Origin: Apostichopus japonicus
Lineage: Eukaryota; Echinodermata; Holothuroidea; Aspidochirotida; Stichopodidae
Assembly (NCBI RefSeq): GCF_037975245.1
Contig: NC_092577.1
Location: 31,943,398 to 32,007,397 of the forward strand
DNA length: 64,000 nt
Reading direction: 5' to 3'
Positions 1 through 64,000 of the stretch are shown in pieces; the first letter of the stretch is position 1, and the number at the start of each line of letters is the position of its first letter. The notes below the pieces were generated by a model that searched no databases, was not told the DNA's origin, and saw nothing but the letters and a program-made list of their open reading frames with translations. A program made the translations under genes and the position numbers.

Positions 1-381
1 CTTGGAAGGCAGTTACGCTACGACGTACGCCAAGCACTAATATGTGGGAAACGCCGAATAACACAAACGTAAACATTTCACGTCGGGGTGGATATTCAAT
101 TAACAGGTTTATCGCACTTTGGATTTCTTACCATTTTCAAAAGATGGGAAAACCGTGGATTTCTCCGGGAGGAGAAACCAATCTACTTTAGCCGGCCACT
201 GAAGGCTCGAACCCACAACCTTCCACTTGTGACATTTCATAACCTCTAATGACACAGCCTTCTGCTGGCTTATGTGCAATACGGGCGGAGCTAAACAAGA
301 CACTATAATATAGGGCGGAGCCTTTTCATTGGTACAATAGAATAAAGAAAAATTATAATATGACATGCATCAACTATATAC

Positions 382-2447
382 CTGTTCTTGGTAATCCGGA
401 TGTCCACACATGTACATCACTCCCCACAGTAAACTATTCGCGGTTGTTTCCGTTCCAGCTCCCAACAAATCAAAGAACGTTCTCCAAATATCCCTCTCGT
501 CGATCTGAGCACTAATATCACTATCGGCTTGTTTGCGCATGACGTCACAATACGCATCCATGACGTCACATATTCCATCTTTAAAAGCTTCCTTGTGTTC
601 ACGAAGCATGTCACTGAGAAATGTTTTAATGTATTGTACGGATGTGCGGACTTCACGGTAGAGAAAAGTGTCGTAAAGTCGCGGGAAGATGATTGCCAAC
701 GAAAAGACAGAAAATTGTTTTGCAACGAGTTTCACGCCCAGTAGGAAGTCGGCGAAACTTTTAGTTTCGGCGAAAGAGTCGAAACGTCGACCAAAGGCTA
801 CGGAACAGACCACTCTTGCGGACAACGCCGTAAGGCTTTCGGAAAGATCAATCGGTGTGTGTAATTTCTGATCAAGTTTCTCGAAAAGTTTCTCCACTTC
901 CGAAATTATTCTTGATGATAGATTGTCGTTAGTGGATTCGATGTGACGTAACCCGCTGTGGATGCTCCTACGATGAACCCTCCAAACCGAGCCATTTTCC
1001 CACAACACGCTACCTATATTGCAATAAAGGTATATAAAAGCAGAATGCAATAATTCATTGTGGTTTCGATTATGTAACATTGGCAGTTTTCTCAATGAAT
1101 CTGACGAAATGTATAGTGACGGTGTACAACATACTTGATCTTAGTAATACAGTGAAAAGCAGTGTGATGTGACAAACAATAAATTCCTAATGACACAGCC
1201 TGTCCTGAAATAACCATTGACCTCACTAACAGGCTTCTTGTACTAAATATGATACATCAACATAGTAAATATGATATGACATGTCCTTGTTGAAATGTTT
1301 GGTAAATCATGCTTTTTACAATTTGACCCCAGGTGAACTCAAACGATCATTGACCTCCGCCCACATTAGGCTTCTAATTTGTACTCAAGCTTCCCTTGCG
1401 TGCGTTAGTCTTGAGAGACGGATAAGAGGGGAGTGAAGTAAATGTTTGGCGTTTGTTGACTTCAAATGACCTTTCACCTCCATCAAAATCAATAAGCTTC
1501 TTTTACTTAATGTTATATACACTTTCATACTAAGTATGAGATCTACCAAAGCTTCCAATATTGAGATATCATGTTTACAAGGTTTTCAAAACTTGACCTC
1601 TGATGACCCCAAATGACCTTTCACCTCCACCAAATATATTAGGCTTCTTGTAATCAATGTGGTACTTCTACACACCAAATATGAGGTCTGCCCACGCTTC
1701 CCTTCTTGAGATATCGTGTTTACAAGGTTTTCACAATTTGACCACTGGTGACCACAAATGACCTTTGACCTCCACAAAAAACAATAGGCTTCTTGCACTC
1801 AATGGGGTACTTCTACACACCAAATATGAGGTCTGCCCACGCTTCCCTTCTTGAGATATCGTGTTTACAAGGTTTTCACAATTTGACCACTGGTGACCAC
1901 AAATGACCTTTGACCTCCACAAAAAAACAATAGGCTTCTTGCACTCAATGGGGTACTTCTACACACCAAATACGAAGTGGTTCCAACCTTCCAATGTTAA
2001 ATGATCCCCACCATTCGCTTCATTTCTCTACTGGTGCATCTATATTTATAGGCTACTTATAGTGGAAACTTGCAAAGGTAGGCCTACAATTATGCTTATA
2101 TACGTACCCCTACTAGAGAACGATCTTTCCAAAAGCGGCGGAATTTGCCTATCGGAGAGGCCATTTTGCTTAACGAATGCCTCAACGGCTTGATCAAGTC
2201 GATGGATCACCACCGCAGGAGTGTTGCCGAAGAAAAACGTGCTGACTCCATCAAAGTGTTTGCCAACTTTCGTGATGAATAAATGAGGCTCTGTCCCAAT
2301 CAAGTTTGGGAGGTTTCCTAGAAGTGGCCATGGTGTGAATCCTGGAGGAAGGTTTGTTCTGTTTCGTCTCATCTTTAGAAATTTTACAAGCATGAACGAA
2401 GTAAGCAAAGAAATGGTAAACACAACGAGGAGATCCGTAGAAATCAT
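382..2447 (-). CDS. Cytochrome P450, CYP2-like, partial (3' part outside window)
   Basis: A microsomal haem-thiolate monooxygenase that would oxidise small lipophilic substrates at the ER membrane. Two exons are visible: 2108-2447 (ATG at 2445-2447, donor gtacgt) and 382-1013 (donor gtatat), giving about 324 residues. Residues 5-25 form a hydrophobic anchor, followed by basic residues and the proline hinge LPPGFTPWPLLGN. Exon 2 holds the C-helix W-x-x-x-R (VWRVHRR) and the I-helix oxygen-activation motif GAGTETT. The K-helix ExxR and the Cys haem loop must lie beyond position 1. An in-frame ATG 24 codons upstream is rejected because the anchor should be N-terminal. Compared with CYP2 proteins, about 12 residues are missing between SSRG and the C-helix, at the exon junction; a microexon or an alternative donor may be unrecognised. 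The large second exon implies that several vertebrate-type CYP2 introns are absent. The P450 assignment is secure; the subfamily is inferred. Confidence 0.92.
1560..1990. repeat. Tandem repeat, 145-bp unit, in P450 intron 1
   Basis: About three copies of a 145-bp unit; the same gatatcgtg landmark recurs at 1710 and 1855. On the gene strand the last two copies contain a perfect AGGTCA-A-AGGTCA (plus-strand positions 1759-1771 and 1904-1916). Weaker relatives of the unit lie at 1340-1530. Short open frames across it are artefacts of the repeat. Confidence 0.85.
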
Positions 2448-3556
2448 TGTTATATAAGGATCATCGGAACTGTCTCTAGTCCAATTCGAATGATATAATT
2501 TTCGAAAACAATTGAACAAGTTGTTATTAAACTTTCGTTGTCCAATTAGCTAATTTATTCTGGTCGTTACACTGAGTAACAATGAAAGGGAACAATAATG
2601 ATCTAAATCCACTTTACTCCAGATTTGTTCCGAAATTAGTGCGCAGTATGTAGGCACTATAGGTTAACAGCTAAGCTGTGGCACCGATCCACCGTTATGC
2701 TTGGTGTCTAACGTACACGCCACTCGAATAACATTTCACAGAAATGTAGTAGTAGCCTAACCGTGATCATCTCATTAAAGTCCAAACTTGATAAACAATA
2801 TCCCTTCAAGTATCAGAAAATCAAAGTTCGACTCACAATTAGATATCATTCCAGACGATACCTTATAGTACTCATTGCGGTCCATGCGAAGTAGGTACTG
2901 TCGAGCATAGCACACTTTAGTATTCCACGCGTTTGTCACTTCTGCTTCTGTTAAATACTCGTTAAAAAACCCTCACTAGTATCACAACGAGGTCCCTTAA
3001 GGTCACAGCACCTCCCCTTCTCATCACATGTCCTGTAACAACGTTAACGTTCATGTGTTTACCCGTTCATCTCAGAATCGATTGCGGCACAGGGAGCCAG
3101 TCTGAGCTCTGACTTGTGTCGTTTGACATGACAGTGATGCAACTATAGGCCTATGGAAGTATCACGCCGTTTTGTGTACATATGGACGTTACTTGGTGCA
3201 TATTACTCGTAAATCTCGCTGTGAGTTTGTTAAGGCTAATATCATAATTGTTTCCTGTCATATCAGGTCACTGATGCAAGAACCCTGCCATGAGTTACAA
3301 AGTCCACTGCTTGACCTTTGCTGTGGATACACACGCTTCTAAGTGACTTCTCATCGCTTATTATATTATGGTTAGGCCTAAACAGAGGTTTTAACAAGGT
3401 AAACGTTCGATCCGTCTCTCTAAAGAAACCTAGCGAACCGTAAGAAGATGCTCAGTTGCTATTGTTAAAACTAATACTACGATTCACGGAGAAAATCAAC
3501 TCGATTCACTGACAGTTTGAGAGAGATAAAGTGCGACATCATAAGACCGACAGGCT
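2448..3556. other. P450 5' flank, no gene seen
   Basis: About 1.1 kb upstream of the P450 start codon. No coding exon, RNA gene or recognisable repeat was found. The P450 promoter and any 5' untranslated exon should be here, but no TATA box or initiator can be assigned with confidence. Confidence 0.5.
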
Positions 3557-3665
3557 TGGGCGCAGATCCTGGTAGGGACAACGGGACGCGTCCCCACCAA
3601 CTTTTTCTGTGATGGGGACATGATATACCGTGTCCCCACCAATTTGTCTTAACCAAACCCTGCAA
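3557..3665. repeat. Dispersed repeat, copy 1 (related to 63645-63745)
   Basis: A stretch beginning gcagatcctgg followed by alternating tccccacc / gatgggg blocks, so it can fold on itself. A related arrangement occurs at 63645-63745. It is probably a short non-autonomous element; the ends are not defined. Confidence 0.45.
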
Positions 3666-3821
3666 TTCAAATTCCCCTGTATTGAACTTTGGCGCAGTTT
3701 GATCCAGCATTGGGCAAATGACATGCTATAAAAGACGAGAATTATTACTATTGACACTGTTAGCGTGACTTCTCCGCTGAAGTATGAACTACGGAAGCGT
3801 AGAAGGTGATGAAAGAGTACA

Positions 3822-6353
3822 AACTCGTCAAAATGACAAAATTCAGAAAAATGACGTTTTGCCGAGTTAAACAACTGGTCAAAACGACAAAATTATTAAA
3901 TTTGCCGAGATGCAACAAGTCGTCAAAATGAAAAAAAATATTGAAAATTGACGTTTTGCTGAGATACAACAAATCGTCAAAATGACAAAATTCTGAAAAT
4001 TGATGTTTTGCCGAGATACAAGTCGTCAAAATGAAAAAAAAAAAGGAAATTGACGTTTTGCTGAGATACAATAACTCATCAAAATGACAAAAATCTGAAA
4101 ATTGACGTTTTGCCGAAATACAACAAGTCGCTAAAATGACAAAAATCTGAAAATTGACGTTTTGCTGAGATACAACAAGTCGTCAAAATGATAAAATTCT
4201 GAAAATTGATGTTTTGCCGAGATACAACAAGTCGTCAAAATGAAAAAATATTGAAAATTGACGTTTTGCTGAGATACAATAACTCATCAAAATGACAAAA
4301 AAATGAAAATTGACGTTTTGCCGAAATACAACAAGTCGCCAAAATGACAAAAATCTGAAAATTGACGTTTTTGCCGAGATACAACAAGTCGTCAAAATGA
4401 CAAAAATCTGAAAATTGACGTTTTGCCGAAATACAACAAGTCGTGAAAATGACAAAATATTGAAAATTGACGTTTTGCTGAGATACAACAAGTCGTCAAA
4501 ATGACAAAATTCTGAAAATTGATGTTTTGCCGAGATACAAGTCGTCAAAATGAAAAAAAAAAAGGAAATTGACGTTTTGCTGAGATACAATAACTCATCA
4601 AAATGACAAAAATCTGAAAATTGACGTTTTGCCGAAATACAACAAGTCGCTAAAATGACAAAAATCTGAAAATTGACGTTTTGCTGAGATACAACAAGTC
4701 GTCAAAATGATAAAATTCTGAAAATTGATGTTTTGCCGAGATACAACAAGTCGTCAAAATGAAAAAATATTGAAAATTGACGTTTTGCTGAGATACAATA
4801 ACTCATCAAAATGACAAAAAAATGAAAATTGACGTTTTGCCGAAATACAACAAGTCGCCAAAATGACAAAAATCTGAAAATTGACGTTTTTGCCGAGATA
4901 CAACAAGTCGTCAAAATGACAAAAATCTGAAAATTGACGTTTTGCCGAAATACAACAAGTCGTGAAAATGACAAAATATTGAAAATTGACGTTTTGCTGA
5001 GATACAACAAGTCGTCAAAATGACAAAAATCTGAAAATTGACGTTTTGCCAAAATAAAACAAGTCGCCAAAATGACAAAAATCTGAAAATTGACGTTTTG
5101 CCGCGATACAGCAAGTCTTCAAAATGACAAAATTCTGAAAATTGACGTTTTGCCGAGATACAACAAGTCGTCAAAATGACAAAATATTGAAAATTGACGT
5201 TTTGCTGAGATACAACAAGTCGTCAAAATGACAAAATATTGAAAATTGACGTTTTGCTGAGATACTGCAAGTCGTCAAAATGACAAAATTCTGAAAATTG
5301 ACGTTTTGCCGCGATACAACAAGTCATCAAAATGACAAAAATCTGAAAACTGACGTTTTGCCGAAATAAAACAAGTCGCCAAAATGACAAAAATCTGAAA
5401 ATTGATGTTTTGCCGCGATACAACAAGTCGTCAAAATGACAAAATATTGAAAATTGACGTTTTGCTGAGATACAACAAGTCGTCAAAATGACAAAATATT
5501 GAAAATTGACGTTTTGCTGAGATACAACAAGTCGTCAAAATGATAAAATTCTGAAAATTGATGTTTTGCCGAGATACAACAAGTCGTCAAAATGAAAAAA
5601 TATTGAAAATTGACGTTTTTGCCGAGATACAACGAGTCGTCAAAATGACAAAAATCTGAAAATTGACGTTTTGCCGAAATACAACAAGTCGTGAAAATGA
5701 CAAAATATTGAAAATTGACGTTTTGCTGAGATACAACAAGTCGTCAAAATGACAAAAATCTGAAAATTGACGTTTTGCCGAAATAAAACAAGTCGCCAAA
5801 ATGACAAAAATCTGAAAATTGACGTTTTGCCGCGATACAGCAAGTCGTCAAAATGACAAAAATCTGAAAATTGACGTTTTGCCGAGATACAACAAGTCGT
5901 CAAAATGACAAAATATTGAAAATTGACGTTTTGCTGAGATACAACAAGTCGTCAAAATGATAAAATTCTGAAAATTGATGTTTTGCCGAGATACAACAAG
6001 TCGTCAAAATGAAAAAATATTGAAAATTGACGTTTTTGCCGAGATACAACAAGTCGTGAAAATGACAAAATATTGAAAATTGACGTTTTGCCGAAATACA
6101 ACAAGTCGTGAAAATGACAAAATATTGATAATTGACGTTTTGCTGAGATACAACAAGTCGTCAAAATGCCAAAAATCTGAAAATTGACGTTTTGCCGAAA
6201 TAAAACAAGTCGCCAAAATGACAAAAATCTGAAAATTGACGTTTTGCCGCGATACAGCAAGTCTTCAAAATGACAAAATTCTGAAAATTGACGTTTTGCC
6301 GAGATACAACAACTCGTAATAATGACAAAAATAAGATATTTGACGTTTTACTC
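3822..6353. repeat. Satellite array, 52-bp unit, about 49 copies
   Basis: Head-to-tail copies of a 52-bp unit whose core is gaaaattgacgttttgcc followed by gagatacaacaagtcgtc. Variants differ at a few sites (ctgaga, ccgaaa, ccgcga). A block of ten units is itself duplicated: 4022-4540 and 4541-5059 match with an offset of 519 bp, giving a higher-order repeat. The unit length is not a multiple of three and the minus strand happens to lack stops, which produces long but meaningless open frames. Confidence 0.95.
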
Positions 6354-6423
6354 ACGCGCACGTACATGGCTGTTTGTATTATAGGTATACAGTACACGTA
6401 GGCTGCGTATAAAGGCTATTCGT

Positions 6424-6494
6424 CAATTTTCAAAATTTGGTCATTTTGACGACTTGTTGTATCTCGGCAAAACGTCAATTTTCAAAATTTGGTG
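6424..6494. repeat. Inverted 1.4-unit copy of the 52-bp satellite
   Basis: About 70 bp beyond the array end the same unit reappears in opposite orientation (gacgacttgttgtatctcgg then caaaacgtcaattttcaaaa). It could pair with the adjacent array as a hairpin. Confidence 0.8.
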
Positions 6495-7100
6495 GGGAGT
6501 TTAAGAGGCCGAGGGTGTCGTCTTCCCCCTTTTGATAATTTTCTTTTTGTATAAATATAACTTGCGTTAAGTGCGAAATGATGCGGTCTTGCAACTTGCT
6601 ATGACAATCCTGCATATATATAAGCCCTACAAACATTTTCTTACGTGCGTTTAACGTGATCAAGCTTTTACTTTTTAGAGATCAAATGTTACATATCTCA
6701 TTATTTATCCAACACACATACTACAATCTACATCATGCTGGGGGGGGGGGGGGTGGGGGGGCTTTGAGAGGAGTGCCCTCCTCTGTTGTATTGCCGGCTG
6801 CTAGTCACATGCTAGATTAAGGGTACATATGTCGAGCCAGTAGGTAAGTAGGTTGCTCATAAATTCCCAGACCAGGTAGAGTATGTTTCGCAGGCTGACT
6901 TAATAATTCGAAATTTGCCGACTTACAGAGTTTTTTTTTTTTCTTTATTTTCTTTCCTGACTCTTCCCAGCCCCACATCCCTCTCTTGCCTCCTCTTCTA
7001 TCCCTCACCTTCCCCCTCCCCCTCTTTATTAACACACAAATCGGATGTTGTCATTTGCTAATTATCAATAACAAGTACATGCCAACTATAATAAAACAAA
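6495..7100. other. Intergenic, no gene seen
   Basis: Low-complexity stretches only: a G-tract near 6739-6761 and a pyrimidine-rich stretch at 6930-7025. No coding signal is supported. Confidence 0.5.
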
Positions 7101-7366
7101 GTGGCTATTCTTACGACTGTTCGTAAGAATAATTTCCGACTACGCATGCGCAGTTGCTATTTTTATGACAGGAGAACTATTTTTTACGACCAGGAGTAAC
7201 AATAATTTCCGGTTAGGGTTAGTGTTAGGATTGGGGTTTAGGGTTAAAGTTAGGGTTACCCCTACTACATGCGCAGTTGCTTTATTTACTTTACTGCGCT
7301 TGAATTCGCCTTTGTTGTAAGAATAGTTTATAAATAATTGTTACGACTAGTCGTAAGAATAGCCAC
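7101..7366. mobile_element. MITE-like element, 266 bp, 18-bp terminal inverted repeats
   Basis: Ends with perfect inverted repeats (GTGGCTATTCTTACGACT and its complement). The interior holds two copies of gcatgcgcagttgct and a degenerate (gttaggg)n tract. It has no coding capacity. No clear target-site duplication is seen, so the class is not assigned. Confidence 0.8.
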
Positions 7367-8214
7367 GGCCATAAAAAAATGAGGGTGAGGAAACACTTTA
7401 GTATTGGAGCATATAAGTATATTCTTTTAACGTGTTGCTTTTTAGGTTAAACAGACATAAATTACATGAAATTTAGACCTTCTATCTTTTGAATCTGTAC
7501 AAAACATGCAAAGTAGGTTATCTCATTTACAACTTACATTGATTTTGACTATTTTACAATTTTGACAGAAAAAGTTTGACATTTAATACATTAATGGATA
7601 TAATTATACAAAATAATTTTTTTCGTTGTCCACATATTAGACTTTTAAATTTGGATACAATTACAAAGGCCAGACAAAACGGCCACTACTTCCTGTTGCT
7701 TCTTCATTATGCAAAAGAATACCACGCTATATACCAAACAATGTTAGAATGGGTTATGAAAATGGGGGAAGTTCAGTGGTTTTAATAACTGGGTTGGGGG
7801 GGGGGGGGGTGAGGACTCGGACCCCAGATCCTAAAAAAAACCAGTTCAATATCATCAAGATCATGTGGGAAGTGAATCTCATTATATTAGTGTGGTCTTG
7901 CAAATGCTCACTTTGCTCATGTTAGGGGACCCTACTTTAATTCTTGCCCCCCCCCCCCCCCACGAGTGAGATTGAGTATTACTGCTGAACCACAAAACGT
8001 AAACCACAGATAAACTGCATAAGGACTACATAAATGGTGGCTGCCTAATGGAGAAAAAAACAAAACATTTCGATGAAGTACTTATTTTGAAATTTGCCCA
8101 CCATACATACACATTACTCGTCACTAAATGTTATAAATATTCATATGTTAGTCAAATGTTATAAATATTCATTCTTAATGTTATGAATATTCATATAAAT
8201 ATTCATCTGTCTAA
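7367..8214. other. Intergenic, no gene seen
   Basis: Contains homopolymer G and C tracts (about 7797-7810 and 7948-7961) and a few repeats of aaatattcat around 8130-8200. Nothing coding is recognised. Confidence 0.5.
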
Positions 8215-8385
8215 CACAGCCAGTTGGGAGAGTTTTCCAATCCACTACCCCTAAACTGTCCTCTCATGTGATGCTTTGAAGAACTCGAACTGACAGTATG
8301 AACAGTTCCTATCCTTGATAGATACACTTGATAGAAACATGATATTAATACAGCTCATACTGCCAGTAGAACAGGGTTGGGGAAG
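8215..8385. repeat. Dispersed repeat, copy 1 (second copy at 23166-23340)
   Basis: Starts cagccagttgggagag and runs through gaacagttcctatccttga and tagaaacatgatattaatac. A diverged copy in the same orientation occurs in TRAPPC9 intron 9. The element type is unknown. Confidence 0.7.
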
Positions 8386-8714
8386 GAGTGGAAGTACCGC
8401 ACAAAATGGGTCAAATAAGTTGGGATGTTTTTTCCACCCATAACCTGGTCTATCCAGGTATTTTTTCAAATATTTTTATGACATAAGAATTTAAAGCAAT
8501 ACACATTTATAACATGTATCATAGAAAATGCGACATCAAACATTATTTTAGAAATCAGGGATGGAACAGACCTGCCCTAGGGTTTGCCGATGTTAGTAAC
8601 ATCGAAGAATGGAAACCTTTACTGCAATATATTTATCCATCTATTATCCAAATGATGGAAAACCTCTGGATATTACACTGACAGGCTCAACAATGTAGAT
8701 ACAAGACTGCTCTT

Positions 8715-10232
8715 TGCGGCCTTTTGATCAAGAGATGCATCTTGACACGCCTTGTAGAACTGCTGGCAAGAAACAAGATGCTGTGTGGCATTCACTACAC
8801 AATTGTGATGTCCCCCGAATGATGCTGGACCTCGTTATAATGTGTAAGCTCTGCACAGCTACAGGTATATACAGAAATGCTGTGTGTGGCATTGAACTGA
8901 TACTTTTGACATCTGGAGTGATGCAGAACCTCATTATAATATACAAGCCTTGCACGGCTGCTGTCAAATACAGAGCTACTCTGTGTGGCATTCAATACAT
9001 AACTGGGATGTCCCCCGAGTGATGCAGGACCTCACTATAATGTACAAGCCTTGTACGGCTGCTGTCAAATACAGAGCTACTCTGTGTGGCATTCAATACA
9101 TCACTGGGATGTCCCCGGAGTGATGCAGGACCTCACTATAATGTACAAGCCTTGTACGGCTGCTGTCAAATACAGAGCTACTCTGTGTGGCATTCAATAC
9201 ATCACTGTGATGTCCTCTTAGTGATGCAGGACCTCACTATAACGTACAAGCCTTGTACGGCTGCTGTCAAATACAGAGTTACTCTGTGTGGCATTCAATA
9301 CATAACTGGGATGTCCCCGGAGTGATGCAGGACCTCACTATAATGTACAAGCCTTGTACGGCTGCTGTCAAATACAGAGCTACTCTGTGTGGCATTCAAT
9401 ACATAAGTGGGATGTTCCCCGAGTGATGCAGGACCTCACTATAATGTACAATCCTTGTACGGCTGCTGTCAAATACAGAGCTACTCTGTGTGGCATTCAA
9501 TACATAATTGGGATGTCCCCCGAGTGATGCAGGACCCTACTATAGTGTACAAGCCTTGTACGGCTGCTGTCAAATACAGAGCTAGTCTGTATGGCATTCA
9601 ATACATCACTGTGATGTCCCCTTAGTGATGCAGGACCTCACTATAATGTACAACCCTTGTACGGTTACTGTCAAATACAGAGCTACTCTGTGTGGCATTC
9701 AATTCATCACTGTGATGTCCCCAGAGTGATGCAGGACCTCACTATAATGTACAAGCCTTGTACGGCTGCTGTCAAATACAGAGCTCCTCTGTGTGGCATT
9801 CAATACATAACTGGGATGTCCCCGGAGTGATGCAAGACCTCACTATAATGTACAAGCCTTGTACCACTGCTGTCAAATACAGAGCTACCCTGTGTGGCAT
9901 TCAATACATAAGTGGGATGTCCCCCGAGTGATGCAGGACCTCACTGTAATGTACAATCCTTGTACGGCTGCTGTCAAATACAGAGCTACTCTGTGTGGCA
10001 TTCAATACATAACTGGGATGTCCCCCGAGTGATGCAGGACCCTACTATAGTGTACAAGCCTTGTACGGCTGCTGTCAAATACAGAGCTAGTCTGTATGGC
10101 ATTCAATACATCACTGTGATGACCCCTTAGTGATGCAGGACCTCACTATAATGTACAAGCCTTGTACGGCTGCTGTCAAATACAGAGCTACCCTGTGTGG
10201 CATTAAATACATAACTGGGATTGTGATCTTTG
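8715..10232. repeat. Satellite array, 101-bp unit, about 15 copies
   Basis: The landmark gatgcagg recurs at 9021, 9122 and 9223 and onward every 101 bp. The first two or three units are more diverged. A five-unit block is duplicated: a variant marked aggaccctactatagtg occurs at 9531 and 10036, an offset of 505 bp. Both strands show 60-100-codon open frames, but the unit length is not divisible by three, so they are not genes. The array ends about 310 bp beyond the TRAPPC9 stop codon. Confidence 0.95.
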
Positions 10233-10544
10233 CTGCATGATGCCGGACTATACTTCCCCATACAAGGAAGATGTAGCACCAATGTAGTTATGTGTCTGTT
10301 TGCAGGGTTTCTTTCCATTAAACTAAGGTTTCCTTCTCTTAATACACAAAAGGAGGGCGGCTCTTCCCAGAAATGTCAACCTTCCAAAAACACAAAGAAA
10401 CCTACAAAGGCTTCTCCTTAATTAAAGGTTCTACAAGTTGTTAGATTTCCAACAAACCATCGACATCTTCCGGAAGCCAGAGCGGTATGACATACCACTG
10501 TTATAATTGCATGTTTAGTTATTGCACACTTAAAACAGGTTTAA

Positions 10545-13500
10545 CTATTCTGCTACGATGACGTCGATGGGCGGCCTGAACCTCCAAAGTCTACCACTCT
10601 TGACATCTTGCGGCGAGTCCGGCAAATCGTCGGTGGCCTTCCTCTGGAGACAGGTTAAAGTTATCTTGTAATGGCCGGGATACAAGTACGTGAATGTACA
10701 TACGTGAGAAGGGAGGGTTGCAGCCGACAACTGGAAGAGAAGAGAAAAACAAATTCGTTTTATAGTAATAATAAGTAATATTTATACAAAATAAAATAAA
10801 ACTGTTAGCAAACTGCTTATCCACTAGAGAGCCTGTGTAATAGAATGTGTAAAAGTAAGTTGGCCTAACGTTTCGATCCTAGCAGGATCTTCTTCAGAGG
10901 CTAAAAAAGAGAAAAGCCTCTGAAGAAGATCCTGCTAGTATCAAAACGTCAGGCCAACTTTTACGTAATATTTATACAGCGCATTATCAGCAAAGCAGCT
11001 CAAAGTGCTTTATAAATGTAAAACCGAAAAACAAATAGTAACAAAAACTTAAATATTAAATATATAGAACCAATAAGGCATAAAATGTAAAAGCCTCAGC
11101 AACAATAAAACAACCGTACTAAACGATAGTAAAAAAAGCCCTAAACGCATATAGTCCAATACAAATTCAGAGTATGAAAATAGTAAAATAGCTATAAAAC
11201 AAGAATACACAAAAGATTAAATCATAGTCAATGTTTAAATATAAATAAGTATGAGAAACAATAGTACAGTAAGACTGTACTATTTTTTTTTTAATACTGA
11301 AAATTATACTGAAAATTATCAAGGATATAATATCTATCAAACGCAACCAAAGAGATTACATTCATGTTGAACAGCTCCCCCTACACGAGTGAGAAAATTA
11401 TGCTGTTTCTTTCGAAGATATTCAAGTTTCAAACGCTTATACACCTCAACACAGGGAATTAACATTTACTGTTTTCCGACCCCGTTTTAATGAAAGCTTT
11501 AGGTAGACAGGACCTTGGAGGAAAGGGGAAAGGGGTGGTCAGGGAGGAGAGGAGAGGGTATTTTGAGGGAGTGGCTCCAAGAGGTTGGGAAACCATGTTC
11601 TAGAATGCCTTATGATTTTTTTTTACAGTAAGATTGTAATATTGAAGTTCTTATATTCATTAACGGCCTCTAGCATATGGCAAATATGCAAAAGAAAAAG
11701 AATACAGGATAAATATTGTCCAGCTTGATGGCACAAGATAAGTGACATTCCCTACTGGTTGTTAAGGCAATGTGAAGCCCTATCTTCAAACAGTCTTGCA
11801 TGGGAGAGTGTGTACATGCCTACAGCTTTGCTGACTTTTTAATAGAAAATATACAAGGTCCTACTAACAAATGTGGAACCAAAACAAAATAATACAGCCA
11901 ACATGCATAGCTACCAGAGAAGCGATAGCGTATCTCTTAAAACTTTTCTTCAGACGCACCATTTGGAATTGACTCTGGAAGCACCCCACGCATAAAATAC
12001 TCTCAGAAATGTCTGGAGTCACAGCACCGTTGCAATTATCTTGGAATGGACAAACTTCAAACTGGACCGTGTCTGAGTGGGCATCTAAAAAAGGGACGAA
12101 GATAAAGCTGGATAAACTGACAGAAAAATCTAAATGACAACATTGTAAGCAACAAGAGATAAACTTTGAGCTCTTCTAGCTCAAAATCTAAATGGTCATA
12201 GTGGCAAAAGTTGAATGTGCTGTGATAGCCCCAGTCATCAGCTATCATATGGTGGGTAGGACATGTCAGTTAAAAACTTGTCAATTAATATCTACGCTCC
12301 ATCCACCTTGGAAAATGACAAGTTTATGTGTGTAAGTTGTCCATGGGGAGCAATTAATTTTTGTGTTACACCTTTATTGTTATAATTGGGTTGCTTCACA
12401 CAGCTGCTGTATGCCTGTGGACATGGACACCAATTATAACAAACCTAATTATGGAACCCATCAGTACCCAAACCTAGGATTAAATATGTGCTCCTTTTGA
12501 AAAATTGACAAGGAGTCAATCGAGACACCTTTTTTGGGACTGCTACGTAACGGCCAATTTTTATCCTTAATGTCGAAATGCGTATCTTAAAATAAGCAAT
12601 TCTTTTTCTCCAAACAAGATATCTTTTTCGGTTTTGGCAACGCTTACTGTCACCCTTACAACTTTTTAATTATCCACTGATACAGAAATCTTAAACAGTT
12701 ACCTATTGCAAGTGTTACAATGAATATCACATAATCATTACCTACAGAAGGTGTTACAGAAATCTTAAACAGTTACCTATTGCAAGTGTTACAATGAATA
12801 TCACATAATCGTTACCTACCGAAAGTGTTACAGAAATCTTAAACAGTTACCTATTGCAAGTGTTACAATTAATATCACATAATCGTTACCTACAGAAGGT
12901 GTTACAGAAATCTTAAGCAGTTACATATTGCAAGTGTTACAATGAATATCACATAATCATTACCTACAGAAGATGTCACAGAAATCTTAAACAGTTACAT
13001 ATTGCAAGTGTTACAATCAATATCACATAATCGTTACCTACAGAAGGTGTTACAGAAATCTTAAACAGTTACCTATTGCAAGTGTTACAATTAATATCAC
13101 ATAATCGTTACCTACAGAAGGTGTTACAGAAATCTTAAACAGTTACCTATTGCAAGTGTTACAATGAATATCACATAATCATTACCTATCGTAGGTGTCA
13201 CAGAGACCTTAAACAGTTACCTATTGCAAGTGTTACAATTAATAAGGGGTTAATCAACGGTCTAGCGTGCGTTACTCACAGGATTAATGCACGATCGGGG
13301 GATAATGCAAGCGATGCACGAGGGCGGAGCCCGAGTTCATCCAGCGATAGCATTAACACCCGGAGTGCATTAATCATGTGAGTAACGCACGCTAGACCGT
13401 TGATTAACCCCGTTCATTCATACACTACCATTTGTGTGGGGGAAAAATCATAAAACAAAACATTTTTGGTTACATATAACCAAAGATTTATTAAAGTGAT

Positions 13501-16500
13501 GCCCCGTAATTTCACCGTGCGTTACTCACAGGATTAACCACGGTCAGCTGACCTGAATGGACCAATAGGATTTAGGAATCTTTACTAGGTATGAATGAAT
13601 ATCACATAATCGTTACCTACAGAAGGTGTTACAGAAATCTTAAACAGTTACCTATTGCAAGTGTTACAATGAATATCACATAATCATTACCTATCGTAGG
13701 TGTCACAGAGACTCTCATACTGATAGTCTCGCCCACCAGTATGTGAAAGGTATCGTGTGGATAAAATGATGAACCGTTCATCTCTAAATGCCACTCGATA
13801 GGACAGAAATCAATGTTGTCCAGCATGGATTCTGAAATGCTAATCTCAGCTGTAGATGCAAACCCTTCCTTCTCCAGAGCATGGTAAAGAAAAGTGAGTC
13901 AAAGAAAGTAGGTAGACTAAATATTTAAAGAAAAAAGGAAGGAAACCTCCGGAATGAAGAACATGACCCCGCTTCATTATTAATCCAGGCTGCAACTTTA
14001 ACATGTGCAAATCAAAGGTGCTAATGGGACACTTGCCTATCCACACAGTCTTATTGAATTAGTGTTATAATATCTTGCATGATCGTTACAAAAATGGTTA
14101 AACCTCAAATGTCAATTTTGGTGAACAAGAAACCCTGCTTGACAGGGAGTAAAGAAGAAAAACATCAAGAGGGGAACACGCCTCTGTTATGATCAATAAT
14201 ACAGACGTAGTAATTTTTTAGCTCCTACCTCTCCTCTTCCCCTGTTGGTTTCTTTCTTTCTTTTCTCCATCCCTTGTCTACTAATCCCCTACATCTATCT
14301 CTTTGTGTTCACCATGCTCATTAACCTGTCTGTATTCTGTGCTAGGATCGAAACGTCAGGCCAACTTACTTTTACACATTCTCTTACACAGGCTCTCTAG
14401 TGGATAAGCAGTTTGCTAACAGTTTTATTTCATTTTGACGTAGTAATTTAAGCGACATGTATGGTTAAAATTTGCTACAGTCTTCGTGATAACGACGACA
14501 CACGGCGATGAAGAGGTCGTTAATTATTTAGTAAAGGATATACATTGCCACCTGATGTCCACGAGACTGGCTAGTTGTTGTGCATAAAGTTCGTTGACCA
14601 CTTGATAAAAACCTCTCAGGGTCGATGGCTTCCCTCCTTTAGAATTCACGCCGTCCACTGAAAACCTGTCCACGGTTATTGCCAATCTGTGGATATACAT
14701 GCATGAATAAGAGATTGAATTTTGTCTTTGTTGTTTCAAAAATAAAATAATATTAGTTTTACCCCCCCCACCCCCTCCCAAAAAAAAAATAATAATATGG
14801 TACAAATTATGATTTTTCATATTTGGTTTATAAAGGAGAATGAAGACTATCAAAGCATTTCTCCATCCCACACATGAGCATTAGATGCATTTACTTAACA
14901 CTCAAAAGTAAACACTTTGCTTAAACACAGAGAGCATTGTGGTCAAGTGGTTAAGGCAGTAGACTGGTGATCTAAGGATTACAGGTCCGAGCCCTGGCCA
15001 GATCATTGCGTTGTGTCCTTGGGCAAGGCACTTTATCTCCATTGCCTATCTTCACCCAGGTGTATAAATGGGGACTTGCGAGGTAACTTGTATATATAGT
15101 TGCGTGCGCCGGTTTCTGGCTGCACCCTATGGGAAGTCCCCTGGGGACACGTGGTTGTGGTTCACTGTGGTGTGGCGTGTAGGTGTGACAAGTTACCAAT
15201 GACCAAGGCTAAGTTGTACACGCTATGGTACATTTAGCGCCTTTGAACAACTTCTGTTGAATTTGGCGTTATATAAATGTCTTCTGATTGATTGATTGAT
15301 TGAACACAAATCGAACCAGTGACATCAGCAATACAAATCCTGGTGCTCTACCAATGGAGCAAGCCTGGGCTCTCTCTGTGGTAAACCATTTTGACCGTTT
15401 GTGACAGATTTTCCAGACAGAAAGAAAATTAGAGAAACAAGAACAAAAGATCAGGAAATGTCAAGAACAGATTGGGCCATTCACAAGTAGTAGATATCGC
15501 AGGAAAAATGTGATTCAAATTGAGTAAGGGCTAGAAATGTCACCTTTTACATGCCCTTGTCTCCAGAAGGAGATTATTCCCTTCACCGTATTGCACTGTG
15601 ACCTCGTGAGAAGTAGCGTTTATCACATCCAGCAAGAGATGAAACTGCCTGGGACTGCATTATAGAGAAGAAGATGAATAATAGCAAGACGAAATGGTGA
15701 AAGATACCTTAAACTAAAATATTTTATTAATGATATTTTTTTGAGGGGGAAGGGGGATTTAAATCTTATGTCAGACCACACCCATTACCTTTACCAATAT
15801 TTCCAAATCTTTACTACCAAGTAGCCCACCCACAATCTGAAGAAGAAGAAACAAATATTACATGCAAGCACTTAAGAAAGATTCATTGAATATGGTGGAC
15901 TGTTTGATAGGTAACATCAAATGTCCAAGATACAATTTTTTTATGTGTATATTTTTGTTTTACGTCTACAGTAGGGTCTGGTGTGAACATGTCAAAACAG
16001 AAGCATTTCAATGAACCAACTTGGCTTTGTCTAACTGTTTAAGGGGCAGGTCGAGAGTGGGTTTGGTGTGAACATGTCAAAACAGAGGCATTTCAATTAA
16101 CCAACTTGGCTTTGTCTCACAGTTTGGGAGGCAAGTCTAGATTGTTGTTTGGTGTGAACATGTCAAAACAGAGGAATTTCAGTTAACCAACTTGGCATTG
16201 TCTAACTGTTTAATTAAGGGGCAGGTCGAGGGTGGGTCTGGTGTGAACATGCTATAAAGTGTGACTTACTCTGATGCTGGTAGTGTTGTCCAATGCATGA
16301 ATGCTATAGAGGGTTTGATTTCTGCTCGTAGCAGTAGGGTTGTTATCCTGCAATAATCTTCCGTGCCACCCTCTCCACCCCTGTAGCGAAATTTCAGAGT
16401 TGCTTCGATAATCTGCGAGGAGAAAAGAGAAGAAATAGTCAAAAGGTTGAAGATCCCGACCAACTTTTAGAAGCTAAAGATAAAAATTTACGTAAATAAA

Positions 16501-19500
16501 TTATAAAAAAAAAGTGGTGTAAAATTAACATAACGACCAGTGGCATATCCTTCCAAACGGTCTGTTTATGATTAAAAGCAAAAAGACATTTTTAAAATCC
16601 TGAAAATGTTCTTCTTACACGTCAGCATAATCTGTAATATTTAAACATGTTGCAATCTTTATTCAAAGAGAGGCAATTGCATCTTGTTACACAAAAATTA
16701 AAAGGAAAGCAGGAACCAACCTTGAGTAGCATTTCTGCATCAAAGTTGTGTGGAAATGATGGATTATAACTCGTCTCTAAGAACATTGTGGACGGTGGCT
16801 TTTTAGACTTCCCGTACTGCTTCAAGTCTTGCAGTTTCCGCGGCGTGGGAGTTGTAGGAAAGTTGACTGCAATTTACAGAGAAGACAGAGAGAAGAGATT
16901 TTATAAACTATATCTGGAAAGAACTAATGGACATAATCAGGGAAGGGGGAGGGGTTTTGTAGAACAAGAAAAAGAGATGGGAGGGAGGGAGCGGAGAGGA
17001 GGGGGATGCGGAAGGGGGTACACTCAAGTAATGGTAGGCAGTTTATGGGGCTCGACTAAAAGTGGGTAGCAACAAAGTTCCAGTGGGCCGTATTATAGTG
17101 GACGTCCGAAAATTATCTAAAAATTTTCAAAGCTTGCCAAAGTAGATCCATTAAGTTTTCTTTCTTATTGCAAAGTCCACGGGCATTATAGTTTTCACAC
17201 ATTCTGAGCATCAACTAAGAGAGGTGGGATTTGGTGTTTCAGCCCCCCCCCCATGACGTTACACAGCTGATGGCCCTTTCCCCTACCCCTAACCATTTGT
17301 ATCGCGACACTGAGGATGGTTAAAAGTGACTCAATCACTTCTTCCTGACCCTGGCCTGACACAGAGCCATTATTCCCTGTTCCAACACCCTCTAGTATGA
17401 CGGGACCAGTCTTGATTAGTCGGTACTCACCAGGCGACGAAGGGGTGCTGCTGTCATTGCTTACAAAGTTTCCCATTGCTTTAATGTACAGTGTAAAAGA
17501 TATATGGTGACCGGGTTCCAGGGGAAGCTGTGTCAGTATGTTCTGTTCACTCCATGTGAAGACTTCTTGTACAGCTAAAGAAATAAAAAAAAATTAAAAA
17601 TAGAAAAATATCTGACCACAGCAAGATGGATTTTTTCATATTTTGTTTTTATAAGCACCTCAAATAAAAGACTGTAAATTGACATGGATAACTTAAAGAC
17701 AAATGTTCAGAGGAGGAGCAGAGAGAAAATATGGGATGGAAAAGTTCCGATTTTGACAGAGTAATAGAGGCTTACCCTCGTCGTCTTCTTCCAAGAAGAT
17801 ATCGATGGCCTCCACCGGAATCTTGCCGCTGTTTGTCAGTTTGACCTCGCACTCACAGCTGTGAAGCAATGATCATAATGATGATGAATATGGATAGGTT
17901 TGACACATAATATCAGTGCACAATAAGAATTGATAGACTACAAATATTGTAATGTACACTTAGATCAATCTGGCTATGTCTGCAATAATTCACTCACTGA
18001 TCCCCCCCCCCTCCCACCTCAGTATCCTCTTGCTAAATAACTGCCCTCTTCTTATCTCATAATCCCCTCCCCATATTACTTTCTTGTGACTATCCCATCC
18101 TCTCATTAACCACTCCCTCATTTCACTCCTCATTACCGCCTGCACCTTGCCCCTCCCCTAATTCCCCATCCTTATTCCCCTCTCCTCAGTTCCCCCTCTC
18201 CTCTTTCCCCATCTCCTCACCACCCCTCTCCTCATTCCAACTCTCAGCATTCCCTTCTCCTCATTCCCCCTCTCCCCATTATCCTCTCCTCTCACCCCCT
18301 CTCCTCATTATCCTCTCCTCTTACCCCCTCTCCTCATTCTCCTCTCCTCATTGCCCCTCCTCATTCCCCCTCTCCTCAATCCCTTCTCCTCACTCCCTTC
18401 TCCTCACTCCCTTCTCCTCACACCTCTCTCCTCAACCCTCTCATTGCCCCTCTCCTCATTCCCCTCTCCTCACTCCCCTCTCCTCATTATCCTCTCCTCT
18501 CACCCCCTCTCCTCATTCCCCCTCTCCTCATTATCCTCTCCTCTTACCCCCTCTCATCATTCTCCTCTCCTCATTATCCTCTCCTCTTACCCCCTCTCCT
18601 CATTCTCCTCTCCTCATTGCCCCTCTCCTCATTCCCCCTCTCCTCACTCCCTTCTCCTCACTCCCTTCTCCTCACACCCCTCTCCTCAACCCTCTCATTG
18701 CCCCTCTCCTCATACCCCTCTCCTCATTCCCCTCTCCTCATTCCCCTCTCCTCATTCTCCTCTCCTCATTATCCTCTCTCATCATTATCCTCCCCATTGC
18801 ACACAATGTCAAGCACTAATGTTCACAAATATGTTATTTTCTTGTTATATGGTCCAATGACGATAGGTTTAGAGCCTTGAGAGAGTCGGATACTTCTGCA
18901 TTTATCATTTTTTGGAAGAATAAGCTCACAATAGGAACCGAACCAAAAAACAACTAGATTCGGCTGGCAGGCAGCGAGAAAAAGGCTTAACAAGAAGAAG
19001 AATAATGACATAACTGTAAATCTGCAGTAACTGTCAGTCCAAAAAAAAGAGAAAAATCTCTGTTTTGATTGACAATTGTCACTCAAACTTTACCTTTCTC
19101 CGGCCATCAATGAGACATAAGCGGAACAACTGACGCTGCCCTCCTTCTGGTCCAAACTGAGGAACTGTGTAGCTTTGGGGAGAGTGGTCGAGACCTTCAT
19201 AAGGGGTAGGGGTGGAACCACGTTGACCAGAATGTGTGGTTTGTCAATTGCTGGTAGGGATGCTAATCGGCAATGACTTTCAACTCCGATAATGTTTGTA
19301 GTATAACCTGTACGGGAAATCAATAATAATATATTTCTTTCAGCATTTTGGATGTTGACTGATGACAAAATTGGTACGACCCAATTGAATCAGCAAACCG
19401 AATACTGAAGAAAAATCCCCCCTCCCAATTTTGTGTTTGTTGTTTATAGATGATGACAATTCAGTTTTACAATATATAAATATTCACTAAGAAAGAGGAG

Positions 19501-22500
19501 ACTGTCAGCCTACATCACTGCCAGGCATATATACCAAGTAAGTGACTGATTGGCTTACAAACAACTGTTACAGTCTCCTTGGACACCTAAAGGCACTACA
19601 ATAGTATATGAAGAAACAACAGATACATCTCAAATAGGGTGAACTTTACAGATATCAGATTACAAAAAGATACAGCAGATTCATAAATCAAAACCTTTCA
19701 AAGCTTTCTTACATTCCTGGTTTATAAATTGCACTTTCCTGTCACAGCTAACATTTGAAGTACTTATTCTGTTTCAATAACCTGCGACGTGGTCACATGC
19801 TATTGCGACAAAAGTTACACTGCATTATGTTGGAATCAATCACTGTTAATCACTCGATTGCTACAGGCACTAAAAGATGATTGCGTAGTAAAAAGCAAGC
19901 CACTTACTGCCGGACTAAAAATTCCCCGCCTAAACTAAACCGTTGTAACATGGACAATTGTGGATAGTCCAGCAGTGCGCATGTGCTCGAGTCTAACACT
20001 GATCAAGATTTTGCGAGTTTCGGGTCGCGTTGGATCCGGGAATCTCAACATGTAGGGTTTCCTGACTGACTGACGGACTGGCTGTGTGCAGCAGTTCACC
20101 AATAAAACTGTCCAGCGTCGGCAAATGTAACCAATTAAGGGAAATCATTTTTCGTAGTGACCCTTTTAACATGCAAGAAAGACATTCGTTGTCCGCACTT
20201 ACCTTGTTGACGAGTTCAGCGTGCCAGATTCAACTGTGAGTTTGTTGCTCTCAGCGACGATCGAAAGTAACAACGGTCGAATTTGAGTAGGGTGGCAATT
20301 TTGTGCGGGCATTGTGCGCTGCGGGCTTAAACACAACTTGCTAGATTTTGCAATTTATTTTTGTAAAAATCAATATTTTATTTGTGTTCTTACCTGTAAT
20401 TTTGAGAGTACCCTGTGATTTAGGTGTGCCTAGGATGGAAACAGTGTGTATCCCAGAACCACAGGGGAGAGTAATGGATGCTGGTATGGAATCAAAACTT
20501 GGACCTTCAGTCAAAAAACCCTTTAAAACAAAAACGAGAACAGTATAAAGAAGCATTTTTTGAACAATTTGAAGTTGAAACAATTTGAAGTTGAAACAAT
20601 TTGAAGTTGAAACAATTTTTAAAATTGGAGTGTTAGCTCAGTGGTTAACTTGAAACAAAGTTCGGCGTCATTCGGATCTTAAAACAAAGTTCGGCAACAT
20701 TCAGAACTTAAAACAGAGTTTGGTGTCATTTGGAACTTAAAACAGAGTTTGGTGTCATTTGGAACTTAACATAGAGATCGGCGTCATTCGGAACTTAAAA
20801 AAAAAGTTTGTGTCATTCAGAACTGAAAACAAAGTTCGGTGTCATTCGGAACTTAAAACAAAGTTCGGTGTCATTCGGATCTTGAAACAAAGTTTGGCGT
20901 CATTAGGGACTTGAAACAAAGTTTGGCGTCATTCGGAACTTAAAAAAAAGTCCATTGTCAATCGGAACTTAAAACAAAGTTTGGTGTCATTCAGAACTTA
21001 AATGAAAGTTCATTGTCTTTCGGAACTTAAAATAAAGTCCATTGTCAATCGGTTATTCCCAAAGATACCTTTGACAAAATTTGCAGCATTTAACTGCCGA
21101 TTTAAGTAAAGATTTTTTTATATAGATGTTGGCCCTTTCTTTCAAAACTTACCAGATTTCCAACTTTCAGTTCAAATGGCAAAGGATTGAAAACTTCCAT
21201 TGAGACTTCACATACATCACCCGCTACCCACTTGAACGCTAAAGCAAATAAAGAAAGAAAGAAAAGAAAGGCAGGTGATGGCAGGTGAAGTAATAAACTA
21301 CTTTATATATCAGAAATTATTTTATCAAAATTTATGAAGGTTATCAATCCCTGAGATAATTTTTACTTTATCTACCACTCTTCACTGTACACTGCATGCA
21401 ATAGTCCAAATCAACCATACTGAAAATATGAAATAATTCTGAACCCGTATATCTAATAGAAACAGACAATCCATACAGCTGGGACACTGTCATTACAAGT
21501 CATTATGGGGACTCGAAAGTACAGATTATTAAAATTAGCCCAGACTTGGTGAATTCCTCGGCTATTAAAACAAACGTTTGGGGTCACTCGGTCAAACTTG
21601 GAACCTTTGAACAAACGATACGCACATTCAAAATGTGTGATATGGATTTGGGAATAGCAAAAGTGTTGCGGCCGGGCGTATCGGGGTTTTCTTTCTTTGA
21701 TTTTTTGCATTTTTATATTTCTGATGTTATATTAGATAAACTTGATAACTCACAAACCATCGACTTCTTCTTGTAAGGATCTTCTCTGGTTTGAAGAGGG
21801 GAATATATAAAGGGACTAGATGAAGTATCTGGAGATAACAAAGCGCTCTTTCTTCTGATAACGTGAGGTGAAAGTTGACTTGAAAGAGGTAGTAGTCTGA
21901 ATGATCTGAAGAAAATAATAATATCAAATCATCAAAATCTTTCAACTTTTTCTGAAACTTACGACTTTTTTTATTTTTTTATTATTGTCATCTTTAATGA
22001 GGGTAGTCCTGCTCAGTGTAGAAGCAATGCTTTCCAGAGGAGCCCTCAAGCGACTGAGTGGGGTCTTTGAACACAGCTGATACCTGTAAGGTGTACCTTG
22101 CAACAAAAACTTGCGATTATACTCCATTACACCACGAATCTCAAGAAAAATCAAACTTGAATAGATTTAAAGGTTCCCTCAAAAACAAAGAGAAGGTGCA
22201 ACACAATGTCCTTCATTGTAATGGTGGGTTGGCTTTGTGTTAATCATAATTGCTGCATTTTTACATCACCTTTGAGTAAGGTATTTTACACTACAAGAGA
22301 CAGGCCAACATAATGGCAAAATGCTTATTAAAGTATGATCATAATTCAGCTTTATAAATATCTCAAATCCACAATTCTTAGTAGGAAACACCACCGGTCT
22401 TCACCAGAGTTTTAGGAAACAACAGAAGCGAAAAAAAGTTAGCTTATCATCGACCCTGCACCATCTTCTAACCAAAGGATGACAAACATTTGCCAGTTCA

Positions 22501-25500
22501 GGAAACTGCAAGTGTCGGAATTTCACCGATAAATACAAATGTTCGTGGACTAGAAGGAAACGCTGACACAAACAGCACCACAGAGCTGATGTTTATACCG
22601 TAGATACTTTGAAACATTTACCACGATTGGCAACTATTTGTTATTGATCTTTGTCATGGTGATGGCATTTCATACTCACTTTACTGTAAGGAATACTCTG
22701 AATGGATGGTATCTAGGGCAATGTGAGTATACCACAAAAAAGGGCATTGCTAGCTGGACACAGCAAAAAGGTCATACCAGACATATTTTACAAAATTAGC
22801 ATGACATGCTAACTGTTGGTCATGGATATAAACGTCACCATCGATTTGTTTCATTCTCTTAATACTTTTGATACTGCAGTGAATGCAATGAATGTTAACA
22901 ATTCACCATAGGCAGACTTATGATAGAAACCGTTCATACTCACTTCACTGTAGGGAATTTTGTGAATGAAATGGTATTGGTGGAAGAGAGTATATGACAA
23001 AATGGGAGCAGCTAGGAAGACACAGCAAGAAGTTCATACCACTAATATATTCAAAACTAATATGAATACCAATTATTTGTCATACATATTCAACGTCAAT
23101 GTCATACTTATTCAAATCAATGTCATACATATTCGATTCAATGTCATACATATTCAATGTTTGCATCAATCTGTCAGCCAGTTGGGACAATTTCCTACTG
23201 CTAATACCTCTCTAAACTGTACTCCAATATCTCATGCTTCAAAGCACTGGTATTGACAGTACAGACAGTTCCTATACCTTGATCTGATAGAAACATGATA
23301 TTCATACTGCTCGTACTGACAATACAAGTGCTCTGAAGTGGGACAGTACAGTATAGAAATAAATTGTCCCAACTGGGTGAAACTGTTCATTCTACTGAAT
23401 ACTTTCCATACTGCAGTGAGTGCAGAGAATGCTAAACATTCTTCACAGACAGACTTATGATAGGGACCACTCATACTCACTTTACTGTAGGGAATATTCT
23501 TAATGCATGGTATGACAAAATGGGAGCAGCTAGGAAGACACAGCAAGAAGTTCATAACACTAATATATCCAAACTAATATGAATACCAATTATTTGTCAT
23601 ACATATTCAATGTCATACATATTCAATTTAATGTCATACATATTCAATGTTTGCATTGAAATCTGTTCATTCTCCTGAATACTTTCCATACTGCAGTGAA
23701 TGCTAAACATTCATCACAGACAGACTTATGATAGAGACCGCTCATACTCACTTTACTGTAGGGAATATTGTGAATGGTACAGGAGGGAGGATAAGACCAG
23801 AGTCCACGCAGAGAGGCTGATGCGTTCCTGGTTCTTCGTTGGTAATCGCCTCCAGGGTTGAGACGGCTTCTGCGAGGTCAGATTCGGACAGGTCATCGTG
23901 AAAGCCGTGCAGAAGGAATGATAGATACCTGAAGGAAAGAGGAAGAGAGAGGTTGACCACGGACTGAGATAAAAGATGAAATCAAATCAAAACAAATTGA
24001 TAAACTGTTGTACAACGGTCGGCTGGATTTAATCTCTGGATACCTCAATGGCCAGTGTTGAATTTGCTTTCGATACAGTTGCTGCATCTTTGGGTCAAAA
24101 CGAACATGTAAGAGCATTTTCTATCGTCGGCATGAGAGATTTTGGGTGAAATTTGGTGACATTTTTTTATGGATGAATCTGAAAACAGCACTGTCAGTGA
24201 ATGTCCTCATGGCATATTGATATTAATCAATGGCATATAAGGGGAAAGAACTCTTCAATTGAAAGCATCCCTACATCATTGACAGTAAAAAAGATGAAAG
24301 TTGCGGTTGCTTCTACGTTTTAAATATCAAACTCTGAGGACTAATCAAGACCTTTTGTACCTGATAGCAAGTTTCTTGTCCCCCAGCTGTCGGGATGTGT
24401 ATACTAACTCATTCAGGAGTCTTATCTGTAGGGCCGGCCAGCCGAATCTTGGCTCTGCAAACATGGAGAATAGAAGAACATATTGACATGCTTAAAATTG
24501 TAACAAGCATTGCACTGCAACTCACATAGCAGTTTTCCCCTCGGTTTTGTTACGTATATATATATATAAACATACATGTATGTCTATATATATATATATA
24601 TAAACATACATGTATGTCTATATATATATATCTATATATATATATTTATATATATATGTATGTCTATATGTATACAAGTATAATGGTAAGATAATTAGTA
24701 AATATGGGTAACTTCTAAGATAACAATTTCTTATATTTTCAATCTGAATGGTGAAACAGAGCTTCATATTTTAATATCCTGTGGCAAATGAATTGCAGAG
24801 AGACAATTTCATTAACTCAGATGTTTACATTCACTGATATATTGGTCTAACATTCACACCATGTCGGTGAAATAATTTAATAATTTTAGGAGCCGTTTTT
24901 GCAGAAAGGTTCCTTTCAGCAACCTTTCTACATCATGTCTTTCTCATGCTAAAATAGGAATGCATGACCTCTGCAACAAAACAAACATGTTCTGAGGAAA
25001 AGTGCAAAGTAAATTTAGGGTACATCCCTAATGTCTCACCTTTTCTGATATCTCGAGAATCTAGTTTCAATTTGTAACCGTCCATTGTCTCCAGAAGCAG
25101 GTCATGACACTAGCCAAAAAAATATATGAAAATATGAAAATCGAAGAAATTCATCCTTGAGATTTTCAATTTGCTTCTACTTTATCTTCGAGTTGGCATT
25201 TGCTTCTACGAGAGAAATTTGATTTATTTTTTGTTCGAATATGGGATGAGGGGAGGGGTGGGAGGAAAAGGGCAGATGGGGAGATAATTAATTGGCGTAT
25301 CATTAATTAAGAAAATCAAATGTAAAAAAAGAAAAAGATGCATGAATTAAAATTATTGCTCCGTGAGGTGAAAATTAGTGATCTACATACACAGAGCAAA
25401 AACAGATTGTTTTTAATTAATTTCATAAGAAGTAACATATTTTGCTTGACGGAATAATTTATCCGGTGATAGCATTGCAAAACGCTATACAATATGGCCT

Positions 25501-28500
25501 AAATCGCTACACAAGTGATGTCTTGTAACGCAGGGACCATCACACGTTATAAGAGACAAAATTTCAGACACGTCAAAACTGCTGAACAAAATTTGAACAA
25601 TAAAGTATTTCACTTGCTCGATAGTCAAATTTCTTACAAAATCCAAACATTTCTTTCCCATCCAGAGAAATGTATTATATAAACAAAGTAGCAAAATCAA
25701 TCACACATTTTTTTTTCTTTAATTGCTTTACTAGAAGCTCATTTCAATAGACCCCTGCTAGGACTCAACTTTAAGGGGTTGGTTAATATACGATGGGTGG
25801 CATATACATATATCTAACTCACTGAATCCCACATGGGGGATGTGTTGTGTCGACTTCCGCACTGCATGGCAGCCACCCTCTTGAAGAAAGCGGCCTTCCG
25901 GTGAAATCCTATCATTTCGTAGAGTCTGGAGAGCGCCACGTACCTCTGGATCTTCTCGTTGATTGTGACGTTCAGATTTATGTAGACAATGTTCTGAAGA
26001 AAATCTGCAGCTTCCATTGTTTTCTACAATTGAGAAGAGTATAAACCAAGCTAATATTTCCATGGCAACGTACACGTAAGATTGTTATCTCACTTCCACT
26101 TGCATTCTCCATAGAACTCTTTTTAACAAGCAGACTACAGGAATGTTAGAAAATCATCTCTGACAACCGAATGCATGAAATGTTCAAAACGGAAAAAGAA
26201 AATAGAAAAGTGAAGGAGCAGAAAAAAAATTTAAATGAGCAAGACACTACCGCACCACTATACTAGGCTTCTTGATAACCCAAGACTCCGATGGAAACCA
26301 CTGATGAATCCGCATGAAAGTATCCAGTGATCGGACAGATGTGTTGATTAACATGCACAGTATGTAGAGCGTTGTTGTTGGGGGTTTAAAGCAAAGGGCT
26401 TGTTTTATTTATTTATTTATTTTTTATTTTATTTTTTTATTATTATTTTTTGCTCAAAGTTGACATTGAATATGGTCTAGGGGTTGTAGGTAATAGGATA
26501 TAGGAAAAAGGGGGGTAAGAGAGGCTTGGTTAGGGAATTAAAGAGGTCAGGAAGGAACTATAATCGGTGGTCAGAATGAAGTGCATATATGGTATGTCAT
26601 CCAAATCCTCCAATCCCTTCCTCCTCACCCACAGAACCCTCCCCCCCCCCTCCAACACCCCCAACAACGTAATGCACTTATCAGATGCCTTGTATATCCT
26701 CAATCCATACCAGGATTACGTTAAATCAATTATTTTGAATAAATGTAATTGCACGTAAACTTGATTTAGTGGAATGGAATTAGTGAGTGTCCTATAGACT
26801 ACATGTCTGTATGATGATTACACAGTGTCTTTAAAGGCTCAAAACTAACACACATAAAAAGAATGGGAGCTAAAAAATATAAACAAAGAAGTAAATGAAT
26901 GCAAATAATGAACAAACCAAACCCAAAGGATGAAATTGCAAAAACAGGATATGAAAAATAAAATAAACTGGAAAGCTTTAAAGGGAAAATTTTTGCACAC
27001 AACAATTCATGTACGGCATGAAGCAAATTCAGTTCTACAATGGATAAAGGATTCAAACGCTATCTGGAGATAGAATTGTCAAAGCATTAAATATTATTGC
27101 CATGGAAACGAATATCATCAGCAGTAGAACCACAAATGGGGAAACACTGTACAGGTCAGGTTTGACCCATTTTGGATGTTTTCTTTTTGGAAGAAACCAA
27201 CCCCCCTGTCCCTGTAAATGGTACTAACCTTTAACCTCCTATCCCCCCCTTCTCTCCCTCCCACCTGCTACCTCTTCCATTTTCAGATCCACTTTATCAC
27301 CCTTAAAAGGCATAGCTGGTGGTTTTTCGACATGCTCTAATCCGTTCAAACTTATGTCACTTTGAATATTTACATTGATGTATGGCACATTGTATTATTT
27401 TCTTTTGGGAATAGGTAAAAATTGATCAAACCTAGCACCTTTGGACAAGGAATTTGCTATTTCCACAAAAGTTCCTAAGCGCTCACATGACTGCGGGTCA
27501 CCCTGTGACGTACATGTGCGGAGTCGGTTGAGGAAAACTTTCGATGAAGCCATTCACTTCAGCACTAACACTAGGCCGATACAACACTGTCATACTGTCA
27601 ATATCAAACTGCCAACAATTGTGTAGGTTGCAAAAACACTTCTGAAAACCAAAATTTAAGTTTCTTTACATTTCCCAGTCATCAAACCGACGAAAAACGT
27701 TGCAGGCTTTGGATTCGATTAATCTTGCATCCACTGACTGGAAACTAAATATAAAATGCAATTAATTGCAACAACAAACGAAGAAAGTACCAGAGATGTG
27801 GACATATTCCACAAGGTAGGCATTTCAATTGCACAGTATGTATACTGGCCTATAATAGCAGTGAAACTTACAAAATATGACCAGACGTTGAGGCACTTTT
27901 TAACCATAATTCACTTTCAATTGAAGAATTGCTGCCCAAAATGAGTTAACAAATGTGTGATCAGTTCTAACAACCATTTCTTTCTCTTGTAGCTGCACAT
28001 GTTTATTGGAAGAATGAAGTTAATAAAAGGGTCACTTTCTTACGAGTAGTACGTGGAAATTCCATTGTTATTGTTTCGTGTTAGCGGTGCACTCCGCAGA
28101 ATGACGTCACACGGTGACCTGTACGTTCATGAGCTTTTACGTATCACGTTTCTGATCAGTGAGAATTTGCTAACATTTACATCAAATTTCTCCATATTAC
28201 TGTCTCTTTCAACTAAACGGGAACAACAGTATTGTTTGTGTACTAAGGTACTTAGTATGAGCCCAAAAAAAGATTTGTTTTTTCTCCTCCAGCTATGCAT
28301 TTTAAGCTGCAGTGTTCATCAAAGCAGAAATGATTAATGATTTAAACTATCAATTGTGCAGGTTTGGTAGATTGTATTACTCATTGAGCTGCAAAACACA
28401 AACACTTGGTTTGTCCCCACCCCACCACCCACTCGCCCATCCATCCCCCTCTTCCCCCCCCCAGCCCCAGCCCCCTCCTTCCCACAGAGCAACTAAAGTG

Positions 28501-31500
28501 GAAATGGTTGTGCTGCCAATGCCATAATCATGCAAACACATGCAAAAATGACAAGGAATTAAAAAAAAAATTAAAAAGGTTGAATTTTTTTTTGTGCTTT
28601 TATATCAAAGACAAAACACAACAACCTTACATCTAATAACACATGAATAAAATGGAATACCTTGTGACTTAATGGTTTATCTCCCTGACAACAGGTTAGA
28701 GGACAAGAGAGAGATGAAGAGAAAGACACGAGTGAGAACAAATGATAACATTTACAACATTTTGTGCGTCCAAAAGGAAAAGAAAAAAAAAAGAAAAAAA
28801 TTCTGGTAGAAAACTTACTCTATCACCATCAAACACTTCTTATCTAATGTGGCCTCAATACTGTATAGTCTAGCACACAAATAATGAGATCAAAACTCCT
28901 TAGCAAAACAAAAACACCAAAAAATTTAATAAGAATTTTTTTTTCTTTATGGACTTTAATTTTAAACACCTCAGGCTCAATAATGAAACAGAACGGTCAA
29001 TTGAAAAAAACCATGGGCGCTTTACTGAGAGTGCTTTGATGGAGTATTTGAAATTTAAAAATCACGAATTAACAGAAAACTTTAACGATAAGGCCTGGAC
29101 TGACACAAATGAACGGACAACATCATCATCATCATGAGGTTTGTTTAAATGAGCGAATGTTTTCATAATTTAAGCAATTTTTAAAGGTGAATGAATGTCT
29201 TGATGATCAGAATAGAACTTTGTTTGGATCAGAGATAAACATGAGCACTTAATATCTATCCAAAGTCATCCTTTGAAAGAAGAGGGATGGAAAGACTCAA
29301 AACTTCTCGATAGTGCAAACTGTTATCTCCGAATGAAGAATTGAAACTACTTTGCTCTACTAGATGTTTTTTCTCTCAGTGTTTTAAAGTTTAAATTATA
29401 AAAACAAAAAAAAGGAATCTTCTGACCTCAACAAACAAGCAGGAAATGACTGCTAAGTTACTACAGCGTAAACAAACCATGAGGAGAGAATTTCATGTGA
29501 AGGTCAGTTTCTGACAACTGCCGATATGGTTAATGAATCCAAACATGATTCAATTCATCATCACTGAGTAAGATCCAAAAAATTTCTACTTCCCCCTTAA
29601 AACATATTCTGAACTCTCTCCTTAATTTGCCATCCAACCCCTTCCCCAATCCCCATCTCTCCTTACAAAATCATAAAAGAAAATAATTGTGATTAAAACT
29701 TTGACGAGAATAAAGACAGAAAAGATAAAGGGATTATATTTTTAATAACTTAAAGAAATATGTTCATACCTTTTGCTGTATGAGAACTTGCGTTGCCTTG
29801 ATGCTGGCCTCTAAAACAATTATTGCCGCATTGGTATACTAGAGAGAAATAAAAATTAACATAATGAAATTCTAGAATAGTTTTTTAATTGGAATGCTGT
29901 CGTTTTATATTTGCTAGAGAATTTATCAGAGTTGCAAAAATGTGGGTTAAAATATATGAATAAAAATTTTCAATGCAAACTCTGAACTGTGCAATCTGTA
30001 TTGCATAGAGTTATCATATTACCTATGTAGAGATCTAATCTATCCTAATTTACTTAAACTGAATGATGTCTCACACTTTCCTTACTGATCATCCATTCCC
30101 CTTCCTCCCTCCCCCCAAAAAAAAAACCAAGAAGACATTTCATGAAAATGGTATCGCCATACATCTAGTGGTACCAATAAATGGTACAATGAACAGTCCC
30201 TAACTCCCAGCGATTTTCCTTTACCCCACCCTTCATCCCCTCCCCCCTCCCCCATCAACCCTTTTGCATCACTGGCTATGATTCAAACAGATTCAAACAG
30301 ATCAACGATATTTGTGAACCAAGCATCACTGTACATACAGTTGGTGTTACCTACAGTACTGATGGTAAGATCAACATCCCCCCCCTTTGCATCACCCCAA
30401 CAGCAACCAGCAATTCATTCTTCCCCACTTTCCAAGCAAGTAGTTTCCCCCTCTCAACCACACTCCTTCCCCCGCCCCCACCACCCATGTAAAGTCACAC
30501 GTTTTCAATCTAAAGAAAGAAAATTAGCACCTACCCTGCTATAATGGGCGATAGCTTCTTTATATTTTTCATTGATTTCATCCAAGGTCAGACAATTTTC
30601 GATGATTCCATTCAGAGTCTCAAATTTAGTTGGGACTATAACAGCAGCAGGAAAGAAAAAATAATAATAATAATTAGAAATAAAAAAAGGAAATGAAAAA
30701 GAAGCACGAAAGAAACACGAAACAGAGATATCAGCAAATTTATTAAGTTAAGTCGAAGATATTTCGATCTCTCCAACCAAAAACCAAAAACGTATTATGA
30801 CATCACAGAATTAGGGCCGCTAGCAATACCTGGAGTCGGCAAATCTGGCCGTTTTGTCGATAAAAGTTGAGTCTTCACAACATATTTAAAGCGTTTTATA
30901 TCCTCGCTACTGATCCAGCAACCACTCGAGGAAAGAAACGCCACTTGCTTTGTAGTTAACATTCGTTATGGCTCTAAATACACAAGAGAGACAGATGCAG
31001 ATAACTCTGCTTGCAATCTGGTGATTTTACCGAGTCCACTCAACCACTCATAAATAAGTTCATAATCACTACTTTTAAAAACACCTGTGATTGATATTAC
31101 ACCCAACACTCCTACTCAATGAACTTATCTCCACTACATCAAAACACACACAGTCACCACAAAGAAATAGATTCACACACCTGTTTCCAATCGTGGCATC
31201 GGCTTCCTTTCTTGCTCTCCGTGCAAAAGTAGATCTGAATTGAAGGAGGCATTCCTAGGCAGCCCTGCCTTGCTTGGCTCTGGCGGGAAGTGCATGATGA
31301 CAGACGCAGCGCACATCCCTTCCAAACACGCTGAAAATATTATTAAAATAAAGATAAAATAAAACTGTTAGCAAACTGCTTATCCACTAGAGAGCCTGTG
31401 TAGGAGAATGTGTAAAAAGGAAGTTGGCCTGATGTTTCGATCCTAGCAGGATCTTCTTCAGAGGCTAAATGACAAGTAACAGTAACAGACGGGACAAAAA

Positions 31501-34160
31501 CACGCACAGAATACAGACATGAAAATATTATTAACAGACCGACAAAAGCAGATATATTAAGACCATATTAAGTATTTCTTTTTTTCCTATCTGTACATGA
31601 CCAAAAAAATTAACGGGCGAAAAAAAGGCTGAACCTAATTGCAAAATAGAAATCAGGACACTTCCCCCTCAAGTATTCCTTGTTTTTTGCATGAAACTGT
31701 TGAATTTTGCGATACTTAAATAGGCTACGCATGAACAATGATGTATGTGAAATACCACATTCTGCACATATGTGTGTACATGTGACATTTAAGTACTATG
31801 CATGACCATGTATGTGAAATTCCATATACTGCACTTACATGAGTACATGTGATAAAATTACTATGCAATACTGATGAAATTAAAGGGAGTGAAGACTCGC
31901 GCACAAAGAAACGTCTGATGCCGGTCATCTGACCAAGTTTCGAATGAGGTGTAACAGAAGTGTTAGACACCACCATCGATCCCAGAAAATACACAAGGTA
32001 TCACAAGTCTTCAATGCCTTTAAAGCATGGCACAAGTTTGCTAGAGATTATGTCATGATCGGAAGATACCAAATAATAGAAGAATATGTGATACTATACG
32101 TACCTCCCATCCACATCCAATCGTTAGCCCCTCTCAATATCTCCAACGCCGTCTGGTAGTGACCAAAAGCCTCTTGAGTCATTCCAGCCATGAGTGTCAA
32201 ATCTGCTAGATGCTTCTTCATTCGACCTTGCACTTTACGCTTGAAATTTCTGCAAACAGAAAAGATTCCAAAGTTCATACCACTTAGTATGTTGCTTTCA
32301 GAGCTGCTTTTCCTTTTAAAGCTAGCATGCCTCCTCAATTAATGCTGTAAATATTGATTTGAAGGATTGTATACGAATGACTTTAGGCAAACTTTTGGTC
32401 ATGATGTGTTATTACTGAAAACACTTCTTATCAAGGTAAACTTACCTTGACATTTTACCTACATTACCTCTTTGTCAAGGCTAACCTTACACTATTTGCA
32501 ACAATTTATATCAAGGTAATGCTACCTTACTTACACTATGTATCAAGGCTGACCATACACTCTTTGCAACAATTCATATCAAGGTAATCTTACCTTTATA
32601 TTACCTACAGTACCTCTGTATCAAGGCTTAATTATCAAGGCACTATTTGCAACACACAATTCATATCAAGGTAATCTCAACTTTTTACTTACCTACAGTA
32701 CCTCTGTATCAAGGCTTAATTATCAAGGCACTATTTGCAACACACAATTCATATCAAGGTAATCTCAACTTTTTACTTACCTACAGTACCTCTGCATCAA
32801 GGCTTACTAATCAAGGCACAATTTGCAACACACAATTCATATCATTGGTAATTTTACCTTGTCAATTTACCTACAGTACCTCTTTATCAAGGCTGACCAT
32901 ACACTCTTTGCAACAGTTCATATCAGATTATACTACCTTTATCCTTACTTGCACTATGTATCAGGCTTACCAAGCACTATTAGCAACAGCAATTCATAGA
33001 AAGGTAATCTTACCTTGTCCCTTTACCTACAGTACCTCTGTATCAAGGCTTACCATACACTATTTGCAACAAACAATTTATAATAATGATAATGATAATA
33101 ATTACAGTAGTCTTTATATAGCGCAGAATCCAACCTAAAGGTTGCTCAATGCGCTTTACTGATGTGTGTAGCATTTAGAAAATAAGTAAGTTTTAATAGC
33201 ATGTTTGAATTGTTCAAGTGAATCAATTTCCCACAGATGGACTGACAGCCAATTCCATAAGTGCGGGCAGAATAGCAGAAACTGCGATCACCAAAGGTTC
33301 TTGTGTGTGTCACAGGAACAGTAAGTTAATAGAGGTATGGGGAACGAGTAGGTCTATCCATTGTTCGCTCTTGGATAAGGTCGTGAAGATATTCGGGCGT
33401 ACCATACTTCAATGCCCTGAACACCAATATCAGAATTTCATATCAAGGTAATCTTACCTGTATACTTACCTACTCTTTGAATATTTCTGTGATAAATCAC
33501 TTGCAGGTTCCATACTTACCTGTACTCTTATCGTCTTCTCATATCTCATCTGTCGGGTCAAACTTACCTACTCTCAGTATCGATGCCGACCATATCCTTC
33601 TTTTCGAACGGCACCATCAAGAGAGGAAGTTTATCGCTCCGGTCTTTCAGTCTCTCCAGTCTCTTCGATTCCAAAACCCAAAACAGGGAAGAGCCAAAGT
33701 CCTTGACACGATCCTCCAACTGTTCGCACTCTTCCACGTTTTCGAAGAGGAAAACCCCCGCCGGGACTCCGTTCGAGGTCTTCTCGGCTTCCTCCGCTAG
33801 CATGCCGAAGACGAAACACCTGGAGTCGTAGAGGGAGCTGTTGTATTTATCCTTCAGAGTCTTATAGTTTGCGTACACGTTGGCGAGTTCGATCTCCGAG
33901 GACGCTTTCCCCAGACAGATCAGGCCGGTGATCCTCCTGTGTCCTTGGAACTCTCCCCAGTCGCTGTTCTCCACGTGGACGATCCGCTTGTATCTCAACC
34001 AGACGTGTTTCTCCGGATGAGGCGGCGGAACGTAGGTGACGCTCATGATCCTCTCCATGACCCGGCTGAAAGACCGGCCCTTGGGTTGTCCAAAGGGCTT
34101 GATGAGGACCAGTAGTGACTGGTGGTCCTCGGCCCTCTGGTTGTAGTCGGCGATGCTCAT
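10545..34160 (-). CDS. TRAPPC9: TRAPPC9 (NIBP/Trs120), TRAPPII complex subunit 9, complete
   Basis: Trs120-family subunit of the TRAPPII tethering and Rab-GEF complex, acting in Golgi and endosomal traffic; the mammalian protein also binds NIK and IKK-beta. Coding exons in transcript order: 33568-34160, 32104-32249, 31181-31330, 30535-30635, 29770-29838, 25823-26023, 25040-25109, 24361-24454, 23752-23928, 21754-21905, 21153-21238, 20394-20520, 19094-19307, 17776-17858, 17431-17574, 16721-16866, 16270-16412, 15544-15654, 14544-14686, 13691-13849, 11960-12084, 10545-10730. They sum to 3420 bases, 1139 residues plus stop, against about 1148 in human, and all phases agree. Landmarks are the N-terminus ([17 protein letters not shown]), [69 protein letters not shown] and [10 protein letters not shown]. 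The first coding exon starts just after an acceptor, so an untranslated exon lies upstream. Intron 1, 9 and 20 repeats copy exon ends. Confidence 0.96.
10790..10970. mobile_element. Dispersed repeat with inverted hammerhead-like motifs (Penelope-like remnant?)
   Basis: Contains two oppositely oriented copies, about 12 bp apart, of a motif reading agcctctgaagaagatcc then tgctaggatcgaaacgt and aggcc. The minus-strand copy is at about 10861-10903 and the plus-strand copy at about 10914-10956. The left flank (ctgttagcaaactgcttatc) is shared with 14365-14435 and 31359-31400. Such CTGAAGA...GAAAC blocks are known from terminal repeats of Penelope-like retroelements. No reverse transcriptase is present. 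Confidence 0.6.
12675..13735. repeat. Tandem array, 74-bp unit, overlapping the 3' end of TRAPPC9 exon 20
   Basis: Units at 12682, 12756, 12830 and onward every 74 bp to about 13242, then a foldback insertion, then units from about 13590 to the exon. Each unit on the gene strand contains a sequence like CTGTAACACCTTCTGTAG followed by GTAACG, the counterpart of the genuine exon 20 end TCTCTGTGACACCTACGATAG followed by GTAATG (donor at 13690/13691). The copy at about 13190-13212 is almost identical to the real exon end. Confidence 0.9.
13246..13411. mobile_element. Foldback or MITE-like hairpin inside the 74-bp array
   Basis: Two 46-nt arms (from ggggttaatcaacggtctag, and its complement) match at all but one position around a centre of about 74 bp. 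A third partial copy of the arm (cgtgcgttactcacaggatt) lies at about 13517-13537. The pair cgttcattcatac (13411) and gtatgaatga (13588) frames the remainder, suggesting a composite insertion from about 13246 to 13595 that interrupts one 74-bp unit. Confidence 0.75.
14225..14435. mobile_element. Dispersed repeat related to 10790-10970, 3' half only
   Basis: Contains gctaggatcgaaacgtcagg and the shared flank that ends in agcagtttgctaacagtttt, in opposite orientation to the copies at 10790 and 31359. The ctgaaga half of the hammerhead-like core is missing, so this copy is broken. Confidence 0.6.
14930..15302 (+). mobile_element. tRNA-derived SINE in TRAPPC9 intron 18
   Basis: The head resembles a tRNA promoter: an A-box-like tggtcaagtggttaaggc and a B-box-like ggtccgagccc. 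It is followed by the conserved-looking body tgtgtccttgggcaaggcac and a tail of (attg)n at about 15288-15302. It is inserted antisense to TRAPPC9. It is not a functional tRNA, because no full cloverleaf can be drawn. Confidence 0.75.
15972..16258. repeat. Tandem repeat, 85-89-bp unit, next to TRAPPC9 exon 17 donor
   Basis: The landmark gtgtgaacatgtcaaaacag starts at 15981, 16066 and 16152, with a shortened fourth start at 16241. The array stops about 12 bp before the exon 17 splice donor (exon edge 16270), but the unit holds no exon sequence. Confidence 0.85.
17995..18795. repeat. Polypyrimidine minisatellite (ccctctcctcatt)n in TRAPPC9 intron 13
   Basis: About 800 bp of almost pure C/T on the plus strand, built from imperfect copies of ctctcctcattccc. 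The TRAPPC9 transcript therefore contains a long G/A tract here. The open frame rich in Pro, Ser and Leu at 18351-18860 is an artefact of composition. Confidence 0.9.
20567..21055. repeat. Two small tandem arrays in TRAPPC9 intron 11
   Basis: First, three copies of an 18-bp unit (gttgaaacaatttgaa) at about 20567-20620. Then a short SINE head (ggagtgttagctcagtgg) at 20627-20645. Then about 14 copies of a 28-30-bp unit (aacaaagttcggtgtcattc plus ggaactta) at 20650-21055. Confidence 0.85.
22670..23775. repeat. Repeated copies of TRAPPC9 exon 9 end plus donor, in intron 9
   Basis: The real exon 9 end with its donor lies at 23741-23775. Near-identical copies occur at about 22672-22705, 22932-22965 and 23469-23502, each with the equivalent of the last codons (FTIFPTVK in the real exon) followed by gtgagtatgag. 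The copies sit in units of about 260-272 bp. The longer 537-bp interval is explained by the dispersed repeat at 23166-23340. Confidence 0.88.
23166..23340. repeat. Dispersed repeat, copy 2 (first copy at 8215-8385)
   Basis: Shares cagccagttggga, cagttcctat and tagaaacatgatattcatac in the same order as 8215-8385. It lies between two of the exon 9-derived copies. Confidence 0.7.
24545..24672. repeat. (TA)n microsatellite in TRAPPC9 intron 7
   Basis: Runs of ta broken by a repeated acatacatgtatgtc motif. Confidence 0.9.
30830..30943 (-). other. Possible symmetric cassette exon of TRAPPC9 (uncertain)
   Basis: An open stretch of 114 bases encodes 38 residues, including [20 protein letters not shown], and ends at a donor (gtattg). 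Both boundaries would be phase 1, matching the phase-1 junction between exons 3 and 4, so inclusion keeps the frame. The acceptor (gcaag) lacks a pyrimidine tract. The human protein has a longer linker at this place. It is not counted in the 22-exon model. Confidence 0.3.
31359..31475. mobile_element. Dispersed repeat with hammerhead-like motif, TRAPPC9 intron 2
   Basis: Same flank as the element at 10790 (aaataaaactgttagcaaac) and, on the minus strand at about 31429-31470, agcctctgaagaagatcctg then ctaggatcgaaacatcaggc. The residue after gaaac differs (at for gt) from the 10.9-kb copy. Confidence 0.6.
31875..31985. repeat. Dispersed repeat, copy 1 (inverse copy at 57065-57175)
   Basis: Begins gggagtgaagactcg and runs through ttcgaatgaggtgtaacaga to ttagacaccaccatcgatc. 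The reverse complement of this order is found at 57065-57175. The family is not recognised. Confidence 0.7.
32400..33545. repeat. Imperfect tandem array in TRAPPC9 intron 1, derived from exon 1 end
   Basis: About ten diverged units of 68-89 bp with tatcaaggtaatcttacc, tttacctacagtacctctg and tatcaaggctgaccatacac. Units run from 32400 to 33075 and resume at 33432-33545, up to the exon 1 donor (33567/33568). On the gene strand they resemble the exon 1 end (GGTCGGCATCGATACTGAGA, then GTAG and GTAAGT). A different element interrupts the array at 33076-33431. Confidence 0.75.
33076..33431. mobile_element. Short dispersed element nested in the intron 1 array
   Basis: Starts with (ataatg)n and tttatatagcgcagaatcc, contains gctcaatgcgctttac, and has an interior that recalls the element at 50777-51130 (both contain an aattcca block about 150 bp in). 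The ends are set by the point where the surrounding array stops and resumes. It is probably a non-autonomous retroelement. Confidence 0.5.
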
Positions 34161-34169
34161 TGTGGTCGG

Positions 34170-36614
34170 CTGGAGACCAAAATCAAAGATAATTATTGAC
34201 AGTTTGCAGGCCGTGGCAGATACAGTGCAGTTCAGGCAACAAAGTACTTTAGAAGTGCTGTTTTGTGATTGATATATGTAAAAAACTCGATGGACAAGTC
34301 ATAAAGGTGGAAAACGGCGACCATAAGCAAAATGCTGCTCTTACAACCAAAAGTTGTATTTCCAAATTATATACTAGTCAAAATATTCCCAAATTAAATA
34401 AAATTATTACAAAAAGAGGGCGGCTGTGAAAAACAAATCTTTCCCAACAAGATAATGGATAGTCCGCGAGCCAAAATGACAATTTGTCAACTCAAAAATA
34501 GCAGAAAGGTGTCATCACTACTATGATTTTGGTAATAGCTCCAGTATACCCACGTGAATTAGACCTGGCTCATATTCATAAATATCACTGCCATTATTAC
34601 TTTAATATAAATTGCATTGAAGAACCAATGGGCTGCTATTAAAGACTTTCCTTACATTAGCAATAAACCATTTTCATTGAAATATGAAAACTGCTAAAAG
34701 GCACATAGAAGATGTCCAAAACGCATGAAATTTGCCCTCTGATGACCCAAAAATTGCAAAATTTCACAGGGGCTGTTGACCCCTACAAGGGTCCAAAAAG
34801 AACATGACCGGAATGGGTGAATGCTTCATTTTGCACTGTTTTGGTATCAGGATTTTGTGACTCAAATAGTACATTCAGTTTTATTATTTGCACACCCTAA
34901 TGGCTGATTCCTGCCTCAGCTCCTGCTTGTATAGTGTCCTAAACAATTTCCAAAGGTATCCAATAGTGATCTTAAAAAAAAACTACTTAATTTCAGAGCT
35001 TTTGACAATTTTGGATGGTAGAATGAGAACTAGGGCAGTAGACCTGCATAGAACGGTCATCAGTAGTGAGCAGTGCTAAAGGATACCAGATGCTCTAGTC
35101 ATGGTAGGGTGAGAGCGCAGTTGTTTTATAAAAAAAAAATATTCACTTCGTCCATGGAATTGATCAAAATCGAACATTCCAAATACAGTAGTTACTAGAC
35201 GCATTAGTCGGCCTAAGTCAGACTAAGCACTCTTAGTCTTAGTTATTGTATGCTCTCACACTTACAATCTAGCTACAGGTAATCTCAATAATGTGATAAA
35301 TTTGTATAATAAAATATAAATTCCACTGGAATCTTCAAACACCATCCTCCAACATGACATTCTCAAAAGTCAGTGTCAGATGAAATTCACCACACATGTA
35401 TTGTCATCAGCTGGAAGCATGCACAAAAGCGATTTGGTCAATAATGAAATGATAGGTAGGCCTACTGATTTGTGTGTACACTAATACTGTATCATATGTT
35501 TTTAAAAATGTGTGTTTAACAAATATATGAACCTTGTCCAATAAAAACACACATCAATGATTATGAATTGGTCGTCATCCCTAGAAGTTAGAACTTGCCC
35601 TCTAAATATTACTGGCAGGACTCAACTGAAGAAGGCTATCTGCATACCACTAGTAGTACTTGACATGTGCAACAGATAGCCTATGACTTCTCCTAATTAA
35701 CTGTTGGCCTAAATTAACAACTGCTGTAACTTGTATTTGTAAGTCTGTGGAAGCTGTAACTTTGCGTAAGTTTAACGTTAACGCCTGGCCCAACTAAAGA
35801 AGGCCTAGCCTATACTGACGTTACACAGTATAGGCCTAGGCCTAGTCTATACATTTATTTACATGAACTTGAAGATCGCAACGTTAGCCAAGTTCCATGA
35901 CGGATTCACCAAACTCCTTTCTCGTGAAAACTGGCGGTACTATGTGTTGATTACATAAAACTAGCAAATTTTGCGGTCGAAATTTTCTTTTTCACTTCAC
36001 GTTACTGTCAGTGTCAGGACCACTTGTTCAGACTCAATATGTTATTGTTATGTACGTTGTCGTAACGTAATCCCAGTTGAGTGCAAATTTTTATTACATG
36101 CCAATTTCCAATACTAGATACAGTTATCTGTTCGAGTTTTGGTTTAGCACGTTGATGGCTAATACCGTACAGAAATGTGGCAAGTTGTTTTTAACGTTGT
36201 TAATATCTAAAAAACCCAATACAGCAGTTTGTCTCGTTCTAAATTCCTTGCGGTAAAAGAAATAACCCATTACTTTCATTTTCATTTTTAGGTCACTCCT
36301 ATTTTGCGCTTCGAACATCTGTGTGTACTGTCATGTCTGTTGTACTTTTAATCTATTTGACCTTTCACCCTCCAGGTTCCTTGATCTATTCATAGTTTGA
36401 TACACCAGACGTTCAGCTCTCAAACCTTAAGTATTATAGAGATTCTAGTAAATAATCGAATACATGTATCTAAAATTTTAAATATTGACATGTATTTTAG
36501 TTTTTAATTTTCTAAATCGCAAAAGATTCGATCCATACATTTTTTGCATTTCAGTCGACGGCTGCGAAAAAGCTACCTTTTCCCAACGCCAACTCACCAA
36601 AGAACCGAAACAAC
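34170..36614. promoter_or_regulatory. Intergenic region between divergent TRAPPC9 and RPN2
   Basis: About 2.4 kb between the TRAPPC9 first coding exon and the RPN2 start codon. It must hold the TRAPPC9 untranslated first exon and both promoters. The most likely core is 35700-36600, but no TATA box, CpG island or donor can be fixed by eye. No other gene is seen. Confidence 0.5.
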
Positions 36615-39600
36615 ATGAATGTCGGTAAGTTAAGACCATAAATATATCAATGCATGGGAGGTTGCATCAAGTTAGTTAACATGGATTGTTAGACAGTGTT
36701 AAATTTAATTACGGGAAAGATAAGAAAGGGTTCAGAACTGTTTCTAGTTAGTAACAATGTATGTAAAAATCATTGTACGTAGTTTCGGTTCTCTGTATAC
36801 ATGTTCTGTGCTGTACAATGCATTACGTCGTACTGTGTAGTGTAACTGGTCCAGGGTGTATGCCACGTGTGATAAGAAGTAACAAGGACAAGTATCGCAG
36901 ATCTAGTACTACTAGTGGTAGCAGCGCAGTCTTTATGATAAGTGCTTCCTGAATTTATACTGTCATTGACAACCAGCACTGCGCAAATTTTTAAGTGAAA
37001 CTTGCGAGAAAGACCCCAACACTGTAACTTCTTAGGCCTTAAAATGTCACTAAGGTGCTCATTAGGTAAGTATGGCTTAAGTATGGCGTAAAGCCCTACA
37101 TAAGTTAATTAGGTTTCAAGACTGAGCTGCAGACCACAACTTCACTCCCAAACTTTCCAATGGTCTATTGTATGGTGTTACTACTATTGGTAATTAATAA
37201 TTTTTAGGCCTAGGCCAAAAATTCAAGTTTACTGGTAAAAACTATGAGACTTCTCACCTTTCAGGATCACTAAGCGAACTCCTCGCAATAACATGCTAAA
37301 TTATCAATGCAAACTCTCTTTTCCCACCACAATAATACTCTATTGTAATCTGAAAGCCATGGTTAATGTAGCCTTTGTTAAGGCGTATCGGCCAATTTTT
37401 CTTTGCTTAATGCGCTGGGTTGATCCTTTATATCCAACACGCTATGAGCAATTCGTTCCTGTGCTTGCACTGGCCTCTACACCTTTCCACGAGTGTAAAA
37501 ACCAATAACAGTGTACGTTCCATCACTTCTTCCATCACACAATTGCATATATACTTAGGCACGTATAATTACGCATTATGTATACCAGGGCAGAGATATG
37601 GCTCTGTACAAGGGATCTCCTGAATAACACACTCATAGGACTTAGTGAGAGGCCGGCTTAGAAACTTTTTGTCTTGAAGATGATGGTTGTAGCTGAGTCG
37701 ACTATTCCAACTGATCAGAAGTGTCACTAATATCGATGTCGCTGGGAACTGAATGAAGTTTGTTTCAAACAAACAGTCTATCTGAATATTCATGCCATAT
37801 CTACTTTTGGAGAGCTCTGATTGGTTTTCAAAACTGTGCCTATTAGGGTTAGGGGTTAACTTTACCCTAAATATATATAGAAACTATTCTTTTGCATCAC
37901 TTCCAGCACTTATATAACTCGTCTGTGATCATATTCTGCTGTTACTTAGTACGCACATGCTGAACACCTAGTTTGCAATGGTACGTTCAACAACGATGAA
38001 CAACGATGAACAACGATGAAGTGACGACCGCTAATGGAATTGATCCCTTATATCATTTAACCTTTCTAAGTTCTTGACAGCAGGGTTGGCATTTTCCCGG
38101 GAAAAACCTGTTTTTCCCACTAAGCGGTAAAAACCAGGTAAAAACCGGGAAAAACTGGTAAAAACCGCCTCCGCCTCGAAAACTATTATTACTTGTCCGT
38201 AATATGCAGGGTCATCAGTAGGCACGATATTGTTTCATGACAGGCATATGTTATTGAATATGGGAGTTTCTTAGCTTCATTTTGAGCTATTTTATCACAA
38301 CCTTATTCTACTTTTTGTGGAAAAAAGAGTATTTTTCATATTTCACATGTATAGTTATTCTGTCACGATCTCTTTAGCAGTATGCATTGCCTATTGCCCA
38401 AACCATTATAGGTCTACACTGGGACACTCACCCCTCCTAAATTCTTCAGGCCTATTATGTGCGCAGACAGTTCATTCAATTAATACAGTAGGCAACAGTC
38501 TATTGAGGTGAACTTCAATCCAGGGGGCTCAATAGAAACTGCTTTGAAACTGTGTAAGGCACATGGGCCCAATTAAAGTATTAAACGCACAATGGCCCTA
38601 TCGAGCCATTCACACAACCCTACTGTTTACCTTGATGCAAACATGGTCCAATTATTATACAACTTCATGCATGAGTGATTAAACACTTTTGAGGTGGACA
38701 GGTGAGGTGATACTGGGCACTTCCTGTGTATAGGCTAACTGAAGAGGCAAGAGTATCAACAACACAGGTTACTGTCGAGATGTTACTTATTCTCAAATTA
38801 GTTGATGTCACAACAGTCACATAGTACAGTGCCTATAAGCAATACAAGCATAGTACAGTGCGAAGTGTGAACAGAGTACAATTTATCTATTTAAAATTAA
38901 TAGTCTAATCAGTAAACTCACAAAGTTATAGATCATGACTGTTCTTTGGATGTAACCCAACCCCCTACCATAAGATGCCATTTTCTTGTAGTTTCTATGC
39001 TCCTCCACAAGTTCCACATGAATTTTAGGAATTCTATATAATTTGAGGTTTTTCCCAGTTTTTCCCACTTATAGGTGGGAAAAACCGGCCAACCCTGCTT
39101 GACAGACAGAGGCAGAAATGTCCAGCCTTATTGGGCAATGAGGTCATTCCTGTTTACAAACTGTCATATATTAACATGTCCTCTCTTTTGTCTGGTCTTT
39201 CATTACCTGTTGAAATGACCTCTTTCCCAGAGAGGAACATTTCATAGACTTTGATATGAAGATTAAATCCCTTTCAAAAGAGCATTGCACAAAACTTACA
39301 GGAGATTGGTATAGCAGATCGGTAGTAGAAATATATAGGTTTAAGATAAGATGTGTGTGATTAATGAGATCGTCTGTCCAGAGTCTGTGAAGCGTATATA
39401 GAATGGGGAGGAAAATATAACAGCCGTAGCATTTTCCTATTTTCATGTAGGGAGGCTCATTAGCGTCGCTGAGTAGACTCATCAGAGTCTATGGTCAATG
39501 AGACTGTGAGAATGTATGTAAGCTTACGACTAAGTTCATGAGAAATGAAATAAAGCAATGTCTTCTTTTAAGAAATGTGCTGTGTTTTGAAAACAATATA

Positions 39601-42600
39601 CTATTAGGGCCTAGAATTTTACGTAGTTTTTCAAAACTTGCTTTTTCCTTGACCGCCCCACAGGGATATTCTTTGCAGTTGCCACTCTGTTGGCGTCGTG
39701 CCTCGCCCTCAGTCCAACAGACACACTCTCTCTGGATGACCAAGCAAGACTTAAACAGCTCTTTGAGCAAGCTATTCCATTCCAATCTGTTGGCCATGCT
39801 CATTATGCCATCCTTGGACTGAGCACTCTAGGAGCCACTATTCCAAAGGCACAGGTAAATAACTAAATTCCCTTTTAATTCATGATGATCAAAGCTACTG
39901 GCTACAGATGGACCTTTACCATAAGTAGTTGAGTTAAGTAGAGCTCTATTTCATCTAAGTTCATTCCATATGCAGGCAATAAATATGATAAAATTTTTCT
40001 TGTAAAAATTTCCGTTCTAACTCTGTTCACATGGGCTTTATTTGATTAATATTTTAATATGTTAGCTGCCAGGCTGCAAAGGTATGACAAGGTAGGGATT
40101 TAACAATAATTGAAGAAAAAACAAATTAAATATTATTCCATCTGATAGATATCTCAAACATCTCTACAACACAACCTCTCAAAAAATACAGTATGTAATT
40201 GTGAGTTATGAATTGATCTTGATATTCCTAAAACAAGTTAAAGTTCTGTCATACCTAGATGCAACTATGTTAAGTGAGTGTTTAGGAATGAGCTAGGACA
40301 GATATGCCAAATGTGTCTTTCTCTTTCTTAATTTATGTTAGCTATTATATAGATTTACCTTGATTTCTTTTCTTATTTCAGGATGCCTGCAGCTATTTGA
40401 AGAGCAACATTGATACAAGTGATATTCAGTCCATTTATCATGCAACATCTGCGGCCAAGGCTCTCGGCAATTGCAAGGTACAGTAAGGAAGGATGTGGTG
40501 GCTAGAGTTGTGGCACCTTTCATAAGTTCTTTGGGAAACAATAACATTACATTAAGAACACATTAGGTTCCATATGGAACTGTCTTTCTCTTCTGTGCAA
40601 ATAGTGCAAAATACATGGCATGTCAAAATGCCTTGATATCCATACCTCATATCAGTCTGCACAGGGTAATGGTCACAAGGTACTTGCTCATTTGCAGGAG
40701 GTTCTGTGCATACATGGTCAATTATACATTTTACTCCAAATTTCTGCACAATTTTTCAATTTTTGGCAATTTGCATCCATTTTCCCCTTTATGTGACAGT
40801 ATATTAAATTGTGTTGTATAGTGTCCTTATATCTTTGAATATGCTGTCTAAGTATAGATCTGAATTGTAGGAGAGGATGGAAAGGGGCATGGGGTGGGGG
40901 AGGGGGGAGGATGGGAGCCTCTCATTGAGATAATGTTGCTAATTTTAGTAAGTTTATGTTGTTGGTACATCTTTTCTCTTAGATCGCTCTTGGTGCTGGA
41001 CAAGAGACACTCACAGCCTCTCTCTCAGAATCGGCAGAAGTTGCTGACCTATTCTTTGCAGTTTCTACACAATCAGCCTTGGGATTACCAAGTAAGTCAT
41101 TTCTATTTCAAGCAAATGTGAGACATGCCACTTTTTCTTCCCCCCCCCCTCCCTACCAGGTTTGGTGGGGGGCCCTACCTGCCCTCCTGCCCATTCACAG
41201 ACACTCTGCTCTCATTTTGGTCACATTAAACCAAGTTCGAATCTGTGTAGGAATTTCTATATTTGACTTTGGAGGTAATCGAAAGAAGCCCTGTGAATTT
41301 TATAGCTTTAGCTCTGTAAGTATAAGTGACAAGAAGACAGGGAAATAAGGTAGACAAAATTCAAAACAGCTTCAGAGAAGTAGAAAGGAAAGGACGACCT
41401 AAGTTCTATATATTGTATCAACTGATATGGACCTTCCCCTTGCCTAACATTTTTCTCAACTTTAGGCTTTCTCCTAAACCATGAAGTGACCGACCAAACA
41501 TTTTTTTTCATTGCAATACTTTTAATGCAGTATACAAACTCAAACAACTGTAAATTTCAAGACTGAAATATTGTTGTTAAGTTTGGTAGATAACTGATAC
41601 TTATATATATATTGAAAGCAACATTGACTCAGTTCAGAACTGTTGTGCAGTTAAGTTTGCTTCTGAAACAAAACTGTCTCATGAATATTTAATTTGCTGT
41701 GATCTTTAAGCTTAATGATTATTCATGAGGTTTTTCCAGTAAATTTCCACTCTTCTGCTGTACATGCTGTATATATGAGCACTGTAAAAGCCTGTTCAGA
41801 CCACATGGCCTGGCACTCCTGATTGTGACTTGTATCCAAGAGCAACATAAAATCATCTCATGTGCTGGATGTTGATTCTTTGATTTCCTAATAAATGATT
41901 TCATATGTAAAGGTATTCATGAGAATTATTTCCTTTCTTGGCTGTCATATCAGTTTTCTGGACCAATATTTATGTTTTTTATTTTTTTTTTATAATCTAT
42001 CCTAAGGGCAAAGGAACTGTGGACTAATCGTAATTAAAAGCCTGAATTATTCATATTATAATTCCTGTCTCTTTTTTCCTCAAGTTAAATCTGCTGACAT
42101 TGTCAAGGCCCTCGATACAGGATTGAAACGTGATGATAGCATATTAGGGTAAGGTGTTGTTCATCTCTCATTTTGCAAATGTATATGTCATTTAGATTAC
42201 ATCCTATTCCGGAAAATTTATTTTAAGCCTTTCAGTATGTTTGCATATTAGGGTTAGGGGTTAACGTTACTCTAAAAATAAAGAAGCTACTCTTTTGCAT
42301 CATTTCAAGCACTTATAGGACTCGTCTGTGATCATATTCTGCTGTTACTTCGTACATACATGCTGAACACCTAGTTTGCAATGGTACGTTCAACAAAAAT
42401 GAACAACGATGAAGTGACGACCACTAATGGAATTGATCCCGTATATCATTTAACCTAAGTTCTAAGTTATTGACAAACAGAGGCAGAAATGTCCAGCCTT
42501 GTTTGGCGATGAGGTCATTCCTGTTTATAAACTGTCATATATTAACATGTCCTCTCTTTTGTCTGGTCTTTCATTATCTGTTGGAATGACCTCTTTCCCA

Positions 42601-45600
42601 GAGAGGAACATTTCATAGACTTTGAGATGAAGATTAAATCCCTTTCATATGAGCATTGCACAAAACTTACAGGAGATTGGTATAGCAGATGAAGCCTTAA
42701 CATATTCCCTCCCCCTTTTTTCCCCTCCCTCCTTGTTTCCTGATTATGTGCATTTAGAGAAAGGGTGGTAAAGTCACTCCATCACAAGTGAACTCTGTTT
42801 ACAGGTATTTCAGCAGTCCCATTTCTTCACATAACTTCGCTATCCAGAAACTTGCTATGTTGCTATTTTATCACATCCGTAATCAAGTGAGTAAGTGTCG
42901 AGAAAGATTTTGTGATCAAACTACAGGAAAAATCCATGTTTTAATTGAGTGAAATTTTGCGATGTTATGGAATCGTGGCGTGAAAGAAATCTTCAGACTG
43001 GATCAAAGTACTAGAACTGGAATTATTGTTTTAAGTTTTCATTGCAGTTAATAGTAATAAAAAGAAAATAGTTTTGTAACTTTGATCTGGGGTTTTCCTC
43101 TCTGCAGTACCAGCTACGCCCTTCATATTGCCTCTCAATTGTCCAAGGAAACCAACGTGGACAAATATTTTGAATTGATCGAAGACATCGTTGCCCAGGC
43201 AGACACTATAGATGACAAATACCTACAAGTAAGTTGCAAGGGAAACAGAACCACCCTGTGCTCTTGCATTTCAGTCAGTTTAAAATTGGTCGTAAGGATT
43301 TTAGGTATTAATCTGAGAGCCCAAGTAGAGGTGCAATAAACAGTAGAGGATCGGTTGGAGCTGCTTTCTAAACATTTGTCCAGCGATTCCAGAGAAGTTT
43401 GAAAGTCCCAAGACAGTGAAAAAATATGCTTTTAAGACTTTCCAAGAGACAGCAAGGTTTTTCTTTGTTTCTCTCCTTTTGTCTCTTTTCTTTTGTCTTT
43501 TTTCTTTTGTTTTCTATTTTTATTCTTTTCTGGGGAGGCACTTGGTCAGACCTTCAATCGTACATTTACCTGTTTGCACAAACAACTTTACTGGTCCTGA
43601 CAACCTTTCCAAAGGAAATTACAGAGTGACTAAGGGATGGCCAGCAGACTGTCAAATTTATTTATTACCTTTAAACTTACCTAAAGGTTTTGAAACCCTT
43701 GACAGACAGAGGCAGAAATGTCCAGCTGTTTTCAGCGATGAGGTCATTTCTGTTTATAAACTGTCATATATTAATGTGTATCCTCTCTTTTGTCTGGTCT
43801 TTCATGAACTATGTGAAATGACCTCTTTCCCGGAGATGGAACAGTTTACTACAGTGCTTTTTCCAGAGAGCATTTTCTCAAAAAGTGTAGCATATTTGTT
43901 ATGTCTGGAGAGCAAGTAACATCTTAAATTTTATTTCCAACGACCTTTCAAGAGAAATTTCAGAGTGACCAAGGGACTGCCATCAAAACTGTCCTAGATT
44001 TATATTTAGTAGATTTTCAATAATTTGATGATGTAAAAGGTTTTAGACTTATTTACAAAACAGAGGCAAACTTGTCCTATCTAGTTTGAAAAACCAGAGT
44101 TGCTCAATGGACGACCAGTAAACACTCTTAAAACTCTGCATTGTAGGCTGACGATTTTTGATTGGTTCGTGGGAATAGTGTGATATTCTTTAGAAAAATT
44201 GGCGTTAAATTAATTTGTAGGAATCGACCATCCGTAGCAGAAATCGGGACCAGTACAGCGTCGTTATCTCACATTTGCAAATGTTTTTACGATTTGTCGG
44301 GGAATGTGATATAAAATTGATTTCTATCCCTCTTTCCTCGTCTCTAGTTCGACAATCTCCAACAAGCGTCCGTATTCGTAACTGGAGCCTATACCCTGGC
44401 AACCAAGGTCAACAAGAAACCCCTGATAACAGATGTAAGTATGATGCATCAGCAGTTTGTTTGCAGAAAACTCCAATGTAGGTGTGATATGTGTTTCTAG
44501 GAGTTTCAAAGTTAGAAGTGACATTTGCATTTTCATATTGGTATTGGACACTTGCTAGTGGAATTTTTTTTTTTTTTTTTCTTATGCCATTGCTGATCTT
44601 GTATTTAAAATATAGTTGGTCTCAAACCAGATTTTTGTGTGGATTTTTGAACATTTTAGAAAATAATCAATACTAACACCGAACAAAGTGCTTGAAGTTC
44701 ATCATCATCAATAATCAGGTAATGAAGAAAATAGTCTCATTTTTCAAAGTTAGAAGTGACATTTGCATGTTCATATTGGCATTGGACACTTGCTAGTGGA
44801 ATGCATGATTTTTTTGGGGGAAATTTATGCCATTGCTGATCTTGTGTATAAAGTATAGTAGGTCTTAAATCAGATTTTTGTGTGGATTTGTGAACATTTT
44901 AGAAAATAATCAATACTAATAGCGACAAAAGTACTTGATGTTCATTAGCGTTAATAATCAGGTAATGAAGACAATAGTCTCATTTATGTCTATCTCTTTT
45001 TCATTTTGTCTGATGAGTAACAATAGTTTTAGAATTCCAGGTATATATAACTCGCTGATATACTTCCACTTGAAGTGTGCGGTAAATTCAAACAAATGCA
45101 ATCTCATTTTGACTGATAAGAAACACCGTAGATTTGGAAATTTTCCAAACATTGTAAGAACATCGTAAGAAACAGCTCTTCTGGAATTTCTAGTTTGTTT
45201 TTCACCACAGTAATATATTTTTCACATCTATAAAGTAATTCATGTTTTTGGGTAAGTGTGATTGATGGATTCCATAGTTTTTCATTACAATGTATTTTTA
45301 TCATCCTAATCTGCAATAGTCCGATAAGATAGTACAGAAAATATTATGAATTGATGGCTATCGTTGATCTTCACAGTTCTAAGATCATTGACAGACAGAG
45401 GCAGAAATGTCCAGCCTTGTTTGGCGATGAGGTCATTCCTGTTTATAAACTGTCATACATAAACATGTCCTCTCTTTTGTCTGGTCTTTCATGAACTATG
45501 TGAAATGGCCTCTTTCCCGGAGATGGAACAACCCCTCTCTTCTAATTCTGACAGTCATTCAAATATTTAATCATGTACTCATTCACATCAAACGTTAATA

Positions 45601-48258
45601 GGGTTATCACAATGCATCGTAGTGTATGGACTAAGATTCCATGAATTCCTCGTGATGTGTGTGTCGTTATTCTCTCTGTATTACTTCAGGAACAAGCAGT
45701 ACAACTTGCCAACTACATCCTCACCAGGAAAGCTACCCAGACGATTCGCAATGCCTACCTGGTTGTTGCTGCGCTTAAATCCTTCTCTGGAAATACGGTA
45801 AGTCAAAGAACACAAGTTACACCCGTATACAGAGACTAATGAGTTATTAGAGCAGTGGCTGGTATTTTAGTATTAAAGTAATACGGGACATCTAGCCACT
45901 TTGCCCAATATTCAGTACATTTGATGTGTGTGATAATCTCAATTCAAAATCTGTTGAAATTTCTGGAAAAAGCTCATTTTGTTTCAAAGATATACACATA
46001 TACACATATTCTGGTATTAATCAATGAATAAATCTGTAGATTTGTTTCGGGATGCTGTAGTCCTTTATTATGATACAATTTCTTGACAATATACCAAACT
46101 GAAACTGAAAGTTAATAAAAAAATATATATATAAGGCATTTATATAGGGACATAACTAAAACGATATTCTGTGGCGCTTTACAAGGAAAAAATGAAACAT
46201 ACAAATGAATATTTTTTGGGCACTGGAGGTTTTCAGGATTTGAATTTTTTGTTTTTATTTTGTCCCTCTCTCTCGTAGTTCCAAGTTCCTGTGGCCTTTT
46301 CCCTGAGCGGGTCCATGGCAATCTCCAAGGAGGACCCATTCGTGAAGGTACGTAATGTCATACGTCAGTTTAAAAGGAAAAGATAAAACCGTTCAAGACA
46401 AGAAAAGAAAATGGTTGACAAGATGCCTTCTCCAAGTTGCCTTCTCAGAGAGTTGTAAAGGGTGGACAGTCACTTTTAGGACTATCATTTCCAAGTTTTG
46501 AGACAATCGCACACACAAAAAATGTTTATGTTTGGACCCTGACAATGAAAAACTAGAAAAATGAAAGGAAACGTTTGTTATATGGAACTTGTGGCTGTTT
46601 TATATTCCCCCCTCCCCTCTCAAAAAATTGCCATGTTACTTTGAATCTGTAGCAAGGATAGATACCATTGGAACTTCTGACAGAATTAATTTGAAAAAGT
46701 TCCCAGTTTTACAAACGATCTTGTGGTGGCCAATTGGCTAAGGCGTCGAGCTCGTGTTCCAATGATTGCTGGTTCGATTCCTGCTTAGTTTATTACTTTG
46801 TGTCCCTAGGCAAGATGCTTTATCTCGCTTGCCTCTCTCAACCCAGGGGTTAAATGGGTACCTGTGAGGTAACTTGTCATTGGGCGCAGTATATAACTGC
46901 TGCCGACTGGAGGGATTGTCTCTGGGACAGGTTATCATTGACCAGGGGTAATATAACGTCTGTAAAGCGCTTTGAGACCTATCGCTGGTATAAAGCGCTA
47001 TATAAAAAGCAAATATTATGATGATTATTATTATTTACCCATGTTCTCAGGTTGGAGTCTCTGACGTTATGAGCAAATCTTTGGGTAAGCTGACCGTGAA
47101 AGCCTCGTCCGTCGTAGGCCGGGAAGACGACGAAACTCTGGCCAGCAATCAAGCATTTGCTGCCACTAAGGATGAGTAAGTATCTGTCCGACACTAACAA
47201 CAACTGTAAAACAGAGCTTTAAAAGTTTCGTTTTGGATTTAATTTGTCTCAATGTAGTGGTACCAACTGTTGAAGGAGTGGTACCTGAAAAAACCTTATC
47301 TTTTCCACCAAAATCACACCAGGAAGGATGAAGTAACATTATATCCTCAACTGAATCAATAAAACATGATGTAAGAATTGTTGGGACACAATTTTCTGTA
47401 TAGGATTAAAGAGTTTGAGAACTAGGAAATCAATATGATGTTGAAAAAAGAAATTACAAACTATTTTAGTAATACTAGGAGATTACTTTGATATGCACCT
47501 TTTTCACTAGATGAAATTTTGTCAAGATGAAAACTTATTGACAGACAGAGGCAGAAATGTCCAGCCTTTTTTCGGCGATGAGGTCATTTCTGTTTATAAA
47601 CTGTCGTACATTAACTCGTCCTCTTTTTTGTCTGGTCTTTCGTGAAACTATCGAAAGAACCTCTTTCCTAAAGAGGAACATTTATTGAAGTGACAGTTGC
47701 AAACTGCAATTAATGTGGCTTAATTAAAAGAACTGGTCAAGTTGCAACACTGATCCACTTAGCAAATACTGACAACTGTAATCTGTTAACAATTGTTTCT
47801 TCATTAAAATCTGGAGGTCGGATTGCAAACTTAAATCCTTCTGATTTGGTAAAAGTTGTTAAAACAAGGCAGTTGTAGTAGTCAACTGCAATGATTATCA
47901 TGTGGGTGTGGTACCCCCTTATTCTCCCCTCCAGGTGGCAATGACACCACCACTGAACATTTGTCACCCCCCCCAATCATCCCCCTCCATCTCAAAATTC
48001 AATGGGTTCAACGTTTGTGTGGAAGTTTTGAAGGTTTTGAAGTTTGTCTCTCTTAAAATACTATGGTAACTGTGAACAAGAAATGACTATACATCTTTGC
48101 ACTTTTAAACATGCAATTTGCTCTTTTATGCGAAGCCTTTTGCCATGCGATTTACCGAATGACTTATTCCCTCCGTCGGATATCTGGATTGGTTTTCCTT
48201 ATGGAAGGATTGGTTCTCTTGAGCTAGGTCAATTCACATTTAGTGTGCATATATATAT

Positions 48259-48293
<35 letters not shown>

Positions 48294-51200
48294 TATATAT
48301 ATATATATATATATACATATATATAACTGATCACATAATGAGTTGGAAAATCCAGAACAGTGAAAAAAATGGGCCTCCGACTTTATGTGCTGACACCCTA
48401 ACCACTAGGCGATGGATGCTGATTGTATGTCCAGAGGTTTGAAACCGGTAAGGAAGGTCGTAACTCCACTGTAGGCGTTTGTCACCTGTATCGAACAATA
48501 CTAGTTCTGTTTTGGTGACATATTTGCCTCCCTCTAGAGATCAAACATGATACTAACCAACTCGATATATATATATATGTCTATATATATGTATACATAT
48601 ATATAAATACTAGTGAGATGAAGCCTGTAAGAAATGATTTTATTTCCATTCATTCTCAGAACCATTTATCAACTGGACTTGATGAAATCTAAGCCATCCC
48701 CCGGCTTTTACATCATCCAGCTGGCTGCTGCAGCGGCAGGTGGGAAGCCCGCCCCACATCTCATAGGCCTGACGGACGGAGAAGTTACCGTCAAAGTGAC
48801 TACGCAGGTGTCCATATCAAATGTGGAGATTTCGGTCGTCGACCGCGAGCAGTCCATCACAGCTAAAACTGTCAAGTAGGTTAAAAACAGAATTATTTTA
48901 GTAATACTAGGAGATTACTCTGATATGCACCTTTTGCATAAGATGAAATTTTGTCAAGATTAAACTTATCGACAGACAGAGGCAGAAATGTCCAGCCTAT
49001 TTTCGGCGATGAGGTCATTTCTGTTTATAAACTGTCGTACATTAACTCGTCCTCTTTTTTGTCTGGTCTTTCGTGAACTATCGGAAGAACCTCTTTCCTG
49101 AAGAGGAACATTTATTAAAGTGACAGTTGCAAACTGCAATTTTTATGGCCTAATTAAAAGAACTGGTCAAGTTGCAATGTCAGCCCCTACCCCCCCCCCA
49201 AAAAAAAAAAAAATAGAGGAGGTGCTCTTTTGTGATTGCCAGAAGGGAAGTATATATATACTTTCTTATCATAAAAGGAGATGTTAGCTAGTACTACCAT
49301 TCGTAAGAATATCAAATTCAGCTTTATAAGTAGAAGTAGCTCCAGGTCATAAGAATCAACAGTCATTACCATTGCCACAATATGCACTCTGTGCTAATAT
49401 TTACGTATCATTAAAATGTGCTTCATTAATATGCAAATCTTTCAACACTAGGTTATCTTATGGTAAGAAGTCATGAATCCTTCTCCGGCCTAGAATTTCA
49501 CAATTTTTAGCAACTTAGCAAAAGTCAACCAGATAAAGTCAAATTCCCACTTGCATTTCCTTGGATGAATACAAAGCAACATTTATTTTGCGCCTTGCAG
49601 AAAGATGCAAAATGCTTATTTCTTTATTGGCAAAGGGTTATAGAGTGTTGAGGCCTGGTTCTAGGTGTAAAAATCTGTCAAATGCTGATGTTTCCTATGA
49701 TTCGCAGTCAGTGTGGTACATAATCAAGTAGTTACATTTAATGTCTTTTGACATCAGGCATCGACCGATCTCTTATTACGCTTTATTTTATCAGGGCGAC
49801 ATTTCCTACAAAATCTAAGTCTACTCTGGATGCTGACGTTCACCAGAATGTGGTCATCAAGTTTACTTTAGCTGATAAATCTGGAGCAGTACTGCAGGCT
49901 CATCAGGTATGTCAGAATTAATTGTGGACTTTCCCAATGCCCCCCCTTCACTCCCCTCCCCCTCCATTCCTCTTCTACCCCCCTCCACACCATTTTTGCC
50001 ATGTGGATAGAGTTGATGTCAACTTGAGAAAATCTCACTTTCCACTGCCATATTTATTCTCCAGAACACCAACGATTCATACATGTGTCAGTTGGATGAT
50101 GCGGCCAGCTTTGAAGGAGTGTTAGTAAACTTTCCATGGGGTACCCCCATTACCCTACCTTCACCCCCATGCTTTCAAGAATGAGACTGTTGTCAACCAT
50201 TGCTTCAAAGTGTCTTCTATTAGAAGTAGTACAAATGTCTCAGACAACAAAGACCACATTTTCTTGTTTCAAAGTGGGTTGGGGGATGTTTGCAACCAGT
50301 TTCATTTTACTTACTTCACACTGCCCTAGCCCCCCTAACCATCCACCCCCTCGCCCTCTTTCAAATGTTAGAGAGGTTGGTAGATATGTAGACCCTTTGT
50401 CCAACTCTCCCCTGTATTAAACATTACTGATTACACATGTAATTTTAATACAAAGTAACACAGAATTCATGGTTAATTCTGTTTGCGACTTCCCACAGAC
50501 CTTTATCCGAGTGTTCAACGTCAAGAGCAATCAAGAGGTCACCTTCACCGCAGATTCGGACAGCGCCGACGTTTATAAATTCACCCTCGACATCGCCGAG
50601 AGTGGCAAAGACTTCTTCAATCAACAATCTGGCAAATACACAGTGGACCTCATCGTAGGAGACGCAATCATCCAGAATCCATTCATTTGGAATGTGGTAA
50701 GGGTAACTGAAATCTTAGGGTCTATAGAGACTTTGTCTCTCGTTTGGGAAGAGGGAAGGAATTGGAACCGGGTATAATAATAATAATAATAACTAAGATT
50801 TATAATGCGCTAATTATAAACAAAATAGTTGTCAAAAGCGCCATACATATAAATATGAATAGAAAGAAAAGCAAAAATAATAATGCAACAATGAAATATA
50901 AATACAAATCAAATTGAAAATTGTTTAGCATAGAGGTAGGTTTTTAGTTTAGATTTGAAAAGTGATTTATTAGGTATACATTTTAAATGGTTTGGGAGGG
51001 AATTCCACAATTTGGGACCAGAAACTGAAAAAGCACGGTTGGCATAAGTAACCCCATTGGTCCTAGGTTCAAGGAGGGTAATAAATTTTGACTGACGGGT
51101 GGCACGCTTTTATTGCTTTACTATTAGAAGTTCTGAAAGATAGTTTGGAGATAAATGGTTATAAATACAATTGTGGATTAAAATAAGGACTTTGAAATGT

Positions 51201-54002
51201 ATACGGAGGCAAGAGGCCTGGGAGTGGTTCAGACTTTTCATAGGTAGCTAATTTGTTGAACAGGCCCTCTGACGTGCACTCATATTTGGAAATAAAGTTA
51301 CTAAAAGTTACAATGAAATAGAGAGACTGTTGGACTGTAAATGAAGTAAAAAGCAAAGATGTAACAACCAAGTGGAAGAATTTTAGGCTGCACAGCCAAC
51401 CGTGAAAAGTAAGGTGAGAAAGCTTTAGGCTGTAGAAATTTTGCAGTATAGACAAACTTACCATCCATTCAATAAGGGGTTGATAAGCGTCTCTATTCGG
51501 AGGGCAGGAAAATGGCTTGCCTCGTAACTTTCCGATGGCTTGTCAAGAAGAGGCAGCTTCGTTGGTAAGCTAAGAATGATCAGGCTTGCATTAACAACAT
51601 TCTTCTCATTTTTTTGGGTAATTTTTGTTGTTGTTACCATCCAGATCGATATCAATCTGAAGTTTCCAGATGTAGGTCAGACAGACGAAGATGACAAGCC
51701 CAGCCAGTACAGCAAGAAGCCCAATCTGGAGCACATGTTCCGTGTCCCAGAGAAGCGCCCTCCTGTGGCCGTCTCCACCGCATTTACAGGATTGGTTCTG
51801 CTGCCTTTAGCTATACTTGTGATCTTGGTAAGTTGAGATCTTATATTATGGTGGATAAAAAATTTAGGGAACACATGACAACTGAAATACTTGTATGCTT
51901 TTTGCTTATTTTTTCCCGCTTCTTTTAAGGGTAGTTGGGGGGGGGTGGGGGGAGGGGATGGTGGTGTAGTCAAGGAGAGGGTTGATCTCTGGGATTTCTG
52001 AGAAAATCTGAGGTCGGGAGACTTCCTTGTCGAGAGCATTTCGTTCGTCATCATATAGCAAAATGCATACCGGTCAAATTGCTACAACAACGCAAACATT
52101 TATTGCAGTTTCTGTACACAGAACCTTTGGCATTTACTATCGATGAAAATCCTTAAACCCTGAGAAAATTGGACCCCCAATCTTGTACTAATCGATATAT
52201 ACAGACCCTCAAAAGCGTTAGGCTTGAGCACCCTGCCAGCCAACCCTGCACTTAGCTCAATCTGGTTCTTATGTAATTTTGATGATGTCTGGCCGAATGC
52301 TCCAACCGGTATTCTTGAACTCCGGTACTAGTAGAAAACTCGGGAGGAATCCTTGGATTATATTAATGTACTCAATGACAGTCTTCCATTGGCACATGTA
52401 GCCTTTCTTGGCAATGATGTGTGGCCATTCCAATCTGTCTGACAACAATCTCCATTTGAGACTGAATAAGCAGGCACATCTCCAGAGGGCGTGCCTCGTC
52501 GGTCTTCATGGAATATTTTCAAGGGAATGCAGTAGTATCGTGATATATATATTCAACAAGAATTTGAGCATGAAAGTTTTAACGAATAAAAAGAAAAACA
52601 AGAAGCACGTTATATCATTTCGCCAAATGTAAAAAAAATAATTGCCATCGTTTTTTGTTACTTTTCTCATTTCCTTACTACAGTGGATAAAGCTCGGTGC
52701 CAACATTAAGAATTTCTCCTTCTCCCTAAGTGCCTTGGGCTTTCACGGCGGTCTTGGAGGTACAACAAACATAAAAACAAAATTGTTGTTTTTGTACACA
52801 TTTTCTTCTTTGTTATTTACTATATTCAGGCCTGATGAGATCGGGGAGGGGGGGCGGGCAGGACTACAGCCCTTGGGCCCAGGATCAATTAAGGGACTTG
52901 AGATTTGATGGAAGGGGCCTGGGAAACTAGGGGATTAAGTAAAGTGTATCCTGATTTTCATGATATACTTGTGAGGAGTGCGAAAAACAGTGTGGTGACA
53001 TTTTCAGACATGGCCTGACCTGTCTATTGGTATCTTTGTATATTTCTTGGAAACTGGGAACTATGCTACATAGGGACTAATCCTTCAATTAAGAGGTATC
53101 CTCTTTTTTTTGTGATGGGGGAGGGAGCAAGAATATGTTAGCGAAAGGATTAGGGGGGAAGGTGGTTGAAGAATGTTAGTGTAGATAGCATATTGGTGTA
53201 GATAGCATCTTGGTGTAGGTAGCATTTTGTACTCTCTCCTACTTCTCGTTCAAGTGGGGTTTTTTTTGGTAATTTGCAACCCAATTTGGATGCTTAGCAA
53301 TAGCAAACTATGATAAAAGAAAAATTTCTGGAGTTATCTTATTAGTTATTGTTCCCTTTTCATTATTTTTTGTTTTCAATTTCCTACAGCCATCTTCGGT
53401 CTTCTTTACTGCTACTGGGCATACTTGACTATGTTTGCGACACTCAGATACCTTGCGGCCATCGGAATTTTTACCTTCTTGTGCGGAAATAGGTTATTGC
53501 GTTCAATTGCCGAGACAAAGTAAGTACCGGCCAAGGTCGGTGTTTTGCTTGACAGAGAGAGAGGTCTTCTTTATGAAAACTGCTAGACTTAAATCTTTAG
53601 AGTCAAATTAAAAGGACACAGTGTCCCACTTTTCAACAGTAGAAATAGTAACCATAATCCAAAAATGATGAAATTTACACATAAACATCACATTTTTGCA
53701 AATAATAAACAATCTTTTTTTATTAAGTCAACGGGCCATAAAAAGTTTTTCGAATTGGACTCAACAGTTAGTAGTTCCAGCAATTTGAACTATCCAAGTT
53801 TTTGCAACGACATGTATCTCTTCGAATATTTATTTTAATGTGCAAAACTGGACTTCTTTAAGTATTAGACCCAGCTTCCACCCCAAAAAACACTTGAAAA
53901 AAAGATTTTGGCTTATCTAGGTCTATGGTTTGAATTAACAATTGTTTGAATGCCTCTGAAATGTTGACCTTTCATCTTTTTGTTTCTTTTTCTAGGAACT
54001 AA
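36615..54002 (+). CDS. RPN2: RPN2, ribophorin II (oligosaccharyltransferase subunit, Swp1 family), complete
   Basis: Non-catalytic subunit of the ER oligosaccharyltransferase, which transfers the lipid-linked glycan to Asn of nascent proteins. Coding exons: 36615-36624, 39664-39854, 40382-40477, 40983-41091, 42085-42148, 43108-43228, 44348-44434, 45690-45797, 46279-46347, 47051-47175, 48660-48875, 49795-49906, 50499-50696, 51645-51827, 52684-52759, 53390-53519, 53996-54002. They total 1902 bases, 633 residues plus stop (human 631), with every phase consistent and all introns GT-AG. Residues 1-18 form a signal peptide. The lumenal part carries family blocks such as TFIRVFNVKSNQEVTF, GDAIIQNPFIWNV and VPEKRPP. 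Membrane segments are predicted at about 543-567 and 589-625, with a short cytosolic tail ending TKN. The start codon sits in a 10-base coding exon, confirmed because joining it restores the signal peptide. The last exon supplies only two codons. Confidence 0.97.
37842..39320 (+). repeat. RPN2-intron repeat, copy A (intron 1), split by a hAT element
   Basis: Matches copy B (42247-42690) over its full length once the insertion at 38081-39097 is removed. Shared landmarks are gggttaggggttaac, gctgaacacctagtttgcaa, aggcagaaatgtccagcc and aggagattggtatagcagat. Confidence 0.9.
38081..39097. mobile_element. Non-autonomous hAT-type transposon, 1017 bp, with 8-bp target duplication
   Basis: The ends are CAGGGTTGGC and its complement GCCAACCCTG, each followed inward by a (g)tttttcccac block. 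The flanks are a perfect direct duplication CTTGACAG (38073-38080 and 39098-39105). An 8-bp duplication with CAGGG-type ends is typical of hAT elements. The interior has no transposase reading frame. The related repeat at 42247-42690 shows the uninserted arrangement. Confidence 0.92.
42247..42690 (+). repeat. RPN2-intron repeat, copy B (intron 5), uninterrupted
   Basis: A 444-bp unit, the fullest copy. It contains the 11-bp inverted pair GAGGTCATTCC (42511-42521) and GGAATGACCTC (42583-42593) around a 61-bp loop that includes the palindrome gtttataaac. Confidence 0.9.
43690..43860 (+). repeat. RPN2-intron repeat, copy C (intron 6), core only
   Basis: Starts at cttgacagacagaggcag and ends near cccggagatggaaca. 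The inverted pair here is GAGGTCATTTC (43740-43750) with GAAATGACCTC (43815-43825), differing from copy B at paired positions. Confidence 0.88.
44504..44981. repeat. Tandem duplication, 238-bp unit, in RPN2 intron 7
   Basis: 44504-44741 and 44742-44981 match throughout (tttcaaagttagaagtgaca to aatagtctcatt), with few substitutions, suggesting a fairly recent event. Confidence 0.9.
45385..45535 (+). repeat. RPN2-intron repeat, copy D (intron 7), core only
   Basis: Runs from cattgacagacagaggcag to cccggagatggaaca. It is closest to copy C in its 3' half (catgaactatgtgaaatg). Confidence 0.88.
46737..47035 (+). mobile_element. tRNA-derived SINE abutting the RPN2 exon 10 acceptor
   Basis: A-box-like tggccaattggctaaggc, B-box ggttcgattcc, body tgtgtccctaggcaagatgc and tail taaagcgctatataaaaagc followed by (att)n. 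The tail ends about 15 bp before the acceptor at 47050, so the usual branch-point zone falls inside the SINE. Confidence 0.8.
47457..47750 (+). repeat. RPN2-intron repeat, copy E (intron 10)
   Basis: A longer variant shared with copy F: it extends upstream through tagtaatactaggagattac and downstream through aagaactggtcaagttgcaa. The core is aggcagaaatgtccagcc at about 47548-47565. The distal stem arm has degenerated (gaaagaacctc). Confidence 0.88.
48245..48610. repeat. (TA)n microsatellites in RPN2 intron 10
   Basis: TA-rich blocks at about 48248-48326 and 48564-48610, with non-repetitive sequence between them. Confidence 0.9.
48890..49180 (+). repeat. RPN2-intron repeat, copy F (intron 11)
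   Basis: Sister of copy E over about 290 bp, with the same upstream and downstream extensions. It starts 15 bp after the exon 11 donor (48876). Confidence 0.88.
50777..51130. mobile_element. Dispersed element in RPN2 intron 13
   Basis: Begins with (taa)n then gatttataatgcgctaatta and includes ggtttgggagggaattccac. The layout resembles 33076-33431. It is probably a non-autonomous retroelement; the right end is not defined. Confidence 0.5.
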
Positions 54003-55073
54003 CATAACTGCACCAAACAACAACCAAATAACAGAAGACGCTGGAAACAAGCGTTGGGTGGGGGAGGGGGCGGGGATATCGGTGGGGGTTAAGAGTATTA
54101 TAGTATGTATCATGAACAAAACTTGTATAATTATTACAACAAAATTATGCAATATTGAGGAGTTCTTGAGTGTCACCAACTTGGTTAGAAAGGTGATAAG
54201 TCTATAAAATGTATCAAGCAACAATCTGATACTAGCTGCAATGTGTTCAAGGAACTAAACTAGTTTCAGTAAAAGAAATATTTTGAATTTTTAATGTTTT
54301 GAAGAAGTGTTGATTTAAAGGGATTTTCTGTTTTCTTTGCTTGTTTTTCTTTGGGTGTTCAGTAATTAAATGGTATATAGTGCAGGGTCGCATATTCATC
54401 GTAAACGATAAGTAAAATTTTGAGTCGTTACAAAACTTTGACACCGTCTTATCTGTGTAATCAAAGGACTTTGCCAAAGAGACACATCTATGTTTGTATT
54501 GTGAGTTGTGCTGTTGTTGACTTATGGGATCGTTTTTGAATTTTGCTTGAATTTGAGGGAAAATGCATCATTTGCTCTCTGAAATTTAATACTAATGGCA
54601 GCCCAACATAAATGGAAAGTTTATCAAAAATGCATGAGTTTGGACAGCACGTTTGCAATATGAACTCGTGGAGTCTTCAGAAGTTCGCACCAGTCAGCTC
54701 GGGAAATGATTTCCAAATCGCTAAATATGTTTGTAAAAGTTGTGCTATATTAAGTGTTGAAATATTAAGATGAAGACTTAAGGACATGCACCGATTAAAA
54801 AAATGGCTGAATAATGGAGTCTAATTATTACTTTATGATCGGTGTGGAATACCTTTCAACATAATAGAGAGGGGTGAGTAAAACGTTCATGTCCACCTTT
54901 GTATGCGAGCAACGAAACAGGTTTTCATTGTCTGTTGTTTGGTTCATTCCAGTAGAAATTTGTAATGAAATTTTGAAAGTACTTCAGTAAAAGTGAAAAC
55001 TTATGTAAAGAAATTTTGTATTCTGATCTTTAATGTTACAAAATGTCATGATATTTGGTTGTTGTTTTGTCAG

Positions 55074-55079
55074 AATAAA
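55074..55079 (+). terminator. Candidate RPN2 polyadenylation signal AATAAA
   Basis: First good AATAAA after the stop codon, about 1.07 kb downstream. The 3' untranslated region 54003-55100 contains no other gene. Confidence 0.5.
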
Positions 55080-55382
55080 TTGTAATAATCAATTTCCTTC
55101 TCATTTGTAATTAATTATCAATTTTCTTCTTCAAGGGGGTAATTATTGTTCCCAATACAAAGCAATTTTTATACTCTTCAGATAATGGTCATCCAATTGA
55201 AAGGTAGTTAGCAATGTTTACAACTGACCTGAGCTCCCCCCTCGCAACGTTTTCAGTATTTTATGATAGCGAAATGCATCAATCCCAAAAGTGGTATGAA
55301 AAAGGTAAATGAAGTATGCATCCTTGTATTCAGTGACACTGAATAAAAGTAGGCTCTGCTGGAATAATTATATTTCATGATA

Positions 55383-55388
55383 TTTATT
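55383..55388 (-). terminator. Candidate HDDC2 polyadenylation signal AATAAA
   Basis: Reads tttatt on the plus strand, about 430 bp beyond the HDDC2 stop. If both sites are used, the convergent transcripts of RPN2 and HDDC2 end about 300 bp apart. The assignment is by position only. Confidence 0.35.
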
Positions 55389-55815
55389 TTTTGTAACTCT
55401 TTTCTTGTTGAAATGTCAAAATGTCACTTGTTGATCAAGACAGGTCTTCCACTTACTTTTGACAATAAAATGATAAAGTTCTTATAGGTCATCCGTTTTG
55501 TCTCCAAAATGTTTTGTGGATAACATTGCTTAAAATGGTTTCAAATGTACCTTCATGAAGTGATCTGCAAATGGAGGGGCATAAATATTTATGGATGGGC
55601 TGTAGGATGGATCCAAAATGTTACAAATGACTGGTGTTTCTGTGGGGTCGTTGAATGTGATCCCAAAAACAATGTTTAGAGGTCGGGTGGTGCATTATAC
55701 ACACTGAGAAACGGTATCTTATGAGGGTAGCTGCGGTAAATTAATTTCCCTCAACTATGCCTTCTTGCATTTTTGAGGGCATTCCCAGACCTTGAGAGTC
55801 CAACTCTCATCGTCG

Positions 55816-58800
55816 TCAGCTGATGGCATTATCTCCCTCTCTCTCCTTGTAAAGTTCTTGCACCCATTCCTTCACCTCAGGATGTTGGAACTTTCCTGAG
55901 AGAGATGAAAATTTGTATCGTAATCAGTCGTGCCTCGATCAACGACACAAACCTACCGGCTACTCCCCAAATAATTTTTTTTGGAAAGGAATTGTTATCT
56001 GCAAAGTGCTAACTATAAAAAGAAATATAACCTTCCATATCTAGAGCAAACCGGAATGGGTAAGAACAAAGTTCTAAATAACCCCTTAAATTTCTACAGG
56101 CTTGCTTTAATTCTCACAAAATTCAGACAAGCAAACCAGCATAAGTGGCAAAGCAAAGTGCAGCCATAAACAAAACAAAAATTGACAAAATGAAAGTATA
56201 TTGGTCTGAAAGAAAAAGAGAGAGCTTTGTCAACTTTGTAATTGCTTAATCGTATGTATCTATGTATGTATTTTAGATCCTCCTGCAAGCAGGAACTCGC
56301 GAAGAAGCCATCATTGGCTTATCAAAGCAGCAAGCTGACTGAAGTCAGTCTCTTAGATTCATATTTAACGTCCATGATTATGAATTGTAACTGGACGACA
56401 TACATTAATCTTGGAGTGACTCAATCTCGCTCGGTACCTTATGATAATAACCAGCTACACATGCCACTGAACACTTTATCAATTTATGAGGTAAAAGAAT
56501 GTCTCAATACTAACAACGTTTACTCCCTGAACCTACCTGCTGTACTGTTGAAGAAAGTTTGTAGGTCCCCTTTCCTCTGTTCTTTCTTCTCATACTCGTG
56601 TGCTTGTGCGATCATGTCAAACATGTCGAGGTCCTTCACAAACTTGGCTTCGTTAGTCTGACGAGCCTCGTACTCCTACATGGAATATGAAGAATGTGTG
56701 ATAATACCCGTCAAAGGAGAGTTCCAAATGCAGGCAGTCGATTCGTTCATTTGAACAACTGTGTCAATTTTCTGTACAGACTGAGTAAAGGACCACATAC
56801 TGGTTAAAGGCATTGAAGACTCGCCCCAAACAGCGTGCCATGCTCTGAAAAAGTTAACTTTCCCTTGCTTGCAAGTGAAGTGTTTCTCTTGTCGCTACAA
56901 AATGCAGACAGTAATGAAACGTGATACCTTGTTATCTTTAGCTGGACCTGAGATGTCCATCGCTGTATGGTTTGTACACTGTGCTGTGGGTATTGACCGC
57001 AGCTGTATGTACTGACTGTACACTAGTGTCTAATTACCGACGGTAGCAAGCTGTGTGTGTTTTTTTTCTGAGATCGATGGTGGTGTCTAACAAAGCTGTT
57101 ACACCTCATTCGAAACTAGGTCAGATTCTGGCATTAGACATTTCTTTTTGAGCGAGTCTTCACACCCTTTAAGCATGATAGTGTACTGTACATGTTATTT
57201 CCATGACATACAGATTTCATTAATCTATCTAACTCTAACTAACTCATTTTACTTCTTATTACGACTTACTTTGGCAATGCAAATATCAAGGTGAAAAAAA
57301 AAATAGATATGATAAAATTTCACAAAATTACCTCATAAAGTTGACAGATTTCTAAACCAATTTCCTTTGGCAACAGTGATGTCATTTTGGTGATTGCATC
57401 CTGCAGAAATAAAATGTTAAATGAAATAGACCTGTATTCATTTTGGAAGAAGAAATGTTCTAGAATATATTATAAGAATATATTATAAATTAGGAATTGG
57501 ACAGGATAAAGACATCCATGCATCATGAATGCAGTTCTATTTTCAAATTTAAGAATGCAATAACCAATAAATACTGTCATCAATATAATAAACAGCACAC
57601 GACAAGAATTTTCTCAAAACAAATCATTCATAAACAGGCGCGTAGCCAAGGGGGGGGGCAAAGGGGGCAGCCTCCCCCCCCCTTGAGCATATATATATAT
57701 TTTTTTAATGTTTTTATGATATCGCTAGCATTTTCAAAAGAGAAAGTGCTAAGATGCAACTTACAAGGCCTGGGAAGTGCCATTTCCAGCGCTCTGGGAG
57801 GCATTTTCAGTCAAAATTTTCTAGTATGCTTCGCGCCAACCATGGTGGCGCTACGCTTAGATAGTTTGCAATGCCGAATCTACAGTTTCGCCCCTCCCTT
57901 GGCAAATTCCTGGCTACGCGCCTGTTCATAAATATGCGTAAAAAGTCAGAGAAAGCCATGTGTCCACTCCGAGAATGTTGCATCCAAGCAGACAAGCCTT
58001 GGGAATAGGCTTCTGCTAGCAGATCCAATATTAAAAGATGAAAGAGGTTAGTGCTAACTGTAATTCAGAAGAAAAGGATAGCTGTACCTTTTCTTGCCGA
58101 TGTTTCTCTTCATCACTAATGCCCTGGGATGGAGAAACATCTCCTACAATTGCTTCAGCCAAATCATGAACAATTGCTAACTTCATGCATCTGAAAGAAA
58201 AGTGATTGAATAATTATGAATATTAACATTGCAACCACACATCCCACTGTAAATAGGGACTCAATAAAAAGCATCATATCTGTCAAAATCATCGTTTTAA
58301 ATAATACAGATAATAAACACCACTATCACATTAGTGAAGGCAAAATACTATAATTCTACTTCTTTTTTTGTTGTTGCAAGGAATGAGCCATTAATGAATA
58401 TATGCAAAAATGAATACAATGACAAACATTTGTTTCATAGTACTTTCCCCCACCTCCCCCTCCCACCTCCAACCAAATATTAACATGCTTAAATGTGTTC
58501 ATAGATTTCAACGACCTTTCATTGACCTTGGAAGTACAGTATCCAGGATATATTTCCAAAATACAGCAAATGTTTAACTTGTAACACATTTTGGTGGAGG
58601 AAATACCTTGGTGCCAGTAAAGACATGTCTATTGAAGTATGAACTAGCTTATATGAAAGTATCTGGATGTAATACTGATAATTTTTATTAATTTCCTCAC
58701 CGTTCTTTATTCAAGCCCTCTTTATTAGTAATCAGCATAGTCATGACTGCCATTCTGTACATATGATCAGCCACACTTTCAGGTTCACATACACCATTTT

Positions 58801-59527
58801 CAACCCATCCTGTCCTTTGAGTATCCTGAGGAGGGACATTACACAAACATGAGTATTATGTTTTATAAATAAATTGATTGAAAGCTGCCTGTTGAGTTCA
58901 AAGTGAAGAGAATGAAAGGGCATAGATTATAACACCAATTGTTAGATTGCATCCAACAAGTTCACTCATATAAATGATGCAGCACCTTAAATGTCTATCA
59001 TGCTTGAGAACTATAACAAGTCAATCATGTCACTTGGCGGAAAATGTTGTGAACAGGTCAAAATAATTTAGATCAAAGAAAAGTCAAAGTAAAATCCTCA
59101 AAGTATAATCTTTTTTAGCCTCTAAATATCCCTGCCCTCCTCCACCCCCTCCCCGGCCCTACTTCCACACAATTCCACATTTCTGCCTGCAGAACATAAA
59201 TTTCTGTAAGGGTACTAAGGCTATCTTTTGTAGTCTTGGTCCATATATACGTACTTAGGCATAGTTCTGAACCACTCGGTCTGCAACATTTGCCAAGTTT
59301 GTAACTGCAACAAATTTATCGGGACTGCTAACTATTGTAATTTTGTCCGGAATGGACTATATTCTTATGTACATTATATCCTAACAGTATTCAGTAACAT
59401 ATGCCTAGCTAGCCTAGTACAGTAGTAGTAACACTAGTAACAATTGGGCTAGGCCTACCTTCAGTTTTCCAGTTATGTGAATGAATTGCAAGATGTTGCA
59501 CGTTTGAGATTTGACTCTATCGTCCAT
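55816..59527 (-). CDS. HDDC2: HDDC2, HD-domain 5'-deoxynucleotidase, complete
   Basis: HD-domain metal-dependent phosphohydrolase of the YfbR/HDDC2 family, expected to dephosphorylate deoxynucleoside 5'-monophosphates. Coding exons: 59459-59527, 58701-58825, 58088-58190, 57332-57400, 56537-56675, 55816-55895. They sum to 585 bases, 194 residues plus stop (human 204), and all junctions are in phase with GT-AG introns. Metal ligands fit the HD pattern: His44 in ESVADHMYR, His73-Asp74 in IVHDLAE, and a C-terminal Asp139 in KFVKDLDMFDM; Glu77 and Asp82 are also family positions. The C-terminus retains NSTAGKFQHPEV. The ATG is the first after an in-frame stop 10 codons upstream. Intron 3 carries a hAT-type MITE and intron 5 a SINE fragment. 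It is divergent from MRPS28. Confidence 0.96.
56268..56425 (-). mobile_element. 5'-truncated SINE in HDDC2 intron 5
   Basis: Read on the minus strand it matches the body of the SINE at 61183-61405 (gagtcactcc, tgtatgtcgtccagttac, tcttcgcgagttcctgc, aggaggatct) but lacks the tRNA-like head before the B box. Confidence 0.85.
57065..57175. repeat. Dispersed repeat, copy 2 (inverse of 31875-31985)
   Basis: Holds gatcgatggtggtgtctaac, gttacacctcattcgaaact and gagtcttcacaccctttaa, the reverse complement of the 31.9-kb copy. It lies in HDDC2 intron 4. Confidence 0.7.
57635..57924. mobile_element. hAT-type MITE, 290 bp, in HDDC2 intron 3
   Basis: Terminal inverted repeats CAGGCGCGTAGCCA and its complement, flanked by a perfect 8-bp direct duplication TTCATAAA (57627-57634 and 57925-57932). 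It contains G and C tracts near the left end that can pair with each other. It has no coding capacity. Confidence 0.88.
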
Positions 59528-59824
59528 CTGTTTCTTTGATGGTGTTTTGTGATTATGTAGCTATGACTTGCATTAATGATGCAATAACTGCTGGAAATCT
59601 TCTACAGTACTTTCAACAGTTTACGAAGCGATTTCTCACTCCCAAGTTAGTAAGCTAGTAATACTAGTACAAGTACGAATACAACTTATGTTACAATACG
59701 ACACATGTTAGTTATTGCGCAACTTGTTGTTCTGCCACTGTCCAATCATGTTTCAGGTTAGTCCAGTACAAGCCGACGAACGAATGGTATACACATTTCT
59801 ATTGGCTTTTAAAGAAGTATCAAA
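59528..59824. promoter_or_regulatory. Bidirectional promoter, HDDC2 (minus) and MRPS28 (plus)
   Basis: Only 297 bp separate the two start codons, so both transcripts must initiate here. No TATA box is placed; a CCAAT-type ccaat lies at about 59741-59745. The MRPS28 start has a favourable context (caaaATGgc). Confidence 0.7.
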
Positions 59825-61119
59825 ATGGCGGCCTCCATAGCAATGGGCAGACCCTTCAGTTGGTTGAGACTGTTTTCCTTCAAGCGTAACAATGGATTAC
59901 TTATGACACAGTTCCAAGTATCCAATACAAGGAGTAAATCAGAAGATTCTGTGAGCAATACAACTGATGGAAAGGAACCTGCCGTTACAGAGAATTCGCA
60001 TGTCAATGACAAAGTTGAACTTACCGGCTTTGCGAAAGCTTTCGCAAAACAGGTCCAAGCAATGGAAGATACAGCAACTGACAGTGGTCATGCTGAAATA
60101 TCGTTTGCAACGTTGTTAAGGAACTCACCACATATTCATTTGGGAAACCCCAGAGGACAAACAGTTATCGGGAAAATCTTTCACATAGTTGGAGATGACT
60201 TGTATGTTGATTTCGGTGGAAAATTCCATTGCGTTTGTAGACGTCCCCAAGAAAATGGAGAGTAAGCGCAATATGTCCTAAAATGTCAGCTTAATTTGTA
60301 CTGTAGCCTAGGCCTAGGCCTAAACTAAACTTTAAAGTGCTGTTCCACTACCTCTCCCAATAAACCTGTAACAACTGACTTATTTGATAAGTGAAAGTGA
60401 ACAAAGCTAGACAGTTCTGAACAGAGGTCCAATATTATGGACTTGACATATTTTATCACATGGAATAATGTATTTGCTGTCATTTAGGCTACTGTTTGGG
60501 GTGCACTGATGGCATCGATGCAAGGGCCTAATCAGCTGCTCATGTAATATAATAGTGACAATATAGCAATGTAAACAGACATTCAGGATCAATCTTAATC
60601 CTTGGAAAGCAAAAGGAAAGTTGCACTTTCCCCTAGGAAAATTGAAGGGGGTTTGGTGGGAGGGGGGAGTCTCGGTCACAGAAAGTTGTGCAGGACTTCT
60701 CATTCATGACATAACTTGACTCCAAAGTTTGGTTAAATACCCTTTGAACCCTATTGAATTTAGTCTGGCATATGTTTTGGTAGTCTGGCTATGTGTTTCA
60801 AACAGTAGATTACCAAAGATTGTGTGCACCTATGGCAATATCCTGGAAATTTTACTCCTCTTGTATCTAGTTGCATTTACACAATGTTACATCCAAGCCC
60901 TATAAATTTGAGAGGATTTGATGAAATTTTATTGCTTCTGCCTTCACACTAACCTCAACTTGTTATTTCGTTTTCCCCATCAGAAAGTACCTTCGTGGAA
61001 CCAAAGTCAGACTAAGATTGAAAGATCTTGAATTAACAGACCACTTTATCGGAGCAACCAGAGATATTAGCTTATTGGAGGCAGACGCAGATCTTTTGGG
61101 GCTTGCACAGAAACTATAA
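59825..61119 (+). CDS. MRPS28: MRPS28, mitochondrial small-subunit ribosomal protein, complete
   Basis: Component of the mitochondrial ribosome small subunit (bS1m/MRPS28 family). Two exons, 59825-60261 and 60984-61119, total 573 bases, 190 residues plus stop (human 187). The N-terminus is rich in Arg, Lys and hydrophobic residues without acidic ones ([20 protein letters not shown]), as expected of a mitochondrial import signal. The conserved C-terminal half has [26 protein letters not shown] and, across the splice junction, [19 protein letters not shown]. The intron (60262-60983) is GT-AG with a typical pyrimidine tract (ttttccccatcag). The middle, residues 35-85, is not conserved. A SINE lies 63 bp after the stop codon. 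Confidence 0.95.
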
Positions 61120-61182
61120 TTAATGTATGATGTTACCATTACTCCTGGTCATTTTTGGGAACAAATCTTCCATCAATGTGGG

Positions 61183-61405
61183 GTGGAGTGTTAGCTCAGT
61201 GACTAATGCTAGTGCCTTTCAATCATAAGGTCCCGGTTCGAGTCACTCCCAGATTAATGTATGTCGTCCAGTTACAGAGTTGTTGACAATTAACAAATCA
61301 TGGACGTTAAATATGAATGTAAGAGACTGACTTCGGTCAGCTTGCGGCTTTGATAAGCCAATGAGGCTTCTTCGCGAGTTCCTGCTTGCAGGAGGATCTA
61401 AAAAT
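61183..61405 (+). mobile_element. Full-length tRNA-derived SINE downstream of MRPS28
   Basis: The head ggagtgttagctcagtga (A box) and ggttcgagtcactcc (B box) can close a tRNA-like acceptor stem GGAGTG/CACTCC. The body contains gactgacttcggtcagcttg and ends in ggaggatctaaaaatacat. The head alone also appears at about 20627-20645. Confidence 0.85.
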
Positions 61406-63500
61406 ACATATAATACATCCATGCATACAATGTAAAGCTAGTGAACATGCAGCAATTTATTCTCAGACTTATTCAAAAATTGAGTTATACAACAACAAAA
61501 ATTAAGATTTCAGCTGATCCTAAATTATGTAACATAATTGTCTCACCAATTTGTACCAGATATGGTGGACGCTCGCAGATGACTGTTTCGAAATCCAGGA
61601 TGTCAACGATATGTCGTCTATACCAACCAAGCCACATGAGTTATGAATAGCTGTGTTGGATCAGCATTGTATACGCTGATGTGAATTTCAATGCCTTTCT
61701 TTTCATGGTTTTTCCTGTTTGCTTATATAAATTAATTGCTAGATAACTTAGGCTTAGGTTTAAAGGCTTTTTTGAAATGATTGGTAGAATACAGGTTTGT
61801 CCTGTTGCCAGGGCACCATGTCAGGGGCATGAAAATTGTCCTCTTTCAGAGAGGGTAGCGGTTTATTCTCTCCTGATTCAGAGGTTGTGTTTTGCTTGAG
61901 ATAACCCTTTGCATATTTTGTCACATCCTAGCCATTTTCTGTGTCTTTATAGACTGGCCACATACACAAAAGTTGGACTAGGATTTAATAATTAATTGAA
62001 ATTCGAAAGTTCTGGACTCAGGAGGAAGACTTCTTGTAGAAATTTTGCAAGCTCTTAAGGGTGGTCAGGTTGGGAAGGGAAGAGAAGGGCAGAGGTTGAG
62101 AGTAAAGATTTATTTTCTCACTCCACAATAATGTTGTGGGTATCTTTCAATAATTCCTATTGTTGTTCATAAGCTGCGAAAGTTTCATAAATCACTCTGC
62201 TACAAAGTGGAAGCTCTTTGTTTCTGTGCTTTTGTTGTTTTTCTGGGGTTTCTTAGATACTGTTTAGCTGTATTGATCAATGTTATAATAGCAAATAAAT
62301 CAAGGAAAACTTTAAATCAATTACTCATTAATTTGTACCCATACATCCATTTTAGCCTAAGATATTACTTCCCCCTTTCCCCAACAAGAAGATTGCTGGG
62401 TATGTAATCTACTTATGTCTGCAGAACGAGTTCCATTTAATCTAGACATACCGTTTGAAGCACTGTCCTATTGACCCTTTGTGGAAATGAGAACACTGAA
62501 GTCAATCAGTGTTTCATCCAAACAGTGTAGAAATTTAAACCAATAATGGCCTATGGTCAAAACGTATCCATCTCCGTTTACAATCATGAACAATCCTTCG
62601 CTGAGATTTGCTTGACCTGAAGTGACCCTCTGTAATGACTTCGAATAATTTGAACGGATTTTGAAGGGTCCAAGACTATTTTCTCTTTCAAAATCTGTTT
62701 CATGATTGCACAGTACATTTTCCATTGTTGATTTACTTAACATAAATTGGGAAGTTTAGAAGTTGTTGCACTTTTTGGACTCTTAAGTCTTTTAATCATT
62801 AACTTGTGGCCGATGCTTATAAAGAGCATAAACCGTATGACCATTTCGCTTTGACTAATGACTTGTGGTTTCAACTTTTGTTCCTGCACCTCTCCTTCCC
62901 TTTACAACGTTCGTGCTACGACAACGTCTCAATTATATTTGACGTTGAAGTCGCAGTACAAAGTTCAGCAGCTGCGATTTGAAACAAAGAAGTTATAATT
63001 TCCAAGTGGTTTCTACTGTATTAATACTACGAAATACATTTAAGATGGAAAATGCCACAAGAAAAAAAAGGGGGGGTGGTAGGTACAAGTTGTACTCGAA
63101 AAGTGAGACATAATTTTGTACGACATTTGTAACAATGACACCGCGTGACCTAGTATGTAAACAAATCATCCGTGAGAACACTTGTCAAAGCGTCTCGCGT
63201 GCCAGATAAGCGAGTGGCGCTCACTTTTCCATGAAACCAAGAAGGTCCGTCTATCATAATCGTTTACACTCATCCATGCGTTTGTAACGGGTAGCGAAGT
63301 TTGAAACAAATAATTAAGAATGAAAGAGTTGACTCAATTATTGGCAGAGCTATTTCAAAATAGCCCTATGTATAAAGTTTTGGAAACGGGGGAGAGTGCA
63401 AAGTCAAGGTTTTATCCAAACACTGGCGTTTATAATACACTGTTAAGTATAAGTATTCATCAGAGCGGTTGTCCTTTACTGGCAGTTAACATTGATTAAG
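61406..63500. other. Intergenic, no gene seen
   Basis: About 2.1 kb without a recognisable exon, RNA gene or known repeat. Short open frames (for example 62468-62743 minus) have no recognisable motif and no splice-site support. It may include the 3' untranslated region of MRPS28; an AATAAA occurs near 62294. Confidence 0.5.
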
Positions 63501-63644
63501 CGTGACTCCGGATGCGCATAAAGAAGTCGCATGTAAAGCCGTATACCGTGACAGGCACTACTGAACTCTCACATGAGTGCAGGGGTTGTATTTTGGTTAT
63601 TCCGTGCCCTATGGGATACCAGAAAAGAGTCGAAGATCATGCAG

Positions 63645-63745
63645 TGCCATGGGCGGCGATCCTGGGGGGGATGGGGGGGATATATCCCCCCCATGAAAAT
63701 GGGTGGAGGGGATGTAATACACCATATCCCCCCCACCAAATGCCA
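63645..63745. repeat. Dispersed repeat, copy 2 (related to 3557-3665)
   Basis: ggcggcgatcctggggg followed by alternating g-rich and cccccacc blocks with a central tatatcccc. It is self-complementary, like the copy at 3.6 kb. Nothing else is seen to the end of the window. Confidence 0.45.
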
Positions 63746-64000
63746 GGAATAAGAATATTTTCATGCCTTCATTTATGCATCATCGCGAATGTACGGCTCT
63801 TTTTAGCTTCATTTCTCGCCTATACCATAAACGCAGTGCGATCTTTTCAAATAAACCGTCTTTATAAAGCAAGAATAGTTGACTGTAGGCTTCATTGGCC
63901 CTATAACAACAAAATGTATTATTGCGCCCACGGTATTGATATAGTACATATATGCACCCTCATAGTATTCATATAGGCCCTATAGTAGGCCTACACACGT

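Follow-up and report, generated by a model that had tools for sequence, protein, structure and literature searches.

How can the end of an exon, together with its splice donor, come to be repeated many times over in the intron that follows? This question is raised by intron 20 of TRAPPC9 in the sea cucumber Apostichopus japonicus. The locus lies in a stretch of 64,000 nucleotides (NC_092577.1, positions 31,943,398 to 32,007,397), here called the window and numbered from its first letter. Very probably, the array in intron 20 is a mirage, i.e. a minisatellite whose unit crosses an exon-intron boundary, and arose from the exon by the history proposed below.

The TRAPPC9 gene around exon 20

TRAPPC9 is encoded on the minus strand, as are all features below unless stated otherwise; its exons were numbered by our own count. 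The Pfam family PF08626 (TRAPPC9-Trs120) matched exon 2 above the cut-off and exon 1 below threshold. In a genome search with this profile, exon 2 was the sole match, and one TRAPPC9 locus was met in the genome. The human TRAPPC9 sequence used as query is approximate, which applies to every human comparison in this text. In tblastn, this protein aligned to most exons from 34160 down to about 11870. Exon 21 gave a weak match (E 0.086) and exons 14, 16, 19 and 20 gave none. These four exons were defined by splice signals and an open frame, exons 19 and 20 additionally by comparisons of fused exons, the only ones that cover exon 20. Spliced exons 17-21 matched the C-terminal part of the human protein with E = 1e-34, and the fusion of exons 20-21 did so with E = 3e-07. 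When exon 20 and fused exons were run against Pfam and the PDB, nothing was matched, so that these databases supply no curated alignment across the exon 20/21 junction.

Exons 17 to 21 (16412-16270, 15654-15544, 14686-14544, 13849-13691 and 12084-11960) form a single open frame when spliced. Exon 20 (13691-13849) comprises 159 nt, is defined by frame-consistent splicing with its neighbours and ends in ...VSVTPTI at TAG|GTAATG. Exon 21 (11960-12084) is defined by open-frame splicing and its weak human match. The preliminary description had called the gene TRAPPC9 and the exon number 20, and had placed the donor GT at 13690. Pfam, the human protein and open-frame splicing agree on the gene, the exon number being that of our own count. 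The frame stays open with exons 17-19 and 21 on use of the donor at 13690. This is the likelier donor, and exon 20 most likely ends at 13691.

Anatomy of the array

In one assembly, TRF detected a 74-bp period with 7.6 copies and 94% matches at 12681-13244. An additional copy (13594-13712) adjoins the exon; it shares 99% identity with 13089-13207. The unit spans -22 to +52 around the exon 20 donor. It is dimeric, with halves of 39 and 35 nt, as confirmed by repeat search and site matching, and each half holds a version of the exon tail followed by a donor-like AG|GTAA. Successive sites are, consequently, 39 and 35 nt apart. Downstream of the true donor, 15 AG|GTAA sites were counted (8 A-type and 7 intact B-type), whereas two B halves have lost the motif. 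The unit adjoining the true donor (13594-13690) contains one site of each type, the B-type after 13652 and the A-type after 13617. The recurrence of the unit and the row of pseudo-5' splice sites noted before are borne out by the TRF copies, the copy next to the exon and the AG|GTAA sites; the second donor-like site of each unit had been overlooked.

Likewise new is a high-copy mobile element that splits the array at 13241-13599, as judged by genome matches and copy comparison; its ends are uncertain by a few bases, its length is about 357 bp by spacing, and no strand is assigned to it. It recurs with approximately 99% identity at 40 scored places, its own locus included, of 937 first-look candidates. 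The ends of the element match in eight compared copies, again including its own locus. A target-site duplication was not clear by eye in these eight copies, two of which have the same flanks. The element, about 360 bp long, contains internal inverted repeats, among them a 47-nt inverted repeat (98%) in its left part.

Mirages are characterised by a unit that spans the boundary, by splice signals in the copies (in lancelets in many, though not in all), by units that are homogenised within the array and less so at its edges, by undisturbed splicing and by length polymorphism, also somatic. In TRAPPC9, the unit does span the boundary and the repeat copies do carry splice signals. The six inner A units are identical to each other at 67-74 of 74 positions and to the true junction at 65-68 of 74; one inner unit matches the junction at 74/74. 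The A unit that the mobile element interrupts, with its site after 13617, was kept out of this range; its own value is 45-52/74.

Similarity between the array units and the exon tail

The last 22 nt of exon 20 (13691-13712) recur in the array units, as found by sequence matching. They agree with the eight A-type copies at 16-22 and with the seven intact B-type copies at 14-15 of 22 positions. Elsewhere in the window, on both strands and with the array region excluded, none of 125,694 positions reached at least 16/22 and two reached 15/22. When the comparison was confined to the final 17 nt, at least 13 positions were matched in 15 of 15 copies and nowhere else in the window. Compared with its own intron, the exon 20 junction attained 47/50, while the maximum in 200 first-order shuffles was 17. 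The exon-like part of the unit could have been no more similar to the exon than expected by chance, a possibility raised at the outset; the 17-nt comparison and the junction score of 47/50 speak against it.

One inner copy deserves separate mention. Located at 13093-13207 (site after 13186), it shows no difference from the true junction (13598-13712) along 115 bp, which reach from exon position -22 to intron position +93. The preliminary description had called a copy near 13190-13212 nearly identical to the real junction, and the identity is in fact complete over these 115 bp. The copy is chimeric: It is of exon type as far as -22 and consists of ordinary array sequence upstream of -22. A chimera of this kind is to be expected when the junction and an inner unit undergo unequal exchange or conversion. 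By its sequence, the 115-bp identity probably records a recent event of exchange that crossed the boundary.

Donor strength, reading frame and a possible 39-nt extension

A donor matrix was built from 48 donors of this genome, 17 of 21 from TRAPPC9 (without exons 6, 10, 20 and 21) and 31 of 41 from myosin genes. Ten myosin donors had been dropped, nine because their position had shifted by more than 10 nt and one because the site was poor. The presumed donor after 13691 scores 0.26, and two of the 48 donors lie at or below this value. A-type sites score 0.26 to 0.97 and B-type sites 2.38, the first quartile of the 48 donors being 3.1. All 15 array sites score at least as high as the presumed donor. 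Among the 123 GT sites of intron 20, the presumed donor included, 24 others equal or exceed it, and 15 of these are the array sites. As the presumed donor is among the weakest sampled, strength does not explain its choice. We infer that position, exon signals or the order of transcription must decide. The locus is a natural test of how the spliceosome chooses one donor among 16 similar ones.

The statement that use of any copy would shift the frame proved wrong. With two donor-like sites in every 74-bp dimer (39+35), 5 of the 15 array sites come to lie at offsets divisible by 3. Four of them lead into a stop codon. The nearest, at +39 (after 13652), keeps the frame open and is free of stops. 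Since an exon end at 13652 is likewise frame-open, the frame alone cannot settle which donor is used. If this first B-type donor were used, exon 20 would be extended in frame by 39 nt or 13 codons (13652-13690), a candidate extension suggested by frame and site score. The exon might thus end at 13652, constitutively or alternatively, with the first 39 nt of the array being exonic and TRAPPC9 longer by 13 residues. The open frame and the score of 2.38 versus 0.26 speak for such an end. However, the B-type score is itself below the first quartile of the 48 donors. Moreover, in comparison with human TRAPPC9, the 13652 form leaves a 13-residue gap at 30.0 bits, whereas the 13691 form aligns gap-free at 33.1 bits, which is a modest preference. 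We consider an end at 13652 doubtful. That the first half-unit serves as a 39-nt extension adding 13 residues to the C-terminal part, with an earlier tail (ISVTPSV) preserved as a fossil in the inner units, is rather unlikely. If this were true, the mirage would have made a new option at the protein level, a TRAPPC9 form with 13 added residues.

Origin and direction of the array

With the exon end at 13691, the following history is proposed. A tandem duplication would have captured roughly 22 nt from the end of exon 20 along with the beginning of the following intron. On the intron side, the dimeric array of 74-bp units would then have been generated by duplication of a half-unit (39+35 nt) and by subsequent rounds of slippage or unequal exchange. 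The exon may have remained functional because an exon-proximal donor was still used, so that everything beyond it would have been neutral intron sequence. At a later stage, an inner unit (13093-13207) would have acquired the present-day exon tail by exchange with the true junction. The mobile element may have split the array before or after this junction exchange. The similarity of the tail, the chimeric unit and the restriction of the copies to this locus support the earlier proposal that the array originated when sequence straddling the exon-intron boundary was duplicated or exchanged. The exon-to-array direction, the order of events, the use of the donor after 13691 and neutrality are what we infer beyond this.

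Two observations bear on the direction. First, the join of exons 20 and 21 is gap-free versus human TRAPPC9 in the fused comparisons. This means, the tail seems to be ancestrally placed, unlike a recent insertion. Second, exon 20 reads VSVTPTI where the A units would read ISVTPSV. The exon tail and the A units differ at six positions, none of which is a second codon position (chance 0.055). Together, the gap-free join and the codon-position pattern weakly favour a direction from exon to array. In the reverse order, the array would be older, and the tail of exon 20 would either have been replaced by an array unit or have grown into one. The 115-bp identity demonstrates exchange between exon and array and is itself directionless. 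The tail is little conserved, with VSVTPTI sharing 2 of 7 residues with VRLTNRS of the human protein, as would suit an older array. Against this stand the unchanged length relative to the human protein and, as a weak hint of coding constraint on the exon branch, the avoidance of second codon positions. An array that preceded the exon tail is accordingly judged improbable.

Frequency of junction duplications

To what extent exon junctions are duplicated elsewhere bears on whether the array needs a special explanation. TRAPPC9 itself appears to contain a second mirage (22901-23776). The 3' junction of exon 9 (23752-23928; aaa|GTGAGT) is duplicated in its own intron: A copy at 23421-23505, 271 bp downstream, has 93% identity to the true junction 23692-23776 over 85 nt, and a second copy at 22901-22968, 808 bp downstream, has 90% identity to 23709-23776 over 68 nt. 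In a myosin gene, an exon end near 10604148 (G000 C13; L024 5375-5720) is repeated with its donor 220 bp downstream, 72 of 75 exon nt being matched. By sequence, this copy represents a putative independent mirage.

Fifty-nine donors and as many acceptors (18 from TRAPPC9 and 41 from myosin genes in each case) were surveyed. The TRAPPC9 part covers 18 of 20 introns, without introns 10 and 11, and a few of its boundaries are doubtful, e.g. the exon 6 donor. The ten myosin regions were picked for compactness and are non-random; all 41 Pfam matches inside them were used, out of 70. Myosin boundaries were set at the closest plausible GT or AG next to the Pfam matches, and some of them are wrong. 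At a score of at least 30, 3/59 donors and 0/59 acceptors were duplicated. The background at the same score, counted downstream only, amounts to 9.6% in the TRAPPC9 span, 10.9% in the window and 9.3% in the myosin regions. In either direction, 151 of 814 intronic points of TRAPPC9 are duplicated, and of 216 exon-interior points none is; the intronic points come from 19 introns, with one intron too short to sample and intron 10 left out. Internal duplication of some kind was found in 8 of these 19 introns. At 9.5%, three or fewer duplicated donors have a chance of 0.18 and constitute no excess, and zero acceptors at 10% have a chance of 0.002, so that acceptors are, if anything, spared. Between donors and acceptors, there is no reliable difference (Fisher 0.24). 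These values are rough, as points that share an array depend on each other. With junctions not duplicated above nearby points (9-19%), the array requires no more than ordinary tandem duplication, which is tolerated as long as the upstream donor persists.

Other arrays were observed in the window. Intron 1 of TRAPPC9 contains many donor-like AGGTAAG motifs at 32425-33567, with an array at 32425-33072 and 33437-33473. A genome search with its part 32560-32920 returned four matches, all at its own locus. This array was rejected as a mirage, its junction similarity of 16 being equal to the shuffle maximum of 16. Between TRAPPC9 and a cytochrome P450 gene, there are a 52-bp array with 47 copies (3901-6349) and a 101-bp array with 14 copies (8781-10221).

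Alternatively, the array of intron 20 could be under selection as a sink for U1 or as a splicing regulator, a reading prompted by 15 decoy donors which all score at least as high as the presumed donor. The lack of an excess of duplicated junctions over the background in the above survey argues against it. So does the ordinary RNA fold (z -1.20 and -1.28), and Rfam yielded no match at the gathering score in 12000-14000. A selected function is, thus, very improbable.

The full 74-bp unit gave five matches in the 671-Mb genome, all at the TRAPPC9 locus, in a DNA search that passes over very common words and is by itself no proof of absence; the B half with at most three mismatches gave nine matches genome-wide, again all at this locus. 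That the array is a dispersed satellite or a transposon which landed next to the exon is hardly conceivable, since a mobile element does sit within it but neither the full unit nor the B half was found elsewhere in the genome.

Comparison with known systems

Mirage minisatellites are known from lancelets, where they have been described in Adh3, the globins BflGb6 and BflGb9, PGBD5 and troponin C and are said to leave splicing undisturbed (PMC3087553, PMC3902484). As judged by its unit and splice signals, the TRAPPC9 array probably belongs to this class. It shares with the lancelet mirages tandem units which span a boundary, many with AG/GT signals; the lancelet units are homogenised inside the array. 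It differs from the lancelet cases in its echinoderm host, its dimeric unit with two donor-like sites and the mobile-element insert, furthermore in a unit freshly exchanged with the exon and a nearest decoy that is in frame. The echinoderm origin agrees with the mitochondrial code: In COX1 on contig C35, the 10 AAA codons occupy positions at which Asn is expected, while ATA codons occupy Ile positions and AGA codons Ser positions. Lancelet mirages are reported at both 5' and 3' boundaries, whereas none was found at acceptors in our small survey. A search of literature outside subscription journals found no report of sea cucumber minisatellites at splice sites.

Two further systems are related. 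Internal tandem repeats at exon-intron boundaries have been described in human duplicated genes (De Grassi and Ciccarelli 2009, PMC2812944). They resemble the TRAPPC9 array in their location at boundaries and may create introns or activate cryptic sites. They are, however, variable and reside in recent segmental duplicates, as stated there, whereas TRAPPC9 is a conserved gene with one locus met. Introns can also be gained by tandem genomic duplication around AGGT (PMC4974935, PMC3443670). A stretch with AG|GT is duplicated in both situations. In contrast to intron gain as outlined there, the TRAPPC9 intron pre-exists, and its 5' edge was multiplied without a new intron. In the lancelet literature, mirages have been proposed as a route to new introns. 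Since our small echinoderm sample contained three affected junctions, spread over two genes, the data suggest that mirages are not an oddity of lancelets but arise incidentally through tandem duplication in deuterostome genomes rich in repeats.
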